Of a stretch of 64,000 nt of DNA, positions 1 through 64,000 are shown piece by piece. The position numbers and the translations under genes are program-made. Within the stretch, counting starts at the first letter, position 1; each line of letters opens with the position of its first letter. The stretch is from Capnocytophaga felis. GTDB lineage: Bacteria; Bacteroidota; Bacteroidia; Flavobacteriales; Flavobacteriaceae. The notes below the pieces were generated by a model that saw only the letters and a list, made by a program, of their open reading frames with translations, did no database searches and was not told the origin of the DNA. The stretch spans positions 1,163 through 65,162 of the forward strand of contig NZ_BLBC01000013.1 of assembly GCF_009684755.1 (NCBI RefSeq). The letters run 5' to 3'.

Positions 1-26
1 CTCGCAACCGCACCCGCTTCACAGGG

Positions 27-34
27 CAAAGGTA
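27..34 (-). promoter_or_regulatory. -7 element of a leftward promoter
   Basis: Read on the minus strand this is TACCTTTG, a fit to the Bacteroidota -7 consensus TAnnTTTG. The bases 19 nt upstream read TTTA, close to the -33 TTTG. It would serve a gene whose body lies to the left of the window. Confidence 0.4.
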
Positions 35-41
35 AGATTTT

Positions 42-72
42 TTTGACAATATGTAAATAGTTTGTAACTTTG
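42..72 (+). promoter_or_regulatory. rightward promoter with no visible gene
   Basis: TTTG (42-45), 19 nt, TAACTTTG (65-72) matches the flavobacterial promoter exactly. No plus-strand gene follows before the minus-strand gene ending at 612; only a 20-codon reading frame starts at 108. The transcript, if made, would be non-coding or very short. It is nearly back-to-back with the leftward -7 element at 27-34. The remainder of 73-611 holds only the repeats listed separately. Confidence 0.4.
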
Positions 73-260
73 CCTCATTGAGTTACTACCCAAAATAGGT
101 AAAAACAATGAAAATAGTTCCGTTACCAAATCGTTACCTTACATATCTTAAAAACCAATTAACTTGCTGATAATAAAATTTTTGAGATAGCTCTTCTATT
201 TTTCATACAAAAATCATTTTTAGTAAATGTTTAACTTTTAAATGATTATCTGTTAAAAGT

Positions 261-323
261 AAAAATGCTTACAGAAATTAAAAAAATAATTCCGAAAGCA
301 AAACGATTGTTTTTATAAATTAA
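261..323. repeat. 21-bp-period degenerate array, 3 units
   Basis: Three successive 21-bp units (261, 282, 303) share an A-rich run followed by a TTCCGAAAGC-like core. The array runs directly into the 98-bp dispersed repeat that starts at 320. Confidence 0.6.
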
Positions 324-417
324 AAAAATATCCCCCTTGCCCCCTTAAAAGAGGGAATAAAGCACCGAAATTTTAGAATTATCTGAATTAAAACAGGAAG
401 ATGTAAAAAATAATTTA
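320..417. repeat. 98-bp dispersed direct repeat, copy 1
   Basis: It is nearly identical over 98 bp to 2861-2958, in the same orientation. It contains a CCCCCTT / AAGAGGG inverted repeat and then a stretch with TTATCTGAATTAAA and GATGTAAAAAATAATTTA common to both copies. It has the size and structure of a small non-autonomous element, but no terminal duplication could be identified. Confidence 0.65.
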
Positions 418-429
418 ATAAAAGGATAG

Positions 430-555
430 AATTAGTTTTCGGAGCTTAAAATATTGTCATCTAAATTTAAATTATTGTTTCCAAAATTAAAAAAAATAAT
501 TCCGAAAGCAAAAATATTGCCTTCGGAATCAAAATAAATGCTTTTGGAATCTTTT
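430..555. repeat. 21-bp-period degenerate array, 6 units
   Basis: Six units in strict 21-bp phase begin at 430, 451, 472, 493, 514 and 535. Each has an AT-rich half with ATTGT or ATTGC and a half with TTCGGAATC or its near complement. Units at 493 and 514 are mutually complementary and fold into a hairpin. Confidence 0.75.
488..532 (-). terminator. terminator-like hairpin after the TlpA-like gene
   Basis: ATTCCGAAAGCAA and TTGCCTTCGGAAT form a stem with one mismatch around a five-base loop. Read on the minus strand the stem is followed by a long T run, about 80 nt beyond the stop of the gene ending at 612. The hairpin is built from two neighbouring units of the 21-bp array. Confidence 0.5.
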
Positions 556-611
556 AATTTTTAGAACTAATCTTTTATAAACTTGATTGTTTCAATTTAA
601 TAAAAAGAATT

Positions 612-2681
612 CTATTTTTTCAATGCTTTAAGTAATTCATTTTTCATTGTATTTACACCCGGAAAACCTGAAGTTTGATAAAAATGTTCTCCATCTCTGT
701 CAATGATTACGTAAGTAGGCACACCTCTGGCATTGAGGCTTTTTTCCAAATAACTCCATTGTTTTTTATTGACGCGATAATGTTGCCCTTTGATGTTTGG
801 AATCATATTTTTCCAAGTTTGTTCCGGTGAATTTTCGCCCGCTAAATATAAAAACACTACATCTTTATCGGCAAACTCTGCTTTAAGTGGCTCCATTTGT
901 TTGTTGGCAGCCAAACAAGGTCCACACCAAGTAGCCCACATATCTATCAAAATTACTTTCCCTTTGAAAGGTTTTAACATTTCTACCAAAAGTTGTTCAT
1001 CACTGGTTTGTGGAACATTAAGCACAGTAAAGCCTGTTTTCTTTTTATTTTCTTCAATTTGAGCTAAAAGTTTATCATTTTCCTTTATTAAAATTTGCTG
1101 AATTTCAATAGGTAATGATTTTATTTCTTTTTTGTTTTCTTCTGTAAGAGGTTGATAGTTTTCAAACTGATTAGCGATACTTCTTGCTTTGATAAGGTTT
1201 AATAAAAAAGCATCGTCGGTACCCCAAATTTTGGCAATGGCAGCTGCACCTCTGTTTTTGTTATTGTATTCTTTTATTAAATCATCATACTTCATTCCTA
1301 TTTTCTCTAATTCTTCTATTTTTGAAAAAGGAGTATTGTTTTGTTGGGCTTCCAGAAATTCTTTGAAAAAATTTTTATCGGCATCGGTAACTTTAGGACT
1401 TTCTAACAGAAAATTAATTATGTCTGAAATTTGATTTCCTCCTGTATAAAAAAATGAAAGGTCATTAACAAGTTCACTTACAACAGGTGAAAGTAAAATA
1501 TCGGGGTCATTATATGGAATTTCTTTGTAAAAATCATAAAAATCAGCTCTTTTAGGTTCTGAATAATACTTCATTCTGGCTTCATTTTCCGAAATATTAT
1601 ATTTTTTGGCATAAGATTTAGATAAATAATATCCCATCATATCTATGTTATTTATCAAATCATCAATGGCTTTTGAGTTTAATATTTTTCTTGACAAATC
1701 GTTTATTTTTAAAGCATTATTTCTTGAAATTTCTTTTTGATATTTTTGTTTAAAAAAGTTTTCGAGAGCATTTGTACCTGAATCAGCAATGGAATCCATA
1801 TTAACGCGATTTCTTTCCTCTTCAGCGGAAATTTTATAAACATCATAATTGACATCTGCCAAAAATCCTGCATAGTAAATTTCTTCTTCTTTTGAAGTCT
1901 TAGTTCTTTGTAAACGACTTTGTTTGCGTTGCATTTCAGACAAATTGATAAATACTTTTAATTCTTTATCAGGAGCAACTATTAAAGGAATATAAAATGA
2001 ATTGGAACGTAATATAAGTGAGGTAGGACTATAAATGGTCGTGTTAATTTTGAATGTACCGTCTTCCGAAATGGTTACGGGGTTTTTGTCTCTATTACCA
2101 GTAACAGGATTTGGGTAAATGAATTCAATATCTCTAAATTCAGGTCTGTATCCTATGATTTTGCCACTTACTAAACCTTTTCCTTTCTGCCATTTTGCTG
2201 AAAAGTTTTTTGTAACTTGATGTTTTTGCTGAAATTCTTTGGGAAGATTGACTTTATTAGTTTGTTTTTTATTCAAATTAATGTCATAGATTTTAAAACA
2301 ACCTTCACAATCACTTTCAATAAAGTCAAATTTTTCAGTTTTTAAGGGTAAAGGTTCAAAAATAAGTTTGAAAGAAGCTTCTCCTGATTTTGGCATCCAA
2401 AAAAGAGAGTCTAATACAATGCCCTCACCTTTTCGGATTTTATATTTTTTGTCTCCTACTTTCAAATAAGTGTCAGAAGCAATTCTAATCCAGTTTTCAG
2501 GTTTGTAAAATGCATCAATGTCAAGTACGGTTTCTTTCTCAGAAAGATTTACTTTGCGAATTTCTAACGTTTGACTGTTGGCAAACCCAAAAGGAGGCAA
2601 ATCCACAGCTTTATTTTGTGCTTGTATGTTTGCAAAAGTGAAAGCAAACAAAATAGTAAAGATTGATGATAGTAATTTCAT
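612..2681 (-). CDS. secreted TlpA-family thioredoxin-like protein
   Basis: This 689-residue protein begins with a Sec signal peptide (MKLLSSIFTILFAFTFANIQAQ). The frame stays open for 26 more upstream codons, but the signal peptide fixes the start at 2681. A long N-terminal region of about 550 residues has no recognised motif. It is followed by a TlpA/thioredoxin domain with a WCGPC redox motif (cysteines near residues 586 and 589) and the conserved cis-proline segment GVPTYVI. Proteins of this form are common periplasmic or surface thiol-disulfide reductases in Bacteroidota. The substrate cannot be told. It stands alone, with repeats on both sides. Confidence 0.85.
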   Translation of the reverse strand: MKLLSSIFTILFAFTFANIQAQNKAVDLPPFGFANSQTLEIRKVNLSEKETVLDIDAFYKPENWIRIASDTYLKVGDKKYKIRKGEGIVLDSLFWMPKSGEASFKLIFEPLPLKTEKFDFIESDCEGCFKIYDINLNKKQTNKVNLPKEFQQKHQVTKNFSAKWQKGKGLVSGKIIGYRPEFRDIEFIYPNPVTGNRDKNPVTISEDGTFKINTTIYSPTSLILRSNSFYIPLIVAPDKELKVFINLSEMQRKQSRLQRTKTSKEEEIYYAGFLADVNYDVYKISAEEERNRVNMDSIADSGTNALENFFKQKYQKEISRNNALKINDLSRKILNSKAIDDLINNIDMMGYYLSKSYAKKYNISENEARMKYYSEPKRADFYDFYKEIPYNDPDILLSPVVSELVNDLSFFYTGGNQISDIINFLLESPKVTDADKNFFKEFLEAQQNNTPFSKIEELEKIGMKYDDLIKEYNNKNRGAAAIAKIWGTDDAFLLNLIKARSIANQFENYQPLTEENKKEIKSLPIEIQQILIKENDKLLAQIEENKKKTGFTVLNVPQTSDEQLLVEMLKPFKGKVILIDMWATWCGPCLAANKQMEPLKAEFADKDVVFLYLAGENSPEQTWKNMIPNIKGQHYRVNKKQWSYLEKSLNARGVPTYVIIDRDGEHFYQTSGFPGVNTMKNELLKALKK

Positions 2682-2860
2682 AACAAATAATGATTTGGTT
2701 GATAATCTATTGAACAATATGTATTTTTCGTTTTTATAAAATTTTGATACACAACCCAAAGATAATCATTTTTTTCTTGCAAAATAGCTTTTAGAAACTT
2801 TTTAACAGATAACTGTAACAAATTTTATAGATTGATACAGATTTTTTTGTTTCTCGGAAG

Positions 2861-2958
2861 TTAAAAAAATATCCCCCTTGCCCCCCTTAAAAGGGGGAAT
2901 AAAGTTCCGAAATTTAAAGTTATCTGAATTAAAGCAGAAAGATGTAAAAAATAATTTA
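2861..2958. repeat. 98-bp dispersed direct repeat, copy 2
   Basis: This is the second copy of the element at 320-417, with a better palindrome (CCCCCTT AAAAGGGGG). The two copies flank the TlpA-like gene in direct orientation, so recombination between them would delete or duplicate that gene. The spacer 2682-3139 otherwise holds only the array and hairpin listed next. Confidence 0.65.
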
Positions 2959-2969
2959 AAAAAGTAATG

Positions 2970-3053
2970 TTATTTTCTTCAAGAACTAAAAAAAATGATT
3001 CCGAAAGCAATATTTTTGCCTTCGGAATCATTTTTTTAAAAATATTTTACTGA
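2970..3053. repeat. 21-bp-period degenerate array, about 4 units
   Basis: Units at 2970, 2991, 3012 and 3033 keep the 21-bp phase. The second and third match those at 493 and 514 almost base for base, so this is the same family beside a second copy of the 98-bp repeat. Confidence 0.6.
2993..3037 (-). terminator. terminator-like hairpin after the sialidase-like gene
   Basis: ATGATTCCGAAAGCAA pairs with TTGCCTTCGGAATCAT around a short AT loop, with T runs on both strands. It lies about 100 nt past the stop of the gene at 3140-4810 and is formed by two adjacent 21-bp units. Confidence 0.5.
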
Positions 3054-3139
3054 AAAAGAGATTATCTTCTTTAATGAATAAAATAAAATCTTTTTGTATT
3101 GCTTTCTGTAAGGTTTAAAGTATTATAATATTGGTAAAT

Positions 3140-4810
3140 CTACAAAGCTTCTGCCTTTACCCATTCAATTTCATAGCCTTTATCATCTATTTTTGTATCA
3201 CTTAAAAAATGAACATACGATAATCCGTGTTGTGAATGGTTTTTCAGCGGAATTTTCATTCGTTTTTTATCATCAACATACACTTGAGCAAAAGGTTTAT
3301 CCTTTTCTAAATCCCATTCTATCCGAATGATATGTGCTTTTTCGTCTTTTATTTTTAACATTTCCGCATTTAACGGAATCGTAAAAGGAGCAAAATATGC
3401 TGCCGTGCTATCTGTTGGATTAAACCAGCGGTCATTAAGTAATAATTTCCCTTTTGTAGTTTTATCTTTAAATCGGATAGATGTCGTAAACTTTCCTTTC
3501 TGAAAAGCAGGGAAATTCCAAACTGCTCCTCGTTGTGAGGTAAGTAAAGAATCATTATGTATATATCGAATTTGTAATTTATTGTCCACCAAAGCACATC
3601 CTTCAGTACGATTGTATCCGCAATGCCCTACGATACCTTTATAATAATTAAAAACAGACCATTGTTGCAATCCGTCCGAAAAATCACAAAAACGACTTTT
3701 AGCATTAAGCCAATCCACATCAAAAATTAACATTCTGCGATGCCTTGCAGACTGCCCCAAAGAAACCAATACGCGTGCATCATCTGTTTCAACGAATTGA
3801 CTTTGATGTACACTTTTATCAATGCCTGGTGCAGTGCCAAAATCAGCTGCATTACGGTATGGGTCGAGATATAATTCCCGAAAACCTTGCCACGTAAGCC
3901 CGTCATCTGTTGAAATTGCAGCGTGAATAACATTACGATTTGTAAAAACATCATCCCAAACTCCATTTGTATTGTTCACTTCGGGTAAAGGAGTTGTGTT
4001 AGACCAAATGAAAAGTAAACGTCCGTCTCTTAAACGTCCGATAGTGGGCATCGTAATTGTTCCGTAGAATGGAGAAGGTGTTGATTCACTCCAAGTAAGT
4101 CCCCCATCGTTTGAAAAAGATTGATAATGTTTATCCTGTGAGGTACGAATCAACATCCATAATTTTCCATTGTTTAATTCCACAACCGTAGGTTCTACGG
4201 CACCGTGATTCCAGCGAATTCCTTGATGAAATCCTCCTCCTTTATGGTCAGGAGTGTTTACAAATGATGACTGACGCCACGTAATTCCATCATCATCCGA
4301 AACAAATGTAAAACATACTCTTGGCAAACCTTTTTGAAGACCATAATGCCCGCAAACTACAGCTCGTTTGCCTTTGCGAATGAAAACAGGAGGTTTCAGC
4401 ATTATTGCCATTGAGTCCGAAACCTTTCTAATTACCCGATTACCGTTAATTCCTCCTTCGGTACGTAAAGAATAAGTTCCCATATTGGGAGCTGCAATCA
4501 ATCGGATGTATTCACCGCTTATCGGACTTCGTGTATCGGCAAAAGGAATATCACCTGAAACATTTACCCGCTTCCAAGTGAAGCCTTTATCCAAACTTGA
4601 AAGATAAAAAGAGCCCGGCTCGGCTTGTTCTCCGTAATTATAATGTCTGATTTCACCGGTTTCAAGTAATGAAAGCCCAATGTAAGCATCACTCGGCGGA
4701 ACACCCACTACTGTAGGCTCCATAATTGCTTTGCCAGAATTTACATTTTGTCCTGATATGCTAAAGGCAAACATCAAAAAGAAAATGGTTATGTATCTTA
4801 TCTTTTTCAT
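3140..4810 (-). CDS. secreted sialidase-family (BNR/Asp-box) protein
   Basis: This is a 556-residue secreted protein with a clear signal peptide (MKKIRYITIFFLMFAFSISGQ). Four Asp-box motifs are visible: SSLDKGFTW, SDDDGITW, SNDGGLTW and STDDGLTW, spaced as in a six-bladed sialidase propeller. The last 160 residues look like an added beta-sandwich domain. The fold suggests an exo-sialidase or related glycan hydrolase acting outside the cell. I did not assign the arginine triad or nucleophile, so activity on sialic acid is an inference. No linked NanA or NanE genes are present. The gene stands alone. Confidence 0.8.
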   Translation of the reverse strand: MKKIRYITIFFLMFAFSISGQNVNSGKAIMEPTVVGVPPSDAYIGLSLLETGEIRHYNYGEQAEPGSFYLSSLDKGFTWKRVNVSGDIPFADTRSPISGEYIRLIAAPNMGTYSLRTEGGINGNRVIRKVSDSMAIMLKPPVFIRKGKRAVVCGHYGLQKGLPRVCFTFVSDDDGITWRQSSFVNTPDHKGGGFHQGIRWNHGAVEPTVVELNNGKLWMLIRTSQDKHYQSFSNDGGLTWSESTPSPFYGTITMPTIGRLRDGRLLFIWSNTTPLPEVNNTNGVWDDVFTNRNVIHAAISTDDGLTWQGFRELYLDPYRNAADFGTAPGIDKSVHQSQFVETDDARVLVSLGQSARHRRMLIFDVDWLNAKSRFCDFSDGLQQWSVFNYYKGIVGHCGYNRTEGCALVDNKLQIRYIHNDSLLTSQRGAVWNFPAFQKGKFTTSIRFKDKTTKGKLLLNDRWFNPTDSTAAYFAPFTIPLNAEMLKIKDEKAHIIRIEWDLEKDKPFAQVYVDDKKRMKIPLKNHSQHGLSYVHFLSDTKIDDKGYEIEWVKAEAL

Positions 4811-4963
4811 TCTATCTCAATAATTTATTAATTTCTTTATAAATAAGATTACGAAAACATCTAATGACATTTCATTTATTTTTTTGTTTCTACAAATGTA
4901 CAAAAATTAATTAAATGCAAAAAAAGGAATAATAAGATTTAACTTTCAAATTAAAAATTCTAT

Positions 4964-5152
4964 ATAAATGCAAACAGAAGCTACAATATTGCTTTTACAA
5001 GCTAAAAAATAATTTTTAAAACTTGAATTATTGCTTTTGAAGTCTGAAAAAATGATTCTGAAAACAAAAATATTACTTCCGGAATCTAAAAAATAGTCAT
5101 CAGAATCTAAATTATTGCTTCCCAAATCAAAAATATTGTCATCGGAATGTAA
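4964..5152. repeat. 21-bp-period degenerate array, 9 units
   Basis: Nine units in strict 21-bp phase (4964 to 5152). Several share a pattern of AATATTGCTT, then two or three variable bases, then GAATCTAA. It is the clearest array of the group near the left end, in the spacer 4811-5444, which has no gene. Confidence 0.8.
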
Positions 5153-5229
5153 AATTTAGGTTTAAAGTTCAAAGTTTGTTGTTTTTGGATTATTAGTTGT
5201 GTTATAAAAAGTATGATGGTGGTTCTGAT

Positions 5230-5312
5230 TGTCAGGCTGAGTAAAGTCCGTGAAAACGGAGTATGTGACGAAGCCTTATTATTACAGGGCTTCGACTTCG
5301 CTCAGCCTGACA
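5230..5312. repeat. 83-bp cloverleaf-like inverted repeat
   Basis: Perfect 12-bp arms TGTCAGGCTGAG (5230-5241) and CTCAGCCTGACA (5301-5312) enclose two smaller hairpins: TCCGT-GAAA-ACGGA (5247-5260) and CGAAGCC / GGCTTCG (5269-5275, 5288-5294). It resembles the dispersed palindromes containing CTTCGACTTCGCTCAGCCTG that are familiar from many bacterial genomes. No coding potential is assigned to it. Confidence 0.7.
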
Positions 5313-5380
5313 GAAACACTTCTTTTTTAAAGCATCATATTTTTTATCACCTCCGGAATATTATCAATTTTCCCAAAGAC

Positions 5381-5422
5381 AAAAAAAGAAAAGCGATGCA
5401 CAAAAATAGTGTATCGCTTTTC
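5381..5422 (-). terminator. terminator of htpG
   Basis: GAAAAGCGAT (5388-5397) pairs perfectly with ATCGCTTTTC (5413-5422). On the minus strand a run of seven T follows. It lies 22 nt beyond the htpG stop. Confidence 0.85.
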
Positions 5423-5444
5423 AATAGTTATGAAAAAATTAACC

Positions 5445-7328
5445 TTATTTGAGTTCCTGAAAATTGCGTTTAATGAAATCCGTGAGTTCTTTCCCTTTCA
5501 AAAGTCCTTGCGAAAGTCTCGCCAAATCAAAGGCTTGCTTAATGAGGCTTTGTTTTTCGTTTTCGTCTTTTGCATTAAGGATAGAGGTTGCCAAAGGCGA
5601 ATTGGTATTGACCACCAAATGATACATTTCGGGGAAATTACCCATTCCGAACATTCCGCCACCGCCCGTAGCACTCATTTCTTTCATCCGACGCATAAAT
5701 TCGGGCTGATTGATGCTAAAAGGCGTACTGTCGCTGTCCAAATCTTCCAATTGTACCACAAAACCTTCGCTCGGAATGCTTTTTTCGATGCTTTCTTTAA
5801 GTGATGTTTTTTCCTCTTCCGAAAATTTGGAAATCGCAGTATCCTCTTTTTGAATCAGTTTGGCAATCGGAGCTGAATCTACGCGTGCAAAAGTCAGGTT
5901 TTCGTTATCGTGTTCCAATTTCTGAATCAAATGCGACACGATGGGCGAATCTAAAAGCAATACTTGGTATCCTTTTTCCTTCGCCTGTTCAATGGCAGCG
6001 TGTTGTACCTCTTTATTTTGAGCGTAAAGTACCACTAATTTGCCGTCTTTGTCGGTTTGTTGGTCTTTGATGGCTTCTTTAAGCTCCGAAAGCGTGTAAT
6101 ATTTGTCGTCCACCGTAGGATAAAGCACAAATTCGCCCGCTTTTTCGTAGAATTTCGGTTCGGAAAGCATTCCGTATTCCAAAACAATCTTAATATCGTT
6201 CCATTTTGATTCGAAATCCTCCCGATTTGTATTGAAAAGCGATTTTAATTTATCGGAAACCTTTCTGGTAATATAATTTGCGATTTTTTTCACGTTGCCA
6301 TCGGCTTGCAAGTACGAACGCGACACGTTCAGCGGAATGTCCGGCGAATCAATCACTCCTTTAAGCATTGTTAAAAATTCTGGAACGATTCCTTCCACAT
6401 TGTCCGTTACAAAAACCTGATTTTGATACAACTGAATGCGGTCTTTTTGAATTTGCATATCCATCGAGAGCTTTGGAAAATACAAAATTCCCGTTAAATT
6501 AAACGGATAATCCACATTGAGGTGAATGTGAAACAAAGGGTCGTCAAACTGCATCGGATAAAGTTCACGATAGAAGTTTTTATAGTCCTCATCTTGCAAA
6601 TCGGCAGGTTGTTTTGTCCACGCCGGATTTGGGTTATTTACAATATTGTCAACGGTTTGATATTCGGTTTTGTAATTTTCATCGGCATTTTCAGGACGAG
6701 GAAGCGGCTCTTGTTTGGTTCCGAATTTAATGGGAATCGGCATAAATTTGTTGTATTTACGCAACAATTCTTCGATGCGATATTCTTCCAAAAACTCGGT
6801 AGAATCGTCGGCAATGTGTAAGATGATTTCCGTACCTCTTTCTGACTTTTCGGCAGGTTCAAGCGTGTACTGGGGCGAGCCGTCGCACGTCCATTTTACG
6901 GCAGGAGCGTCGGTGTACGATTTGGTAATGATTTCCACTTGGTTTGCTACCATAAAAGCGGAGTAAAAACCAAGTCCGAAATGCCCAATCACGCCTGCAT
7001 CTTTGGCAGTGTCTTTATATTTTTCCAAAAATTCTTCTGCTCCCGAGAATGCGATTTGATTGATATACTTTTCCACCTCTTCGCCCGACATCCCGATACC
7101 TTGGTCGATGATGTGTAAGGTTTTATTTTCCTTATCGATTTTTACTTCGATGATAGGATTGCCGTATTCCACCTTCGCTTCCCCAATTTGGGTTAAGTGC
7201 TTTAATTTCAGTGTAGCATCGGTAGCATTGGAAATGAGTTCCCGAAGGAAAATTTCGTGGTCGCTGTATAAAAATTTCTTGATAAGCGGAAAAATATTTT
7301 CCACCGAAACATTGATATTTCCTTTCAT
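5445..7328 (-). CDS. htpG: molecular chaperone HtpG (Hsp90)
   Basis: This 627-residue protein is the cytosolic Hsp90 homologue, an ATP-dependent chaperone for late folding and stress. The N-terminal GHKL ATPase domain is clear: ELISNATDA (the E-N metal-binding pair), IDQGIGM and GHFGLGFYS (lid and glycine-rich box). The middle domain includes the ILYFP and SRSYLQAD segments, and a dimerisation domain ends the protein. Length is normal. It is monocistronic, with its own terminator. The upstream region holds an unusual TTGACA-N17-TAAAAT sequence that may be its promoter. Confidence 0.97.
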   Translation of the reverse strand: MKGNINVSVENIFPLIKKFLYSDHEIFLRELISNATDATLKLKHLTQIGEAKVEYGNPIIEVKIDKENKTLHIIDQGIGMSGEEVEKYINQIAFSGAEEFLEKYKDTAKDAGVIGHFGLGFYSAFMVANQVEIITKSYTDAPAVKWTCDGSPQYTLEPAEKSERGTEIILHIADDSTEFLEEYRIEELLRKYNKFMPIPIKFGTKQEPLPRPENADENYKTEYQTVDNIVNNPNPAWTKQPADLQDEDYKNFYRELYPMQFDDPLFHIHLNVDYPFNLTGILYFPKLSMDMQIQKDRIQLYQNQVFVTDNVEGIVPEFLTMLKGVIDSPDIPLNVSRSYLQADGNVKKIANYITRKVSDKLKSLFNTNREDFESKWNDIKIVLEYGMLSEPKFYEKAGEFVLYPTVDDKYYTLSELKEAIKDQQTDKDGKLVVLYAQNKEVQHAAIEQAKEKGYQVLLLDSPIVSHLIQKLEHDNENLTFARVDSAPIAKLIQKEDTAISKFSEEEKTSLKESIEKSIPSEGFVVQLEDLDSDSTPFSINQPEFMRRMKEMSATGGGGMFGMGNFPEMYHLVVNTNSPLATSILNAKDENEKQSLIKQAFDLARLSQGLLKGKELTDFIKRNFQELK

Positions 7329-7383
7329 TTCTTATGAGATAATTTAATGATTTAAAAATTAAAATGATTAAAAAAGTTAAATG

Positions 7384-7412
7384 ATTTTAATTCACGGAAA
7401 TTGCTTTGTCAA
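7384..7412 (-). promoter_or_regulatory. sigma70-like candidate promoter of htpG
   Basis: On the minus strand TTGACA, 17 nt, TAAAAT, ending about 55 nt before the htpG start. This matches the E. coli type consensus rather than the TTTG/TAnnTTTG type used by most genes here. No CIRCE operator is visible. Confidence 0.35.
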
Positions 7413-7483
7413 AAAAAATACCAATGTTTTTAAAAATGTCAATTTGTCAGTTTTTATTATTGCTGTTAACACTTCTTCCAAAT

Positions 7484-7527
7484 TAAAAAAACAAAAAAGG
7501 CTGCCTTTTCTTTTTGGCAACCTTTTC
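7484..7527 (-). terminator. terminator of the metF-metE operon
   Basis: On the minus strand AAGGTTGCC and GGCAGCCTT form a stem with one G-T pair, followed by a T run. It lies just beyond the metE stop. Confidence 0.8.
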
Positions 7528-7546
7528 TTTATTTGATGGAAAGGAT

Positions 7547-9850
7547 TTATTTTGTGTATTTGTTTCGCAATTGTTTTGCGGTTTCTACCATTGCAACGAG
7601 TGCTTTTTTGGTTTCTTCCCAATGGCGTGTTTTGAGTCCGCAATCGGGGTTTATCCACAGATTTCGTTGCGGAATCACTTTAATGGCTTTTTCCATCAGA
7701 AAGCTCATTTCCTCAACCGAAGGCACGCGGGGCGAATGAATGTCGTAAACTCCCGGACCAATTTCATTCGGATATTTAAAATCTGCAAAAACATCAAGCA
7801 GTTCCATTTGCGAACGAGAACATTCAATGGTAATTACATCGGCGTCCATATCGGCAATAGCCTGAATCATATCATTAAATTCGGAATAACACATATGTGT
7901 GTGAATTTGAGTGCTGTCTTCCACTCCCGAAGCCGAAATTCTGAAAGCTCGTATTGCCCAATCATAGTAGGCTTCCCAATCTTTTTTACGCAATGGCAAA
8001 CCTTCGCGAATGGCTGGTTCATCAATTTGAATCACTTTGATGCCCGCTTTTTCCAAATCAATCACCTCATCTCGAATAGCCAAAGCAATTTGCGTACAAG
8101 TTGTTGAACGAGGTTGGTCATCACGCACGAACGACCATTGCAGAATCGTTACTGGTCCTGTAAGCATTCCCTTAACAGGAAGCGACGTTAAAGACTGTGC
8201 GTACTGCGACCAGCGTACCGTCATCGGCTCAGGACGCGATACGTCTCCGTAAATAATCGGAGGTTTTACACAACGCGACCCATAACTTTGCACCCAACCG
8301 AATTTGGTAAAAGTATATCCCTTTAATTGTTCGCCAAAATATTCCACCATATCGTTACGTTCAAACTCCCCGTGCACCAATACATCAATTCCCGCTTCTT
8401 CCTGAAAACGAATGGAGGCTTCAATTTCTTCTTTCAATAATGTTTCGTATTCTGACAGCGGAAGAACGCCTTTTTTGAAATTCGCCCGCCAACTCCTAAC
8501 CTCTTGTGTTTGAGGAAACGAACCGATGGTAGTTGTAGGGAAAAGCGGCAGGTTCAACGCCTTTTGTTGAATGGCTTGACGCTCAACAAACGCTCCTTTG
8601 CGGTGAGCATCTTTTTCAGTGATGGAAGCTACCCGAGCCTTTACTTCGGTATCGTGGATGAGTTTGGAAGTTTTCCGATTGTCGTTAGAAGTTTTGTTTT
8701 GAGCCACAGCAGATTTTTGACTTTCAGTTAAAGAATCCTCTGCTATTGCCTTGATAGTGCTGATTTCCGCGAGTTTTTGTTTGGCAAAAGCCAACCATTG
8801 TTTGATTTCGGGAGTAAGCACTTTTTCATTGTTTTCCAACTCCAAATTACAAGGCGAATGAAGCAAAGAACAAGAGGAAGACACCAAAACGCGCTCATTG
8901 CCAATCTTTTGCTGTGCTTTCTGAATCAACGTCACTGATTTTTCAAAATCGTTAATCCAGATGTTTCTTCCGTCAACAACTCCGAGTGAAAGTTTCTTTT
9001 TACCATCTATTTGATTAAGAACATCATCTAATTGCTCAGAAGCACGTACCAAATCAATGTGAAGCACGTCAAACGGAAGGCTCAATGCCAAAGACAAATT
9101 ATCTGCCAATGCACCAAAATAAGTGGTCAGGATAAATTCCGTATCTGGGAACGATGCTCTAAGGTCTTCATAAACTGATAAGTACGTTTGTTTTGCTTTT
9201 GGGCAGAGGTCAAGTGCCAAACAAGGTTCGTCAATCTGAATGGTTTTCGCCCCGGCGGCTACCAATTCCTTCACGATTTGTTTGTAAGCAACAAGCAACG
9301 AAGAAGCCAAATCCAAACGGTCAAAATCATTTTCTTTCTCTTTCCCCAGCAACAAATAAGTAACGATGCCCAGCAACACGGGTTTGGTTTCAAATCCTTT
9401 GTCTTTGGCAAATTGATACTCGGCAAGGGCTTTGTTGTATCTTACCTTAAATGATTGATTTTTATAGAATTCAGGAACGATATAATGATAATTGGTATCA
9501 AACCACTTGGTCATTTCCATAGCCGTAATATCAATCCCATCTTTCTGATATCCTCTTGCCAAAGCGAAATAAAGTTCCATATCCGACAAATGGCTTATCG
9601 GAGCAAAACGATTGGGAATGGCATTTACAGAGAATGAAAAATCAAGCACTTGGTCATAAAATGAAAAATCATTGGAAGGAATTAGGTCAATGCCCGCTTC
9701 TTTCTGAATTTTCCAGTTATAAGCTCGGATAGTATCAGCAACTTCAAAAAGTTCTTTTTCGGAAATTTTTCCTGCCCAAAAAGCCTCATTGGCTTTTTTC
9801 AACTCGCGTTTCTCCCCTATGCGAGGATATCCTAATAAATTGGTTTTCAT
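7547..9850 (-). CDS. metE: cobalamin-independent methionine synthase
   Basis: The 767-residue enzyme transfers the methyl group of 5-methyltetrahydropteroyl-glutamate to homocysteine, the last step of methionine synthesis. The N-terminal duplicated barrel starts with the family signature LGYPRIGEKRELKKA. The C-terminal barrel has the zinc ligands His and Cys in HTHMCYSEF, Glu in ITIECSRS and Cys in NPDCGLKTR. It follows metF by 58 nt on the same strand, so methyl-folate supply and use are co-transcribed. No B12-dependent metH or B12 riboswitch is seen nearby. Confidence 0.97.
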   Translation of the reverse strand: MKTNLLGYPRIGEKRELKKANEAFWAGKISEKELFEVADTIRAYNWKIQKEAGIDLIPSNDFSFYDQVLDFSFSVNAIPNRFAPISHLSDMELYFALARGYQKDGIDITAMEMTKWFDTNYHYIVPEFYKNQSFKVRYNKALAEYQFAKDKGFETKPVLLGIVTYLLLGKEKENDFDRLDLASSLLVAYKQIVKELVAAGAKTIQIDEPCLALDLCPKAKQTYLSVYEDLRASFPDTEFILTTYFGALADNLSLALSLPFDVLHIDLVRASEQLDDVLNQIDGKKKLSLGVVDGRNIWINDFEKSVTLIQKAQQKIGNERVLVSSSCSLLHSPCNLELENNEKVLTPEIKQWLAFAKQKLAEISTIKAIAEDSLTESQKSAVAQNKTSNDNRKTSKLIHDTEVKARVASITEKDAHRKGAFVERQAIQQKALNLPLFPTTTIGSFPQTQEVRSWRANFKKGVLPLSEYETLLKEEIEASIRFQEEAGIDVLVHGEFERNDMVEYFGEQLKGYTFTKFGWVQSYGSRCVKPPIIYGDVSRPEPMTVRWSQYAQSLTSLPVKGMLTGPVTILQWSFVRDDQPRSTTCTQIALAIRDEVIDLEKAGIKVIQIDEPAIREGLPLRKKDWEAYYDWAIRAFRISASGVEDSTQIHTHMCYSEFNDMIQAIADMDADVITIECSRSQMELLDVFADFKYPNEIGPGVYDIHSPRVPSVEEMSFLMEKAIKVIPQRNLWINPDCGLKTRHWEETKKALVAMVETAKQLRNKYTK

Positions 9851-9908
9851 ATTTTAATTCTATTTTTTTATGTATTTTTACTCTTTTTCTTTTTGGATAG
9901 CACACAAA

Positions 9909-10865
9909 TTAAAAAACTTTGGAAACAATATCCACTATTCCGTCCGATTTTCCCATAGAATAATAGTGAAGCGTGGGTACGCCATAGTTTTTAAGTTCTT
10001 TGCTTTGCTGAATTGCCCACTCAATGCCCACCTGTTTCACTTCGCTATTGGTTTTGCATTTTTCGAGTTCGCTTACCAATTCTTCAGGCAAATCAAGTTT
10101 GAAAACCTGTGGAAGCAAACTGATATGCCTTTTAGTGGTAATGGGCTTGATACCAGGAATGATAGGAACGTCAATGCCAGCCAAACGCACCTTTTCCACG
10201 AAATCAAAATATTTTTGATTGTCAAAAAACATTTGAGTTACAATATAATCCGCACCTGCATTTACCTTTTCTTTGAGCCGAGCCAAATCAAAAGACATCG
10301 AAGGAGCCTCTATGTGCTTTTCAGGATATCCTGCCACCCCGATGCAGAAATCGGCTCCGTAGTCGGTTTCAATTACGTCGTGCAGATATTTTCCTTTGCT
10401 TAAATCCTTGATTTGCTTTACCAGTTCCACAGCGTAGGTATGTCCGTTTTTAGTAGGCTGAAAGTAACGTTCTTCCTTCATTGCGTCGCCTCGCAGTGCC
10501 ATTACATTGTTGATACCCAAATAGAAACAATCAACCAACAGATATTCAGTTTCCTCTTTTGTGAATCCTCCACAAAGCACGTGTGGCACCGTATCAATAC
10601 CATATTTATATTTTATGGCAGAGCATATCCCCACTGTCCCGGGACGCATACGGGTAATTTTTTTCTCCAATAGCCCGTTGGGGTGTTCCTTATAAAAATA
10701 TTCCTCACGCGAGGTGGTTACATCAATAAAAGGAGGCTTGAACTCAATAAGTGGCTCAATATTCCTATAAAGCTCCTCAATATTATTCCCTTTTTTAGGC
10801 GGAACAATCTCAAAAGAAAAAAGCGTCTTCCCTTTGGCTTTGGCAATATGCTCTGTTACCTTCAT
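9909..10865 (-). CDS. metF: methylenetetrahydrofolate reductase
   Basis: This 318-residue FAD enzyme reduces 5,10-methylene-THF to 5-methyl-THF, the methyl donor used by MetE directly downstream. Family motifs include FSFEIVPPK near the start, FIDVTTSREE, VMALRGDA and YIVTQMFFDN. Length is typical. It is the first gene of the metF-metE operon and is preceded by a good flavobacterial promoter. I looked for a SAM-sensing leader in the roughly 30-nt untranslated region and found no room for one. Confidence 0.96.
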   Translation of the reverse strand: MKVTEHIAKAKGKTLFSFEIVPPKKGNNIEELYRNIEPLIEFKPPFIDVTTSREEYFYKEHPNGLLEKKITRMRPGTVGICSAIKYKYGIDTVPHVLCGGFTKEETEYLLVDCFYLGINNVMALRGDAMKEERYFQPTKNGHTYAVELVKQIKDLSKGKYLHDVIETDYGADFCIGVAGYPEKHIEAPSMSFDLARLKEKVNAGADYIVTQMFFDNQKYFDFVEKVRLAGIDVPIIPGIKPITTKRHISLLPQVFKLDLPEELVSELEKCKTNSEVKQVGIEWAIQQSKELKNYGVPTLHYYSMGKSDGIVDIVSKVF

Positions 10866-10898
10866 AGTGTACGTGATTTTACAAATAAATTACAGAGG

Positions 10899-10928
10899 CA
10901 AAATTAAAAATATTTTTTAAAAAACAAA
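10899..10928 (-). promoter_or_regulatory. promoter of metF-metE
   Basis: Minus strand: TTTG, 18 nt, TAATTTTG, with the -7 element about 34 nt before the metF start. It fits the TTTG/TAnnTTTG consensus. Confidence 0.6.
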
Positions 10929-11094
10929 ATAATTATAAAAAAAAACTACATAAAAATAAAATTCAGAAAAAAAAACTACAAAATAACAAAATCAAAGTAT
11001 ATCAAAATTTACCTTTCACACAACAAACAAGCTTGTGCATATGTATTTTCTACTATTGCATAGAAATTATTTTTAAGACGAATTAATTTTTTCA

Positions 11095-11102
11095 TACTTT
11101 TG
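11095..11102 (+). promoter_or_regulatory. -7 element for asnA
   Basis: TACTTTTG lies 43 nt before the asnA start. No clear -33 TTTG is found at the right distance. TAAATTTG also occurs at 11136-11143 but is too close to the start codon. Confidence 0.4.
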
Positions 11103-11144
11103 TCCGATTTTAAAACTTTTTGGCTCACCAATCATTAAATTTGT

Positions 11145-12179
11145 ATGAGTTATTTAATAAAACCTAAAGACTATACTCCCCTTTTAGATTTACAACAAAC
11201 CGAATTGGGAATTCAGAAAATAAAGGATTTTTTTCAAGCTAACTTATCCGCCGAACTTCGATTACGCAGAGTTACCGCTCCTTTGTTCGTTTTGCAAGGA
11301 ACAGGACTTAATGACGATTTGAGTGGCGTGGAACGTGCTGTTAATTTCCCAATTAAGGATATGAACGACCAACGTGCCGAAGTAGTACACTCACTCGCCA
11401 AATGGAAACGCGTAATGCTTGCCGATTATAACATCGAAAAAGGTTACGGAATTTATACCGATATGAACGCTATCCGTGCCGATGAAGAACTCGGAAACTT
11501 GCATTCGCTTTATGTTGACCAATGGGATTGGGAAATGGTAATTTCAGAACAACAACGCAATATTACCTTTCTGAAAGACATCGTACGTCGTATCTATGCC
11601 ACACTATTACGTACAGAATATTTGGTTTGCGAAAGTTTCTCAAAAATAAAACCCATATTACCTCCCGAAATCCATTTTATTCATTCGGAAGAACTTTTGC
11701 AAAGATTCCCGAACCTTACTACCAAACAACGAGAAGCTGCTATCGCCAAAGAACTAAAAGCAGTTTTTATCATAGGCATTGGCGGAAAACTTTCCAATGG
11801 GGAAAAACACGACAAACGTGCACCCGATTACGATGATTGGAGCAGTTTTTCCGGTGATTTTGCAGGAATAAATGGCGATATTATCCTTTGGAATCCTATT
11901 TTGGAACTTCCTTTTGAAATTTCGTCAATGGGAATACGAGTTGATAAGGAAGCATTGCTTAGACAACTGCAACTGGAAGGACAGGAAAATCGTTTGAACT
12001 TATATTTCCATCAACGCTTGATGAATGATACGCTCCCACTTTCTGTTGGAGGAGGCATCGGACAATCCAGATTGTGTATGTTTCTATTACAGAAAGCCCA
12101 CATTGGTGAAATTCAAGCAAGTATATGGTCTGACGAAATGCGTAAAGAATGTAAAAGATGGAATATTCCTCTGATTTAA
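11145..12179 (+). CDS. asnA: aspartate-ammonia ligase
   Basis: The 344-residue protein is AsnA, the ammonia-dependent asparagine synthetase that makes asparagine from aspartate, ATP and ammonium through an aspartyl-AMP intermediate. It has the class II aminoacyl-tRNA-synthetase-like fold. Conserved stretches include VTAPLFVLQGTGLNDDL, FPIKDMNDQRAEVVHSLAKW, SLYVDQWDWE and the C-terminal GGGIGQSRLCM. Length matches the family. It is transcribed divergently from metF and has no partner gene. Confidence 0.97.
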   Translation: MSYLIKPKDYTPLLDLQQTELGIQKIKDFFQANLSAELRLRRVTAPLFVLQGTGLNDDLSGVERAVNFPIKDMNDQRAEVVHSLAKWKRVMLADYNIEKGYGIYTDMNAIRADEELGNLHSLYVDQWDWEMVISEQQRNITFLKDIVRRIYATLLRTEYLVCESFSKIKPILPPEIHFIHSEELLQRFPNLTTKQREAAIAKELKAVFIIGIGGKLSNGEKHDKRAPDYDDWSSFSGDFAGINGDIILWNPILELPFEISSMGIRVDKEALLRQLQLEGQENRLNLYFHQRLMNDTLPLSVGGGIGQSRLCMFLLQKAHIGEIQASIWSDEMRKECKRWNIPLI

Positions 12180-12219
12180 GTTTTTTTAATAATTTGAATT
12201 GATTTCGAGAGATTTATTT

Positions 12220-12250
12220 TTTGAAAGAATAAAAAAAGTAATTATCTTTG
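12220..12250 (+). promoter_or_regulatory. promoter of ssrA
   Basis: TTTG (12220-12223), 19 nt, TATCTTTG (12243-12250). The expected start site is about 20 nt before the mature tmRNA 5' end. Confidence 0.7.
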
Positions 12251-12278
12251 CCCCAAGTTCATAGAAAGAACCTTGAAT

Positions 12279-12678
12279 GGGGTCGATCGGTTTTGACAGT
12301 AAGTCGAATTGAAATGTAAGCATACCGAGCTATGAAATTAATGCTCGTTAATCTCTATTTCAAACTTTTTAAATGGCGAGAATAACTACGCTCTTGCTGC
12401 CTAATCTGAAGTTTAGTAGGATTTCTGGCTAAGTCTCTACAAGGTAGGGAAGCGAGATGTCTCTGAAAAGCCCTTGTTGACGGCGGTTCGTACAGAGGCA
12501 CCATAAAAGTCAACATTGAATCGGATGATGGTTTCTGCTGAAGATTCGGATTTTAGGAAACTAAGCGTGTTGTGGGCGGTTTTTGGTCAGCAACCCGACG
12601 AAAATCAAACAAAAACTAAGTATGTAGAAAGCCTTTGAATTGCTTATTTGGACGAGAGTTCGATTCTCTCCGACTCCA
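12279..12678 (+). ncRNA. ssrA: transfer-messenger RNA
   Basis: This is one-piece tmRNA, which rescues stalled ribosomes and tags the incomplete protein. The 5' end GGGGTCG pairs with CGACTCC at the 3' end to make the tRNA-like acceptor stem, and the T-arm GAGTTCGATTCTCTC is present. The tag frame is at 12375-12404 and reads GENNYALAA followed by TAA, the usual Bacteroidota tag. The 3' CCA is not fully encoded. The remaining sequence is long enough for the standard pseudoknots. Confidence 0.97.
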
Positions 12679-12683
12679 CAACA

Positions 12684-12730
12684 AAAAAGGATAATTATTT
12701 TTTAGTCAAATAATTATCCTTTTTGTTTTG
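12684..12730 (+). terminator. terminator of ssrA
   Basis: A perfect 17-bp stem (12684-12700 with 12708-12724) and a seven-base loop are followed by T-rich sequence. The rest of 12731-12999 shows no gene; it holds only the -7 element of the next gene. Confidence 0.9.
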
Positions 12731-12963
12731 TTAATTTGTACAACCATTGCACAACCAAAAATCAAACATTCTCTTTTAGGCTTTTGGCGCTGTAAAAATT
12801 AGTTTAACAGATTGTTTTTACCTCCTTAAAAAGATAAACAATACTTATCGAATGAGTATTTAAAATTAAATTTTGTCAATAAGTATTCCATTTTAAAATT
12901 CAAAACTGCTATTTAGGCTTTAACTTTCAAAGCTTTAAACTTGTTACTTTCTGAATTTTCTAC

Positions 12964-12971
12964 TAAATTTG
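12964..12971 (+). promoter_or_regulatory. -7 element for the hexosaminidase gene
   Basis: TAAATTTG lies 29 nt before the start codon; CTTG sits 20 nt upstream in place of TTTG. Confidence 0.4.
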
Positions 12972-12999
12972 CCAAGAAACCAAAATTTTTCAGTTTGCT

Positions 13000-14940
13000 A
13001 TGAAACATTTTATGATTATTGCTCTGCTGATGCTTCCTTGGGTGGGCACGGCACAAAACACCAAACCCTTTGTAATCCCTGAATTGCAACAATGGCAAGA
13101 GGCGGCAGGGAATTTTACCATTGCTGATGAAGCCTCCATTTCAGCTGATGAAAAATCATTGGAAGTGGCACAAGCCTTCGCCGATGATTTTAAAACGATG
13201 TTCGGGAAAAGCCTCAAATTCAACAATACCGAACCAAAAATTCAGTTTGAAATCAACCCTAATATCTTGAAGGACAAAGGCGAAGAAGCCTACAAAATCG
13301 AAATTGGAAAAACCGTAAAAGTTAGTGCCAATACTACCAAGGGGCTATATTGGGCGACGCGTACTTTGCTACAACTTTCCGAACAGTCTTTTGACCTGCC
13401 TTGCGGAACCATTGAGGATTATCCGCAATATCCTTTGCGTGGCTTTATGCTCGATGTAGGTCGGAAATTCTTCACGATGGATTATCTCAAATCGGTCGTA
13501 AAACTGATGGCTTATTACAAGATGAACACGTTCCAAATTCACCTGAACGACAACGGATTCAAAAAATTCTTTAATGAAGATTGGGACAAAACCTATTCGG
13601 CTTTTCGTCTGGAAAGCACCACTTTCCCCGGACTTGCCGCAAAAGACGGATTTTACACCAAAGAAGAATTTCGTCAGCTTCAAATTGATGCTCTAAAACA
13701 AGGCGTTACCATCATTCCGGAAATTGATGCTCCGGCACACACTTTGGCTTTTGCTCACTATCTGCCCGAAATCGGGAGCGACAAATATGGCAAAGACCAC
13801 GTGGATTTATTCAACCCGAAAACCTATGAGTTCTTTGATAAACTTTTCAAAGAATACCTCGAAGGCGAAAATCCTGTTTTCGTAAATCCGTTGGTTCATA
13901 TCGGTACGGACGAATACAGCAACAAAGACCCCGAAGTAGTGGAAAAATTCCGTTATTTTACTGATTATTACATCAAATACATTGAAAATTTTGGTAAGAA
14001 AGCAGCCGTATGGGGAGCCTTAACTCACGCTAAAGGCGAAACACCTGTTAAGGTAAAAGACGTGCTGATGTTCTGCTGGTATAACGGATATGCCGAGCCT
14101 CGCGATATGATTGCTTTGGGATACGATGTAGTTAGCGTTCCGGACGGACTTATATATATCGTTCCGCAAGCGGGATATTATTACGATTATCTGAATATCA
14201 AAAAATTATATGAAAGTTGGACGCCTGCTGTTATCGGGAAAGAAATTTTTGAAGAGCAACATCCTCAAATTAAAGGCGGAATGTTTGCCGTATGGAACGA
14301 CCACGTGGGCAACGGCATCAGTCAGCAAGATGTGTATCATCGTGTCTTCCCTGCAATGCAAACGCTTTCCGTAAAGATGTGGAATGGAAAAAATACTACC
14401 TTACCTTTTGCCGATTTCGATAAAAAACGTCATTTACTGAGTGAAGCCCCTGCGGTAAACGTGCTGGGTCGCCCCGAAAAAGCTCAAAAAGGAACTGTTT
14501 TTGAAATTAAAAAACCGATTAAAGGACAAAATTTAAATCAATCGCTTACGGATATTGGATATGATTACCGCGTAACTTTCTACCTCAATGCGAAAAACAA
14601 TCCGAAGGGAACTGCTTTATTCACTTCCGATTATGCAACGTTCTATTTGTCAGACCCTAAAAGCGGAAAAGTAGGATTTAGTCGTGATGGATATGATTAT
14701 CAATTCAACTATTTTCTACCAACGAATAAAAAGCTGAAAATCATTATTAAAGGAACCAACAAATCGACTTCATTATATGTAAATGACGAACTTATCGAAA
14801 CTTTGGAAATCGTTCCGCATAAAGACGATGCCCATTTGGATAAACCTCGAAAATGGGTGCAGACTTTGGTCTTTCCGCTTAAAAAATTAGAAAATTTCAA
14901 CGGAAAAATCACCGATTTAAAAGTAGAATATTTGAAGTAG
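13000..14940 (+). CDS. secreted GH20 beta-N-acetylhexosaminidase
   Basis: This 646-residue exported enzyme should remove terminal beta-linked GlcNAc or GalNAc from glycans. A signal peptide (MKHFMIIALLMLPWVGTAQ) is followed by the GH20 N-terminal domain (about residues 25-140), the barrel from YPLRGFMLDVGRKFF, and the catalytic Asp304-Glu305 pair in VHIGTDEY, which differs slightly from the usual GGDE. A C-terminal domain from about residue 490 looks like a concanavalin-type carbohydrate-binding sandwich. Together with the sialidase-like gene 8 kb away it fits host glycan foraging. Confidence 0.9.
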   Translation: MKHFMIIALLMLPWVGTAQNTKPFVIPELQQWQEAAGNFTIADEASISADEKSLEVAQAFADDFKTMFGKSLKFNNTEPKIQFEINPNILKDKGEEAYKIEIGKTVKVSANTTKGLYWATRTLLQLSEQSFDLPCGTIEDYPQYPLRGFMLDVGRKFFTMDYLKSVVKLMAYYKMNTFQIHLNDNGFKKFFNEDWDKTYSAFRLESTTFPGLAAKDGFYTKEEFRQLQIDALKQGVTIIPEIDAPAHTLAFAHYLPEIGSDKYGKDHVDLFNPKTYEFFDKLFKEYLEGENPVFVNPLVHIGTDEYSNKDPEVVEKFRYFTDYYIKYIENFGKKAAVWGALTHAKGETPVKVKDVLMFCWYNGYAEPRDMIALGYDVVSVPDGLIYIVPQAGYYYDYLNIKKLYESWTPAVIGKEIFEEQHPQIKGGMFAVWNDHVGNGISQQDVYHRVFPAMQTLSVKMWNGKNTTLPFADFDKKRHLLSEAPAVNVLGRPEKAQKGTVFEIKKPIKGQNLNQSLTDIGYDYRVTFYLNAKNNPKGTALFTSDYATFYLSDPKSGKVGFSRDGYDYQFNYFLPTNKKLKIIIKGTNKSTSLYVNDELIETLEIVPHKDDAHLDKPRKWVQTLVFPLKKLENFNGKITDLKVEYLK

Positions 14941-15009
14941 AAAACAGAAAAACAAACATTTAAAATATTAATTTTTATCTAAGCACTTGTGTTATAAGAT
15001 TTTTTGTGT

Positions 15010-15017
15010 TATCTTTG
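15010..15017 (+). promoter_or_regulatory. -7 element for the small lipoprotein gene
   Basis: TATCTTTG lies 29 nt before the start codon; CTTG occurs about 20 nt further upstream. Confidence 0.45.
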
Positions 15018-15045
15018 GTGTTATTAACATTTAAAAATACTTATT

Positions 15046-15471
15046 ATGAAACATTTAAAATTATTGTCGTCGTTTTTTTTGATTTTGTTAGTTTCTTGCA
15101 ATAGCAAAAAAGAACAGTATACTTTACCTGATTCAGAGAAAGAGAAAATAGAAAGTATTGTAGAAAATAGTCTGTGGATAAATTATTTTTCGAAAACTAT
15201 CAACTCACCTGCTCAAATTAAAATAGGAAAATCTACAGTAAAAGAGATTAATGGTAAGCCTTATTTAGTTTCTATATACGGAGAATACAGAGCAGTCTCT
15301 ATGTTAGAGGAAAATTCAAAAACAAAGCATTACGTTTATGCGGGTATCTCTTGTACTTCAAAAACAGGTGCAGATACAGACGGATGCATTCCTGAAACTA
15401 AAACTAAATGTACCCCTTGTTCAAATGACGAGAATGATTGTGTCAAAACTGTAACAAGAGATACAGAATAA
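15046..15471 (+). CDS. small cysteine-containing lipoprotein, unknown function
   Basis: The 141-residue product has a lipoprotein signal peptide with lipobox LLVSC, so the mature protein starts at Cys18. The body shows no family I recognise. The C-terminal third is rich in cysteine (SCTS, DGCIPET, KCTPCSND, DCVK), which suggests disulfide bonds in the envelope. It has its own promoter and terminator. Confidence 0.75.
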   Translation: MKHLKLLSSFFLILLVSCNSKKEQYTLPDSEKEKIESIVENSLWINYFSKTINSPAQIKIGKSTVKEINGKPYLVSIYGEYRAVSMLEENSKTKHYVYAGISCTSKTGADTDGCIPETKTKCTPCSNDENDCVKTVTRDTE

Positions 15472-15495
15472 TAAAAGTTTAATAAGATAAACTCA

Positions 15496-15537
15496 AAAAA
15501 ATAAGTCCCTTTTCTGAAGGGACTTATTTTTTTATTA
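15496..15537 (+). terminator. terminator of the small lipoprotein gene
   Basis: AAATAAGTCCCTT and AAGGGACTTATTT form a perfect 13-bp stem with a five-base loop and a T run on the plus strand. Confidence 0.85.
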
Positions 15538-15625
15538 TTATTTTTCATTTTCGATACGTTAAAAACTTAATGACTTCTTTAATAAAAAATGATTTTCAAA
15601 TACTGCTTAATCACATTCTCTTTAT

Positions 15626-15760
15626 TTACTCTTCTTCCTTGTATTCCAAAATATCGGCAGGTTGGCAATCAAGGGCTTTGCAGATGGATTCAAGCGTAGT
15701 GAATCGGATGGCTTTGGCTTTTCCTGTTTTTAAAATGAAAAGATTGGAAAGCGTTAACCA
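15626..15760 (-). pseudogene. C-terminal remnant of an XRE/Cro-type HTH regulator
   Basis: The minus strand encodes about 44 residues ending in a stop, including LSNLFILKTGKAKAIRF, TTLESICKALDCQPADIL and EYKEEE. This is the second half of the small Cro/C1-type HTH proteins (YozG-like). A TAG stop at 15761-15763 interrupts the frame just where the missing first helices should be, and no start codon precedes it. It is best read as a truncated, dead copy. Confidence 0.7.
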
Positions 15761-15778
15761 CTAAATTCTATTTCCACA

Positions 15779-15812
15779 AACAAAAAGAAAGTCTTGAAAA
15801 CTCAAGACTTTC
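15779..15812 (-). terminator. terminator of the P-type ATPase gene
   Basis: GAAAGTCTTGA and TCAAGACTTTC (15787-15812) pair perfectly; TTTTTG follows on the minus strand. Confidence 0.8.
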
Positions 15813-15846
15813 ATATTACATTTTTTAAGATTTGCTAATTTCTTTT

Positions 15847-18576
15847 TTATGAAGTTTTTCCTTTATTAAGAAAACGTCCAATTTCCCCCAACCAAAGTAC
15901 AAAACTTGTTCCCCCTATGATTATTAGCCAATCGATTATTTTTAAAGGCGTAACGCTGAACATTTCCCCACCAAAAGTCGTGATAAAAATCTGCCCCAAA
16001 ACTATTATAAAGGCAATAAACATAAAACCTTGACTTCTTGACATTTGATGTAAAGTACTCTTTCCAGTTCGATAAGCTTTCGCGTTGAACATATTCCAGA
16101 ATTGAAGCATCACGAAAATGGAGAAAAATAGCGATAATTCATAAGCACTAAGTCCGTTCGGAACTTTTGAAAAATCAAAAAAGCACCCGAAATAATCAGA
16201 AATAGAAAATTGCGTAAGCGACTGAATGTCTGTATGCTTAAAGTATTGTACAAATCCAAAAAGCAGAATTACAAAAAATCCTCCTACTCCAAAAATAATT
16301 CGAGACATCACTGGAGTTACAATATTCGTATTCCTCTTTCTTGGAAGGTCATTCATTACCTCTTTACTTGGCGGAAGCGATGCCAAAGCCAATGCAGCAA
16401 AAGTATCCATAATCAAATTCACCCAAAGCATTTGCGTAACCGTAAGAGGCGATTCTGTTCCTAAAAATGCCCCGAGAAGCACGATAATACAAGCTACAAC
16501 ATTGATTGTAAGCTGAAACAAAATGAAACGCTGAATATTCAGATACAGCGAACGTCCCCACATAACCGCTTTCCCGATACTGGTAAACGAATTATCCAAA
16601 ATAGTAATATCACTGGCTTCTTTAGCCACCGAAGTTCCATCTCCCATTGAAAGTCCTACCTGAGCCGCTTTGAGTGCAGGAGCGTCATTGGTTCCGTCAC
16701 CTGTTACCGCTACCACTTCGTTTTTTTGTTGTAACAAATTGACTAATCGGGCTTTATCTAATGGTCGAGCTCTTGAAAGAACTCGTAAATCACCTAATCG
16801 TTGCGTTAATTCCTCATCATTCATCTCGGCAAACTCAGTTCCCGTAAGCATATTTTTATCAGAACAAGTTTCGTCCCAAAGTCCTATTTGTCGGGCGATT
16901 TCTTTGGCAGTTCCTGAAGTATCTCCCGTTACTATTTTCACCTGAATTCCAGCATTTAAACATTCTTTTATTGCTTGTGGAACATCTTCTCTGACAGGGT
17001 CACTGATGGCACAAATACCAACAAATTGCAAATCATTTACAGCCAATTTTCCGTTTTCAAAAACAGTTGTTTTTTCATCAAAAACTTTGTAAGCAAAACC
17101 AATGGTACGCATTGCTTGCGATTGATATTGCAGTAATCGTTCTTCAAAATCTTTTTGTGGAACCGGAGAGTTCAATCCGTTGGCTGAATGACAGAAATTC
17201 ATCACAATTTCAGGAGCTCCTTTTACATACAAAATACCTTTTCCAGCCTCGGACGACTTCACAAAAGTTGCCATATATTTACGTTCCGTAGAGAAAGTCA
17301 ATTGATTGATTATGTATGCTTTTTCCCGAATAGGAAGATAATTTTTTCCTCGTTCATTTAACCATAACAGCAACGCTCCTTCGGTAGGATTTCCTAAAAC
17401 TTGTGGTTTTTCTTTTTCAGAAAAATCAATATAAGCTGTGGAATTTATTGCCATCGACTCGGCTATAATTTGCGATAGTTTATCATCTCCCATTTCTTTG
17501 AAATTAGGAAAGAAAACTTCATAAATTTTCATCTGATTTTGAGTAAGCGTTCCCGTTTTATCGGTACAAATCACGGTAGTAGCTCCCATCGTTTCGCAAG
17601 CGTGCATCTTACGGACTAAATTATTGGTAGCCATCATACTACGCATACTATATGCCAAACTCAGTGTAACACTCATCGGCAAGCCCTCAGGAACGGCAAC
17701 CACAATGATAGTAATCGCAATCATCACAGTATTAAGGAAATACCCCCCGAAACTAATCCAATCAATTGGTAAATTTGCCGGATTTGAGAAATAAACCAAC
17801 AACCGACCAACAATTACCAGAAGTGCTATTCCATAACTCAATTTGGTAATGATACCTGCAAGTCTATTAAGTTGTTCATTTAAAGGCGTTTTTACTGAAT
17901 TATCTATCTGAACTCCTTCGAAAACTTTTCCATATTCAGTATTGTCGCCCACTTGTTTTACTTCAAAAATACAATGCCCATCTACAACTGAAGTGCCTCG
18001 ACAAATATAATTAGAAGGATACGTGGCTTCTGCCTCAAACTCTTCAGGATTTGTAGTTTTATGTATAACAGGTTCTCCCGTAAGAGTTGATTCATTGATT
18101 TGCAATGAAATAGCCTCCAAAAGTTCCCCATCGGCAGGGACTTCTTCTCCCGTTTCCAAAAGAATGATATCTCCTACAACAATATCATTTTTAAGTACTT
18201 GCGTAATATTGTCATTACGAATAACTTTATAGAGAATATCGTCATTGACTTTATTAAGGATTTCAAACTGTTTGTTGGCTTTCAGCTCAAAATAAAAAGC
18301 TACACCTGTTGCCAAAAAAATAGCAAACAGAATGCCTATAGGTTCCAAAAATACGTGAAAGCCTTCTCCTCCTGCAAAAAATTCATAGCACGAAACTCCG
18401 AAAGAAGCCACCAAAGCCACAAGTAAAATAATTATTATAGGGTCGGAAAGTTTTTCCAAAAACTGCTTCCAAAGAGGCTCGCCCTGAACTGAGGTAAGCG
18501 AGTTATTTCCAAATTTTTGGCGGTTTTCAAGCACTTGTGCATCTGAAAGACCTTTATAATGATTTTTTTCTGTCAT
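15847..18576 (-). CDS. calcium-translocating P-type ATPase
   Basis: This 909-residue integral membrane pump belongs to the P2 group, closest in look to SERCA/PMCA-type bacterial calcium exporters. It has the N-terminal cation-ATPase segment (YKGLSDAQVLENRQKFG), the TGEP actuator motif in STLTGEPV, the phosphorylation site CTDKTGTLTQ, the hinge TGDGTNDAPALK and the P2 cation site VAVPEGLPMSV in TM4. About ten membrane helices are visible. Calcium as substrate is an inference from family. It has its own -7 element, so it is probably independent of the kinase gene upstream. Confidence 0.88.
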   Translation of the reverse strand: MTEKNHYKGLSDAQVLENRQKFGNNSLTSVQGEPLWKQFLEKLSDPIIIILLVALVASFGVSCYEFFAGGEGFHVFLEPIGILFAIFLATGVAFYFELKANKQFEILNKVNDDILYKVIRNDNITQVLKNDIVVGDIILLETGEEVPADGELLEAISLQINESTLTGEPVIHKTTNPEEFEAEATYPSNYICRGTSVVDGHCIFEVKQVGDNTEYGKVFEGVQIDNSVKTPLNEQLNRLAGIITKLSYGIALLVIVGRLLVYFSNPANLPIDWISFGGYFLNTVMIAITIIVVAVPEGLPMSVTLSLAYSMRSMMATNNLVRKMHACETMGATTVICTDKTGTLTQNQMKIYEVFFPNFKEMGDDKLSQIIAESMAINSTAYIDFSEKEKPQVLGNPTEGALLLWLNERGKNYLPIREKAYIINQLTFSTERKYMATFVKSSEAGKGILYVKGAPEIVMNFCHSANGLNSPVPQKDFEERLLQYQSQAMRTIGFAYKVFDEKTTVFENGKLAVNDLQFVGICAISDPVREDVPQAIKECLNAGIQVKIVTGDTSGTAKEIARQIGLWDETCSDKNMLTGTEFAEMNDEELTQRLGDLRVLSRARPLDKARLVNLLQQKNEVVAVTGDGTNDAPALKAAQVGLSMGDGTSVAKEASDITILDNSFTSIGKAVMWGRSLYLNIQRFILFQLTINVVACIIVLLGAFLGTESPLTVTQMLWVNLIMDTFAALALASLPPSKEVMNDLPRKRNTNIVTPVMSRIIFGVGGFFVILLFGFVQYFKHTDIQSLTQFSISDYFGCFFDFSKVPNGLSAYELSLFFSIFVMLQFWNMFNAKAYRTGKSTLHQMSRSQGFMFIAFIIVLGQIFITTFGGEMFSVTPLKIIDWLIIIGGTSFVLWLGEIGRFLNKGKTS

Positions 18577-18595
18577 TTTAATTTAATTTTTGCCA

Positions 18596-18603
18596 CAAAA
18601 GTA
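18596..18603 (-). promoter_or_regulatory. -7 element for the P-type ATPase gene
   Basis: On the minus strand TACTTTTG lies 19 nt before the start codon. No -33 TTTG is found at the normal spacing. Confidence 0.4.
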
Positions 18604-18661
18604 GGCATTTTTTTGAAATAGAATAAAATAGATATTAACTGAAACAATGGGTTTTATATAC

Positions 18662-20437
18662 TTATTTATTGAAAAAACTTGTCATTTTTTTCACAATAGA
18701 AGTCTGAACATCAACACTTATCTTTTGGCTTTCCGCACTGAAACATTTATTTCTGGCTTCAATCCAATATTTTGTTTTTTTCGTTGGATTTATGGTTATT
18801 TCTTTTAAATTTGATACGTTTTGATCAGGTTCTTTATCAGATTTTAAAATAATTTCAGAGGCATTCATAACATTCCAGCGAAGTTTTGTTGGTGCTTCTC
18901 CTTTTGATGTATCTCCTGTAATCAACTCAAAACCAATAATCTGAGCCTTATGATGTACCACTATTTCAATCTCTTTTTCAAATTTTGTTTCGTTATCAAG
19001 AGCAATTACCTCAAGTTTATATTTTGTGGTTTTAGCTAAATTGATTTTGATTTCAGTTTTATTTTTAACCGTATTACAAATTCCTCCAGACCAAATATAG
19101 GCTTTCATTCCATTTTTGATATTCCAAGACAAAGTAACTGTTTCTCCGTATGTTACATCAAACTTATTTGATTTAAAATCAATAATTTGAGGTCTCGGAT
19201 AAACATCTATATCAATTGCTCGATATGCGTTTTCTGTTTGATTTTCAGAATTTTGAATTGGAATAGGAAAAAGAGTAAACAACGTGCTTTTAGTCATTTT
19301 CTTACGAGCCTTCCCTCTTAAAGGAACTGCCTTTTCTGAAATACTATCAAAGTCATTGTTTTTTAAGCAATTAACTTCTTGCTCTTTTTCTAAAAGATAA
19401 ACTTTAGAAGCATTTTTTACCCTCCAACTCAATTCAATTTCATCTCCTTCAAGTACAACAATTTTAGAAGCCGAAAATTGAATCATAAGCGGGCGAGGAA
19501 TGTTTAACTCAAAAGAAAGAATTTCATTCTTAACTCTCTGATTCAATTCTAAAAAAGAATATTCATCAATAGGTCGGATAGTTAAATAATTTGTATTTCT
19601 GACATAAACATCAAGAACAAATAACAAATCTTTAATTATTGGCGACAAATTTTGTAAATCTTTATAAATTTCGGAAGATTTCAGATTAAAAAAATCATTT
19701 TCCGAAAAAAGTAAATATTCACTTTCTTCCAATCGATATTTTTCCCACAAATCAGGATTTTCGATGATTGCCAAAACAGACAGATACACAATCAATTCAG
19801 AAAAATAATCTGCCGTTAAAGAAGATTTTTTGCTGTCAAAACGCGACGGATGCTGATAGCCTTTTAATCCTGAAACAACCTCTTCTTGCCCTTCGGTTTC
19901 CGGTATGCAAATAGAATCATAATCAATCAGACTAATGTTATTATTACTGTCTATCAATATATTACCGTGTTGCAAATCACCGTGGGAAATTTTATTTTCG
20001 TGAAGAGTTTTTACCATTTGCATAAATTTTTCAGCAAAATTCAGCAATTTCTCTTTGTCATAAAGATTTTCTTTTAGATAGTCCTTAAGCAACTGACCAT
20101 CAACCCACTCCATACGAATAGTATCGTGCAGAACACCATTTACCAGCAATCCTTTAGAGTCGTAGAAAAATTCTCCAAAGTAAGGCAATTTTCTGCTATT
20201 CAAATAATTAGAAATCGCTTGAAAACGTTCTCTTTCCCCATAAGGAGTATGCCACACCCGAAAAGCCCATTTCTTTCCTTGATGCTCCAATTTAAAAACC
20301 ATATTAAAGCCCCCCGTGTAGCAGAAAGGCTGTCCGTTTGCTTTTTTAACGGCAATAGCCCCCTGTAACTCAGTAACTTTAAGAAACTTCTCCAGATTCT
20401 TAACTGAAGTAATTATATTTTGCATATTGATAGCCAT
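18662..20437 (-). CDS. protein kinase with C-terminal beta-sandwich repeats (triad kinase)
   Basis: The N-terminal 270 residues form a protein kinase: catalytic loop HGDLQHGN (Asp154) and a metal-binding DYD (172-174) in place of DFG. The usual beta-3 lysine position has Arg (WAFRVW, residue 60), as seen in related bacterial kinases. After about residue 305 three similar Ig-like units follow, each opening with I-x-x-F and containing L(S/R)W(R/N)(V/I)(K/M)N. No membrane helix is seen. It follows the PP2C gene by 3 nt and is the last gene of the vWA-PP2C-kinase operon. Confidence 0.85.
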   Translation of the reverse strand: MAINMQNIITSVKNLEKFLKVTELQGAIAVKKANGQPFCYTGGFNMVFKLEHQGKKWAFRVWHTPYGERERFQAISNYLNSRKLPYFGEFFYDSKGLLVNGVLHDTIRMEWVDGQLLKDYLKENLYDKEKLLNFAEKFMQMVKTLHENKISHGDLQHGNILIDSNNNISLIDYDSICIPETEGQEEVVSGLKGYQHPSRFDSKKSSLTADYFSELIVYLSVLAIIENPDLWEKYRLEESEYLLFSENDFFNLKSSEIYKDLQNLSPIIKDLLFVLDVYVRNTNYLTIRPIDEYSFLELNQRVKNEILSFELNIPRPLMIQFSASKIVVLEGDEIELSWRVKNASKVYLLEKEQEVNCLKNNDFDSISEKAVPLRGKARKKMTKSTLFTLFPIPIQNSENQTENAYRAIDIDVYPRPQIIDFKSNKFDVTYGETVTLSWNIKNGMKAYIWSGGICNTVKNKTEIKINLAKTTKYKLEVIALDNETKFEKEIEIVVHHKAQIIGFELITGDTSKGEAPTKLRWNVMNASEIILKSDKEPDQNVSNLKEITINPTKKTKYWIEARNKCFSAESQKISVDVQTSIVKKMTSFFNK

Positions 20438-20440
20438 CGT

Positions 20441-21316
20441 CTAAAACTTATCAAATACACTTAATGTTGGGTTTTCCTCTTTTTTATCCACGATTTCTCC
20501 ATCAATTTTCTGCTCTCTGAAATCTGTATTCTCCAAATCGGTAAAATGAGTTACAGAATAATTGAATTCCTTTTGCTCATCATCTGTAACTTCAATTATT
20601 AAAACGGTAGAATCATCATTTTTCAATAAGTTTTCATCTCTCTGTTGCTGAATGATTTCCACAAAATCTTCCTGATTTTCAATATTTAATAATGAATCTA
20701 CTGCTTTTCTGACATCTTTTTTAAGTTCCGAAATAAACCATTCCGAAACGGCATCTGTCATCAGGAAAAAAGTTCCTTCTTTAATTTTTTCCTCAACCGA
20801 CATACATAGTTCTCCTCGCTGATTATTCTCAATGCTTGCCAAATAATCAGGATAGTTATCAAAAACAAAATCTCTTTTGTTAGGATATTTCAATACACAC
20901 TGAAAATCAGAACAATACTTAGGAACAAAGAATAAAAAACTATCTCCAATAAATTGTGCAATCCACTTATTTTCATTTTGTAGAAACGCTAAGCCGATAA
21001 AAGTTGCTGCTGCAAATTCTTTTTTACTATACTTTGTTTTTACAAACCACTTTACATTTGGCAGTTGAACAATTTCTTCAATGTTTTGTTGCCATTCTTT
21101 CTGACATTTGTTTATAAATTCCGAATCTACCCAACTCGTGCCTTTCACGTAATTATCCACCAAAATTTGCGACCATATTTCAGAGAAAAAAGAAATTGAT
21201 ACTCCGTCAGAAACTGCAAATCGATGCCTTTCCGTATTGAAAGCATAACTATCTGCACAATCGGAATATAATTCTGATTTCTTGTTAGTTACAAATCCTT
21301 TTATGGTAAATTTCAT
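20441..21316 (-). CDS. PP2C-type serine/threonine phosphatase (triad phosphatase)
   Basis: The 291-residue protein has PP2C motifs in order: FAVSDGVS (Asp-Gly metal site), FIGDSFLF, MTDAVSEW and NDDSTVLII near residue 240. It should remove phosphates placed by the kinase encoded 3 nt downstream. A C-terminal tail of about 40 acidic residues follows the domain. It lies 15 nt after the vWA gene, so the three genes are almost certainly co-transcribed. It appears cytosolic, with no signal or membrane segment. Confidence 0.85.
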   Translation of the reverse strand: MKFTIKGFVTNKKSELYSDCADSYAFNTERHRFAVSDGVSISFFSEIWSQILVDNYVKGTSWVDSEFINKCQKEWQQNIEEIVQLPNVKWFVKTKYSKKEFAAATFIGLAFLQNENKWIAQFIGDSFLFFVPKYCSDFQCVLKYPNKRDFVFDNYPDYLASIENNQRGELCMSVEEKIKEGTFFLMTDAVSEWFISELKKDVRKAVDSLLNIENQEDFVEIIQQQRDENLLKNDDSTVLIIEVTDDEQKEFNYSVTHFTDLENTDFREQKIDGEIVDKKEENPTLSVFDKF

Positions 21317-21331
21317 TATAAAATGTATCTA

Positions 21332-22171
21332 TTATTTAGAGCTTGAACCGAAGCTAATAAATTTGATAAAACTATCTGCACTTGCATTGGAAATAAACCC
21401 TCGAGAATTAGGACGTATGTCAAAATCATATCTTCTTCCCACTTCTTTGTAGGCTCTTGGTACTTTGCTTGAAATGCTAAACAAGAATTTTGCATTTTCA
21501 TCAGGCAATTCCAATGAACTTTCCTCAAAACGGCACTCTCTTCCTATTCCTAAATGAATATTGAAAACCAGAGGATTACCATCTTCCATATGCATACTCA
21601 TTATATCATAAGCCTTATTGGTTGTGTTACGGATATCCTCATCGTCATCATCTTTTCCTGTAAAAGGAAAGCCATCTGAAATATTAATAATTACAGGTGC
21701 CGGATTTTTTGGTTTCTTTTCTATCCAAGCGGTAACAAGTTGTTTTGCAAACTCAAATGCCTCTGCCATAGGAGTAAGACCATTTTCAGGACAGGTAGGC
21801 TCAATGAAAATCGGAACTTCTTCTTCTATTTCGATAAATCCGCCATCGCCATCAGGAATATTTTTTTTGACAGCCTCAAAACGCAACGGGCTTTCAGCAA
21901 AAGAGCCTATGTATCCGGAACGAATATCATCTACTGAAGTGCCTCCCTTTCCTCCATAACCGATAAGAGAAATGAACAAACGGTCTTTCACCATATTTCC
22001 GCTACTGCACTGCAAAATCAAGTCATTAATTGTTTCATTAATAACAGAAGCCGTAAATTCAGCTTTGTTTTTATCTGCAGTGAATTCCTCCTGCATTGAA
22101 GCAGATTGATCTATCAAAAAAATAATAAAACCCGGCGTGGCCGAGCTCCACATTGTAGTGTAATTATCCAT
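21332..22171 (-). CDS. TerY-like von Willebrand factor A domain protein
   Basis: This protein of 279 residues is nearly all one vWA domain. The MIDAS metal site is visible as DQSASM near residue 21, with a later Thr in GLTPMAEAF and Asp in NISDGFPFTG. The frame is open 27 codons further upstream, but those lie across the promoter, and MDNYTTMWSS is the natural start. It is the first gene of the triad with PP2C phosphatase and kinase. This pattern matches the TerY-P arrangement described by comparative genomics for stress-linked phospho-signalling. No other ter genes are in the window. Confidence 0.85.
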   Translation of the reverse strand: MDNYTTMWSSATPGFIIFLIDQSASMQEEFTADKNKAEFTASVINETINDLILQCSSGNMVKDRLFISLIGYGGKGGTSVDDIRSGYIGSFAESPLRFEAVKKNIPDGDGGFIEIEEEVPIFIEPTCPENGLTPMAEAFEFAKQLVTAWIEKKPKNPAPVIINISDGFPFTGKDDDDEDIRNTTNKAYDIMSMHMEDGNPLVFNIHLGIGRECRFEESSLELPDENAKFLFSISSKVPRAYKEVGRRYDFDIRPNSRGFISNASADSFIKFISFGSSSK

Positions 22172-22193
22172 AATTCCTTTCTTTAAAACATCA

Positions 22194-22201
22194 CAAAGGT
22201 A
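22194..22201 (-). promoter_or_regulatory. -7 element of the vWA-PP2C-kinase operon
   Basis: TACCTTTG on the minus strand lies 22 nt before the vWA start codon. No good -33 element is seen. Confidence 0.45.
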
Positions 22202-22355
22202 AAAATATTTTTGAAATATCATTATATTTTTTATTTTTAAATTCATTTTCAAGCATATAAGCTTATAAAAAATCCATAGAAAATTAGAAAAAATGCTTTT
22301 CCAAAAATCAACTTTTCATCAATTTTTCAATAAAAAATTGGTGAAATTATGCGAT

Positions 22356-22373
22356 TTGGCACGGATTTAGATA
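22356..22373 (+). promoter_or_regulatory. possible sigma54-like site
   Basis: TTGGCACGGATTTAGA has a perfect -24 block (TGGCAC) but a weak -12 block (TTAGA where TTGCA is expected). It lies about 30 nt before the DUF4476 gene, which has no TAnnTTTG element. Confidence 0.3.
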
Positions 22374-22401
22374 TTCTGTAAACAAACCAAAAAATATTTT
22401 T

Positions 22402-23181
22402 ATGCAAAAGATTAGTTTACTTCTACTATTGTTTGCCTCCATTGTGAGTAATGCTCAAGAAATTGGCAGTGCGGGACGTTGGTTAAAAAACGAAAATCGG
22501 AGGGATGTCGCCATTGACCGCGGGCTAAACACAAATTACAATTATCGATGGGAAATGACTTACGATGCAGGTTATGCCGAAGTTTTTATTCGTATTCCTG
22601 AAATGGGGCGTTTTACCATTAGCTTGGGAGACCAAGAAATTTCAAGTAGTACCGGAATGTTCCGATTTTTTGATGTGTATGCCAAAACTCAACAACTTAA
22701 CATTTGGTATGGACGAAATCTAATATACTGTGTTACAATAACTCCGCGTGACAACACACGTTTAGTATTGGATTTTTTCTCACAAAGAGGATTGTTCCTT
22801 TTAGAGGAAATAAACCTTAACAATGTTCGAGAAGTGTATTACGGAAGAAGATGGAATGACGTTTGGAATAATGCATATGGAAGAAGAACTATGGATTATA
22901 ACAATTTCGGTTCTTTTTTCAAAATGTTTAAAAATCAATCATTTGACGATGACAAACTGAAATTCTTCAGAATGCAGAAAAACACAACATCTTTTACTAC
23001 AAAACAAATCGCCGATATGATGAAGTGTTTGAGTTTTGATGATAATCGTTTGATATTAGCAAAAGAAGCCTTCTATAATGTAATTGACCGCGAAAATTAC
23101 TACAAACTACACGAGAGTTTCTCTTTCAGAAGTACAGCAAATAAATTCGCTGACTTTTTAGAAGACGCCGATGATGACTAA
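22402..23181 (+). CDS. secreted DUF4476 protein
   Basis: The 259-residue exported protein has a signal peptide (MQKISLLLLLFASIVSNAQ). An N-terminal beta-rich segment is followed by a DUF4476 domain from about residue 165: FGSFFKMFKNQSFDDDKLKF, then FTTKQIADMMKCLSFDDNRL and a final NYYKLHESFSF. DUF4476 is a small helical module found mainly in Bacteroidota envelope proteins; its function is not known. It ends with an acidic tail. It is monocistronic. Confidence 0.8.
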   Translation: MQKISLLLLLFASIVSNAQEIGSAGRWLKNENRRDVAIDRGLNTNYNYRWEMTYDAGYAEVFIRIPEMGRFTISLGDQEISSSTGMFRFFDVYAKTQQLNIWYGRNLIYCVTITPRDNTRLVLDFFSQRGLFLLEEINLNNVREVYYGRRWNDVWNNAYGRRTMDYNNFGSFFKMFKNQSFDDDKLKFFRMQKNTTSFTTKQIADMMKCLSFDDNRLILAKEAFYNVIDRENYYKLHESFSFRSTANKFADFLEDADDD

Positions 23182-23204
23182 AAGCAAAATTTCAAGAAAA
23201 AAAC

Positions 23205-23260
23205 AAACCTCCTGACCTTGTTGCAAACAACTAAAAAAACAACAAGGTTAGGTTTTTATC
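23205..23260 (+). terminator. terminator of the DUF4476 gene
   Basis: ACCTTGTTG and CAACAAGGT pair, extended by AAACCT / AGGTTT across a small bulge, followed by T-rich sequence. Confidence 0.7.
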
Positions 23261-23289
23261 TTTTTGAACTTCAACTTTTTTGTTAATTT

Positions 23290-23320
23290 TTTGCATACTT
23301 AAAAAATTTGATTACATTTG
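23290..23320 (+). promoter_or_regulatory. promoter of the sufE operon
   Basis: TTTG (23290-23293), 19 nt, TACATTTG (23313-23320), 16 nt before the sufE start codon. Confidence 0.7.
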
Positions 23321-23336
23321 CCCACAAATTTTCAAT

Positions 23337-23759
23337 ATGTCAATTCAGCAAATTCAAAATGAGATTGTAGAAGAATTTTCTTTCTTTGATGATTGGATGC
23401 AACGATATGAGTATCTGATTGAACTTGGAAAATCTTTACCATTGATTGATGACAAATACAAAACAGACGATTACACAATCAAGGGTTGCCAAAGTAAAGT
23501 TTGGTTATTTGCCGAACTTCAACAAGGAAAAGTAGTGTACACCGCTGATAGTGACGCTATTATCACAAAAGGAATCATTGCTTTACTTGTGCGTGTTTTT
23601 TCAAATCAAACACCAGAAGATATTGTAAAGGCGGACACTGCCTTTATTGACCAAATAGGGCTAAAAGAACATCTCTCACCCACACGTGCCAATGGCTTGG
23701 TAAGTATGATTGAGCAAATGAAACGCTATGCACTTGTTTATCAACTAAAAGAATCTTAA
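23337..23759 (+). CDS. sufE: SufE cysteine desulfuration protein
   Basis: This protein of 140 residues accepts sulfur from the SufS cysteine desulfurase and passes it to the SufBCD scaffold for Fe-S cluster building. The active Cys51 sits in YTIKGCQSKVWL. The frame opens 19 codons upstream, but these overlap the promoter, so MSIQQIQ is taken as the start. It is followed after 4 nt by a SufT-like gene. sufBCDS themselves are not in the window. Confidence 0.93.
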   Translation: MSIQQIQNEIVEEFSFFDDWMQRYEYLIELGKSLPLIDDKYKTDDYTIKGCQSKVWLFAELQQGKVVYTADSDAIITKGIIALLVRVFSNQTPEDIVKADTAFIDQIGLKEHLSPTRANGLVSMIEQMKRYALVYQLKES

Positions 23760-23763
23760 AAAT

Positions 23764-24087
23764 ATGTCCGATACAATTGATACAGAAGCTTTAGGCGAAA
23801 AAATTGTTGAAACGTTAAAAACAATTTACGACCCCGAAATTCCCGTTGATATCTATGAATTAGGGCTGATTTACGATGTATTCGTAAATGAAAATTTTGA
23901 TGTGAAGATTCTGATGACACTCACTACACCTAATTGCCCAGTAGCAGAAATTCTGCCTGTGGAAGTTCAGGAAAAAGTGAAAAGCATTGACGAAATTAAT
24001 GATGTGGAGGTAGAAATCACTTTTGACCCGCCTTGGCATCAGGATATGATGAGTGAAGTAGCTAAATTAGAATTAGGATTTTTGTAA
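23764..24087 (+). CDS. sufT: SufT-like MIP18/DUF59 Fe-S assembly protein
   Basis: The 107-residue protein is a stand-alone DUF59 (MIP18) domain. It has the signature TIYDPEIPVDIYELGLIYDV, the conserved Cys in TTPNCPVAE and the closing FDPPWHQDMMSE. Such proteins help with Fe-S cluster maturation or delivery. It sits between sufE and a DUF2480 gene, spacing 4 and 11 nt, so one transcript is likely. Confidence 0.92.
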   Translation: MSDTIDTEALGEKIVETLKTIYDPEIPVDIYELGLIYDVFVNENFDVKILMTLTTPNCPVAEILPVEVQEKVKSIDEINDVEVEITFDPPWHQDMMSEVAKLELGFL

Positions 24088-24098
24088 AATAGTTTCCT

Positions 24099-24605
24099 TT
24101 GGCTGACGAAATTATAAATAGAGTAACTAAAAGTCCGTTGGAAGTTTTTGATTTAGAAGACTTTTATCCAACAGAAAGGCGAGTTTTATTCGATTTGAAA
24201 GATTTTCTTTTTGAAGGACTCATTTTGAGAGAAAAAGATTTCAGAGAGCAATTGGAAAACCATCCTTGGACTGATTACAGCGATTGTTTTGTTGCAATTG
24301 ATAACTCAGCTGATGCGATTGTTCCTGCGTGGGCTTTTATGCTTGTAGCTTCAAAATTACAACCTTACGCAAAAAAAGTTGTACAAGGAAATTTAACCGA
24401 TTTAGAAAACTCTGTTTTTCAAGAAATTATCTCTGAAATAGATTTTTCTTATCTTGAAGGAAAACCCGTTATAATTAAAGGATGTTCCAAAAAACCAATT
24501 CCTGAAAATGCTTATGTTTTGGCTTTACAAAAAATTCAGCCTATTGCAAAAAGCATAATGTACGGGGAAGCTTGTTCAACAGTACCTATTTTTAAAAGAA
24601 AATAA
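24099..24605 (+). CDS. DUF2480 family protein
   Basis: This 168-residue cytosolic protein belongs to DUF2480, a Bacteroidota family usually found next to suf genes. Its role is not known; the context suggests a part in Fe-S metabolism. The start codon is TTG (24099), followed by ADEIINRV, which begins the family's conserved region; no ATG lies close enough upstream. Two cysteines, in KGCSKKP and EACSTVP, lie near the C-terminus. Confidence 0.8.
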   Translation: MADEIINRVTKSPLEVFDLEDFYPTERRVLFDLKDFLFEGLILREKDFREQLENHPWTDYSDCFVAIDNSADAIVPAWAFMLVASKLQPYAKKVVQGNLTDLENSVFQEIISEIDFSYLEGKPVIIKGCSKKPIPENAYVLALQKIQPIAKSIMYGEACSTVPIFKRK

Positions 24606-24632
24606 ACTTAAATTAATTAAATATTTTAACAG

Positions 24633-25502
24633 ATGAAAAAAATTTTATTATCAGTATTATTTTTATCTTCATTGAGTGGTTTCGCTCAAGAAACGACAGA
24701 GCCTACGTCAAACTGGACACGTGGTGGAAATGCATCTTTGATGTTCAACCAAGCTGCCTTCAACAATGAGTGGCAAGGAGGAGGAACTAACAACGTTGCA
24801 GTGAACTTGGCTGTTAGTTACGCATTCAACTACAAAAAAGACAGTTGGACTTGGGACAATAACCTTTTTGTTGATTACGGAATCACAAAACTAAAAGGTG
24901 ATGAGTACACGAGAAAAACTACAGACCGCTTGGAATTTAATTCAGTTTTAGGAAAACAAGCTTCTGAAACTTGGTTCTACTCACTTCTGTTCAACTTCAA
25001 AACACAGTTTGACAAAGGATACAACTACGGAAAGACAGACAGAACTCTTATCAGTAAATTCTTCTCTCCTGCATTTATTCAAGTAGGTCCGGGTATGTTG
25101 TGGAAAAAAAGCGATAACTTAAAAGTAAACATTGCTCCTTTAACTTCAAAATTCGTTTTTGTTAATAAAGATTTCACAACTCCAGGGAATGCAGTTTACA
25201 AAAAAGATTATTACGGAGTTGAAGATAATAAAACTTTCCGTTACGAGATGGGTCTTTCGTTGGCTGGATATGCGAAATTCAATTTGATGGAAAACGTTTC
25301 AATGGAAAATATTTTGACTTTGTACAGCAACTATTTGGACAAACCGCAAAATATTGACATTGATTACACCGCAAACGTAGCTATGACAATCAATAAATAT
25401 TTGTCTGCAAACTTCACATTCCAAGCTATTTACGATGACAATGCTGCGAAAGGATTCCAAATCCGTGAAGTATTAGGTTTAGGACTAAACTATAAGTTGT
25501 AA
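24633..25502 (+). CDS. DUF3078 outer-membrane protein
   Basis: The 289-residue product has a signal peptide (MKKILLSVLFLSSLSGFAQ) and then alternating beta-strand sequence typical of an outer-membrane barrel, with WTRGGNASLMFNQAAFNNEW near the start as in DUF3078 proteins. It ends in an aromatic or hydrophobic strand (LGLGLNYKL), the common barrel C-terminus. Function and cargo are unknown. It may share the sufE transcript (27-nt gap) and is closed by a strong terminator. Confidence 0.82.
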   Translation: MKKILLSVLFLSSLSGFAQETTEPTSNWTRGGNASLMFNQAAFNNEWQGGGTNNVAVNLAVSYAFNYKKDSWTWDNNLFVDYGITKLKGDEYTRKTTDRLEFNSVLGKQASETWFYSLLFNFKTQFDKGYNYGKTDRTLISKFFSPAFIQVGPGMLWKKSDNLKVNIAPLTSKFVFVNKDFTTPGNAVYKKDYYGVEDNKTFRYEMGLSLAGYAKFNLMENVSMENILTLYSNYLDKPQNIDIDYTANVAMTINKYLSANFTFQAIYDDNAAKGFQIREVLGLGLNYKL

Positions 25503-25522
25503 TAAAGAATTTTTATTAATCG

Positions 25523-25568
25523 TAAAAAATGCTCAAAGCTTCATCGAAAGTTTTGAGCATTTTTTTAT
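25523..25568 (+). terminator. terminator of the DUF3078 gene
   Basis: AAAATGCTCAAA pairs with TTTGAGCATTTT across an inner loop and is followed by seven T. Confidence 0.85.
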
Positions 25569-25599
25569 TCATAACTCCTTATGAGTTTTTTCTAAAAAC

Positions 25600-25630
25600 T
25601 TTGATTAATCTGATTTTATTGCTACCTTTG
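25600..25630 (+). promoter_or_regulatory. promoter of the M20 dipeptidase gene
   Basis: TTTG (25600-25603), 19 nt, TACCTTTG (25623-25630), ending 24 nt before the start codon. It lies inside the longer open frame and thereby rules out the earlier starts. Confidence 0.75.
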
Positions 25631-25654
25631 GGAAATTATTTTTATTTCAAATCT

Positions 25655-27037
25655 ATGGACTCAATAAAAAATTATATTGAAGAAAATAAGGAGCGATTTA
25701 TTTCAGAATTAATAGAACTGCTCAAAATTCCGTCAATAAGTGCCGATTCGGCTTATTCCCAAGATGTTATCAACACGGCAGAAACCGTAAAAAAGGCTTT
25801 AAAAGAAGCCGGATGCGACAGTGTAGAAATCTGTGAAACTCCCGGATACCCAATTGTGTACGGAGAGAAAATCATTGACCCTAAATTGCCTACGGTTCTC
25901 GTTTATGGACATTACGATGTTCAACCCGCCGATCCTCTTGATTTGTGGCATTCCGACCCTTTTGAGCCTGTTATCAAAACTACAGAAAAACATCCGCAGG
26001 GAGCCATTTTTGCTCGTGGTGCGTGTGATGACAAAGGGCAAATGTATATGCATGTAAAGGCTTTGGAATATATGGTAAAAACCAACAATTTGCCTTGTAA
26101 CGTGAAATTTATGATTGAAGGAGAAGAAGAAGTTGGTTCGGAAAGCTTGGGCTGGTTCGTTGAGCGAAATCACGAAAAATTAAAAAATGACATCATTTTG
26201 ATTTCTGACACAGGAATGATTGCTAACGACACGCCTTCCATCACTACGGGACTTCGCGGATTGAGTTATGTGGAAGTAGAAGTAACCGGTCCTAATCGTG
26301 ACTTACACTCAGGACTTTACGGAGGTGCGGTGGCAAATCCAATCAATGTGCTTACCAAAATGATTGCTTCTTTACACGATGAAAATAAACGAATAACCAT
26401 ACCAGGATTTTACGATAAAGTTGAAGAACTTTCGCAAGAAGAACGCAATGAAATGGCTAAAGCTCCTTTTTCGTTGGAAAACTATAAAAAAGCACTGGAC
26501 ATCAATGATGTATATGGAGAAGCAGGCTATTCAACAAATGAACGTAATTCCATCCGCCCTACTCTTGATGTAAATGGCATTTGGGGAGGATATATAGGTG
26601 AAGGAGCAAAAACAGTCATCCCCAGCAAGGCTTTTGCAAAAATATCAATGCGATTAGTACCAAATCAGGATTGGAAAGAAATAACGGAACTTTTCCAAAA
26701 ACATTTTGAAAGTATTGCACCGGCAGGCGTAACCGTGAAAGTAAAACCTCATCACGGTGGTCAAGGCTACGTAACTCCTATTGATACAGCAGGTTATAAG
26801 GCTGCTGCTAAGGCTTATGCTAAAACCTTTGGAAAAGAGCCAATTCCTGTTCGCTCTGGTGGAAGTATCCCAATTGTAGCACTTTTTGAAAAGGAACTGG
26901 GAAGTAAATCCATTTTGATGGGCTTTGGTTTGGATAGTGATGCGATTCACTCACCTAATGAACACTTCGGAATTTTCAACTTTTTAAAAGGAATTGAAAC
27001 TATTCCGTGGTTTTTCCATTATTTCGCAAATAAATAA
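25655..27037 (+). CDS. M20-family dipeptidase
   Basis: This 460-residue zinc peptidase belongs to the M20 family (CNDP/PepV-like). Metal-site motifs are YGHYDVQPAD, ARGACDDKGQ, the catalytic EGEEEVGS, and SPNEHF near the end. The dimerisation insert begins near DLHSGLYGG. It should cleave dipeptides or similar small amides in the cytosol, since no signal peptide follows the chosen start. The upstream open frame of 42 codons is rejected because the promoter lies in it. Confidence 0.9.
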   Translation: MDSIKNYIEENKERFISELIELLKIPSISADSAYSQDVINTAETVKKALKEAGCDSVEICETPGYPIVYGEKIIDPKLPTVLVYGHYDVQPADPLDLWHSDPFEPVIKTTEKHPQGAIFARGACDDKGQMYMHVKALEYMVKTNNLPCNVKFMIEGEEEVGSESLGWFVERNHEKLKNDIILISDTGMIANDTPSITTGLRGLSYVEVEVTGPNRDLHSGLYGGAVANPINVLTKMIASLHDENKRITIPGFYDKVEELSQEERNEMAKAPFSLENYKKALDINDVYGEAGYSTNERNSIRPTLDVNGIWGGYIGEGAKTVIPSKAFAKISMRLVPNQDWKEITELFQKHFESIAPAGVTVKVKPHHGGQGYVTPIDTAGYKAAAKAYAKTFGKEPIPVRSGGSIPIVALFEKELGSKSILMGFGLDSDAIHSPNEHFGIFNFLKGIETIPWFFHYFANK

Positions 27038-27152
27038 TCATATATAAATCAATAAAATAACTTTTCAAATTCATAGCAATTCGGGCATCTTTTCTTTTCG
27101 GGAGAAGATGTCTGATTTGTTAATTTTATAACCCCACACTTTATCGTAAACA

Positions 27153-28250
27153 ATGAAAGACGAGGAAATTCTCTACTTAATAGCCCTAAAAAAAACACCT
27201 CTAATAGGTGACATCACAGCTAAAAAGCTCATTGCCCACTTTGGAAGTGCGAAGGATATTTTTTCTCAGAAAAAAAGCAAAATTGAAAATATTGATGGTA
27301 TTGGAGAAAGAATTTCCAAGAATTTACTAAAATCGGAATACTTGCACGAGGCAGAAACCGAATTAAATTTTGCACAAAAAAACAATATTAAAATTTGTTG
27401 TTTTACAGATAACGATTATCCTGATTTACTGAAACAATGCGTTGATGGTCCTATTTTTTTCTATCAACGAGGTAATATTCATCTGAAAAATAAACGAATT
27501 TTAAGCATTGTCGGTACTCGTAACATAACTCCCTATGGAAAAGCCTTTTGCGAAAAATTAATAGAAGACTTAGCCTCTCTGGATGTTGTAATTGTAAGCG
27601 GATTTGCCTACGGGGTAGATATTACCGCTCATAAAGCTGCTATCAACCACAACTTACAAACTATTGCTTGTTTAGCCCACGGACTCAATATGACTTATCC
27701 GCAAGTTCATAGCAAATATTGCGAAACAATGGAAGAATATGGCGGATTTATAACTGATTTTGGATTCCAATGTAAATTTGACAGAAAGAATTTTCTTAGC
27801 CGAAATCGTATCATTGCAGGATTATCAGAAGCCACCGTAGTTATTGAATCAGGTGCCAAAGGAGGAAGTTTGGTTACTGCAGATATCGCCTTTTCCTACA
27901 ATCGTGATGTTTTTGCCGTTCCGGGAAGAGCAACAGATACTTATAGCATAGGATGCAATGATTTAATCCGTGTAGAAAAGGCTCGTATTTTAACCTCTGC
28001 CAAAGATTTATTATATCATTTAAATTGGGATAAACCCACATCAAAACCCATACAACAACAACTTTTTGTGGAACTTTCCGTAGAAGAAGAAAAAATTTAC
28101 AATTATTTGAAAAACAACGGAAAACAATTACTCGACACAATTGCTCTTGAATGTCAAATACCTGTCTATCAAGTTTCCAATTTGCTATTTCAACTTGAAA
28201 TGAAAAGTGTAATTCGTCCGTTGCCTGGAAAAATGTTTGAGATTATTTAA
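27153..28250 (+). CDS. dprA: DNA processing protein DprA
   Basis: The 365-residue protein loads RecA onto incoming single-stranded DNA during natural transformation. An N-terminal helix-hairpin-helix-like segment (IENIDGIGERIS) precedes the Rossmann-like domain: SIVGTRNITPYG, SGFAYGVDITAHKAA, FLSRNRIIAGLS and ESGAKGGSLVTA. A C-terminal winged-helix domain (about 300-365) completes it. Presence suggests the organism can take up or process foreign DNA. It is convergent with galE. Confidence 0.95.
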   Translation: MKDEEILYLIALKKTPLIGDITAKKLIAHFGSAKDIFSQKKSKIENIDGIGERISKNLLKSEYLHEAETELNFAQKNNIKICCFTDNDYPDLLKQCVDGPIFFYQRGNIHLKNKRILSIVGTRNITPYGKAFCEKLIEDLASLDVVIVSGFAYGVDITAHKAAINHNLQTIACLAHGLNMTYPQVHSKYCETMEEYGGFITDFGFQCKFDRKNFLSRNRIIAGLSEATVVIESGAKGGSLVTADIAFSYNRDVFAVPGRATDTYSIGCNDLIRVEKARILTSAKDLLYHLNWDKPTSKPIQQQLFVELSVEEEKIYNYLKNNGKQLLDTIALECQIPVYQVSNLLFQLEMKSVIRPLPGKMFEII

Positions 28251-28256
28251 AATTAG

Positions 28257-28309
28257 AAGGCAAAAATCAAAAAATGTTCTGTTCTTGATTTTGAGATTTG
28301 CCTTCTTCC
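28257..28309. terminator. shared terminator of dprA and galE
   Basis: GAAGGCAAA / TTTGCCTTC and AATCAA / TTGATT make a bulged stem between the two convergent stops. Confidence 0.6.
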
Positions 28310-28320
28310 ATTATTGCTAT

Positions 28321-29343
28321 TTATTTCCCTCTAACTTTCTTCTCCCATTTCCAAGCCGAAGCCATTGCCTCATCTAAAGTAGATTTTGATTTCCAACCCA
28401 GTACGTTATTAGCTTTGTCAGTATTGGCATAAGCTGCGGTAATATCTCCGGCACGTCTGCCTACAATTTGGTAATTCAATTTTTCGCCCGAAACTCGCTC
28501 AAAACTATTGATTACTTCCAAAACGCTACTTCCGGTTCCTGTTCCTACATTGAAAACCTCGTAGTTTTCAGTATTTTTGCCTTCCAATAATCGCTGTAAC
28601 GCAACCACGTGAGCTTTTGCCAAATCCACCACGTGAATATAATCGCGGATACAAGTTCCGTCAGGAGTTGGGTAATCATCTCCAAAAACAGACAGTTTTT
28701 CACGCAATCCGATGCCTGTTTGTGTGATGAACGGCACCAAATTCTGAGGCACTCCGATAGGCAATTCGCCAATTTCTGCGGAAGGATGTGCACCAATTGG
28801 GTTGAAGTAACGCAGTGAAATTGCTTGCAAATGCGGAGTTACCTTACACGTATCTACAATGATTTCCTCTCCGATTTGTTTGGTATTTCCGTAAGGAGAT
28901 TCTGCTTTTTTCACAGGAGCATTTTCCGTAATCGGAAGCTCATCGGCTTGCCCGTAAACGGTACAAGATGAGCTGAATATAAAATGAGCTTTATCTTTTT
29001 TGCTCAATTCTTGCAGCAGATAAACCAATGTAGTCAGGTTGTTTTCATAATACAGCAACGGTTTTTCCACGCTTTCCCCAACAGCTTTCGACGCAGCAAA
29101 ATGAATCATTCCTGCAATGTCGTGATGTCTTTGGAAAAAATCAATAACCGCTTGTTTATCACGCAAATCAAACTTTTCAAAAATTGGTTTTTTGCCCGTA
29201 ATATTCACGATACGTGGCAACACATCTTCCGATGAATTGGACAAATTATCGATGATAACCACTTCAAAACCTGAGTTTTGCAACTCAACTACCGTATGCG
29301 AACCGATAAAACCCAATCCGCCGGTTACAACTATTTTTTTCAT
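28321..29343 (-). CDS. galE: UDP-glucose 4-epimerase
   Basis: The 340-residue SDR enzyme interconverts UDP-glucose and UDP-galactose (or the N-acetyl forms). The NAD site GGLGFIGS, the active-site SSSCTVYG and the YGNTK pair (SPYGNTK) are present, as is the C-terminal RRAGDI substrate loop. The ATG at 29343 is preferred over an upstream TTG three codons earlier. It follows the mscS gene by 29 nt and may be on its transcript. Confidence 0.95.
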   Translation of the reverse strand: MKKIVVTGGLGFIGSHTVVELQNSGFEVVIIDNLSNSSEDVLPRIVNITGKKPIFEKFDLRDKQAVIDFFQRHHDIAGMIHFAASKAVGESVEKPLLYYENNLTTLVYLLQELSKKDKAHFIFSSSCTVYGQADELPITENAPVKKAESPYGNTKQIGEEIIVDTCKVTPHLQAISLRYFNPIGAHPSAEIGELPIGVPQNLVPFITQTGIGLREKLSVFGDDYPTPDGTCIRDYIHVVDLAKAHVVALQRLLEGKNTENYEVFNVGTGTGSSVLEVINSFERVSGEKLNYQIVGRRAGDITAAYANTDKANNVLGWKSKSTLDEAMASAWKWEKKVRGK

Positions 29344-29372
29344 ATCTGTCAAAATATTTTTTTATTCTTTTT

Positions 29373-30215
29373 TTAAGATTTGCTGGTATCGCTCACAATA
29401 TTGAGAACCCTTTGCGGGAAAGGAATTTCGATACCTTCGGCATCAAATCGTAGTTTAATTGATTCAATAGTAGCAAAATAAGCATCCCAATAATCATCAT
29501 TATTGCACCAAAAACGCACCGAAATATTTACGGAGCTGTCCGCCAATTCTTCCACAAACACAGACGGAGCAGGGTCTTCAAAAGCACGCTCATCATTTTT
29601 GGCTATATCCAATAAAATTTCCTTAGCTTTTTGAAGGTCAGAACTATACCCAATTCCGACTAAAACCTTTACTCGTCTTTTATCCTCTCGCGTATAGTTA
29701 ATGATGCTGTCCCCGAAAAGTGGGCCATTTGGGATGATAACTTCCTCATTATTAAATTTATTCAATGTAGTGGAAACCAATCCGATACGTTTTACAGTAC
29801 CTCGTTCTCCTTTTGCTTCGATATTATCTCCTACTTTAAAAGGCTTGAAAATCAATATCATAATTCCGCCTGCGAAATTCGATAATGACCCCTGCAAAGC
29901 CAAACCTATGGCAACCCCGGCACTGGCTAAAATAGCAAAAAATTGCGTTGCCGGAATTCCGATAATTTGAATGATTATTAAAAATAATACAATGTGAAGA
30001 ATCCATTTAACTAATTGTAAAACAAAAGTTTGAAGAGTTATTTCTACCTCTCGACGCAACATTATTTTCTGTATTAACTTCACTAAAAAACGTATTATAT
30101 AACGCCCTCCGATGAAGATTAAAATAGCTCCAACTAACGTCGGGACAAAATTAATCAGTTCGGTAGTCCAACCTTTTAATAACTTTTCAAAATCTTCTGT
30201 TGTAAAATGATTCAT
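29373..30215 (-). CDS. small-conductance mechanosensitive channel (MscS family)
   Basis: The 280-residue protein is a compact MscS-type channel that relieves turgor on osmotic downshock. Three membrane helices are visible (about residues 22-45, 65-88 and 92-125); the pore helix is followed by GLALQGSLSNFAGGIMILIFKPFKVGD, the MscS signature region, and then the cytoplasmic beta and alpha-beta domains. Length is normal for this class. Confidence 0.93.
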   Translation of the reverse strand: MNHFTTEDFEKLLKGWTTELINFVPTLVGAILIFIGGRYIIRFLVKLIQKIMLRREVEITLQTFVLQLVKWILHIVLFLIIIQIIGIPATQFFAILASAGVAIGLALQGSLSNFAGGIMILIFKPFKVGDNIEAKGERGTVKRIGLVSTTLNKFNNEEVIIPNGPLFGDSIINYTREDKRRVKVLVGIGYSSDLQKAKEILLDIAKNDERAFEDPAPSVFVEELADSSVNISVRFWCNNDDYWDAYFATIESIKLRFDAEGIEIPFPQRVLNIVSDTSKS

Positions 30216-30320
30216 CTTTCTTATCCTTATTTATTTTATAATTAACTTTTTAGTATTTTAAATTTAAAAAAATTGTAATTTATTTTTTGAAAAAAATTAG
30301 AAAAAACGGAATTATAAATA

Positions 30321-30500
30321 TCACAATATTAATCCACAACGCACTTGCTTTCGGTAATCTTTAAAATGAGCGTAAAAGACTGATATAAAAACTAAAACCC
30401 CAAACAATGAAAGTACAATGCTGTAATAGGGAATGTTAAAAAATCCTAAAAAAGTGAAGCATAAAACTAAGAGGTAAAATAAATTTAGCACCCTTTCCAT
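30321..30500 (-). CDS. small membrane protein, 59 residues
   Basis: An ATG at 30500 opens 59 codons: MERVLNLFYLLVLCFTFLGF, then FNIPYYSIVLSLFGVLVFIS and a basic end VFYAHFKDYRKQVRCGLIL. Two membrane helices joined by a short NIPYY turn are plain. A full TTTG-N20-TACCTTTG promoter lies 30 nt upstream, which supports a real gene. It fills most of the otherwise empty spacer 30216-30629. I do not recognise a family. Confidence 0.6.
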   Translation of the reverse strand: MERVLNLFYLLVLCFTFLGFFNIPYYSIVLSLFGVLVFISVFYAHFKDYRKQVRCGLIL

Positions 30501-30529
30501 AGTCTTTTTGTTTCTTTGCTTGAAGCAAA

Positions 30530-30561
30530 CAAAGGTAATTAATAAATATTTATTTCACAAA
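30530..30561 (-). promoter_or_regulatory. promoter of the 59-residue membrane protein gene
   Basis: Minus strand: TTTG (30561-30558), 20 nt, TACCTTTG (30537-30530). Confidence 0.55.
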
Positions 30562-30565
30562 CGTA

Positions 30566-30611
30566 TAAAAAAATAATTCAGCAGGAAAAACGCTTTTCTT
30601 GCTGAATTATC
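30566..30611 (-). terminator. terminator of the SPFH-protein gene
   Basis: ATAATTCAGCA and TGCTGAATTAT pair, extended by GGAAAA/TTTTCT; on the minus strand seven T follow. Confidence 0.85.
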
Positions 30612-30629
30612 TCACTATTGAATTGACTA

Positions 30630-31553
30630 TTATGAATCTTTACCTTTGTTTTTCATTTTTTCTGCAATTTGATTGGAAGCAGTAAATGAAGTTATCATAT
30701 TATTAAGCATATCGCTTCCCGCTTGTGGAGAATTTGGCAACAGAATCAGATTACTGTTAGTTTCCTGACCTACAGCTTGTAACGTATCGTAATGTTGTGT
30801 TACAACAATCAGAGCTGAAGCTTCTTGCGAACTAATTCCAACTTTGTTAAGTACATCAACACTTTCCACCAATCCGCGAGCAATTTCACGACGTTGGTCA
30901 GCAATACCTTGCCCTTGCAGACGTTTGCTTTCTGCTTCAGCTTTCGCCTTTTCTACAATTAAAATACGCTGAGCATCTCCTTCATACTGAGCTGCAACTT
31001 TCTCACGTTCAGCCGCATTAATTCTGTTCATCGCTGCTTTTACTTGTGCATCGGGGTCAATATCCGTTACAAGAGTTTTGATGATGTCATACCCGTAAGT
31101 TTCCATCGCTTCTTGCACCTCACGTTTTACAGCAATTGCAATATCGTCTTTCTTAACAAAAACATCATCCAAACGCATTTTTGGAACTTCGGCACGCACC
31201 ACGTCAAACACATAACTCGTGATTTGGTCGTGTGGATATTCAAGACGATAAATAGCATCATACACTTTATCCTTAATTACCACATATTGTACTGATACTT
31301 TGATTTTAACAAATACATCATCAAGAGTTTTGGTTTCCACAATAACATCTAACTGCTGTATTTTCAAACTAATACGAGCCGAAATTTTGTCTATGATTGG
31401 AATTTTAATCTGTAACCCCGAATGGCGGATACTTTGAAACTTACCAAAACGCTCAATGGAAACTGCAGTTTGTTGTTTTACCGTAAAAAATGTTCCCAAA
31501 ACAATCACTACTGCTATAATAATAAAAGGAACTGATGTTATTAACTCTCCCAT
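30630..31553 (-). CDS. SPFH/Band-7 (stomatin-like) membrane protein
   Basis: The 307-residue protein has one N-terminal membrane helix (about residues 5-24), the Band-7/SPFH domain (VSIERFGKFQSIRHSGLQIKIP to VTDIDP) and a charged coiled coil rich in Ala and Glu (AAEREKVAAQYEGDAQRI). Stomatin-like proteins organise membrane microdomains or stabilise proteases. The start at 31553 is fixed by the promoter; upstream codons lie in it. There is no NfeD partner beside it. Confidence 0.9.
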   Translation of the reverse strand: MGELITSVPFIIIAVVIVLGTFFTVKQQTAVSIERFGKFQSIRHSGLQIKIPIIDKISARISLKIQQLDVIVETKTLDDVFVKIKVSVQYVVIKDKVYDAIYRLEYPHDQITSYVFDVVRAEVPKMRLDDVFVKKDDIAIAVKREVQEAMETYGYDIIKTLVTDIDPDAQVKAAMNRINAAEREKVAAQYEGDAQRILIVEKAKAEAESKRLQGQGIADQRREIARGLVESVDVLNKVGISSQEASALIVVTQHYDTLQAVGQETNSNLILLPNSPQAGSDMLNNMITSFTASNQIAEKMKNKGKDS

Positions 31554-31578
31554 AAGTTTTAGTTTAAAATTTATTGGG

Positions 31579-31609
31579 CTAATATACAACTTTCTGTGAA
31601 AAATACAAA
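31579..31609 (-). promoter_or_regulatory. promoter of the SPFH-protein gene
   Basis: Minus strand: TTTG (31609-31606), 19 nt, TATATTAG (31586-31579), a good -33 and a variant -7, 25 nt before the start codon. Confidence 0.5.
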
Positions 31610-31623
31610 TAGTTTTTATCGTA

Positions 31624-31669
31624 TAAAAAAATTCCAAGTATCAGGAATTTCTCTAACACTTGGAATTTT
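31624..31669 (-). terminator. terminator of the leucyl aminopeptidase gene
   Basis: AAAATTCCAAGT and ACTTGGAATTTT pair perfectly (12 bp) with an 18-nt loop, with T runs following on the minus strand. Confidence 0.75.
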
Positions 31670-31684
31670 ACTTTCTTTGAATGC

Positions 31685-33109
31685 TTACAAAATATTTTCT
31701 TCTTTTTTTAGAAAATGATATAACAATCGGATTCCTACACCTGTTGCTCCAGCTTTAAAGTATTTGTATGGCGCTGTCAGAAAAGCAGTTCCTGCAATAT
31801 CGATATGTAACCAAGGATAATTTGTGAAATGCTCCAAAAATTTCCCTGCTGAAGAGGCTCCGCCTTCGGGTTTTCCTAAGTTTTTAATATCAGCAATGGG
31901 CGACTCCAAATCTTCGGCAAATTCATCCCAGAAAGGAAGTTCTGCTAATCTTTCAAAAACCATTTCCCCTGATTGTTTCAAACTCTGTTTAATTTCCTCA
32001 GGAGCATTACCCATAAAGGCACTTCCGTAGTGTCCTGTAACACGAGCTGCCGCTCCGGTAAGTGTAGCTAAATCAATTACTATTTTAGGATTCAAATTTT
32101 GAGCATAAACTAAAGCATCAGCTAAAATAAGGCGTCCCTCGGCATCTGTGTTTTTAACCTCAACCGTTGTTCCGTTCATCATTGTGAGTACATCGTCGGA
32201 GACAAAAGCATTGCTGTTAATACGATTATCCGTAGCAGGGATTAACCCTATCACATGTATCGGCAGTTTGTTCTGAGCCACAGCACAAAGCAACCCAACT
32301 ACCGCTGCTGCCCCCGCCATATCCGATTTCATCGTATCCATATAACTGCCCGGTTTCACGTTATAACCTCCTGTATCATAGACAACTCCCTTACCTACAA
32401 AAATATAAGGTTGTTGATTTTTAGCATCTTGAGGTCTCCAAGTGAGAATATTAAACGTTGGAGGAACATCACTTCCCGCATTAACGCCAAGCAATCCTCC
32501 CATTCTTAATTTTTTAATCTGTGATTTGCTAAGTACATTTACATCAAATCCGTAACGATTGCCCAAATTTGTAATTTCTTCTGAAAATCGTGTTGTTGTT
32601 AAAACGGCAGGAGGCTCATTGACCAAATTACGAGCAATGGCTACTGTTTCCAACAAACCTACGAGCTCAATTATCTTATCCTCAGCAATTTCTGTATATA
32701 TCTGAATATCTTTTTCTTTCTTATCTTCTTCCTTCGTTTTGTATTTTGTGAAATGATAATCGCTTAAAAGCATCCCTTCAAGAACCATCAACGCTATTTC
32801 ATCTTCCACAGTAGAAACAATACGAGCTGTGAGGCATTCTTCTTTTTTTAACGACGTAAGTATTTCATTTCCAACCAACCTTGCCTTTTCATTATTTACA
32901 GATTCCTTTTCGGATTTTTCCAAAATTAGTGCTACAACCAAAGGTTCTTCCAATGTAGGAATTGAAATAACTACATTTTTCTTTTTTTCGAAATACTTTT
33001 CAAGATATGGATAAAGCATAGCCGGCAAGCTATTCAAACTTTCTGTAACATAAACAGTTACATCTATCACCTGCTCTTCTTCAATATTTTTAAACAACTG
33101 AACTTTCAT
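31685..33109 (-). CDS. pepA: M17 leucyl aminopeptidase
   Basis: The 474-residue cytosolic enzyme removes N-terminal residues from peptides using two metal ions. Motifs: VGKGVVYDTGGYNVKP, the metal-binding KSDMAGAAAV, and the family signature NTDAEGRLILADAL. The N-terminal domain (about 1-160) is less conserved. It is the last gene of a probable def / DUF5606 / pepA run on the minus strand, all linked to protein processing and turnover. Confidence 0.93.
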   Translation of the reverse strand: MKVQLFKNIEEEQVIDVTVYVTESLNSLPAMLYPYLEKYFEKKKNVVISIPTLEEPLVVALILEKSEKESVNNEKARLVGNEILTSLKKEECLTARIVSTVEDEIALMVLEGMLLSDYHFTKYKTKEEDKKEKDIQIYTEIAEDKIIELVGLLETVAIARNLVNEPPAVLTTTRFSEEITNLGNRYGFDVNVLSKSQIKKLRMGGLLGVNAGSDVPPTFNILTWRPQDAKNQQPYIFVGKGVVYDTGGYNVKPGSYMDTMKSDMAGAAAVVGLLCAVAQNKLPIHVIGLIPATDNRINSNAFVSDDVLTMMNGTTVEVKNTDAEGRLILADALVYAQNLNPKIVIDLATLTGAAARVTGHYGSAFMGNAPEEIKQSLKQSGEMVFERLAELPFWDEFAEDLESPIADIKNLGKPEGGASSAGKFLEHFTNYPWLHIDIAGTAFLTAPYKYFKAGATGVGIRLLYHFLKKEENIL

Positions 33110-33167
33110 CTTTTTCTTTTTTTAAGTTATAAAAAAGACGATGCCTTTGCACCGCCTTTAAAATAAA

Positions 33168-33605
33168 TTATTCTTTAACAACTTCTTCTTTTTCAGAAAT
33201 TTCCTCTTTACTTTCTGAAGTTTCTTCTAAAAATCCTTTTTCAAGAAGCAAATTGTACCATTGTATTACTTTTTTAATATCACTTGCATACACACGGTCT
33301 TCATCATAGTTAGGCAAAACACTGAAAAAATATTCCTCCAATGTTACATCATCAGATTTGTGAGAAATACTCGTTTTTCCGTTATTTTCTTTCTGTTTAA
33401 TATTTTTAAATACCTCAGCTAAAGGCACTTCTGTTTCCAATGTATATATAGCTATTTCTGAAAGTAAACTCACATTATTTCTGATTCCCACTGAAATTCG
33501 TTTTCCGTCTAACAATGATGTTGCCAAAAATCCTGTACGTGTTTGCGATTCTAAATGATATAACCCTGGTTTGCCTGAAATGGCTAAAATCTTGTTTAAA
33601 TTCAT
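33168..33605 (-). CDS. DUF5606 family protein
   Basis: The 145-residue protein matches the Bacteroidota family DUF5606: it opens with NLNKILAISGKPGLYHLESQTRTGFLA-like sequence, an SH3-like beta fold, then a helical segment and an acidic Glu-Lys-rich tail. The function is unknown. It lies between def and pepA in the same direction (69 and 58 nt gaps). Confidence 0.8.
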   Translation of the reverse strand: MNLNKILAISGKPGLYHLESQTRTGFLATSLLDGKRISVGIRNNVSLLSEIAIYTLETEVPLAEVFKNIKQKENNGKTSISHKSDDVTLEEYFFSVLPNYDEDRVYASDIKKVIQWYNLLLEKGFLEETSESKEEISEKEEVVKE

Positions 33606-33674
33606 CTTTCTGTGTTATAAAAATTAATCTCTAATTCTCTATCTATTAAACTTTTATATTTATATTGCTTTATT

Positions 33675-34262
33675 TTATCTTTTCTTTACATCCGGAAAAC
33701 GCATTCTGTAATCCACCTTTACTTTTCCTTTGCTAATATCTGTAAGTTTTCCTTTTAGCAAACGTTTTTTAAAAGCTGAAAGTTTGTCTGTAAATAAAAT
33801 TCCTTCGATATGGTCATATTCGTGTTGGATAATTCGTGCAGCAAGCCCATCTACGGTAAGTTCTTGCGGAACAAAATTTTCATCTACATACCTGATAGTA
33901 AGTTTTTTATGTCGTAAAACATCTTCACGAACTCCCGGAATGCTTAAACATCCTTCATTAAAACTCCATTTATCGCCAGTTTCCTCAATAATTTTGGCAT
34001 TGATAAATATTTTTCTGAAATTTTTTAAAAATTCCTGCTCCTCAGGACTCAACTCTTCATCGTCCGCAAAAGGTGAAGCGTCAATGACGAATAAACGAAT
34101 TGGCAAGCCAATCTGGGGGGCAGCAAGCCCTACTCCGTGACTTGCTTCCATCGTTTCAAACATATTGGAAATCAGCTCTTTCAAATTAGGATAATCAGCC
34201 GTGATGTCTGTTCCTACCTTTCTAAGTACAGCATCTCCGTAAGCAACAATAGGTAAAACCAT
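33675..34262 (-). CDS. def: peptide deformylase
   Basis: The 195-residue metalloenzyme removes the formyl group from the first methionine of new proteins. All three motifs are present: GVGLAAPQIG, EGCLSIPG (Cys ligand) and QHEYDH (two His ligands and catalytic Glu). It is probably the first gene of the run with DUF5606 and pepA. Confidence 0.97.
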   Translation of the reverse strand: MVLPIVAYGDAVLRKVGTDITADYPNLKELISNMFETMEASHGVGLAAPQIGLPIRLFVIDASPFADDEELSPEEQEFLKNFRKIFINAKIIEETGDKWSFNEGCLSIPGVREDVLRHKKLTIRYVDENFVPQELTVDGLAARIIQHEYDHIEGILFTDKLSAFKKRLLKGKLTDISKGKVKVDYRMRFPDVKKR

Positions 34263-34344
34263 AATTTTGTAATATTAAAGGCTACAAAAATAATAAATAA
34301 AGTTGATATTTGTAAAATCAGATGGGTTTAACTTTTATTTTAGA

Positions 34345-35622
34345 TTAATTTGAATCTTTCTTTTCCTCGCCTTTTTTGTTCTTAGTTTTTGTGATGACTT
34401 TATCTCCTTTTTTCAAAGTTTTGCCCACCAAATTATAAGGTCCTGTTATGATTTGTTCTCCTTTTTCAATTCCTGACAAAACTTCAATATTTGTATTATC
34501 CTGAATACCAGTAGTAACAGCTCTGAGTTCAGCTTTTCCATCTTTCAGAACGAAGACAGCTTCTTGGCGTTTTTCGGCTTCCTCTTTTGATGCTTCGGGA
34601 TTAATCTCTGACATTTTTTTAACGACAATAGCACTTATTGGCACTGCAAGTACATCTTTTTTACTTTCAGTAAGTATGTCCACCGTTGCTGTCATTCCCG
34701 GTCGGAAAGGCGAATAACCCGCTTTCTTATCTTTCAATAAATCCTGATAAGAACTCTCCTCTATACGAATTTTTACTTTAAAATTTGTAACTTGATCAAC
34801 ACTCGCTGTCGCATTTGCTGTATTTGCGATATTGGTTACAGTTCCTTTAAATACTTTTTTCAGATATGCATCAACCTCAACATTGACACTATCCCCTACA
34901 CTTACTTTTACTATATCATTCTCATTTACATCAACTTCCACTTCCATTCGGCTTAAATCGGCAACACGCATAATTTCCGTTCCCGTCATCTGAACCGTAC
35001 CTACGACTCTCTCTCCCAATTCTACGCTAAGTTTGGAAATGGTTCCGTCAGTTGGTGAAAAAATAGTTGTTTTTCTTAAATTATCTCGAGACTCTGTTAC
35101 GCTTGCCATTGCACTTTGAACATTATAACGAGCTGATTCTCTGTTTGCTTTGGCAATATCATAAGCAGATGTAGCTTTTTCCCAATCCGATTTTGATATC
35201 ACGCCTTTTTCATACAAAATCTTGCTGCGTTTGTAACTCTCTTCACTTTCTTTTAGGCTTGCCTCGGCTTGCTGTAATGAGGCTTTTACTGTTTCAAGCC
35301 CTGCCACACTTCTGTTTACAACAGATTCGTAAACATTGGGATTAACACGCACCAGCAAATCGCCTTTCTTTACCATTTGCCCCTCAACCACAGGAAGTTC
35401 AATAATTTCACCCGATACTTCGGAAGATAATTTAATTTCCAATTCAGGTTGAATTTTACCCGTAGCCGAGACTTTTTGCGTTAGTGTTTCTAACACAACA
35501 TCTTGAGTTTCTACCTCTTTACCATCAGGCTCTCCTCCAAACCACCCGGCTTTTTTGCCTAAAATTAGCAATATTAAACCCAAAACAATTGCTATGATTA
35601 TGAATACAGTCTTTTTTTTCAT
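34345..35622 (-). CDS. periplasmic adaptor of a tripartite export system (HlyD/MacA type)
   Basis: The 425-residue protein has an N-terminal membrane anchor (residues 4-22), a split lipoyl domain (KLSSEVSGEIIELPVVEGQMVKKGDLL and later TIFSPTDGTISKLSVELGERV), a coiled-coil hairpin between them and beta-barrel plus membrane-proximal domains. It bridges an inner-membrane pump and the TolC-like channel encoded 63 nt upstream. No pump gene (RND or MacB) follows; the next gene is def. A short Lys-rich tail ends the protein. Confidence 0.9.
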   Translation of the reverse strand: MKKKTVFIIIAIVLGLILLILGKKAGWFGGEPDGKEVETQDVVLETLTQKVSATGKIQPELEIKLSSEVSGEIIELPVVEGQMVKKGDLLVRVNPNVYESVVNRSVAGLETVKASLQQAEASLKESEESYKRSKILYEKGVISKSDWEKATSAYDIAKANRESARYNVQSAMASVTESRDNLRKTTIFSPTDGTISKLSVELGERVVGTVQMTGTEIMRVADLSRMEVEVDVNENDIVKVSVGDSVNVEVDAYLKKVFKGTVTNIANTANATASVDQVTNFKVKIRIEESSYQDLLKDKKAGYSPFRPGMTATVDILTESKKDVLAVPISAIVVKKMSEINPEASKEEAEKRQEAVFVLKDGKAELRAVTTGIQDNTNIEVLSGIEKGEQIITGPYNLVGKTLKKGDKVITKTKNKKGEEKKDSN

Positions 35623-35685
35623 AGTATTTCATCAATTTAAGAACAACTATTAATCTGAAAATTTCAAAACAATAAAAAACAATTT

Positions 35686-36999
35686 CTATTTATTGACATT
35701 CAACCCATTGAAATAATATTGTAATACTTTTATTTTAAAAATATATTGATATTTTGCCTTAATACTTTCATTTTCAGCATTCTCATACTGATATTTTGCT
35801 TGGTTAAAATCAAAAGTATTCATCAGACCTACATCGTAACGCTCTTTAGCATAAGTGTATGACTGCTTTTTTGCCTGTAATGTTTTCTCGGTGGCTTCAA
35901 AAAACTTTTTAGCATTTGAGGCATCTGTATAAGCCTGATAAACATCCTTTTCCATAGTAAGCTCCACCTGCTGTTTGTTCCATTGACTCTTTAAAAGATT
36001 GATTTCCTGACGCTTCACACTTGCTGTCGTTGAAAATCTGTTGAATACCGGAACTGATAACGACAAGCCTGCATACATTCCTTTATTTTGATCAATCTGT
36101 TGCCAAAAATTTTCCGGATGATTTTTTGACCATCTTGAATTGTAGCCCCATTGTGCCGAAAGTCTTGGGAAGTGGGAAGAACGTGCCAATTTTAGATTTT
36201 TTTCTGCCAAATCTACATTTGCCTGTGCAATTTTCACATCTTGGGTAACTTCTTTTGCTTTCTCGAAAATTTCGGCTGGTGTTTTTGAAAGAATATCAGT
36301 TATGGGAATCTCAAGAGATGTGTCTGCAATTTCAAAATCCTGATAATTTTTCAGTAATAATAGCTGTGCTAATCCCATTTTTGAAATAAACAGAGCATTT
36401 TCAGTAGCGATAATTTGTTGTTCCTGAGAAAAAAACTGTGATTCAGCCTCATAATAATCTCCTTTGGGAAGTGAACCTGCCTCAATTAAATCTTGAGTAC
36501 GTTTCAAATTTTCTTTGGAAACCTCAAGCTGAATTTTCAATTTCTTAATTTGCTCTTTATTCGATAGAATTTCAAGATAAGCATTGATTATCATCAAGAT
36601 AATATCGTCTTTCATCTTATCAAGCTTATATTGGGAAGCCAATTTGTTGAGTTCTGCAAGTTTCAATCTTCGCCAATTTTGCAAACCCGCAAAGAGAGTT
36701 ACATCCACACCTACGCCTCCCGAAGCCGATTGAAAAAAGGCATTTTCATACTGATTCGTTACCGGATTAATATTCTTCCCTTCATTAAAATTATAAGTTA
36801 CATTTCCGTTCAATGAGGGTAAAAAATCGCCTCGTGCTTGTAGCTTATCAATTTCTGTTGCATTCAAATCAATTTCCGATTGCTTCACAGAAATATTATT
36901 TTGCAAAGCGTATTCAATACAATCCTCTAAAGTCCAGAGCTTTTGTGAATATACTGAAAAAGACGATATCAGTAAAACTATGTGTAATAACTTTTTCAT
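35686..36999 (-). CDS. TolC-family outer-membrane channel protein
   Basis: The 437-residue protein has a signal peptide (MKKLLHIVLLISSFSVYSQ) and two outer-membrane efflux repeats of long helices: LTLEDCIEYALQNN-like opening (LWTLEDCIEYAL), LAELNKLASQYKLDK, and in the second half LSVPVFNRFSTTASVKRQEI and YAKERYDVGLMNTFDFNQAK. It should form the exit duct for the adaptor encoded next. These two genes form an operon without an inner-membrane pump. Confidence 0.92.
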   Translation of the reverse strand: MKKLLHIVLLISSFSVYSQKLWTLEDCIEYALQNNISVKQSEIDLNATEIDKLQARGDFLPSLNGNVTYNFNEGKNINPVTNQYENAFFQSASGGVGVDVTLFAGLQNWRRLKLAELNKLASQYKLDKMKDDIILMIINAYLEILSNKEQIKKLKIQLEVSKENLKRTQDLIEAGSLPKGDYYEAESQFFSQEQQIIATENALFISKMGLAQLLLLKNYQDFEIADTSLEIPITDILSKTPAEIFEKAKEVTQDVKIAQANVDLAEKNLKLARSSHFPRLSAQWGYNSRWSKNHPENFWQQIDQNKGMYAGLSLSVPVFNRFSTTASVKRQEINLLKSQWNKQQVELTMEKDVYQAYTDASNAKKFFEATEKTLQAKKQSYTYAKERYDVGLMNTFDFNQAKYQYENAENESIKAKYQYIFKIKVLQYYFNGLNVNK

Positions 37000-37292
37000 T
37001 TTTAAAAGATTACCAAAGAAACAAAAAATATCAAATCATTAAAATTATTTTATAACCAGCTCATTTTTAATTATTACTCTTAAATCCTCATTTAAGGATG
37101 TAGAATATTTTCTAAATTACATACCTTCCTTCAAATGAAAAACAATGAAAAATGAGAAATAACAAACTATTTAAAGTTAATTATAGTGAGCTAAATCAAA
37201 ATTTGTCTGCCAATATATTAATTTTTTTCAGTATTACTGACATATTTTCAAAATTATTTTCACGATATCTTCACAATAGCCTATAAATCAAA
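37000..37292. other. intergenic spacer, no feature seen
   Basis: About 290 AT-rich bases between the TolC-family gene and the rpmF terminator. I see no gene, no convincing promoter match for the export operon and no repeat. Confidence 0.5.
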
Positions 37293-37325
37293 TAAAAAAA
37301 GAAATCACCCTCACGGGTGACTTCT
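37293..37325 (-). terminator. terminator of yceD-rpmF
   Basis: On the minus strand GAAGTCACCC and GGGTGATTTC pair around GTGA and are followed by a run of seven T. Confidence 0.85.
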
Positions 37326-37366
37326 CCAGTTTAATTTTAAAAATGTTTATTATGAAATCAAAATCT

Positions 37367-37561
37367 TTATTCGCTTTTTTCAGTGTTATCCACTAAAACT
37401 TGACCACGATAGTACAATTTTCCTTCGTGCCAGTGAGCTCTGTGGTACAAGTGATTTTCACCTGTTGTAGGATCTTTTGCAATTTGAGGAACAACTGCTT
37501 TATAATGTGTTCTTCTCTTATCTCTTCTTGTGCTTGACTGTCTTCTCTTAGGATGTGCCAT
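37367..37561 (-). CDS. rpmF: 50S ribosomal protein L32
   Basis: The 64-residue protein starts with the L32 signature [20 protein letters not shown]. It has no CxxC pairs, so it is the zinc-free form. It follows the YceD gene by 3 nt, the classic bacterial pairing. Confidence 0.97.
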
Positions 37562-37564
37562 TTC

Positions 37565-38107
37565 TTATTTTTCTTTATCAGTTATTATTATTTTCTTTAG
37601 ACTTTCCCATCTCGGGTCTATATATTCACTTTCTTCAAGTTCTTCTCTCGGGCTTAATTCTTCCAATTTATCCAAAACATCAGAGTGTAATGTTCCTTTT
37701 TCAACTTCAGGATGAACACGTTTTACCGGTATTGAAAGTACAATGAGTTCATAAATATATTGTGCTACGTTCAGCAGATGCTCTCCGTGAGGTAAAATGA
37801 GTAATTCATCATCTTCATCATTGTATTCCTCTCCAAATTTCACTACCAAAAAAAGCTCTCCTTTAACTTCCATATCAAAAGGCTCGTTGGACAAGTCACA
37901 ATTTACGTTTACAACTCCCTCATTTTTAAAATGTAGCTCAAGTAAAGTACTTTTTTTATCTAACTCAACAGTTACAACCTGGCGGATATCATTCACATCA
38001 TCATATCCGAATGAATCCAAGAACTTTTTATCAACCTCATAAACGAATTGATGTTTTCCTTGTTTCAATCCTGCAAAAGAGATATCATATTCTTTTAACT
38101 TCCTCAT
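37565..38107 (-). CDS. yceD: YceD/DUF177 family protein
   Basis: The 180-residue protein is a DUF177 member, linked with 23S rRNA or L32 expression in other bacteria. It has the conserved core VNVNCDLSNEPFDMEVKGEL and an acidic middle. The usual CxRC cysteines are reduced to a single Cys here. It forms an operon with rpmF. The fatty-acid genes often following this pair in Bacteroidota are absent here. Confidence 0.9.
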   Translation of the reverse strand: MRKLKEYDISFAGLKQGKHQFVYEVDKKFLDSFGYDDVNDIRQVVTVELDKKSTLLELHFKNEGVVNVNCDLSNEPFDMEVKGELFLVVKFGEEYNDEDDELLILPHGEHLLNVAQYIYELIVLSIPVKRVHPEVEKGTLHSDVLDKLEELSPREELEESEYIDPRWESLKKIIITDKEK

Positions 38108-38232
38108 TTTCTACAAGTTTATAAAACCAAATCGTTTTTTAGCGAGTGCAAATATACTACTTTATTCTGAATGTCAAATATTTTTGCTAAAAAAATTATT
38201 ATTTTTTGGATTTGTCATTTCGAAGTAACGGA

Positions 38233-38997
38233 TTACTTTTCCTCAATTACCTTAACCGAATCTTTAAACCTTTCAGGGAAATTTGCTTCGGTTTGGCTGC
38301 TGATTTCCCCTGAAAAATGTTTAAAGCCATCTGAGTTGGTCTTAAAACACGATTTTCCTTTCAGATTGAGGGTTAGACTGTTACAAAGTACATTTCCTAA
38401 TTCAAAATTACTATTCAATCCATTGATATCAAACGATTTATACGGAATTTTAGAAGTTCTTTCCAATATGTGGGTTATATCGCTATCGTATGTCGTTTCC
38501 ATTATCACTTCACTTTTATTCAGATGAAAAGACGTAGAAGCATTTTCTTTCTTAAAAGTTACCGCATTGATTATCAATCCTATTTTATCCAAACTTACCG
38601 ATTGTAAGGCAGGAGCGAACAAATGCAAACGTGGAGTGCTTGTAAACACTTTGATATTTTCGCCCCAATAGGAATTTCCTATTTTATTGAGCGTAATTAT
38701 CAACGTATCTTGCTTGTTATCAACGGAAAATTCTCTGGGTAAATTGTCTTTTTTGTTCAGTGAAAAACAAGAATCAGAATAGGTAAAGCGAATATAACTC
38801 AACTGCGTGCTATCGTTTCCGATGATTTTCAGATGTTTGAACTCTTTCAATTTTTCTAAATCATAATATTGGCTTTCCTTTCTAAATAGTTTTGTAGGAT
38901 TTTTTTCATATTCCTTTCTCTTGATGTAAGACAAAAATGCAGGATACAAAAGTAATAGTACTGCTAAAAACAAGAGGATTTTATTACTGGTTTTCAT
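38233..38997 (-). CDS. membrane-anchored protein of the GntR-ABC operon, unknown function
   Basis: The 254-residue product has one N-terminal membrane helix (about residues 7-24) and an outside domain rich in beta-strands. The region FAPALQSVSLDKIGLIINAVTF and the following repeated strand pattern resemble DUF2807-like adhesin folds, but only loosely. Its start overlaps the GntR gene by 14 nt, so it is translationally tied to the transporter operon as the last gene. Confidence 0.7.
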   Translation of the reverse strand: MKTSNKILLFLAVLLLLYPAFLSYIKRKEYEKNPTKLFRKESQYYDLEKLKEFKHLKIIGNDSTQLSYIRFTYSDSCFSLNKKDNLPREFSVDNKQDTLIITLNKIGNSYWGENIKVFTSTPRLHLFAPALQSVSLDKIGLIINAVTFKKENASTSFHLNKSEVIMETTYDSDITHILERTSKIPYKSFDINGLNSNFELGNVLCNSLTLNLKGKSCFKTNSDGFKHFSGEISSQTEANFPERFKDSVKVIEEK

Positions 38998-39376
38998 TTT
39001 GTTTCTGATTTAAAGTGGTTTTAAAATTTTCGTAATGTTGCTGTAATTCATTGATTTCAATACCTAAAACATAGAGTGTATTAAACAACACAGGAAGTTC
39101 GTTTTGCAAAAATTCTTGCTGACGATACTTTTTGGCTTTTTGTTCGCCATCGGTTTCTACGAAATAACCGATTCCGCGTTTATCAATGATGATTCCGTTA
39201 TTTTTCAAAAATTCATAACTTCGAGCGACCGTATTGGGGTTGACGCTCATCTGCACCGCCAACTCACGAACGCTCGGTATTTTGGTTTCGGGTTGCCATT
39301 CGCCCAACAAAATTTTCTGGCAGACATAATCCGCAATTTGAAGGTAAATGGCTTGTCCGCTATCTCGTAATTCCAT
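38984..39376 (-). CDS. YtrA-subfamily GntR transcriptional regulator
   Basis: This regulator of 130 residues has an N-terminal winged helix (IYLQIADYVCQKILLGEWQPETKIPSVRELA, then VNPNTVARSYEFL, GIGYFVE) and only a short helical tail, as in the YtrA subfamily that governs adjacent ABC transporters. It lies 2 nt after the permease gene. A partial dyad overlapping the operon's start site (41043-41062) is a candidate for autoregulation. Confidence 0.93.
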   Translation of the reverse strand: MELRDSGQAIYLQIADYVCQKILLGEWQPETKIPSVRELAVQMSVNPNTVARSYEFLKNNGIIIDKRGIGYFVETDGEQKAKKYRQQEFLQNELPVLFNTLYVLGIEINELQQHYENFKTTLNQKQNENQ

Positions 39377-39378
39377 AA

Positions 39379-40182
39379 TTATCGTAATTCTCGTTCTTTC
39401 AGCCTAAAATAAGATGCTATAAATAAGATTATTGGAACTGAAAGTGTAAAAATAAATAATAAAAACTCAATTAACTTAGAATTGTTATACATCGCAAAAT
39501 ATTTATCTTCATCTATACCAAGCCCCAACTCCTCTCCTTTAAAAGGATTATTATATCCACCAAAGAATCCTGCCATACTGCTAGTGTGTTCAAAAAATAA
39601 ATACACAATTACGATAGAAATAAACAACGTCTTAATAATTCCATATTTTTTAAAATGAAACAATCCTACGTAAAATATTGATTGAATAAAGAGAAGTATC
39701 AACAAGAAAAATATAAAAACATTACTTTTTATTACTTGATTACTCCAATTGTTTATAGTTCTATAACGTTTTACAAATTCCAAACTGTTTATAAAGGCTT
39801 CTACCGAAATCATCAGTATATTATTCCAAATCAAACTTATAATAAAAAATGAAATGGAATAAATTGTAAACAAGCAAAGCCATTTTTGCAAGTTACTGAC
39901 AGGAAGCGTTAATGTTTGTATCATCTTTTTCCTTTTAAACAAGGAATTGTGTCCCCAATAGACAGCAATAACACCTCCTACCGGAAAGCTAAATATCATC
40001 GGTGTTAAAATACTGTCATACGAGAAAACAAATTGTTTATATTCCTGAGTTTTCATATAACCATCATAACAAACATAAGCTACCAAACCGATAAAAATTA
40101 TCGTAAAACCAAGATAATAATACAGAAAATACTTTGCATTTTCGCTCCATTCTTTTTTTAAAAGATTTAAAAACACCTTCAT
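39379..40182 (-). CDS. ABC transporter permease
   Basis: The 267-residue membrane protein has about six hydrophobic helices and lies 2 nt after the ATPase gene and 2 nt before the GntR gene. It has no clear family signature beyond its position, but a membrane partner for the ATPase is the natural reading. Confidence 0.8.
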   Translation of the reverse strand: MKVFLNLLKKEWSENAKYFLYYYLGFTIIFIGLVAYVCYDGYMKTQEYKQFVFSYDSILTPMIFSFPVGGVIAVYWGHNSLFKRKKMIQTLTLPVSNLQKWLCLFTIYSISFFIISLIWNNILMISVEAFINSLEFVKRYRTINNWSNQVIKSNVFIFFLLILLFIQSIFYVGLFHFKKYGIIKTLFISIVIVYLFFEHTSSMAGFFGGYNNPFKGEELGLGIDEDKYFAMYNNSKLIEFLLFIFTLSVPIILFIASYFRLKERELR

Positions 40183-40184
40183 CG

Positions 40185-41027
40185 TTACTTATTTTTTGAG
40201 TTAAACCAATCATTTACTTTTTTAGGATTTGAAATCACGGCTTTGTAAAGCAATTCCAAATCTATCTTACTCTCATTGTGGCTGTTATTAGGCAGAACGA
40301 GCATATCTCCGAAGAAACTTTCCTCCAAATAGAAGGCTTCTTCACGCTGGGTTTTATCGTGCGAGGCTTTAAACTCCAAAAACTGAGAAATTTCTTGCAT
40401 CGACTGATTGAAAAGCACCTTTTTTTCATCTAAGACAATCACTCGGTCAATGAGGTTTTCCAAATCCTTCGTCTGATGTGTACTGATGATAAAACAACGT
40501 TCATCGTTCATTATTTCAGCCATAATTTTCCGAAATTGCGTTTTTCCACTGATGTCCAGTCCGTTAGTAGGCTCGTCCATCAGCACCACCGACGTATTCG
40601 CTGCCAAAGCAAAGCTAATCAGCACTTTTTTGCGTTGCCCATAGCTCAAATTATGGAGCTTTTCTTCTTCCGAAACTTCAAATGCACGCAAAAAATTTCG
40701 GAATTGTTCCAAACTGAATTTCGGATAAAAACACGAAAGCCTTTTTTGGTACTTTTCTACCGAAGTATCGGGTAAATACACCTCGTCGGGGATTACGAAA
40801 ATCTCTCGTAAAAAGTCCGTTTTTCGCTCTTTCGGGGCGAATCCTAAAACTTGAATTGTTCCTTGATTTGGGAAAAGCAATCCCGCAAGATTGTACAAAA
40901 ATGTGGTTTTCCCAACCCCATTCTTCCCGAACAAACCACAGATTTGCCCTGGCTCAATATCCAAATTCAAATCCTTGAAAATGTTTTTCTTACGGAAAGA
41001 AAAATCTAAATTTTTGACAGTTATCAT
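40185..41027 (-). CDS. ABC transporter ATP-binding protein
   Basis: The 280-residue ATPase has Walker A GKNGVGKTT, signature LSYGQRKKV, Walker B VVLMDEPTNGLD and the switch His in ISTHQ. It leads the four-gene operon with a permease, a GntR regulator and an anchored protein. The substrate is unknown; in Gram-positive bacteria YtrA-linked transporters answer to cell-wall-active compounds, which is only a hint here. Confidence 0.93.
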   Translation of the reverse strand: MITVKNLDFSFRKKNIFKDLNLDIEPGQICGLFGKNGVGKTTFLYNLAGLLFPNQGTIQVLGFAPKERKTDFLREIFVIPDEVYLPDTSVEKYQKRLSCFYPKFSLEQFRNFLRAFEVSEEEKLHNLSYGQRKKVLISFALAANTSVVLMDEPTNGLDISGKTQFRKIMAEIMNDERCFIISTHQTKDLENLIDRVIVLDEKKVLFNQSMQEISQFLEFKASHDKTQREEAFYLEESFFGDMLVLPNNSHNESKIDLELLYKAVISNPKKVNDWFNSKNK

Positions 41028-41042
41028 AAAAAGCGTTTTAGC

Positions 41043-41062
41043 GTATTACTTTACTATTACAC
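41043..41062 (-). promoter_or_regulatory. candidate GntR operator
   Basis: An imperfect dyad (GTnTnA on one side, TnAnAC on the other) lies directly downstream of the -7 element, over the expected start of transcription, where a YtrA-type repressor would act. Confidence 0.35.
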
Positions 41063-41064
41063 TA

Positions 41065-41095
41065 CAAAAGTAACACAAAAAATCATTCGTGCAAA
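41065..41095 (-). promoter_or_regulatory. promoter of the ABC-GntR operon
   Basis: Minus strand: TTTG (41095-41092), 19 nt, TACTTTTG (41072-41065), an exact consensus match 38 nt before the ATPase start. Confidence 0.75.
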
Positions 41096-41385
41096 TTTTT
41101 GATGTAAAAAAACACAATCATAATTCTTTTTCTAATTAAATAAACAGATTTTCAGCATATTAATTTTCCTATAAATTAAAAAAATGATATACAGAGTTCA
41201 AATTCAAACTTTAACTCGTTTAACTTTTATTTCACATCAATTCAAAACAACAAAAAACTGAAAATTAAATAGTTAAAAACGTAACCTTATCGGATTCAAC
41301 GTTAAATTTATAAAATATTTAACTAAATACTTAATTATGAACATCTTGATTATTCCCTATCGAAAGAAAAAACTTATCAACAATG

Positions 41386-41410
41386 TGGGAGAAAGTGGTA
41401 AAATATGGGA
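41386..41410 (+). promoter_or_regulatory. candidate MraZ operator
   Basis: TGGGA (41386), 5 nt, TGGTA (41396), 5 nt, TGGGA (41406): three direct repeats with 5-nt spacers, the layout known for E. coli MraZ binding (TGGGN). They sit just upstream of the -7 element at 41420. Confidence 0.65.
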
Positions 41411-41419
41411 TTTTTTTTC

Positions 41420-41427
41420 TACTTTTG
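41420..41427 (+). promoter_or_regulatory. -7 element of the mraZ promoter
   Basis: TACTTTTG lies 28 nt before the proposed GTG start. No TTTG occurs at -33; that region is taken by the TGGGA repeats. Confidence 0.55.
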
Positions 41428-41455
41428 TCCTGTAATTATCAAAAAAACGATTTCG

Positions 41456-41911
41456 GTGGGAATTCTCATAGGAACATATGAATGTAAAATCGACGCCAAA
41501 GGACGGATAACACTTCCAGCTCCTCTCAAAAAACAATTGGGGGACTTGGAAGCAGGATTCGTCCTTAAACGTTCTGATTTTCAAAGATGTGTAGATTTTT
41601 ACACGATGGACCAATGGAATTTGGAAATGCAAAAAGTAAATAGCCTAAATCGATATGTAAAGGAAAACAATGATTTTATCCGAAAATTTATGTCGGGGGT
41701 AAAACTCATTGAAATTGACTCGGTTGGAAGAATGTTAGTACCGAGAGATTTGCTGGAATATGCACAGATTGATAAAGAAATTGTGATGTCGGCATTAGGA
41801 AATCGAGTTGAAATTTGGGATAAAACCGCTTATGAAAAAGCGATTTATACAAGTCCGGAGGATTTCTCTGTGTTGGCAGAAAAAGTTATGGGAGGTTTAG
41901 GAAATGACTAA
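41456..41911 (+). CDS. mraZ: transcriptional regulator MraZ
   Basis: The 151-residue DNA-binding protein has two SpoVT/AbrB-like halves: IGTYECKIDAKGRITLPAPLKK and LIEIDSVGRMLVPRDLLEYA. It usually represses its own dcw cluster. A GTG (41456) directly before GILIGTYECK is taken as the start because the only upstream ATG (41405) lies ahead of the promoter -7 element. The 3' end overlaps rsmH by 8 nt. Confidence 0.9.
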   Translation: MGILIGTYECKIDAKGRITLPAPLKKQLGDLEAGFVLKRSDFQRCVDFYTMDQWNLEMQKVNSLNRYVKENNDFIRKFMSGVKLIEIDSVGRMLVPRDLLEYAQIDKEIVMSALGNRVEIWDKTAYEKAIYTSPEDFSVLAEKVMGGLGND

Positions 41912-42812
41912 CACGGAAAGATATCACAAGCCCGTTTTATTACACGAAAGTATTGATGGACTGGCAATTAAGGAAAATGGAATCTATGTAGATGTAACTT
42001 TCGGTGGAGGAGGTCATTCACGTGAAATTCTAAACCGATTGGGTAAAAACGGACGGTTGTACGCCTTTGACCAAGATGCTGATGCTGCCAATAATGCCAT
42101 TGATGATGAACGATTTACACTCATAAACCAGAATTTCAGATATATAAAGAGATTTTTAAAATTCTACGGAGTTAAAAAGGTAGATGGTGTTTTAGGTGAT
42201 TTTGGGGTTTCATCGCATCAGTTTGATGTTCCCGAACGCGGATTTTCTACTCGTTTTGAGGGCGTTTTGGATATGCGAATGAACCAAAGCGGAGCCATTT
42301 CAGCTCAAAACATATTAAATGAGTATTCTGAAAATGAATTGGTTAATATCTTTTTTAAATACGGAGAACTGAAAAACTCAAAAGCCATCGCAAAAGCCAT
42401 CATTTCTGCCCGAACAGAACAAAAAATAGTAACGGGCAATCAATTACAGCAAATTTTAAAACCTTTTTTACAAAAATTCAAAGAAAATAAAACACTGGCT
42501 CAAATCTATCAAGCCATTCGTATTGAAGTGAACGAGGAAATGCAAGTTTTGGAAGAATTCCTTACACAACTTCCTGATATTGTTGAAATAGGCGGACGAA
42601 TCAGCTTAATTAGCTATCATTCATTGGAAGACCGATTGGTAAAACGATTCATTCGTGACGGACAGTTTGAAGGAGCTCCCGAAAAAGATTTTTACGGAAA
42701 TGTTTCCGTTCCTTTCAGAAAAGTAGGCGGATTAATCGTCCCAACCACAACCGAAATCGCAGAAAATAGCCGTGCCAGAAGTGCTAAACTCCGCATCGCA
42801 GAAAGACAATAA
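41904..42812 (+). CDS. rsmH: 16S rRNA (cytosine(1402)-N4)-methyltransferase
   Basis: The 302-residue SAM-dependent enzyme (MraW) has the SAM site YVDVTFGGGGHSREIL, the family motifs DGVLGDFGVSSHQFD and ISYHSLEDRLVKRF, and the closing NSRARSAKLRIAE. It overlaps mraZ by 8 nt, so the two are translationally coupled in the normal dcw order. Confidence 0.97.
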   Translation: MTNTERYHKPVLLHESIDGLAIKENGIYVDVTFGGGGHSREILNRLGKNGRLYAFDQDADAANNAIDDERFTLINQNFRYIKRFLKFYGVKKVDGVLGDFGVSSHQFDVPERGFSTRFEGVLDMRMNQSGAISAQNILNEYSENELVNIFFKYGELKNSKAIAKAIISARTEQKIVTGNQLQQILKPFLQKFKENKTLAQIYQAIRIEVNEEMQVLEEFLTQLPDIVEIGGRISLISYHSLEDRLVKRFIRDGQFEGAPEKDFYGNVSVPFRKVGGLIVPTTTEIAENSRARSAKLRIAERQ

Positions 42813-42833
42813 AAAACATTCTACCAGAAAAAA

Positions 42834-43163
42834 ATGGGTAACGCAACAAATGAAATAAAAAATATCCTCAGAGGAAAATTTTTGGTAGAAGGCAAAGAAG
42901 CTACCAAAAACTGGACATTTATTGCTTTTCTGTTCGTTTTGGGCGTGATTATGATTACAAGCTCTCATAATGTAGATAATAAGGTACATCAAATCGCAAA
43001 ACTCAATGAGGAAGTAAATGAGCTAAAGAGCCAGTTTGTGGACGTTCGTTCACAATTGCAAAAAGTAAGGTTGGAATCATCTTTACTTAACAAACTTAAA
43101 AGCAGAGGTTTAAAACAACCCGAAAAGCCTCCTCAAAAAATTAAAGTAATCATCAAAGAATAG
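42834..43163 (+). CDS. ftsL: FtsL-like division protein
   Basis: The 109-residue protein has one membrane helix (about 27-44) and then a coiled coil (KLNEEVNELKSQFVDVRSQLQKV), the layout of Bacteroidota FtsL. It carries a Pro-Lys-rich tail. Position between rsmH and ftsI supports the call, since sequence alone is weakly conserved. Confidence 0.85.
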   Translation: MGNATNEIKNILRGKFLVEGKEATKNWTFIAFLFVLGVIMITSSHNVDNKVHQIAKLNEEVNELKSQFVDVRSQLQKVRLESSLLNKLKSRGLKQPEKPPQKIKVIIKE

Positions 43164-43197
43164 AATTAACATTTCACAACAAATTAAATTATAAAAA

Positions 43198-45210
43198 ATG
43201 GCAACAAAAAATGACAAAAGAATATTGGCTCGCACATACATTGTTGCGACAGCTATGCTTTTGTTGGCAATTGTCATTTCTGTGAAACTCGTGAAAATTC
43301 AGATTGAAGGCGATGAATATCGAGCAAAAGCAGATGAAACCACACTGCGAGAAGCCGAAATAATCCCCAATCAAGGTAATTTATATTCCGATGATGGGAG
43401 CTTACTTGCCACATCAGTAGTGCGTTACGATGTGAGGTGGGACGGAATTGCTCCTTCAGAAAAAAACTTCAACAAGTACGTAAAATCCTTAAGCGACTCG
43501 CTTTCAAAGATGTTTGGCAAGCCAAGTTCGTACTATCAAAATTTACTAAAAAAAGAACGCAAATTAAAAAATCGTTATTTGTTAATTGCTCCTCAATTGG
43601 GATATAGTGATTATCTACGTATTAAAAAATTTCCGCTTTTTGAGAAAGGTCCGTACAAAGGCGGGCTTATTATTGATAAAAAAGTAAAACGCGAATATCC
43701 TTTGGGAGGAATCGCTCATCGGAGTATTGGATACGAGCGAACTGACGAAAACGGATACACCATCCGTGTTGGTTTGGAAGGAGCTTATTCCAATTATCTT
43801 TCAGGGACAAAAGGACGCCGTTTGGAGCAAAAAATCGCTAAAGGACAATGGAAACTTGCCAATGGCTTCAATACCATTGAACCGAAAGACGGATATGATG
43901 TAGTTTCTACCATAAATATTAACATTCAAGATATTGCACACCACGCTTTACTTGCTCAGTTGGAAAAGTTCAAAGCCAAACACGGTTGTGTGATAGTAAT
44001 GGAAGTCAACTCAGGAGAAATAAAAGCCATTTCAAACTTGGAACTTACTTCCACTAACACATATTCAGAACGGTTCAATTATGCTATTGGAGAAGCTCAC
44101 GAACCTGGCTCTATCTTCAAACTGATGTCAGTCGTAGTTGCCATTGAAGAACGTGGAATTGACACTACATATGTGGTTGATATTAAAAATGGTAGAGCCA
44201 ATTATTACAAAGAAACGGTTGATGATTCTCAAAGAAGATTTACAGGAAAAATAAATATAGCCAAGGCTTTCGCTGTTTCGTCAAACGTTGGGATGACGGA
44301 AATGGTTCATCATTTATTTTCTAAAAATCCAAAAGATTTCACTGACAAACTCTCAAAAATGGGATTAGACCAACCTTTAGGATTGCCCATAATGGGAGAA
44401 AGAGTTCCGTACATACCAAAACCAAAGGATAAAAATTGGAGCGGTATTTCTCTTGAATGGATGGCTTTCGGATATGGCTTGCATCTGACTCCTTTACAAA
44501 CGCTAACATTCTATAATGCAATTGCTAACGATGGCGTAATGGTAAAACCACGACTTATAAAAGAAGTCCGCGAATGGAATAAAACCATTGAAAAATTCAA
44601 TGTGGAAATCATCAACGGGAAAATTTGCTCAAAAGAAACCGCTCAAAAAGCAAAAGGACTGCTGGCAAGCGTAGTAGAAAAACCATACGGAACCGCACAT
44701 AAGTTGTACTCATCTGATTTTTCGATGGCGGGAAAAACAGGAACTGCTCGGAAGAATTATGGCAATAATGACAAGTCAAAATGGAGTTATATTTCTTCAT
44801 TTGCGGGTTTTTTCCCTGTTGAAAGTCCGAAATACTCGTGTATCGTGGTCATTCACGAACCTGACAGAAACGTAGGTTATTACGGAGCCGACGTTTCAGG
44901 ACCTGTATTCAAAAGTATCGCACAAAAAATTTATACAAACTCGCTCCTTATTGACACCATTGAAGATGTGGACAATGCCTCGGATAAAACCAACACCGAT
45001 TACGACCAATATTATACAAAAGCCCAAAAATATAAAACGATTGTTCCTAATGTAGTCGGGATGGCAGCAATGGATGCCGTAGCTTTATTAGAAAACATCG
45101 GGTTGCGAGTAAAATTAGTTGGTGAGGGGAAGGTGATTCATCAATCCATTCCGAGCGGTCAGAAAATAAAAGACAATAAAAACGTTATTTTAACGTTAGA
45201 AAATAGTTAG
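43198..45210 (+). CDS. ftsI: penicillin-binding protein (FtsI/PBP3 type) with PASTA domain
   Basis: The 670-residue septal transpeptidase has one N-terminal membrane helix (11-30), a PBP dimer domain, and the transpeptidase motifs SIFK (Ser305), SSN (361-363) and KTGTA (near 515). A C-terminal PASTA domain (about 610-670, VPNVVGMAAMDAVALLENIGL) is normal for this phylum. In an intact dcw cluster murE would follow, but here the next dcw gene is 8.6 kb away. Confidence 0.95.
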   Translation: MATKNDKRILARTYIVATAMLLLAIVISVKLVKIQIEGDEYRAKADETTLREAEIIPNQGNLYSDDGSLLATSVVRYDVRWDGIAPSEKNFNKYVKSLSDSLSKMFGKPSSYYQNLLKKERKLKNRYLLIAPQLGYSDYLRIKKFPLFEKGPYKGGLIIDKKVKREYPLGGIAHRSIGYERTDENGYTIRVGLEGAYSNYLSGTKGRRLEQKIAKGQWKLANGFNTIEPKDGYDVVSTININIQDIAHHALLAQLEKFKAKHGCVIVMEVNSGEIKAISNLELTSTNTYSERFNYAIGEAHEPGSIFKLMSVVVAIEERGIDTTYVVDIKNGRANYYKETVDDSQRRFTGKINIAKAFAVSSNVGMTEMVHHLFSKNPKDFTDKLSKMGLDQPLGLPIMGERVPYIPKPKDKNWSGISLEWMAFGYGLHLTPLQTLTFYNAIANDGVMVKPRLIKEVREWNKTIEKFNVEIINGKICSKETAQKAKGLLASVVEKPYGTAHKLYSSDFSMAGKTGTARKNYGNNDKSKWSYISSFAGFFPVESPKYSCIVVIHEPDRNVGYYGADVSGPVFKSIAQKIYTNSLLIDTIEDVDNASDKTNTDYDQYYTKAQKYKTIVPNVVGMAAMDAVALLENIGLRVKLVGEGKVIHQSIPSGQKIKDNKNVILTLENS

Positions 45211-45243
45211 TAGCAGGCTTTTTCCTGTGAAAATAAAAAGTTC

Positions 45244-45389
45244 TTTGACATAATGGGATTTTTAAAGTAATTATAAAGGATTTTCATAACGAAAGTTCGT
45301 GTTACAACGAACTAAAATAGGTTTTTCAAATAAAGAAATTGATATTTAAACTGCGGTTTGTGATTATATGACCGCAGTTTATCAATTTC
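45244..45389 (+). other. possible structured RNA or hairpin pair after ftsI
   Basis: TTTG at 45244 and a weak TAATTATA follow-on could start a transcript with two hairpins: AGTTCGT-GTTACA-ACGAACT (45294-45313) and a long one, GAAATTGA + AAACTGCGGT with ACCGCAGTTT + TCAATTTC (45335-45389). No U tract follows, so it is not a standard terminator. It may be only a repeat-born hairpin. Confidence 0.25.
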
Positions 45390-45399
45390 AAGCCCAAAA

Positions 45400-45609
45400 A
45401 ATCATTTTTAGCAAAAGAAAAATCAATCAGCAAACTTGTTGAACCATTTCTGCAAGCTGATAATCCATTTTTCAAACTTGTTGAGCCATTTCTGTAAGCT
45501 GAAAAATCATTTTCCAAACTTGTTAAATCATTTTTTTGACTTAAAATATTATTTCTGATAAAAGATATATTATTTCCGAAAGCATAAAATACTACTTCTG
45601 AAAGATACA
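45400..45609. repeat. 21-bp-period degenerate array, 10 units
   Basis: Ten units in exact 21-bp phase from 45400. Two sub-types alternate: AATCCATTTT-like units with CAAACTTGTT and AACCATTTCT-like units with GCAAGCTGA. The last units turn into the TTTCCGAAAGC type seen at the left end of the window. No start codon on either strand has gene-like context. Confidence 0.8.
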
Positions 45610-45658
45610 GACAAAAAATAACCTCGTATATTACAATAAAAAACTAAACTATTGAGCT

Positions 45659-45970
45659 ATGACCGAAAAACAATTGCAAAACATAAAAGAAATGGAGGAA
45701 ATTCTGAATAAAACAGAAGTTTTTACCTCTGAAGCCAAACAATTTTTAGAAAAATGGGAAAATTTGCTACCTGAAATCAAAAAACTATCCGATTATTACT
45801 ATGAAGGCGGGTGGAAAGACGATTATGATGCTTCCAACCGAGGAGAAATTCCTGAAGGAATCCCGCACGGGGTACTTTCCGAAGATGCCATCTACAACGC
45901 TATGGGAGAACATTATCTTACTGCAGTTGAGTTTCTAAAAACAGTTACGAAAATCATTGCAAATGAATAA
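45659..45970 (+). CDS. DUF4298 family protein
   Basis: This protein of 103 residues looks like DUF4298: an all-helical N-terminal half, then the conserved LSDYYYEGGWKDDYDASNRGE and GIPHGVLSEDAIYNAMGEHY. The function is unknown. It opens the accessory block between ftsI and murE and lies 3 nt ahead of the next gene, so they are likely co-transcribed. Confidence 0.7.
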   Translation: MTEKQLQNIKEMEEILNKTEVFTSEAKQFLEKWENLLPEIKKLSDYYYEGGWKDDYDASNRGEIPEGIPHGVLSEDAIYNAMGEHYLTAVEFLKTVTKIIANE

Positions 45971-45973
45971 ACA

Positions 45974-46894
45974 ATGAAACGAATCACCTTGCTTTCAGCA
46001 AATCACACCGATTATCATCTCGGATTTGAAGTGCAATCGCCCAAGCCGAAATTTTTTTCGTGGGACACTACCTATGAGGAAATCATCGCATCGCCTTTGG
46101 TGGAATGGGACAGCCCTTTTGATTTGGATTATGAGGTGTATGAATATTATTATTTCAAATATCCGGTGCGGGTAGGCAATTTGCTTTTTTCCAAATTTGA
46201 ATTTCGGATAGACAACCCTCAACGCAGAGATATTGCCGTGCAAGAATATTATGCCAATGGCGACAAACAAGTAGAAGCATTTGATTTTTGGCAAGTGCAT
46301 CAGCAATTAGAAAAACATTTAACCCTTGATAAAAGCTACGAAGCTTACGAAAACCTCTATTCGTTTTTTCACAAAGACGGAATCACATTTCTGGTCATTT
46401 ATTATGGAGAACCACCGCATCAATATGTATTTTTTAATATTATCAATGCTCGTAAATATCCCGAACTCATTACGCCTATTGAAAATGAAGACAACATACA
46501 ACTCACTGATTTTGTGTTATTTCCGAAGGATTATATCGGTATTGATACGGACTATCTAAAAAACGAAGCCGTTAAACGCCGTCCACCTCTGCTGACGGAA
46601 AGGTTTGGAAATAAAGCCGTTTTATGGAAAGATGAGGTGAATAAACAACTCGGGGTAAGTGCGGGTAAGTTTTGCAATGTTTTTCCGCTGTCGGACATCA
46701 AAAAAGTGGACATCGACCGAATGCTTCCTGCCAAAGGCGGTGGTGCCGATACCTTGCGAGTGTATTACAAAAAAAGAAAATACCCAACGGCAATTCTCAA
46801 TACCAAAGAATATGATTTGGACAATTATTTGCCCCAATTAGAAAAATTCTTCGGTAGGTCTATTGAAGTAACAGGGTTTTATTATAATTGTTAA
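45974..46894 (+). CDS. uncharacterised protein, paralogue A
   Basis: This 306-residue soluble protein has no family I recognise. It is clearly paralogous to the gene at 47333-48244: both share ITLLSxNHTDYHLGFEVQSP near the start, RRPxLLTEKFGN-like and RMLPAKGxGAD blocks, and both end in YYNC. The C-terminal third, with PLSDIKKVDIDRMLPAK, may be a small alpha-beta domain. The invariant terminal Cys is odd and could be a modification or metal site. Confidence 0.7.
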   Translation: MKRITLLSANHTDYHLGFEVQSPKPKFFSWDTTYEEIIASPLVEWDSPFDLDYEVYEYYYFKYPVRVGNLLFSKFEFRIDNPQRRDIAVQEYYANGDKQVEAFDFWQVHQQLEKHLTLDKSYEAYENLYSFFHKDGITFLVIYYGEPPHQYVFFNIINARKYPELITPIENEDNIQLTDFVLFPKDYIGIDTDYLKNEAVKRRPPLLTERFGNKAVLWKDEVNKQLGVSAGKFCNVFPLSDIKKVDIDRMLPAKGGGADTLRVYYKKRKYPTAILNTKEYDLDNYLPQLEKFFGRSIEVTGFYYNC

Positions 46895-46928
46895 TGAACA
46901 GATTTTATGACATTTAAAAAATTAAATT

Positions 46929-47282
46929 ATGAATTACGATAACTTTTTTCTTCCTGCGGAAGATTTCGAGAAAAGCAAACATTTTTTTGCTGAGATTTTG
47001 GGCTTGGAAATCAAATTTGATTTTTCACCAATGGGAATGATTGCCTTTAAAGTGGGTAATGAAGAGGCTGCTATTATCTTAAAGGATAAGAAAAAATTTC
47101 CGAATGCAAAACCCACTATTTGGCTTGAAGTAGATGATGTAGTGGAAGTTTATGAGGATTTAAGGACAAAAGGCGTGGAATTTTTAACACCACCTTTTCC
47201 CATAAAAACAGGTTGGGCAGTCGAGTTTTTAGACCCTTCTGGCAATGTAATGGGTTTTACGGATTATCGTGCTAATGCTTAA
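46929..47282 (+). CDS. VOC-family (glyoxalase-fold) protein
   Basis: The 117-residue protein is a small vicinal-oxygen-chelate protein: two beta-alpha-beta-beta-beta halves with WLEVDDVVEVYEDL and GWAVEFLDPSGNVMGFTDY, where the late Glu is a typical metal ligand. Substrate unknown; such proteins include glyoxalases, dioxygenases and antibiotic-binding proteins. It sits between the two paralogues. Confidence 0.85.
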   Translation: MNYDNFFLPAEDFEKSKHFFAEILGLEIKFDFSPMGMIAFKVGNEEAAIILKDKKKFPNAKPTIWLEVDDVVEVYEDLRTKGVEFLTPPFPIKTGWAVEFLDPSGNVMGFTDYRANA

Positions 47283-47332
47283 AAACTATAAATCCACGAA
47301 ACAAGCCCCCTCACTAATAAACAAATGAAACT

Positions 47333-48244
47333 ATGAAACAAATCACTTTACTTTCAGAAAATCACACGGATTATCATCTCGGATTTGAGGTGCAATCTCC
47401 TGAACCGAAATTCTTTTCGTGGGACGCTACCTACGAGGAAGTTATCGCATCGCCTTGGGTGAAACAGATTTTTTATAAGGATTATGGCGAGGGGCAACTT
47501 AGTCGTCAATTTGCCTTTAAATTTCCTGTGCGAGTGGGCAATTTACTGTTTTACAACTTTGAATTTGGCTTTACAAGTAGGCAACGCACCGATATTGCCG
47601 TAAGAGAATACCGTTTTACGAGCAAAAAAGGGGCTTCTAAACACGATTTTTTACAGATTTGCGAGCAATTTAATAAAGACCTGTCGCACAGGGAAGTAGA
47701 TGAATATTTAGAAAATTCGTATTACAACAATCATACGGACGACATCAGTTTTCGTATGCAATATTATGGCGAGGCTCGGCATCGAGATTTCTTTTTATCT
47801 ATTTATAATACAAGGAATTATCACCAAATCGTCAAGCCTTTGGAAAACGCAATACAACTTACGGATTTTTTGGTTTTCCCACCAAAAGACATTCGGATGG
47901 ATGCCAATTACCGAGAAGACATTCGTGTCAAACGCCGACCATCTCTATTAACCGAAAAGTTTGGTAATCAGTCTATTTTATGGCGAGATGAGGAGAATCA
48001 GCAAATCGGTGTAAGTGTGGACAAATTTGTTCGGGTTTTTCCACTGTCAGACATCGAAAAAGTGTACATCGAGCGTATGCTTCCTGCCAAAGGACACGGA
48101 GCAGATTACATTTTCATACGATATAAAAACGAAAAATATCCCACCAAAATCCTTGAAGCCGAGAACAACTTTTTTGACAAGGTGGATTTAGAAAAAATCT
48201 TTAAGCAGAAGATTTTATTTGGTGGGGAGTATTATAATTGTTAA
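47333..48244 (+). CDS. uncharacterised protein, paralogue B
   Basis: This 303-residue protein is the paralogue of the gene at 45974-46894, with similar N-terminal (about 45 residues) and C-terminal (about 110 residues) blocks and a divergent centre. It also ends YYNC. The conserved ends and variable middle hint at a protein with a changing recognition part. The function is unknown. Confidence 0.7.
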   Translation: MKQITLLSENHTDYHLGFEVQSPEPKFFSWDATYEEVIASPWVKQIFYKDYGEGQLSRQFAFKFPVRVGNLLFYNFEFGFTSRQRTDIAVREYRFTSKKGASKHDFLQICEQFNKDLSHREVDEYLENSYYNNHTDDISFRMQYYGEARHRDFFLSIYNTRNYHQIVKPLENAIQLTDFLVFPPKDIRMDANYREDIRVKRRPSLLTEKFGNQSILWRDEENQQIGVSVDKFVRVFPLSDIEKVYIERMLPAKGHGADYIFIRYKNEKYPTKILEAENNFFDKVDLEKIFKQKILFGGEYYNC

Positions 48245-48313
48245 TCAAACACACGAAAGCGAATGTCCGTGCCAATTTGTTTCGTTTTATAATTATTAAA
48301 CAACACCATAAAA

Positions 48314-48763
48314 ATGAATACGATTTTTAACGATACACAACGAGAAAACCTCATCAAACGCATCGGCTTACTTACCGAAACAAAAACTCCGCGATGGGGA
48401 AAAATGAATGTATGCCAAATGCTCGAACACTTAAATCTGACCAATGAATATTTTTTAGGAAAAGACGGAAAGAAAGGAAAACAATCCTTTTGGGGGAAAA
48501 TTTTAGGAAAAATAGTTTTAAAACGATTAACCGGAGAAAAACCTATGCCTATCAATCTGCCCACGATGAAGAATTACAAAGCTCAGGAAACTTCTTCCGA
48601 TTTTGATTTTCAGAAGAACAAATGTATCGGGTTGGTTAAAGATTTTGAGCATTTCAACAATGATGATTTCATTCACGATTTTTTTGGAAAAATAACCCGA
48701 GAGCAAGTCGGTATTTTAGCCTACAAACATTGCGACCACCATTTACGACAATTTGGTGTGTAA
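48314..48763 (+). CDS. DUF1569 / DinB-like protein
   Basis: The 149-residue helical protein resembles DUF1569 of the DinB four-helix superfamily. The three expected metal histidines appear in MLEHLNLT and KHCDHHLRQFG. Members are thought to be metal-dependent thiol transferases or hydrolases. The sequence is entire; substrate unknown. Confidence 0.75.
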   Translation: MNTIFNDTQRENLIKRIGLLTETKTPRWGKMNVCQMLEHLNLTNEYFLGKDGKKGKQSFWGKILGKIVLKRLTGEKPMPINLPTMKNYKAQETSSDFDFQKNKCIGLVKDFEHFNNDDFIHDFFGKITREQVGILAYKHCDHHLRQFGV

Positions 48764-48839
48764 TGAACCAAATAGCGAAAAGGATTCGTTTTTGTTATAA
48801 AAAACGGAAACAATATTATTTATCAAAAAGAATTTTAAA

Positions 48840-49367
48840 ATGGAAAACAAAATGACAAAATCAAAAAAACTTTGGCTATATTTCATCATCACAATGGCGG
48901 TGTATTTGCTGATGGTTTTTGTCACTATCCCCACACTGAATCGTCTTGCCAACGGACTTGATATTATTGATGTATTACCCTTTTACGATGGCGAATATGT
49001 GGTGCGTTTGCTTGAATATTTAGAAAGTGAGGGCAGACATTACTATCTATACAGGCAAATCCCTTTGGATATGCTATATCCGCTATTGTATGCCTTTACC
49101 TATTGGAAAATTTTAAGCCATTTCATTGATAAATTGAACTTGAAAAGGATAAAATGGGTAGTTTTTTTCCCTATTGTCGCAGCAGTGTTTGACTACTTGG
49201 AAAATATAGGTATTGGTATATCGCTCTATCATTTTCCGTCGCTTTCAGATACTCTTTTGTCGGTACTGCCTTTTTTTAGTTTGCTGAAAACCCTCTTTGT
49301 AGTGCTGTATCTGTTAGCATTTTTCGGATTGGGAATTATGGTTTTGGTGAGAAGAAAGAAATTATGA
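48840..49367 (+). CDS. four-helix membrane protein, unknown
   Basis: The 175-residue protein has four hydrophobic helices (about 12-30, 72-90, 103-122 and 140-168) and a basic C-terminus (VRRKKL). No family recognised. It lies in the accessory block and points the same way as its neighbours. Confidence 0.7.
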   Translation: MENKMTKSKKLWLYFIITMAVYLLMVFVTIPTLNRLANGLDIIDVLPFYDGEYVVRLLEYLESEGRHYYLYRQIPLDMLYPLLYAFTYWKILSHFIDKLNLKRIKWVVFFPIVAAVFDYLENIGIGISLYHFPSLSDTLLSVLPFFSLLKTLFVVLYLLAFFGLGIMVLVRRKKL

Positions 49368-49449
49368 TAATTAAAAAACTCAATTTACTTTTTTTATATG
49401 TTTTTATCAATTTAGATAGCAAAACTTAAAAAAATGTATTAAAATTATA

Positions 49450-49457
49450 TAACTTTG
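49450..49457 (+). promoter_or_regulatory. -7 element before the SDR gene
   Basis: TAACTTTG lies 22 nt before the SDR start codon, without a clear -33 element. It suggests the accessory block has internal promoters. Confidence 0.4.
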
Positions 49458-49479
49458 TACATTAGTAAAGAATTTAACA

Positions 49480-50217
49480 ATGAAACTATCAAACAACACT
49501 ATTTTAATTACGGGCGGTTCATCAGGTATTGGTTGGGCATTAGCAGAGCGTTTTTATGAACTTGATAATAAGGTAATTATCACAGGAAGAGACCCTAAAA
49601 AATTGGCTCAAATCAAAAGCCAATACCCAAATATTCAAACTTTTGCACAAGATTTGACCCAGCCCCAAGCTCTTGATGATTTAGCCGCTTTTATTAAAGA
49701 AAATCACCCTGATTTAAACATTTTGATAAACAACGCGGCGGTGCAGTACAATTATTTGTTTACTGAAGAACGTGATTACGCCCAAAAAATAGATTACGAA
49801 CTGGCTATAAATCTGGCTATTCCAATGAAGTTAAGTGTTAATTTACTTCCTATTTTGTTGAAAAACAAAAATTCGGCAGTGGTCAATGTCAGTAGTGGAC
49901 TTTTTATTGCACCGAAAAAAACGGCTTCGGTGTATTGTGCCACCAAATCGGCATTGCATAGTTTTAGCCAAACGCTTCGTTATCAGTTAGAAAGTACACC
50001 TGTTAAGGTATTTGAAATCGTGCCTTCGCTCATCGATACGCCAATGACCCAAGGGCGTGGCAAATCAAAAATCAGCCCTGAAAAGTTGGTTGATGAATTT
50101 ATAAAAGGCTTTAAGTCAAATAAATACGAAATTTATATCGGCAAAACCAAATTGCTTAAATTCATACATCGCATTTTTCCGAAAGTGGCTTATAACATAA
50201 TGAAAAACGGATTGTAA
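49480..50217 (+). CDS. short-chain dehydrogenase/reductase (DltE-like)
   Basis: The 245-residue NAD(P)-binding enzyme has the cofactor site TGGSSGIG, NNAA (LINNAAVQ), catalytic Ser in NVSSG and YCATK. The C-terminal region is like the DltE group of SDRs. Substrate unknown. It precedes the cation transporter gene by 28 nt. Confidence 0.9.
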   Translation: MKLSNNTILITGGSSGIGWALAERFYELDNKVIITGRDPKKLAQIKSQYPNIQTFAQDLTQPQALDDLAAFIKENHPDLNILINNAAVQYNYLFTEERDYAQKIDYELAINLAIPMKLSVNLLPILLKNKNSAVVNVSSGLFIAPKKTASVYCATKSALHSFSQTLRYQLESTPVKVFEIVPSLIDTPMTQGRGKSKISPEKLVDEFIKGFKSNKYEIYIGKTKLLKFIHRIFPKVAYNIMKNGL

Positions 50218-50245
50218 TCACTTAAAAATCAAAGATAAAATTCAT

Positions 50246-51238
50246 ATGGAAAATCAGTTTAGTAATATGGATATAGAAAACATCTTAAAAGAAACCCCTG
50301 AGGCGTACAATGTGTTTCAAAAAATGCCCCTTTCGCACCGAAACGAATACATCAAGTGGATAAACGAAGCCAAAAAGCAAGAAACCAAAGAAAGGCGTTT
50401 GGAGAAAATGATAAGTATGTTACTTGATAAAATAAACAAGGAAAAAATGTACAAGACATCATTTAAAATATCAAAAATGGATTGCCCTTGCGAAGTGCAA
50501 ATGATAAAAATGAAGCTTGCAGAGTTGCAAAATATTCATTCAATGGAATTTAGCATAGATAATAGACTGTTAATTGTTTTTCATAGTGGTAACTATCAGC
50601 AGATTTTTCAGCACCTTAAAAGCCTACAATTAGACACTTCTCTGATTGATAGCAGTGCTGCAGATGATTACTCAAAAACAAATGACACCAATGAAAGAGT
50701 ATTGCTCTGGCGTGTTTTATATATCAATTTTTTCTTTTTTATTTTAGAAATGGCAACAGGATTTTTATCTGGTTCTATGGGGCTTATCGCCGATAGTTTG
50801 GATATGCTTGCTGATAGCTTAGTGTATGGACTTGCTTTATTAGCTGTTGGTACGAGTATCATTTATAAAAAACGCATTGCAAAAATAGCAGGTTATTTTC
50901 AAATATTTCTTGCCATTATCGGACTTGTAGAAGTCATTAAGCGATTTATTGGCAGTGAATCCATTCCTCATTTTCAAACGATGGCTTTTGTTTCGTTGCT
51001 GGCACTTATTGGTAACGCTCTTTGCTTGTATTTATTGCAAAAGAACAAAAGCCAAGAAGCTCATATGCAAGCCAGTATGATTTTTACTTCTAATGATGTC
51101 ATTATCAATATAGGGGTGATTATTGCTAGTGGATTGGTTTATTTGACTAATTCTAAATCTCCTGACCTTATCATCGGAGCCATTGTATTTTGCATTGTTT
51201 GGCAAGGGGCAATAAAAATTTTAAAACTCTCAAAATAA
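50246..51238 (+). CDS. OmdA-like / metal-binding / CDF cation transporter fusion
   Basis: The 330-residue protein joins three parts. Residues 1-67 (LPLSHRNEYIKWINEAKK-like, RRLEKMISML) look like the YdeI/OmpD-associated small domain. Residues 68-150 look like a heavy-metal-associated domain with a CPC motif (SKMDCPCEVQMIKMKL). The rest is a CDF transporter domain with about six helices and the metal-site segment ADSLDMLADS. A Met at residue 68 (MYKTSF) could be the start of the stand-alone transporter, so the OmdA part may be a fused neighbour. Confidence 0.75.
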   Translation: MENQFSNMDIENILKETPEAYNVFQKMPLSHRNEYIKWINEAKKQETKERRLEKMISMLLDKINKEKMYKTSFKISKMDCPCEVQMIKMKLAELQNIHSMEFSIDNRLLIVFHSGNYQQIFQHLKSLQLDTSLIDSSAADDYSKTNDTNERVLLWRVLYINFFFFILEMATGFLSGSMGLIADSLDMLADSLVYGLALLAVGTSIIYKKRIAKIAGYFQIFLAIIGLVEVIKRFIGSESIPHFQTMAFVSLLALIGNALCLYLLQKNKSQEAHMQASMIFTSNDVIINIGVIIASGLVYLTNSKSPDLIIGAIVFCIVWQGAIKILKLSK

Positions 51239-51271
51239 TGTAAATTAACTTTAATTAAAAAAGGAAATCAT

Positions 51272-51718
51272 ATGAAAAACGAATGTAAAATCATCGGCAT
51301 AGTGGTACGCACGACCAATGCCAACGGACAAGCCGCAACAGATTTGGGCAAACTTTGGGGACAATTTATGAGCGACACCATCGCAAAAATCCCCAATACC
51401 ATTTCAGAAGAAATTATTGCGATTTACACCGATTATGAAAGTGATTATCAAGGGGCTTATACCGCGATTATCGGCAAGAAAGTCAGTTCGTTAGACGAAA
51501 TTCCAAACGGAATGATTAGGCGAGAATTTCCTGCTACAAAGTTTCAGAAATTCATTGCCAAAGGAGAAATGCCCAATGCCGTTATGCAGACTTGGAAAAC
51601 CATTTGGGAACAAGATGAAGTGCTGAATCGTGCCTACCAGTACGATTTTGAAGTGTATGGTGAAAAATCCCAAAACGGCAGTGAGTCTGAAGTGGAGATT
51701 TTTATCAGCGTAAAATAA
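51272..51718 (+). CDS. GyrI-like effector-binding protein
   Basis: The 148-residue protein is a single GyrI/AraC-effector-type domain: an opening IVVRTTNANGQA strand, IAIYTDYESDYQGAYTAIIGKKV in the middle and QKFIAKGEMPNAVMQTWKTIWEQ near the end. Related proteins bind or hydrolyse small molecules, or inhibit gyrase. No DNA-binding domain is attached. Confidence 0.8.
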   Translation: MKNECKIIGIVVRTTNANGQAATDLGKLWGQFMSDTIAKIPNTISEEIIAIYTDYESDYQGAYTAIIGKKVSSLDEIPNGMIRREFPATKFQKFIAKGEMPNAVMQTWKTIWEQDEVLNRAYQYDFEVYGEKSQNGSESEVEIFISVK

Positions 51719-51729
51719 ACAACTCAAAA

Positions 51730-51813
51730 ATGGACACCTACATCGCACTCATTAGATGCTTTATACTAAAAAGAGCCTTCTCCTATGGGGTATATACATC
51801 GTTTAATTTTTAA
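51730..51813 (+). pseudogene. possible 5' remnant of a DUF1697 gene
   Basis: A 27-codon frame begins MDTYIALIR, the same opening as DUF1697 proteins and as the intact gene at 52696 (MNTYIVLLRG), and then loses all likeness before a stop. It looks like a deleted second copy, though so short a match could be chance. Confidence 0.35.
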
Positions 51814-51824
51814 AAGGAAATAAT

Positions 51825-52640
51825 ATGACACACGAAATACAAAACCGCAAAGGGGCAACCAAACTTGAAAACATTCCAGAACAAGTACTAAAATTATTGA
51901 ACGAAGGTACAATAGAAAGCGTTAATTTAACCGAGTGGCTTGCTGTAAATCATACGGATTTGGTGGCTACAGTGTTCCCCAAAATAGGGATTTCAAATGC
52001 GTATATTTCTGAAATTCAAGAGCTCATAGAAAATCAAAAAAAGCCGTCAACGATGAATACTATCAAGTTGATTGGAGCATTTCTTTATGAAAAATACGCT
52101 CAATCAACGGATTATTTAGCCGTTTTTGAAAAATTAGCCACACATTTATCTGATTCGGTGCGTTGTTATGCCACTTATTTTATGGCTCTGAACACCGATT
52201 TTTCGCTTGAAAAAAAGCTCGGCTTGTTACAGCCGTTGGTGGCAGACAAGCATTTTGGGGTGCGTGAAGTGGTTTGGATGGCACTCAGACCTGAATTGAG
52301 CCAAAATTTGGCATTTTCAATTGATTTTTTATCGGTTTGGGCAGAAAATAAAGATGAAAATATCCGTCGTTTTTCTTCGGAAGCCTTGCGTCCGCGTGGG
52401 GTGTGGTGTTCGCATATCGAGACCTTGAAAAATTCACCTGAATTAGCATTGCCTATTTTGGAGAAATTAAAATCGGATTCGGCTAAATATGTGCAAGATA
52501 GCGTAGGCAATTGGCTCAATGATGCGAGTAAATCTCGCCCCGACTTTGTGCAGGAGTTGTGCAAGCGTTGGGAAAAAGAAAGCCCTACAAAATCAACAGA
52601 GTACATCATCAAAAAAGCTTTAAGAACCATTTTAAAGTAG
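51825..52640 (+). CDS. DNA alkylation repair protein (HEAT-like)
   Basis: The 271-residue all-helical protein has repeated HEAT-like pairs and matches the DNA alkylation repair family (AlkC/AlkD group), with IRRFSSEALRPRGVWCSHI and SVRCYATYFMAL. Such enzymes recognise alkylated bases in DNA. It starts about 10 nt after the possible DUF1697 remnant; a REP hairpin lies right behind its stop. Confidence 0.8.
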   Translation: MTHEIQNRKGATKLENIPEQVLKLLNEGTIESVNLTEWLAVNHTDLVATVFPKIGISNAYISEIQELIENQKKPSTMNTIKLIGAFLYEKYAQSTDYLAVFEKLATHLSDSVRCYATYFMALNTDFSLEKKLGLLQPLVADKHFGVREVVWMALRPELSQNLAFSIDFLSVWAENKDENIRRFSSEALRPRGVWCSHIETLKNSPELALPILEKLKSDSAKYVQDSVGNWLNDASKSRPDFVQELCKRWEKESPTKSTEYIIKKALRTILK

Positions 52641-52649
52641 CAAAATATT

Positions 52650-52674
52650 GTAAGGGCGAAAAATGTTTCGCCCC
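52650..52674. repeat. REP-like hairpin
   Basis: GTAAGGGCGAA, loop, TTCGCCCC: a member of the GTAG/GTAA-headed REP family, 10 nt beyond the alkylation repair gene stop. It is the outlier, 2.6 kb before the main cluster. Confidence 0.7.
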
Positions 52675-52695
52675 AACATCGTAAAAACCAAAAAT

Positions 52696-53241
52696 ATGAA
52701 CACCTATATCGTCCTTTTGCGTGGTGTGATGCCCACAGGGAAAAACAAAATTCCGAGTATGGCTTTTCTGAAAGAAATTTTGGGAAAAGGCGGTTTTGTG
52801 AATGTAAAAACTTATATTCAGAGTGGAAATGTGGTCTTACAAACGGAGCTTTCCCCTGCGGAGGTGAGTAGGAAGGTACACGAACTCATCAAGGAAAACA
52901 TTGGAGCAGAACTCCCCGTGATTGTAAAAACCGCTGATGAAATTGCACAAGTTTTAAGCGAAAATCCGTTTACCGAAAATCACGACAGCAAACGCGTTTT
53001 CTTTACCCTATTTAACGATGAGCTACCACAAGCAATGGCAAACGAACTCAAAAAGCAGGATTTTGGCGAGGAAAAATTTGATTTTAGCGAAAAAGCATTG
53101 TATATGTATTTACCCAAAGATGCCAGTCGTAGCAAACTCAGTAACAATTTTTTAGAAAAGAAACTAAAAATCATTGCTACTACACGCAATTTGAATACAT
53201 TAACAAAGTTGGTAGCGTTGGCGGAGGAAATGGGAAATTAA
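52696..53241 (+). CDS. DUF1697 family protein
   Basis: The 181-residue cytosolic protein has the DUF1697 opening MNTYIVLLRGVMPTGKNKIPM-like sequence, the middle VKTYIQSGNVVL and the ending KLKIIATTRNLNTLTKLVAL. The function is not known. The start at 52696 is preferred; the earlier ATG at 52663 lies within the REP hairpin. Confidence 0.87.
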   Translation: MNTYIVLLRGVMPTGKNKIPSMAFLKEILGKGGFVNVKTYIQSGNVVLQTELSPAEVSRKVHELIKENIGAELPVIVKTADEIAQVLSENPFTENHDSKRVFFTLFNDELPQAMANELKKQDFGEEKFDFSEKALYMYLPKDASRSKLSNNFLEKKLKIIATTRNLNTLTKLVALAEEMGN

Positions 53242-53295
53242 TTCGTACTATTAGGAGACGGATATATCCGCTTCGATGATAACAAAAATGAAAAA

Positions 53296-53787
53296 ATGGA
53301 TTTTTATAAATATCAAAAACCTGTCGGAAAAATAGAAGATATTTCTGCATTACGCGATGAATTCATCACGATTTTCGATACCAAAAATCGTCAGGAAATT
53401 GTGTTATTCTGTTTGTCATTAGCACAACATCTCATAGACTTTACAAAGTTTGAGCCTTGTGATGAAATGCTGTTGGCTTTTGAGGCGATGAAAGAATGGC
53501 TTGATGGGAAAACCAATTATCATAAAGCAAGAAACATAAGCTTTCAAATCAGCAGATTAGCAAAAGAAGAAAATGATGTAGCAAAAGTAAAGTTTTACCG
53601 AACGATGGCTCAAATTACTGCAAGTCCGCACACTAAATTTCACGGATTATGGGCAACAGATTTCGCAATAACCCTTGTTAACAAAATGCTTCCTAACGAT
53701 ATGGAAGCCGTTAGAACAGAAAGAGAAAAACACATTGCTTTATTGAAAGCATCTTGTTTTAATAACGACGACGCTTTCCAAAGTTAA
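53296..53787 (+). CDS. helical protein, possible Imm-5-like immunity protein
   Basis: The 163-residue all-helical protein has long Ala/Glu/Lys-rich helices with HKARNISFQISRLAKEE and HTKFHGLWATDFAITLVNKML. The pattern resembles Imm-5-like putative immunity proteins, but only loosely. It ends 22 nt before murE. It could equally be an unrelated helical bundle. Confidence 0.55.
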   Translation: MDFYKYQKPVGKIEDISALRDEFITIFDTKNRQEIVLFCLSLAQHLIDFTKFEPCDEMLLAFEAMKEWLDGKTNYHKARNISFQISRLAKEENDVAKVKFYRTMAQITASPHTKFHGLWATDFAITLVNKMLPNDMEAVRTEREKHIALLKASCFNNDDAFQS

Positions 53788-53809
53788 ATTTTTTTATTAC
53801 ACAAAAACT

Positions 53810-55261
53810 ATGAACCTAAAAGATATATTACAAAACATAGAAATCATCTCCTTTTTTGGAGAAATCAATACCGAAGTAGGCGATTTGGTGCAAGACTCGC
53901 GGTTAATTAAGCAAGGCGATGTATTCGTTGCTGTAAAGGGTACAGCATCAAACGGGCATCAGTTTATAAACAAAGCCATCGAAATGGGAGCGAAAGTCGT
54001 CGTTTGTGAGGAAATTCCGCAAGAAATCACTTCGGAAATCATTTATATAAAAATAAAGGATACCACTTCCGCTTTGGCAACAATGGCGAGTAATTTCTAC
54101 GAAAATCCGTCGGAAAAATTGAAATTGGTGGGAATAACAGGCACGAACGGAAAAACCACCACTACGAGTTTACTGTATCAATTGTTTAGAAAAGTAGGCT
54201 ACAAAGTAGGGCTTATTTCTACCATCGCTATTTATGTAGATGAGCAAAAGTACGACACCAAAAACACCACACCTGACATTCTCACAATCAATAAATATTT
54301 GAAAATGATGGTCGATGCAGGTTGTGAATACTGCTTTATGGAAGTGAGTTCGCACGGCGTGGAGCAACGACGCATCGAAGGTTTGCAGTTTGCGGGGGGC
54401 GTGTTTACGAATTTGACGCACGACCATTTGGACTATCACCAAACCTTTGCCAACTACCGCGATGCCAAAAAGAAGTTTTTCGACCAATTGCCAAAAACGG
54501 CTTTTGCTCTTACCAATATCGACGACAAGAATGGTGGAGTGATGTTGCAAAATACCAAAGCTCAAAAGAAATCGTACGCTCTGAAAACAATGGCGGATTA
54601 TCGTTTGCAAATTTTGGAAAATCAATTTTCAGGTTTGGTGCTGAAAATAGACGGACAAGAAGTTTGGACAAACCTCATCGGGCGGTTCAATGCTTATAAT
54701 CTGTTGGCGGTTTATGCTGTTGCAGATTTGCTTGGAATCGATAAAATAGAAAACCTAACGGCTTTGAGTACGTTGCAATCGGTAGGCGGACGGTTTCAGT
54801 ATTTTGTTTCGAAAGACAAAATCACCGCAATTGTGGACTATGCCCACACACCCGACGCCTTGCAGAATGTGTTGGATACCATCAACAACATACGCACTAA
54901 AAACGAACAACTCATCACAGTAGTGGGTTGCGGAGGCAATCGCGACAAGAGCAAACGCCCTATAATGGCAGATATTTCGACCAAGGAAAGTACCCGAGTG
55001 ATTTTCACATCAGACAATCCGCGAGACGAAGACCCACAAATCATTTTGGGCGAAATGGAAGCAGGCGTATCGGCAGAAAATTACAAGAAATTCGTAACCA
55101 TAACCGATCGCCGTCAGGCAATAAAAACCGCTTGTCAGTTTGCCCAATCAGGAGATATTATTCTCATTGCAGGAAAAGGACACGAAGCCTATCAAGAAGT
55201 AAAAGGCGAACGCACCCATTTCGATGATATGGAGGAAGTGAAAAAAATATTAAACGTGTAG
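53810..55261 (+). CDS. murE: UDP-MurNAc-tripeptide synthetase
   Basis: The 483-residue enzyme adds the third residue to the peptidoglycan precursor. It has the ATP site GITGTNGKTTTTSLLY, the middle-domain HTPDALQNVL and a C-terminal DNPR motif (TSDNPRDEDP), which marks meso-diaminopimelate as the amino acid. The stop codon TAG (55259-55261) is itself part of a REP hairpin that starts at 55258. Confidence 0.97.
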   Translation: MNLKDILQNIEIISFFGEINTEVGDLVQDSRLIKQGDVFVAVKGTASNGHQFINKAIEMGAKVVVCEEIPQEITSEIIYIKIKDTTSALATMASNFYENPSEKLKLVGITGTNGKTTTTSLLYQLFRKVGYKVGLISTIAIYVDEQKYDTKNTTPDILTINKYLKMMVDAGCEYCFMEVSSHGVEQRRIEGLQFAGGVFTNLTHDHLDYHQTFANYRDAKKKFFDQLPKTAFALTNIDDKNGGVMLQNTKAQKKSYALKTMADYRLQILENQFSGLVLKIDGQEVWTNLIGRFNAYNLLAVYAVADLLGIDKIENLTALSTLQSVGGRFQYFVSKDKITAIVDYAHTPDALQNVLDTINNIRTKNEQLITVVGCGGNRDKSKRPIMADISTKESTRVIFTSDNPRDEDPQIILGEMEAGVSAENYKKFVTITDRRQAIKTACQFAQSGDIILIAGKGHEAYQEVKGERTHFDDMEEVKKILNV

Positions 55262-55357
55262 GGGCGTATTGAATACGCCCAATGATGTAACATTGTATAT
55301 GCCCAAACAAATAATTTTGATAAAAATGATAATAAGGGCGTATTGAATACGCCCCTA
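55258..55357. repeat. inverted pair of REP hairpins after murE
   Basis: Copy 1 (55258-55280) GTAGGGGC-GTATTGAATAC-GCCC and copy 2 (55333-55357), its inverse, ending in GCCCCTAC. The GTAG heads face outward with a 50-nt centre, the BIME layout known from E. coli. Confidence 0.85.
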
Positions 55358-55394
55358 CAATGCAATAAACAACGACAACAATAACAAATCAAAA

Positions 55395-56117
55395 ATGATA
55401 AAAATTTTAGCTGAATCTTTTTTGCAGGTCGCTCTGTTGCTTCCTTTTGCAATTTTATTTCTGAAAGAAAAAAGCAAAATCAGCTTCATACGATTATTGA
55501 TTTTTGTAGGTTGCTATATGGTGTATCAGCTTTTTATCGTGCTTCCAAAAATCTTAGAATTTGACATAGTAGAAAGCCGTTGGAATTGGGAAGGAAAAGC
55601 ATTGGGTGTGATTTGTGGAATAGGTTGTTATTTGTTTTTCAGAAGGTATTTTAGAGAAAATGATTTTTTCACAATAAGACAAAATAAAGAAAATTTTAAA
55701 CCAAGTCTCATTGTAGCGGTGGGAGTGGTATTATTATCAACTGTAGTTTGGTTTTTATTGGGTAAATCCGAGTTTGATGTGGAAACATTGGCTTTTCAAA
55801 TATCCTTACCGGGCGTTGATGAGGAGATAATATTTCGCGGAATATTACTTGGACTTTTGGCTTCCTCATTGAAAGAAAAAACAGCTTTTGTAGGAAATCC
55901 GAGCGTTTTATTAACGGCAATTCTATTCGGATTTATGCACGGTTTGACACTTGATAAAAACTATGCAGTGGATTTCGATTTCATTTATTTCATACAAACC
56001 GCTTTTGCGGGATACCTTTGGGGATGGATAACCCTAAAAAGTCGAAGTATATTGTTAGCGATTTTGTCCCATAATTTCAGTAATTTTTTGGGAACATTAG
56101 CCACAATGATTAAATAA
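55395..56117 (+). CDS. CPBP-family intramembrane metalloprotease
   Basis: The 240-residue membrane protein has about seven helices and the CPBP/ABI motifs DEEIIFRG (catalytic Glu pair), FGFMHG and SHNFSN. Members include CAAX prenyl proteases and bacteriocin self-immunity proteins. Given its setting, either general membrane proteolysis or self-immunity is possible. Confidence 0.88.
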   Translation: MIKILAESFLQVALLLPFAILFLKEKSKISFIRLLIFVGCYMVYQLFIVLPKILEFDIVESRWNWEGKALGVICGIGCYLFFRRYFRENDFFTIRQNKENFKPSLIVAVGVVLLSTVVWFLLGKSEFDVETLAFQISLPGVDEEIIFRGILLGLLASSLKEKTAFVGNPSVLLTAILFGFMHGLTLDKNYAVDFDFIYFIQTAFAGYLWGWITLKSRSILLAILSHNFSNFLGTLATMIK

Positions 56118-56138
56118 CCCGTTCATTAGAAATAAAAT

Positions 56139-56675
56139 ATGAAACTAATCACAGACGAAAAAATATATCTCGAATTGGTGAAATTATCTGATGCTGAAAC
56201 AATTTTCAACACCATCAATACGCAAAGAGAATATTTAGGCGAGTGGTTGCCTTTTGTTCAGTATATTAAGGAGGTTACTGATGAGGAAAATTTCCTAAAA
56301 TCAGCTTTGGAAACGATGGAACAGACCAAAGAATATGTGTTTTGCATTCGAAAAGAGGGCAATTTTGTTGGGCTTATCAGTTTTATCAAAACGGACAAAC
56401 TCAATCAGAAAACTGAAATCGGTTATTGGATTTCAGAAACATACCAAAAACAGGGCATCGTAACGAAAGCCACTAAACGAATGTGTGAATTTGCCTTTAC
56501 CGAAATGGGAATGAACCGCGTACAAATCCGTTGTGCCACTGAAAACATTGCAAGTAAAAGCATTCCGAAGCGATTGAACTTCGTTTTTGAAGGCATCGAA
56601 CGGCAAGGCGAACGCGTTTCTGAAAATGTATTTCGAGATTTGGAAGTGTACAGCAAACTGAAAGAGGAATTTTAA
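56139..56675 (+). CDS. GNAT N-acetyltransferase (RimJ/RimL type)
   Basis: The 178-residue enzyme is a RimL-type acetyltransferase: LVKLSDAETIFNTIN, TEIGYWISETYQKQGIVTKAT (acetyl-CoA site), MNRVQIRCATENIASKSI and LNFVFEGIERQGE. It likely acetylates a protein N-terminus or a small amine. Degenerate remains of a REP-like sequence follow its stop (near 56680). Confidence 0.92.
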   Translation: MKLITDEKIYLELVKLSDAETIFNTINTQREYLGEWLPFVQYIKEVTDEENFLKSALETMEQTKEYVFCIRKEGNFVGLISFIKTDKLNQKTEIGYWISETYQKQGIVTKATKRMCEFAFTEMGMNRVQIRCATENIASKSIPKRLNFVFEGIERQGERVSENVFRDLEVYSKLKEEF

Positions 56676-56747
56676 AATCGTAGGGACAAAAATTATCCAA
56701 AGACAATTTTTCGGATATTTGTTTAATCTATAAAATTTTGTAAAATA

Positions 56748-57263
56748 ATGAAAATAAAGAATTTATTATCAGGCGTATATGTTTTTGTTATGATGGTATT
56801 TTTGCTAACGGCTTGTTCAGGAGATGGCGGTTCTGACGGCGGGAACACAGGCGATTTTTATATGCGTTTTAAGGTTGATGGTCAGCAAAAGGAATACAAA
56901 ACCGCACTGCTCACAACCTATAAATACCACAAAATTCGTGGGAATCACTTTATGTTGAATGTCGGTGGCAGAAAAGAAGCCTCTATTGATTCCGAGTCAA
57001 TGACTTTGGATTTGTATGTTCCCGAGACTTCTAATTTTGATTTAGGTGTTGGAAGTTATACCCCTACTCAAAATCAGTATCGTTTGGATATTACATTTTT
57101 CAATAATGGGAATCATTTTGACGACCCCAATAATTTTGTGGTTACGATTACCCAAGTGGACAAAAATACGGTAAAAGGAACCTTTGCAGGGAGGTTAGAA
57201 ACAGGACTAACCATTACAGAAGGAGAATTTTACACCAAAGTACGCTATCAAGAAGTGGAATAA
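56748..57263 (+). CDS. secreted lipoprotein, unknown function
   Basis: The 171-residue product has a lipoprotein signal with lipobox LLTAC (mature from Cys22 to 23), a Gly/Ser-rich linker and then a beta-rich domain with FYMRFKVDGQQKEY and KNTVKGTFAGRL, the style of small Bacteroidota surface lipoproteins. No known family. Confidence 0.75.
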   Translation: MKIKNLLSGVYVFVMMVFLLTACSGDGGSDGGNTGDFYMRFKVDGQQKEYKTALLTTYKYHKIRGNHFMLNVGGRKEASIDSESMTLDLYVPETSNFDLGVGSYTPTQNQYRLDITFFNNGNHFDDPNNFVVTITQVDKNTVKGTFAGRLETGLTITEGEFYTKVRYQEVE

Positions 57264-57337
57264 ATTTCACAAAATATGCTTCTATGAGGTTTGCAAAACG
57301 CACCGCAACCGTAGGAACAAAATTACCATTTACGAAC

Positions 57338-57403
57338 GTAGGGGCGTATTGCATACGCCCAATAATAATGAAATAAAAAAGGGCATATGCAATACGCCCC
57401 TAC
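57338..57403. repeat. inverted REP pair upstream of the RAYT gene
   Basis: Copy 1 (57338-57360) GTAGGGGC-GTATTGCATAC-GCCC; copy 2 (57381-57403) is the inverse and ends GCCCCTAC. They lie 23 nt ahead of the RAYT start, like the REP pairs that flank RAYT genes in enterobacteria. Confidence 0.88.
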
Positions 57404-57425
57404 GACAACAAAAAACAAATCAACA

Positions 57426-57995
57426 ATGAAAAAATACAATCCCGACATACACAAAAGGCGTTCAATTCGTCTAAAAGGATATGATTACAGTCGTGAAGGA
57501 TTGTATTTCATTACGATTTGTTGCCAAAACAAAGAACATTATTTTGGGGAAATTATAGACGGAGAAATGCGATTGAACGAAATAGGAGAAATTGCCCAAA
57601 AATGTTGGAGAGACATTCCTAATCATTTTAAAAATGTTTTGTTGCATTCATTTGTGGTGATGCCCAATCATATACACGGAATTATAGAAATCGTAACACG
57701 TGTAGGGGCAAATCAACATTTGCCCCATAATGAAACGACAAATCAACATTTGCCCGATGATAATGGGGCGAAATATCTTTCGCCCCTACGGGGGACGTCA
57801 AACACGATTGGTTCGATTGTGCGTGGTTTTAAAATTGGTGTAACCAAATGGGTTCGTGTCAATACGGATATTCATCAAATCTGGCAACACAATTACCACG
57901 AACACATTATCCGAAATGAAGAATCGTATTTCAAAATTCACGAATACATCGAAAACAATCCCGCCAAATGGGAGGAAGACCGATTTTATTCATAA
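57426..57995 (+). CDS. REP-associated tyrosine transposase (RAYT)
   Basis: The 189-residue Y1-type single-strand DNA transposase has the RAYT opening KRRSIRLKGYDYSREGLYFIT, the metal-site HUH pair in MPNHIHGI, and a late Tyr in YHEHIIRNEESYFKIHEYIENNP as catalytic residue. RAYTs move or multiply REP hairpins. Two REP hairpins (57702-57726 and 57765-57789) are inserted in frame between the HUH and the Tyr parts, yet the frame is open. The start is set at 57426 because the earlier ATG lies within a REP copy. Confidence 0.9.
   Translation: MKKYNPDIHKRRSIRLKGYDYSREGLYFITICCQNKEHYFGEIIDGEMRLNEIGEIAQKCWRDIPNHFKNVLLHSFVVMPNHIHGIIEIVTRVGANQHLPHNETTNQHLPDDNGAKYLSPLRGTSNTIGSIVRGFKIGVTKWVRVNTDIHQIWQHNYHEHIIRNEESYFKIHEYIENNPAKWEEDRFYS
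57702..57789. repeat. REP hairpin pair inside the RAYT gene
   Basis: GTAGGGGCAAATCAACATTT ... GCCCC (57702-57726), a half-copy CAAATCAACATTTGCCC (57738-57754) and the inverse GGGGCGAAA ... CGCCCCTAC (57765-57789). They encode the otherwise unexplained segment from RVGANQHLPHNE to AKYLSPLRGT of the transposase. Confidence 0.8.
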
Positions 57996-58007
57996 TATGT
58001 GTGTTGG

Positions 58008-58162
58008 GTAGGGGCGAAACATTTTTCGCCCTCATAAAATAACCAAATAAAAATCGTAAGGGCAAAAAATATTTTGCCCCTACAATACACCCAAACAAAA
58101 GGGCTTATGCAATAAGCCCCTACAACGAAACGCAAACGTAAGGGCTACACAATACGTCCTAC
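58008..58162. repeat. cluster of four REP hairpins after the RAYT gene
   Basis: Hairpins at 58008-58032 (GTAGGGGCGAA type), 58056-58083, 58101-58123 and 58138-58162 with alternating orientation and different inner stems but constant GGGC/GCCC bases and GTAG or CTAC heads. The whole gap between RAYT and mraY is filled with them. Confidence 0.85.
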
Positions 58163-58185
58163 AACAACAAAAAAACAATTTAAAA

Positions 58186-59400
58186 ATGCTATATTATTTA
58201 TTTGATTATTTAGAAAAAGAACACAATTTAGCGGGTGCCGGATTGTTTCAGTATTTATCATTCCGAGCGGGAGTGGCGGCGATTCTTTCGCTGCTCATTG
58301 CTACCATTTTCGGGAAAAAGATTATCCGCAAACTATACGCTTTGCAAGTGGGCGAAACCATCCGCGACTTAGGATTACAGGGACAAAACGAAAAAGCAGG
58401 AACACCAACAATGGGCGGAGTCATCATCATCTTGGCAACGCTCATACCCGTACTCTTATTTGCCGAACTAAGCAACGTTTATATCATACTATTGGTGGTT
58501 TCTACCTTGTGGATGGGAACTATCGGGTTTTTAGACGATTATATTAAAGTATTTCGGAAGAATAAAGACGGACTTAAAGGAAGATTTAAAGTCTTGGGGC
58601 AAGTAGGATTGGGATTGTTCGTCGGGGCGATGCTTTATTTCAATCCGAATGTAACCGTGAAGAACGAAAACATCAAAGCCTCTACCGTTTCGGAAATACA
58701 AATGCAATCGGAAGAAGTCAAATCTACTAAAACGACCATTCCGTTTCTGAAAAATAACGAATTCGATTACGCCGAACTCATCTCGTGGGCAGGCGAAAAC
58801 AGTAAAGAATGGGTATGGCTCATCTTTATCCCCGTTGTGATTCTCATCGTTACGGCAGTTTCCAACGGAGCCAACTTAACGGACGGCATTGACGGGCTGG
58901 CGGCGGGCAGTTCGGCAATTATAGTGCTTACACTCGGGATTTTTGCTTGGGTTTCGGGAAATATCATCTTCTCGCAGTACTTAAATATTATGTACATCCC
59001 CCGCGTGGGCGAAATGACCATTTTTATTGCCGCCCTTGCTGGTGCACTTATCGGATTTTTATGGTATAATACGTATCCGGCTCAGGTTTTTATGGGCGAT
59101 ACGGGCAGTTTGACCATCGGTGGAGTAATTGCCGTGATTGCCATCTCGGTACGGAAGGAACTACTCATTCCCTTGCTGTGCGGCATCTTTCTGGCGGAAA
59201 ACCTTTCTGTGATGATGCAGGTTTCGTACTTTAAATATACCAAAAAGAAGTATGGCGAAGGCAAACGCATCTTTTTAATGTCGCCCCTACACCATCATTA
59301 TCAGAAGAAAGGCTATCACGAAAGCAAAATCGTGATGCGATTTTTGATCATAGGCATCATTCTGGCAATTATGTCGTTTGTAACGTTGAAAATTCGATAG
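58186..59400 (+). CDS. mraY: phospho-N-acetylmuramoyl-pentapeptide transferase
   Basis: The 404-residue membrane enzyme makes lipid I from UDP-MurNAc-pentapeptide and undecaprenyl phosphate. Motifs: [33 protein letters not shown] and HHHYQKKG, with about ten helices. It is the third dcw segment, 2.9 kb from murE, and is flanked on both sides by REP hairpins. Confidence 0.97.
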
Positions 59401-59409
59401 AAAACGAAC

Positions 59410-59480
59410 GTAAAGGCGTATTGCAATATACCCCTACACAGGAAAAACACAATGTAAGGGCGTATGCAATATGTCCTTAC
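59410..59480. repeat. inverted REP pair after mraY
   Basis: Hairpins at 59410-59436 and 59454-59480 (GTAAAGGC and GTAAGGGC heads) have GTATTGCAATATAC-type stems, degenerate members of the same family. They are 10 nt beyond the mraY stop. Confidence 0.75.
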
Positions 59481-59502
59481 AAGAGAAAACAACAAAAATG
59501 AA

Positions 59503-60180
59503 ATGATAAATCTGTTAAAATACAAATCTCTGACTGAAAAACTGTTTTCCGAAGCTCGAAAAAAGGAAAATAATATCGACAGAAAGCATAAAGATAATAT
59601 ACTTTCTGCCGGTTTTTCCCAAAAAAATGATTTTATCATCATCGGAGAGAAGTGTTTTTACAAATTTAACAAGACAAAACCCGAACAACAGCAGGAATTG
59701 CAATACATTTTCTCTTCCGATTGGAAAAAAGAGTTGTATTATGGCTTTGCAAAGTATTATGCGGAGAGTATCAAGCAGGAAAATATGCTCAGTATATTAA
59801 TTCTTTTGGGAATAAATCCTGAAAAACTCTCTGAAAAGAGCGTACAAGAGACTAAAAACATCGGATTTTGCAAAAAAGGTAATGTTTCTTGCGAAGAAGA
59901 CACGGGAAATTTCATCTATAAGTCGATTCACATTGCTGGAGTGTTCGTACCGAAGCAAAAATTGAAAGAAAAACTAAAAAATGAGTTTCCGCTGAAGCAA
60001 AAGATTGAATTTACAATAAAACAAAAATCCAAACTTCCAAAAATAGGAGCTTATACAAAAGCCATCATGCTGTTACCTTTTAGTTTATTGTACGATTTAC
60101 TAATAATTGTCTTATTATACGCAACAATAGGTCTGGTTTTTCTCATTTTGAAGCTAAAAAAGCTCTTCAGAATGGATTAA
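59503..60180 (+). CDS. uncharacterised protein with C-terminal membrane helix
   Basis: The 225-residue protein is Lys-rich, without a known family, and has one strong hydrophobic segment near the end (LLYDLLIIVLLYATIGLVFL) followed by a basic tail. A middle segment has three cysteines (GFCKKGNVSCEED). The start is set after the REP copy. It has no visible partner. Confidence 0.65.
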   Translation: MINLLKYKSLTEKLFSEARKKENNIDRKHKDNILSAGFSQKNDFIIIGEKCFYKFNKTKPEQQQELQYIFSSDWKKELYYGFAKYYAESIKQENMLSILILLGINPEKLSEKSVQETKNIGFCKKGNVSCEEDTGNFIYKSIHIAGVFVPKQKLKEKLKNEFPLKQKIEFTIKQKSKLPKIGAYTKAIMLLPFSLLYDLLIIVLLYATIGLVFLILKLKKLFRMD

Positions 60181-60198
60181 ATTGACAAAAATATGTCA

Positions 60199-60387
60199 GT
60201 ATAGCACAAAATTGAGCTTGTATGACACAAAATGAAGTCCGTACAACACAAAATAAAGGCGGTACATAACAATATAAAGCTCGTACATAACAAAATGAAG
60301 TCCGTACAACACAAAATAAAGCAGGTACAATACAATATGAAGTGCGTTCGGAACAAAATAAAGCAATTTTATAACAAATTTAACATT
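60199..60387. repeat. 21-bp tandem array, 9 units
   Basis: Nine units in exact 21-bp phase (60199 to 60387), with the pattern GTACA(A/T)NACA, AAAT(G/A)AAG and a short variable end. It is the most regular array in the window and has a sequence type of its own. The minus-strand frame through it shows a heptad-like repeat only because 21 is divisible by three. Confidence 0.85.
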
Positions 60388-60465
60388 GTATAGAAGAAAC
60401 ATTTTTAATCTAAAATAAAAAGGATAAATAATAATTTATTCCTAAACAGGAAAAAACACAACATT

Positions 60466-60948
60466 ATGAAAAATATATTTATCGAAAAACTAAATCAACT
60501 TGATGATGACCAAAAATATGATTTTATCAGAGAAGTTGAATTTGAAGAAACCGATGAAAAATGGGATCTTTTCAACATAATTATCGCCAATGAAGCAGAA
60601 TATGATTTAGCACGCATCGAAGCATTGAAAATTATTGCAATTTATGACATCCCAAACGATAAAAAGCCAAAAATTGCTCAAAGTTTAGAGTATATCATCA
60701 CAAATGAAGAAGATTATTTGGTAAGAAACTATGCCATAATGGCCTTACGGAACTTTATTGAATATCCAACATTGATTAAACTGGCAAAAACTATTGTAAG
60801 TGATAGCAATGAAGATGAAAATTGCAGACATAATGCTTTATCTGCCATTGAAAAAATGCCTAATGAAGCTAAAAAAGAGATATTAACATCTTTACTTACT
60901 GACAAATATATGAAACCTTACGTCCAACAAATTTTAGATGAGATGTAG
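60466..60948 (+). CDS. HEAT-repeat-like small protein
   Basis: The 160-residue acidic helical protein has HEAT-like helix pairs, such as LARIEALKIIAIYDIP and LVRNYAIMALRNFIEY and CRHNALSAIEKMP. Small HEAT proteins of this sort are often immunity or adaptor proteins in toxin loci. It heads a group of three small genes before murD. Confidence 0.7.
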   Translation: MKNIFIEKLNQLDDDQKYDFIREVEFEETDEKWDLFNIIIANEAEYDLARIEALKIIAIYDIPNDKKPKIAQSLEYIITNEEDYLVRNYAIMALRNFIEYPTLIKLAKTIVSDSNEDENCRHNALSAIEKMPNEAKKEILTSLLTDKYMKPYVQQILDEM

Positions 60949-61014
60949 ATTTCTAAAACTATAAAAAAACAACAAAAATTCTATATCCCTACACAAGAAA
61001 ACATTGTAAAGATT

Positions 61015-61374
61015 ATGTTAAGTAACGAATTACAAGAGTTTTTAAAGGAACAATTTCCTTACGATGCTCAGAAAATGATTTTTACTCCCGAAATGAAGCT
61101 TTATAAAGATTTCAAAATGGTGGGAGAAGACGTAGAAGACTTTCTATTGGACTTTACAAAGACTTTCAATGTAAAACTTGGAGACAATTTTAATTTCAAA
61201 GAGCGTTTTTATTTGGAATTTGAAGGAAGTTTGATAGAAAGATTATTGTTACCCTTTACTTTTATTCAAAAATTAATAAACATTTCGTTATTTGAATCCC
61301 CAAAAGAAGATGAACGAAAAGATTTAAGTTTTGCTGAACTCGATAGAGCTATAAAAACAGGAGTTTTGGAGTAA
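61015..61374 (+). CDS. DUF1493-like protein
   Basis: The 119-residue protein resembles DUF1493, an acyl-carrier-like small fold: LYKDFKMVGEDVEDFLLDFTKTFNV and the acidic FAELDRAIKTG. The family often turns up in contact-dependent or secreted-toxin loci, but its role is not known. Confidence 0.65.
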   Translation: MLSNELQEFLKEQFPYDAQKMIFTPEMKLYKDFKMVGEDVEDFLLDFTKTFNVKLGDNFNFKERFYLEFEGSLIERLLLPFTFIQKLINISLFESPKEDERKDLSFAELDRAIKTGVLE

Positions 61375-61412
61375 GTAATCAATAGAATTAAAAAATGAAA
61401 ACATAAAATAAA

Positions 61413-62003
61413 ATGAACGAATTATCAGATTTTGATTTTTTAAACTTAATTGAAAAGTCAAGAAAAAATGCTCAAAAGAAAATACAGCAAGGATTAACAT
61501 TTGTTACTCCTGAAAAACTACTGTATGATGAACTAAAATCAAATTTATTCTATTTGAATAGTAACCACGCTTCATATCATTGCCAAATCGGGAAATTGGA
61601 GAACAAAACACCTTATTATGAAAGAATAAATTACAAAGAACATATAACAAAAAGTTCCATTGCAGCAGGAATGATTGCCATCGGGCAACCTATCATACGA
61701 AAAAAAGTAGTTATGAAGGGAACTGTGGATAGCACATCCATTGCTTCAAGTTTTTTGTCAAATATTATTAAAACAAAATCTTCATTCCGAATATATTCAA
61801 TTAACGCTCAATTCAGGTTAGTTGGAACTAAAAATGTGGGAAGAGCCATCGGACGCTTAATTCCTAATATTGGCGTAGTTTTATTGGTTATCAATGCCGT
61901 AGATATTTTAATAGAAATATACCAAGCCAATAAAGACAACAACAGAAACTCCATCTTCGGCGGAGGTATCGGTGGTGGCGGTGGAGCTTCAAGCCTTTGG
62001 TAG
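61413..62003 (+). CDS. uncharacterised protein with membrane segment and Gly-rich end
   Basis: The 196-residue protein has a basic, soluble N-terminal half, then a strong hydrophobic segment (IGVVLLVINAVDILIEIY) and a Gly-rich end (FGGGIGGGGGASSLW). I do not recognise a family. The short anchor with GRAIGRLIP before it recalls segments seen in secreted toxins, which is a weak hint only. Confidence 0.6.
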   Translation: MNELSDFDFLNLIEKSRKNAQKKIQQGLTFVTPEKLLYDELKSNLFYLNSNHASYHCQIGKLENKTPYYERINYKEHITKSSIAAGMIAIGQPIIRKKVVMKGTVDSTSIASSFLSNIIKTKSSFRIYSINAQFRLVGTKNVGRAIGRLIPNIGVVLLVINAVDILIEIYQANKDNNRNSIFGGGIGGGGGASSLW

Positions 62004-62132
62004 AAATATGAACAAATAATTAAAAAATCTTGAAAATTCAAATCTTATTGAGCTGAACGAGACTATAATAAATATAAATTTCCGTAAAAACATCTGCGAT
62101 TTGCGGGATAAACTATAAAAAAACAACAAAAA

Positions 62133-63467
62133 ATGAAGAAATTAGTCATTTTAGGAGGAGGCGAAAGCGGTGTTGGAGCAGCCATTCTTGGAAAAAAAGA
62201 AGGCTGGGACGTGTTTCTGTCGGACAAAAGCAAAGTAGCTGACAGATATGCCAACGTACTCAATCAACATAACATTCGTTGGGAAGAAAATAAGCACACC
62301 GAAAGCGAAATTCTCTCCGCCGATAGCATCATAAAAAGTCCGGGAATTCCAGACAAAGTGGAAATCATCAAAAAAGCCAAAGAAAAAGGCATCGAGGTCA
62401 TTTCCGAAATTGAATTTGCCTACCGATATACCAAAGGAAAGATTATTGCCATAACGGGAAGCAACGGAAAAACCACCACGACCAGTCTGCTGTATCATAT
62501 TTTGAAAGAAGGAGGGCTTAATGTGGGTGTAGCGGGCAACATCGGGAAGAGTTTTGCTCAAATGGTTACTGAAAATGACAAAGAATACTACGTTTTGGAA
62601 ATCAGCAGTTTTCAACTGGACGGAATTACGAGTTTTAAGCCGCACATTGCCATTTTACTGAACATCACTCCTGACCATCTGGACAGGTATGACTATAAAA
62701 TGGAGAATTACATCGCATCAAAATTCAGAATCATTGAAAATCAGACCGAAAATGATTATTTCATATACAACATTGATGATCCGATAATCAGCCAATGGAT
62801 TGAAAACCACGATATAAAATCACAAAAAATCCCATTTTCAACAGAAAAAGAAATTATTAAAGGAATATATAGTTTAAAAGACAAAATACAGATGAATATT
62901 GACAACCAAACATTTGAAATTGAAGTAAATGAAATGAGTTTAAAGGGAAAACATAACGTAAAAAACTCAATGGCAGCTTCGGTGGCTTCACGACTTTTGA
63001 AAGTACGCAAGGAATCGATTCGCGAAAGCCTGAAAGGTTTCGTGGGAGAGCCGCATCGTTTGGAATTTGTTAAAACGGTGGAAGGAATTACCTACATAAA
63101 CGACTCGAAAGCTACCAACGTAAACTCTGTATTTTTCGCTTTGGACACGATGAAAACTCCCATAGTTTGGATTGTTGGCGGGGTGGACAAAGGCAACGAT
63201 TATTCTCCCCTACTGCCCTACGTACACGAGAAAGTAAAGGCAATTATTTGCTTAGGAAAAGATAACAGAGTGATATTAAACTCTTTCGGAAACATTGTAG
63301 AACAAATAGTAGAGACACAAAGTATGGCTGATGCCGTAGCTTTTGCAAAACGTTTCGCAAATAGCGGAGATACGGTGCTACTTGCCCCCGCCTGTGCAAG
63401 TTTTGACCTGTTTCAGAACTACGAGGACCGCGGAAATCAGTTCAGAAAGGAAGTAGAAAAGTTATAA
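62133..63467 (+). CDS. murD: UDP-MurNAc-L-alanine:D-glutamate ligase
   Basis: The 444-residue enzyme adds D-Glu to UDP-MurNAc-Ala. It has the N-terminal VILGGGESGVGAA-like Rossmann start, the ATP site ITGSNGKTTTTSLLYH, HNVKNSMAA and the C-terminal LLAPACASFDLFQNYEDRGNQFR. It is back in dcw order, 3 nt ahead of ftsW. Confidence 0.97.
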   Translation: MKKLVILGGGESGVGAAILGKKEGWDVFLSDKSKVADRYANVLNQHNIRWEENKHTESEILSADSIIKSPGIPDKVEIIKKAKEKGIEVISEIEFAYRYTKGKIIAITGSNGKTTTTSLLYHILKEGGLNVGVAGNIGKSFAQMVTENDKEYYVLEISSFQLDGITSFKPHIAILLNITPDHLDRYDYKMENYIASKFRIIENQTENDYFIYNIDDPIISQWIENHDIKSQKIPFSTEKEIIKGIYSLKDKIQMNIDNQTFEIEVNEMSLKGKHNVKNSMAASVASRLLKVRKESIRESLKGFVGEPHRLEFVKTVEGITYINDSKATNVNSVFFALDTMKTPIVWIVGGVDKGNDYSPLLPYVHEKVKAIICLGKDNRVILNSFGNIVEQIVETQSMADAVAFAKRFANSGDTVLLAPACASFDLFQNYEDRGNQFRKEVEKL

Positions 63468-63470
63468 GCA

Positions 63471-64000
63471 ATGCGAGGTTGGTTAGCACGAAATATAAAA
63501 GGCGATAAGGTTACTTGGGCTATCATACTGATATTTACATTATTCTCATTTTTGGCTGTATATAGTGCCAGCACAAATTTGGTTTATGTTATCGGTAAGG
63601 GTACTACGCTCGGGCATTTTTTAAGGCACGGACTCATCGTCTTTATTGGCTTTGTCATCATTTACATCATTCATAAGATTCCGTATCGTTTCTCACGTCC
63701 GGTTTCAAAATTAGGGTTATTCCTTTCGGCATTGCTATTGGTTTTTGCAGCTTTGAAAGGAACCACCATTGATGGAGCCAATGCCAGCCGATGGATTCAA
63801 GTACCTATCGTGGGTATTTCGTTTCAGCCTTCTACCTTCGCTTTGGTGATGTTAATGACGTATGTAGCCTCGTACTTGGCTGAAAATTATGGCAAAAAAC
63901 CTACATTTTCCGAATCTTTCCTTCCTTTGTGGTTGCCCATAGCGGTTATCATCGGGCTTATCGTGCCTTCGAACCTTTCTACGGCAGTACTGGGGGCAGG
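63471..64000 (+). CDS. ftsW: FtsW/RodA family lipid II polymerase (partial)
   Basis: From the ATG at 63471 the frame reads MRGWLARNIKGDKVTWAIIL and stays open to the window end, giving 176 residues with several membrane helices: VYSASTNLVY, GANASRWIQVPIVGISFQPSTFA and LIVPSNLSTAVLGAG are FtsW signatures. It polymerises septal glycan with FtsI. The rest lies outside the window. Confidence 0.95.
   Translation, partial: MRGWLARNIKGDKVTWAIILIFTLFSFLAVYSASTNLVYVIGKGTTLGHFLRHGLIVFIGFVIIYIIHKIPYRFSRPVSKLGLFLSALLLVFAALKGTTIDGANASRWIQVPIVGISFQPSTFALVMLMTYVASYLAENYGKKPTFSESFLPLWLPIAVIIGLIVPSNLSTAVLGA

Follow-up and report, generated by a model that had tools for sequence, protein, structure and literature searches.

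A subclass 2.4 RAYT with GTAG-headed REPs between murE and mraY of Capnocytophaga felis, and a possible two-part reading of its hairpins

The window analysed here is a stretch of 64,000 nucleotides from Capnocytophaga felis. Between murE and mraY it carries a Y1/HUH transposase open reading frame of 189 amino acids on the plus strand (57426-57995), which has one match in the genome. The original prediction had placed a Y1 transposase here among GTAG and GTAA hairpins, and the HUH (H82-x-H84), WQ (W153-Q154) and Tyr (Y174) motifs bear this out. The protein conforms to the TnpAREP fold and carries the motifs of TnpAREP subclass 2.4 (NHIH at 81-84, W153-Q154 and YIENNP at 174-179). As in that subclass, GT[AG]G REPs whose stem base has three GC pairs flank the gene, as does a double-foot REP (58056-58083). 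By its motifs and REPs, the transposase is a RAYT of an already known kind, TnpAREP subclass 2.4 or RAYT group 4. The general models score it below their limits: PF01797 (Y1_Tnp) gives 17.8 against a curated cut-off of 23, and the NCBIfam RAYT model NF047646 is related but below cut-off (54.9 against 80, E 8.7e-15). An insertion sequence of the IS200/IS605 type (subclass 1.1) is ruled out by YIENNP in place of Y[IV]ENQ and by the single, not multi-copy, genome match. The gene is under purifying selection (dN/dS 0.063/0.43 and 0.056/0.549), and searches for carriage on plasmids or phages gave only distant matches, in four plasmid records and one phage record, all below 60% identity.

A strict hairpin pattern, GTAGGGGC-N6..14-GCCC, was searched over the whole 2.88-Mb genome and gave 17 copies, against 0 in the reversed control. 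Nine of the 17 fall within 2.9 kb around the RAYT gene (55258+, 55358-, 57338+, 57403-, 57702+, 57789-, 58008+, 58083- and 58123-). With the requirement relaxed to at least 7 of 8 pairs, 10 hairpins were found in the window, all between 52654 and 58119; the reversed window gave 2 and the complemented one 4. Six of the ten well-formed hairpins make three inverted pairs (55258/55358, 57338/57403 and 57702/57789), an arrangement of two inverted REPs as a unit that marks them as putative REPINs. Further GTAA-headed hairpins (52650, 58056 and 59454) and weaker ones (58138, 59410-59437 and 56680) add to these ten, so the predicted count of at least a dozen is correct, with about 12 near the transposase.

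The leftmost of these elements is a GTAA-headed REP between two accessory genes (52650-52673, plus strand), whose likely counterpart in genomes G216 and G201 has both bases of inner pair 1 changed. REPs also appear to lie at synteny breakpoints among the accessory genes. The head of a type B GTAG REP (55258-55280, plus strand) provides the stop codon of murE, and its inverted partner follows at 55336-55358 (minus strand). A second type B inverted pair (57338-57403) lies directly upstream of the RAYT gene; in the sister genome G216 a single double-foot REP stands in its place. Two type A GTAG REPs, inverted with respect to each other, are located within the RAYT reading frame (57702-57725, plus strand; 57766-57789, minus strand), and a third (58008-58031, plus strand) is directly 3' of it. 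Beyond this are the double-foot REP, also type A, with a GTAA head on the plus strand and a GTAG head on the minus strand, a GTAG REP with the inner stem TTAT/ATAA (58101-58123, minus strand) and, downstream of mraY, two degenerate GTAA/GTAG hairpins (59410-59480). The description of the hairpins as mostly intergenic holds for the copies between genes but needs qualifying, because two lie inside the transposase gene and murE ends on the TAG of the copy at 55258.

The inner stems vary yet stay self-complementary, as had been proposed. In a sample of 108 listed copies from five genomes that have a RAYT match, with G213 and G216 omitted, 173 of 180 inner-pair cells were paired, against a mean of 118.1 and a maximum of 135 in 2000 shuffles. 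All four inner pairs formed in 40 of 45 distinct hairpins (shuffle mean 8.0, maximum 16; 2000 shuffles). The hairpins might instead be mainly RNA elements, acting as terminators or as stabilisers of mRNA 3' ends and spreading with no need of a RAYT. Terminator-like sites are in excess (20 against 7.7 expected), four of them are these hairpins, and REP-rich species lacking a RAYT match exist. However, those four hairpins are oriented towards the minus strand and the genes lie on the plus strand, a scan of the window between 43000 and 64000 gave no Rfam match at or above the gathering score, and the concentration at the RAYT gene and the GTAG head are left unexplained. We therefore regard an RNA role as quite improbable as the main explanation.

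The RAYT gene occupies the murE-mraY interval in one branch of Capnocytophaga, C. canis included, and six relatives have no RAYT between these genes. PF01797 as a detector matches in only 2 of 20 genomes of the genus and misses the window's own RAYT gene; since it misses this subgroup, a family profile was used instead, and it found the same seven genomes as a search with the single protein. Hairpin pattern matches occur in 19 of the 20 genomes and RAYT matches in seven (association P = 0.15), and the expectation that copy number would be linked to RAYT presence is thus rejected at the genus level. The earlier RAYT/REP interpretation is partly supported, whereas the observation behind it is confirmed. 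In relatives without a RAYT, some hairpins may have been carried along by a MITE-like element that has CTTTTCGGACAGCC ends. The right end lies at a constant distance of 11-13 nt, with two mismatches at most, in 5 of 7 (G199), 3 of 22 (G207) and 2 of 31 (G204) fetched copies, and in 0 of 2000 random 60-mers of the window. Most fetched G207 and G204 copies have no such end, however, and the idea does not concern the window; we hold it to be possible, though not the likelier course. A genome-wide rule in which REP type follows RAYT type was rejected, as G000, G201, G202, G203 and G211 each carry both arm kinds among the listed copies. In G000, the REPs upstream of the type A gene are of type B.

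The two REPs inside the RAYT frame lie in a loop (residues 93-124) that has a pLDDT below 50 in the predicted model. In-gene REPs were detected in 58 of 89 RAYT open reading frames, compared with 5 of 89 in the reversed control and 10 of 89 in the rest of the gene, and were rarer (16 of 41) in a second, lower-scoring gene set. Across 29 genes, their similarity to the gene's own flanking REPs was 0.90, and to the flanking REPs of other genes 0.54.

The RAYT gene itself is a mosaic. An N-terminal end (residues 1-56, including beta-1; 57426-57593) and a C-terminal end (residues 153-189, with WQ, beta-4 and the catalytic-Tyr helix; 57882-57995) enclose a central module of type A (residues 57-152; 57594-57881) made up of the rest of helix aB, the HUH strand, the REP-bearing loop and helix alpha-3. 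Between the G000 and G216 genes, DNA identity is about 88% in the ends and about 56% in residues 57-152. All four type A-B pairs tested showed divergence of 0.43-0.45 from residue 57 to 152-155 and 0.10-0.13 outside, with chi2 of 66-77 for the segments against a maximum of 23 over 60 permutations.

A middle that simply evolves faster than the ends, with no exchange, would produce some of this contrast. The loop is described as hypervariable in subclass 2.4 in excerpts of PMC6006769, and three other pairs have weaker segments (chi2 19-22 against permutation maxima of 14-19). Against this reading, G000 and G201a, both type A, show equal conservation in the middle and at the ends, and no segment exceeds permutation. 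Module identity is also bimodal. Among 8256 RAYT pairs, 20 have both ends at least 0.80 identical, and their module identity is at most 0.55 in 11 pairs (six of which belong to the Capnocytophaga/Bergeyella set), between 0.55 and 0.70 in none, and above 0.70 in nine. Conversely, modules at least 0.70 identical occur in 115 pairs, 47 of which have an end at or below 0.60. We consider a fast-evolving middle very improbable. Similar mosaics also occur in other Bacteroidia.

Hairpin and protein parts were compared across 130 RAYTs, of which 77 have in-gene and 55 have flanking REPs. The apex of the hairpin varies with the central module, chiefly with helix alpha-3, and the foot varies with the protein ends, the N-terminal end among them. 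In the discovery set (61 genes with in-gene REPs, 39 with flanking REPs), the link of apex with module given the ends was 0.49 for in-gene and 0.46 for flanking REPs, and that of foot with ends given the module 0.50 and 0.39 (0/999 each). The crossed terms were -0.01 to 0.07, with foot-module at 0.07 (38/999). For the second set, 19 of 60 replication loci were dropped for want of an intact HUH..WQ..Y frame, leaving 41 genes, only 16 with in-gene and 16 with flanking REPs. The apex-module link was replicated for both (0.43 in-gene, 0.45 flanking; 0/999 each), and the foot-ends link only for in-gene REPs (0.33, 1/999); for flanking REPs of the 16 genes it was 0.08 (240/999). The latter link also drops to 0.03 after strict de-duplication of the flank genes. 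In each set, 4 of 129 circular shifts of the column blocks gave a dissociation at least as large as the one observed.

The apex-module link might arise without recognition, in an ordinary subclass 2.4 REPtron whose REPs and module are co-inherited on the same converted DNA. The in-gene REPs do sit within the exchanged segment, and near relatives share both. Flanking REPs, though, lie outside the protein ends, and still it is the module (0.43) and not the ends (-0.06) with which their apices vary. In 22 genes without in-gene REPs the flanking REPs also show the apex-module link (0.38, 1/499), with foot-ends at 0.01; crossed apex-ends terms in that analysis were 0.07 (16/499) and 0.06 (19/499). 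The apex-module link stays after removal of genes at least 60% identical (0.29, 0/499), and the top-ranked residues are grouped at the beginning of helix alpha-3. Such co-inheritance is an unlikely account of the link.

The strongest apex-linked residues in both sets were R133, G134, T127 and S130, and the strongest foot-linked residues I14, N156, E159 and H155. These fit the published contacts of E. coli TnpAREP, in which, according to excerpts of PMC8266576, GTAG is bound by beta-1, around beta-4 and by the C-terminus, and the bulge base by alpha-3. The same excerpts give the upper stem-loop a non-specific role only, which counts against a split code.

We think it likely that the locus is a subclass 2.4 (RAYT group 4) REPtron, a chromosomal transposase with cognate GTAG REPs, two-part hairpin reading and a central module exchanged together with its embedded REPs. 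The sequence shows the family, the REPs beside and within the gene, the compensatory stems, the purifying selection and the mosaic structure; the protein is predicted to bind a REP in two parts, as single-stranded DNA that has folded. The protein ends (beta-1 region, WQ-beta-4 and Tyr helix) would read the GTAG head and lower stem, and the upper stem and loop would fall to the central module, chiefly to its helix alpha-3. Like E. coli TnpAREP in vitro, the enzyme may then cut beside the hairpin, and it could help the hairpins to spread, perhaps mainly locally. The mosaics suggest that RAYT genes swap the tip-reading part as a cassette, presumably by recombination and with the loop REPs included. 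As the module would move with its REPs, a single swap could change tip specificity and bring a matching template.

Much of this system is familiar. Excerpts of Quentin et al. 2018 (PMC6006769) describe subclass 2.4 REPtrons of Bacteroidetes with HUH, WQ and YIxNNP motifs, GTAG REPs with a GC-rich lower stem in canonical and double-foot forms, and in-frame REPs between HUH and Tyr, but hold no statement that we found on module exchange or on apex and foot being read separately. E. coli TnpAREP, solved with its REP (4ER8; PMC8266576), differs in belonging to group 2, not 4, and in its bulged REPs, and in-gene REPs are said to be unique to subclass 2.4. The GTAG REP super-family likewise has GTAG-tagged stem-loops, many close together in opposite orientation and some in genes, although the phyla listed for GTAG repeats in excerpts of Di Nocera et al. 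2013 (PMC3733652) do not include Bacteroidetes, where CGTC repeats are given. Gammaproteobacterial RAYTs and their flanking REPs also coevolve, but there, in excerpts of PMC2817692, whole-protein and REP trees share one topology, whereas here individual protein parts pair with individual hairpin parts, in reshuffled combinations. Searches of the open-licence PMC literature, and the excerpts of PMC6006769, PMC8266576, PMC2817692, PMC3686654 and PMC3733652, yielded no account of module exchange or of a split code.

RAYTs and REPs occur in many bacteria, and the question is how one fold serves many hairpin families and how such families start. We lean, by a little, towards a separable code in group-4 RAYTs, in which the ends would read head and foot, alpha-3 of the exchanged cassette would read the apex, and a new hairpin family might arise in one recombination step with its template in its own gene. 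If this code is true, specificity would be modular and predictable from helix alpha-3, mosaic pairs of the G000/G216 type would be ready-made natural domain swaps, and in-gene REPs would be part of passing on specificity rather than a curiosity.

The window encodes a Y1/HUH transposase of 189 residues (57426-57995), located between accessory genes downstream of murE and the beginning of mraY. Its scores against PF01797 and NF047646 fall short of the curated cut-offs; profile, fold and motifs place it with the REP-associated transposases (RAYTs, TnpAREP). Motifs, in-frame REPs and REP form assign it to subclass 2.4/group 4, as described in PMC6006769. The finding is real and of a known kind. 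The original observation of a family of GTAG hairpins around this gene held: searching the genome (2.88 Mb, 37 contigs) with a strict hairpin pattern gave 17 copies, against none for a reversed control, and nine of the 17 lie within 2.9 kb around the transposase gene. Two strict hairpins are inside the gene itself, and the REP head GTAG at window position 55258 supplies the murE stop codon.

In-gene REPs are frequent. In the first set, which holds the best-scoring ORFs, 58 of 89 contain one (5 of 89 in the reversed control); in the second, of lower score and counted allowing a slightly looser head, 16 of 41 do. In a related Capnocytophaga, G211 (L031), a REP recodes the RAYT C-terminus. RAYTs from Clostridia-type metagenome-assembled genomes (L047, L048, L050, L052) have a second in-gene REP site, which precedes the HUH motif and encodes VGA...RPQL or RPEL.

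The proposed selection on hairpin structure is supported. Among 108 listed copies (45 distinct hairpins) from five genomes with RAYT matches, all four inner pairs are formed in 40 of the 45, compared with at most 16 in shuffles. Comparisons at matching gaps in sister species point the same way: two of them have a likely counterpart of the hairpin at 52654-52673 in which inner pair 1 shows a double change. In G216 the inverted pair at 57338-57403 is represented by a single double-foot REP (L056:3744-3766) that lacks the spacer and second hairpin; PMC6006769 suggests such an origin for double-foot REPs. Other arrangements occur in relatives. G213 has a tandem array (L086:1-480) of three REP types in the same orientation at ~42-bp spacing. 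In G211 (L088, L089) an inverted pair of unlike REPs, AAATTATATTT with GTAATGCTTAC, is found at three places and resembles a REPIN with unequal arms; further unlike pairs are also present.

A link between copy number and RAYT presence, also predicted, was not found. Across the 20 genomes of the genus set, 19 have pattern hits, some being chance matches without a stem (e.g. G205, G206), and seven have a RAYT match; hairpin counts did not differ significantly between these 20 genomes with and without a match (P = 0.15). G199, and in part also G207 and G204, carry the hairpin within a MITE-like repeat. In RAYT-less Capnocytophaga, part of the GTAG hairpins fall within a MITE-like repeat with right end CTTTTCGGACAGCC (L135-L140, L101-L120, L121-L134).

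The RAYT is directly upstream of mraY in C. felis, G201 and G211 and ~2.1 kb upstream in G216. The murE-mraY interval is enlarged and RAYT-free in G200, G202 and G203; in six Capnocytophaga relatives for which both murE and mraY were located (G204, G205, G208, G209, G212, G214), it contains neither a RAYT match nor a hairpin. Accessory genes at 45659-53787 and 55395-57263 occupy the dcw cluster's gaps in this branch and are shuffled between species. Bergeyella zoohelcum, from a different genus, has rearranged copies of several of them (81-99% identity) beside its RAYT (L042), and its RAYT unit is 98.8-99.6% identical to that of C. canis. The dS between C. felis and G201 is 2.2 for mraY but 0.43 for the RAYT pair and 0.30 and 0.49 for two accessory genes, which points to exchange between species.

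The RAYT genes are themselves mosaic. C. felis and G216 share the order murE, two shared genes, lipoprotein gene, RAYT, and their RAYT DNA is 90% identical over residues 1-45 and 87% over residues 153-188; between these, identity is 47-60% in three of four segments and 83% at the HUH motif. By maximum chi-square, all four pairs tested between the two kinds of central module, type A (AAA/GAA-armed REPs) and type B (GTA-armed REPs), have their borders at residues 57 and 152-155. Flanking REPs agree with gene type in six of seven genes, two unclassified hairpins apart, the exception being C. felis, with type B REPs upstream of a type A gene. The pattern extends outside the genus, to genes of different families and to G251, which has three tandem RAYT matches (L170), one with a stop; two of these (also in L164) are near-identical at their ends but differ in central module and REPs.

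For each RAYT, the hairpin foot (outer 4 bp each side) and apex (the rest) were compared with identity in the protein ends and in the central module. Among the discovery genes the apex follows the module and the foot follows the ends, both for in-gene REPs and for flanking ones, and crossed terms are close to zero. This prediction was fixed beforehand and tested on 41 further genes (16 with in-gene, 16 with flanking REPs), where three of four predictions were significant and the foot-ends link for flanking REPs failed. In the combined set (130 genes; 77 with in-gene, 55 with flanking REPs) the apex-module link was 0.29-0.49 over variants (de-duplication, foot lengths 3-5, trimmed module, Capnocytophaga genes removed); the foot-ends link was 0.28-0.45 for in-gene and 0.03-0.26 for flanking REPs, and 0.01 in 22 flank-only genes. 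In both sets the dissociation index was higher than in any of 1000 random column partitions; four of 129 circular shifts reached it in each.

The residues with the strongest link to the apex are found mostly at the start of predicted helix alpha-3 (128-146), with C60 also strongly linked for in-gene REPs; those with the strongest foot link are mostly at 12-22 and 155-159. These positions match the contact layout published for E. coli TnpAREP (PMC8266576), although that enzyme does not read the upper stem specifically. Covariation suggests a two-part correspondence between protein and hairpin which, together with module exchange, is new within the open-licence literature searched.
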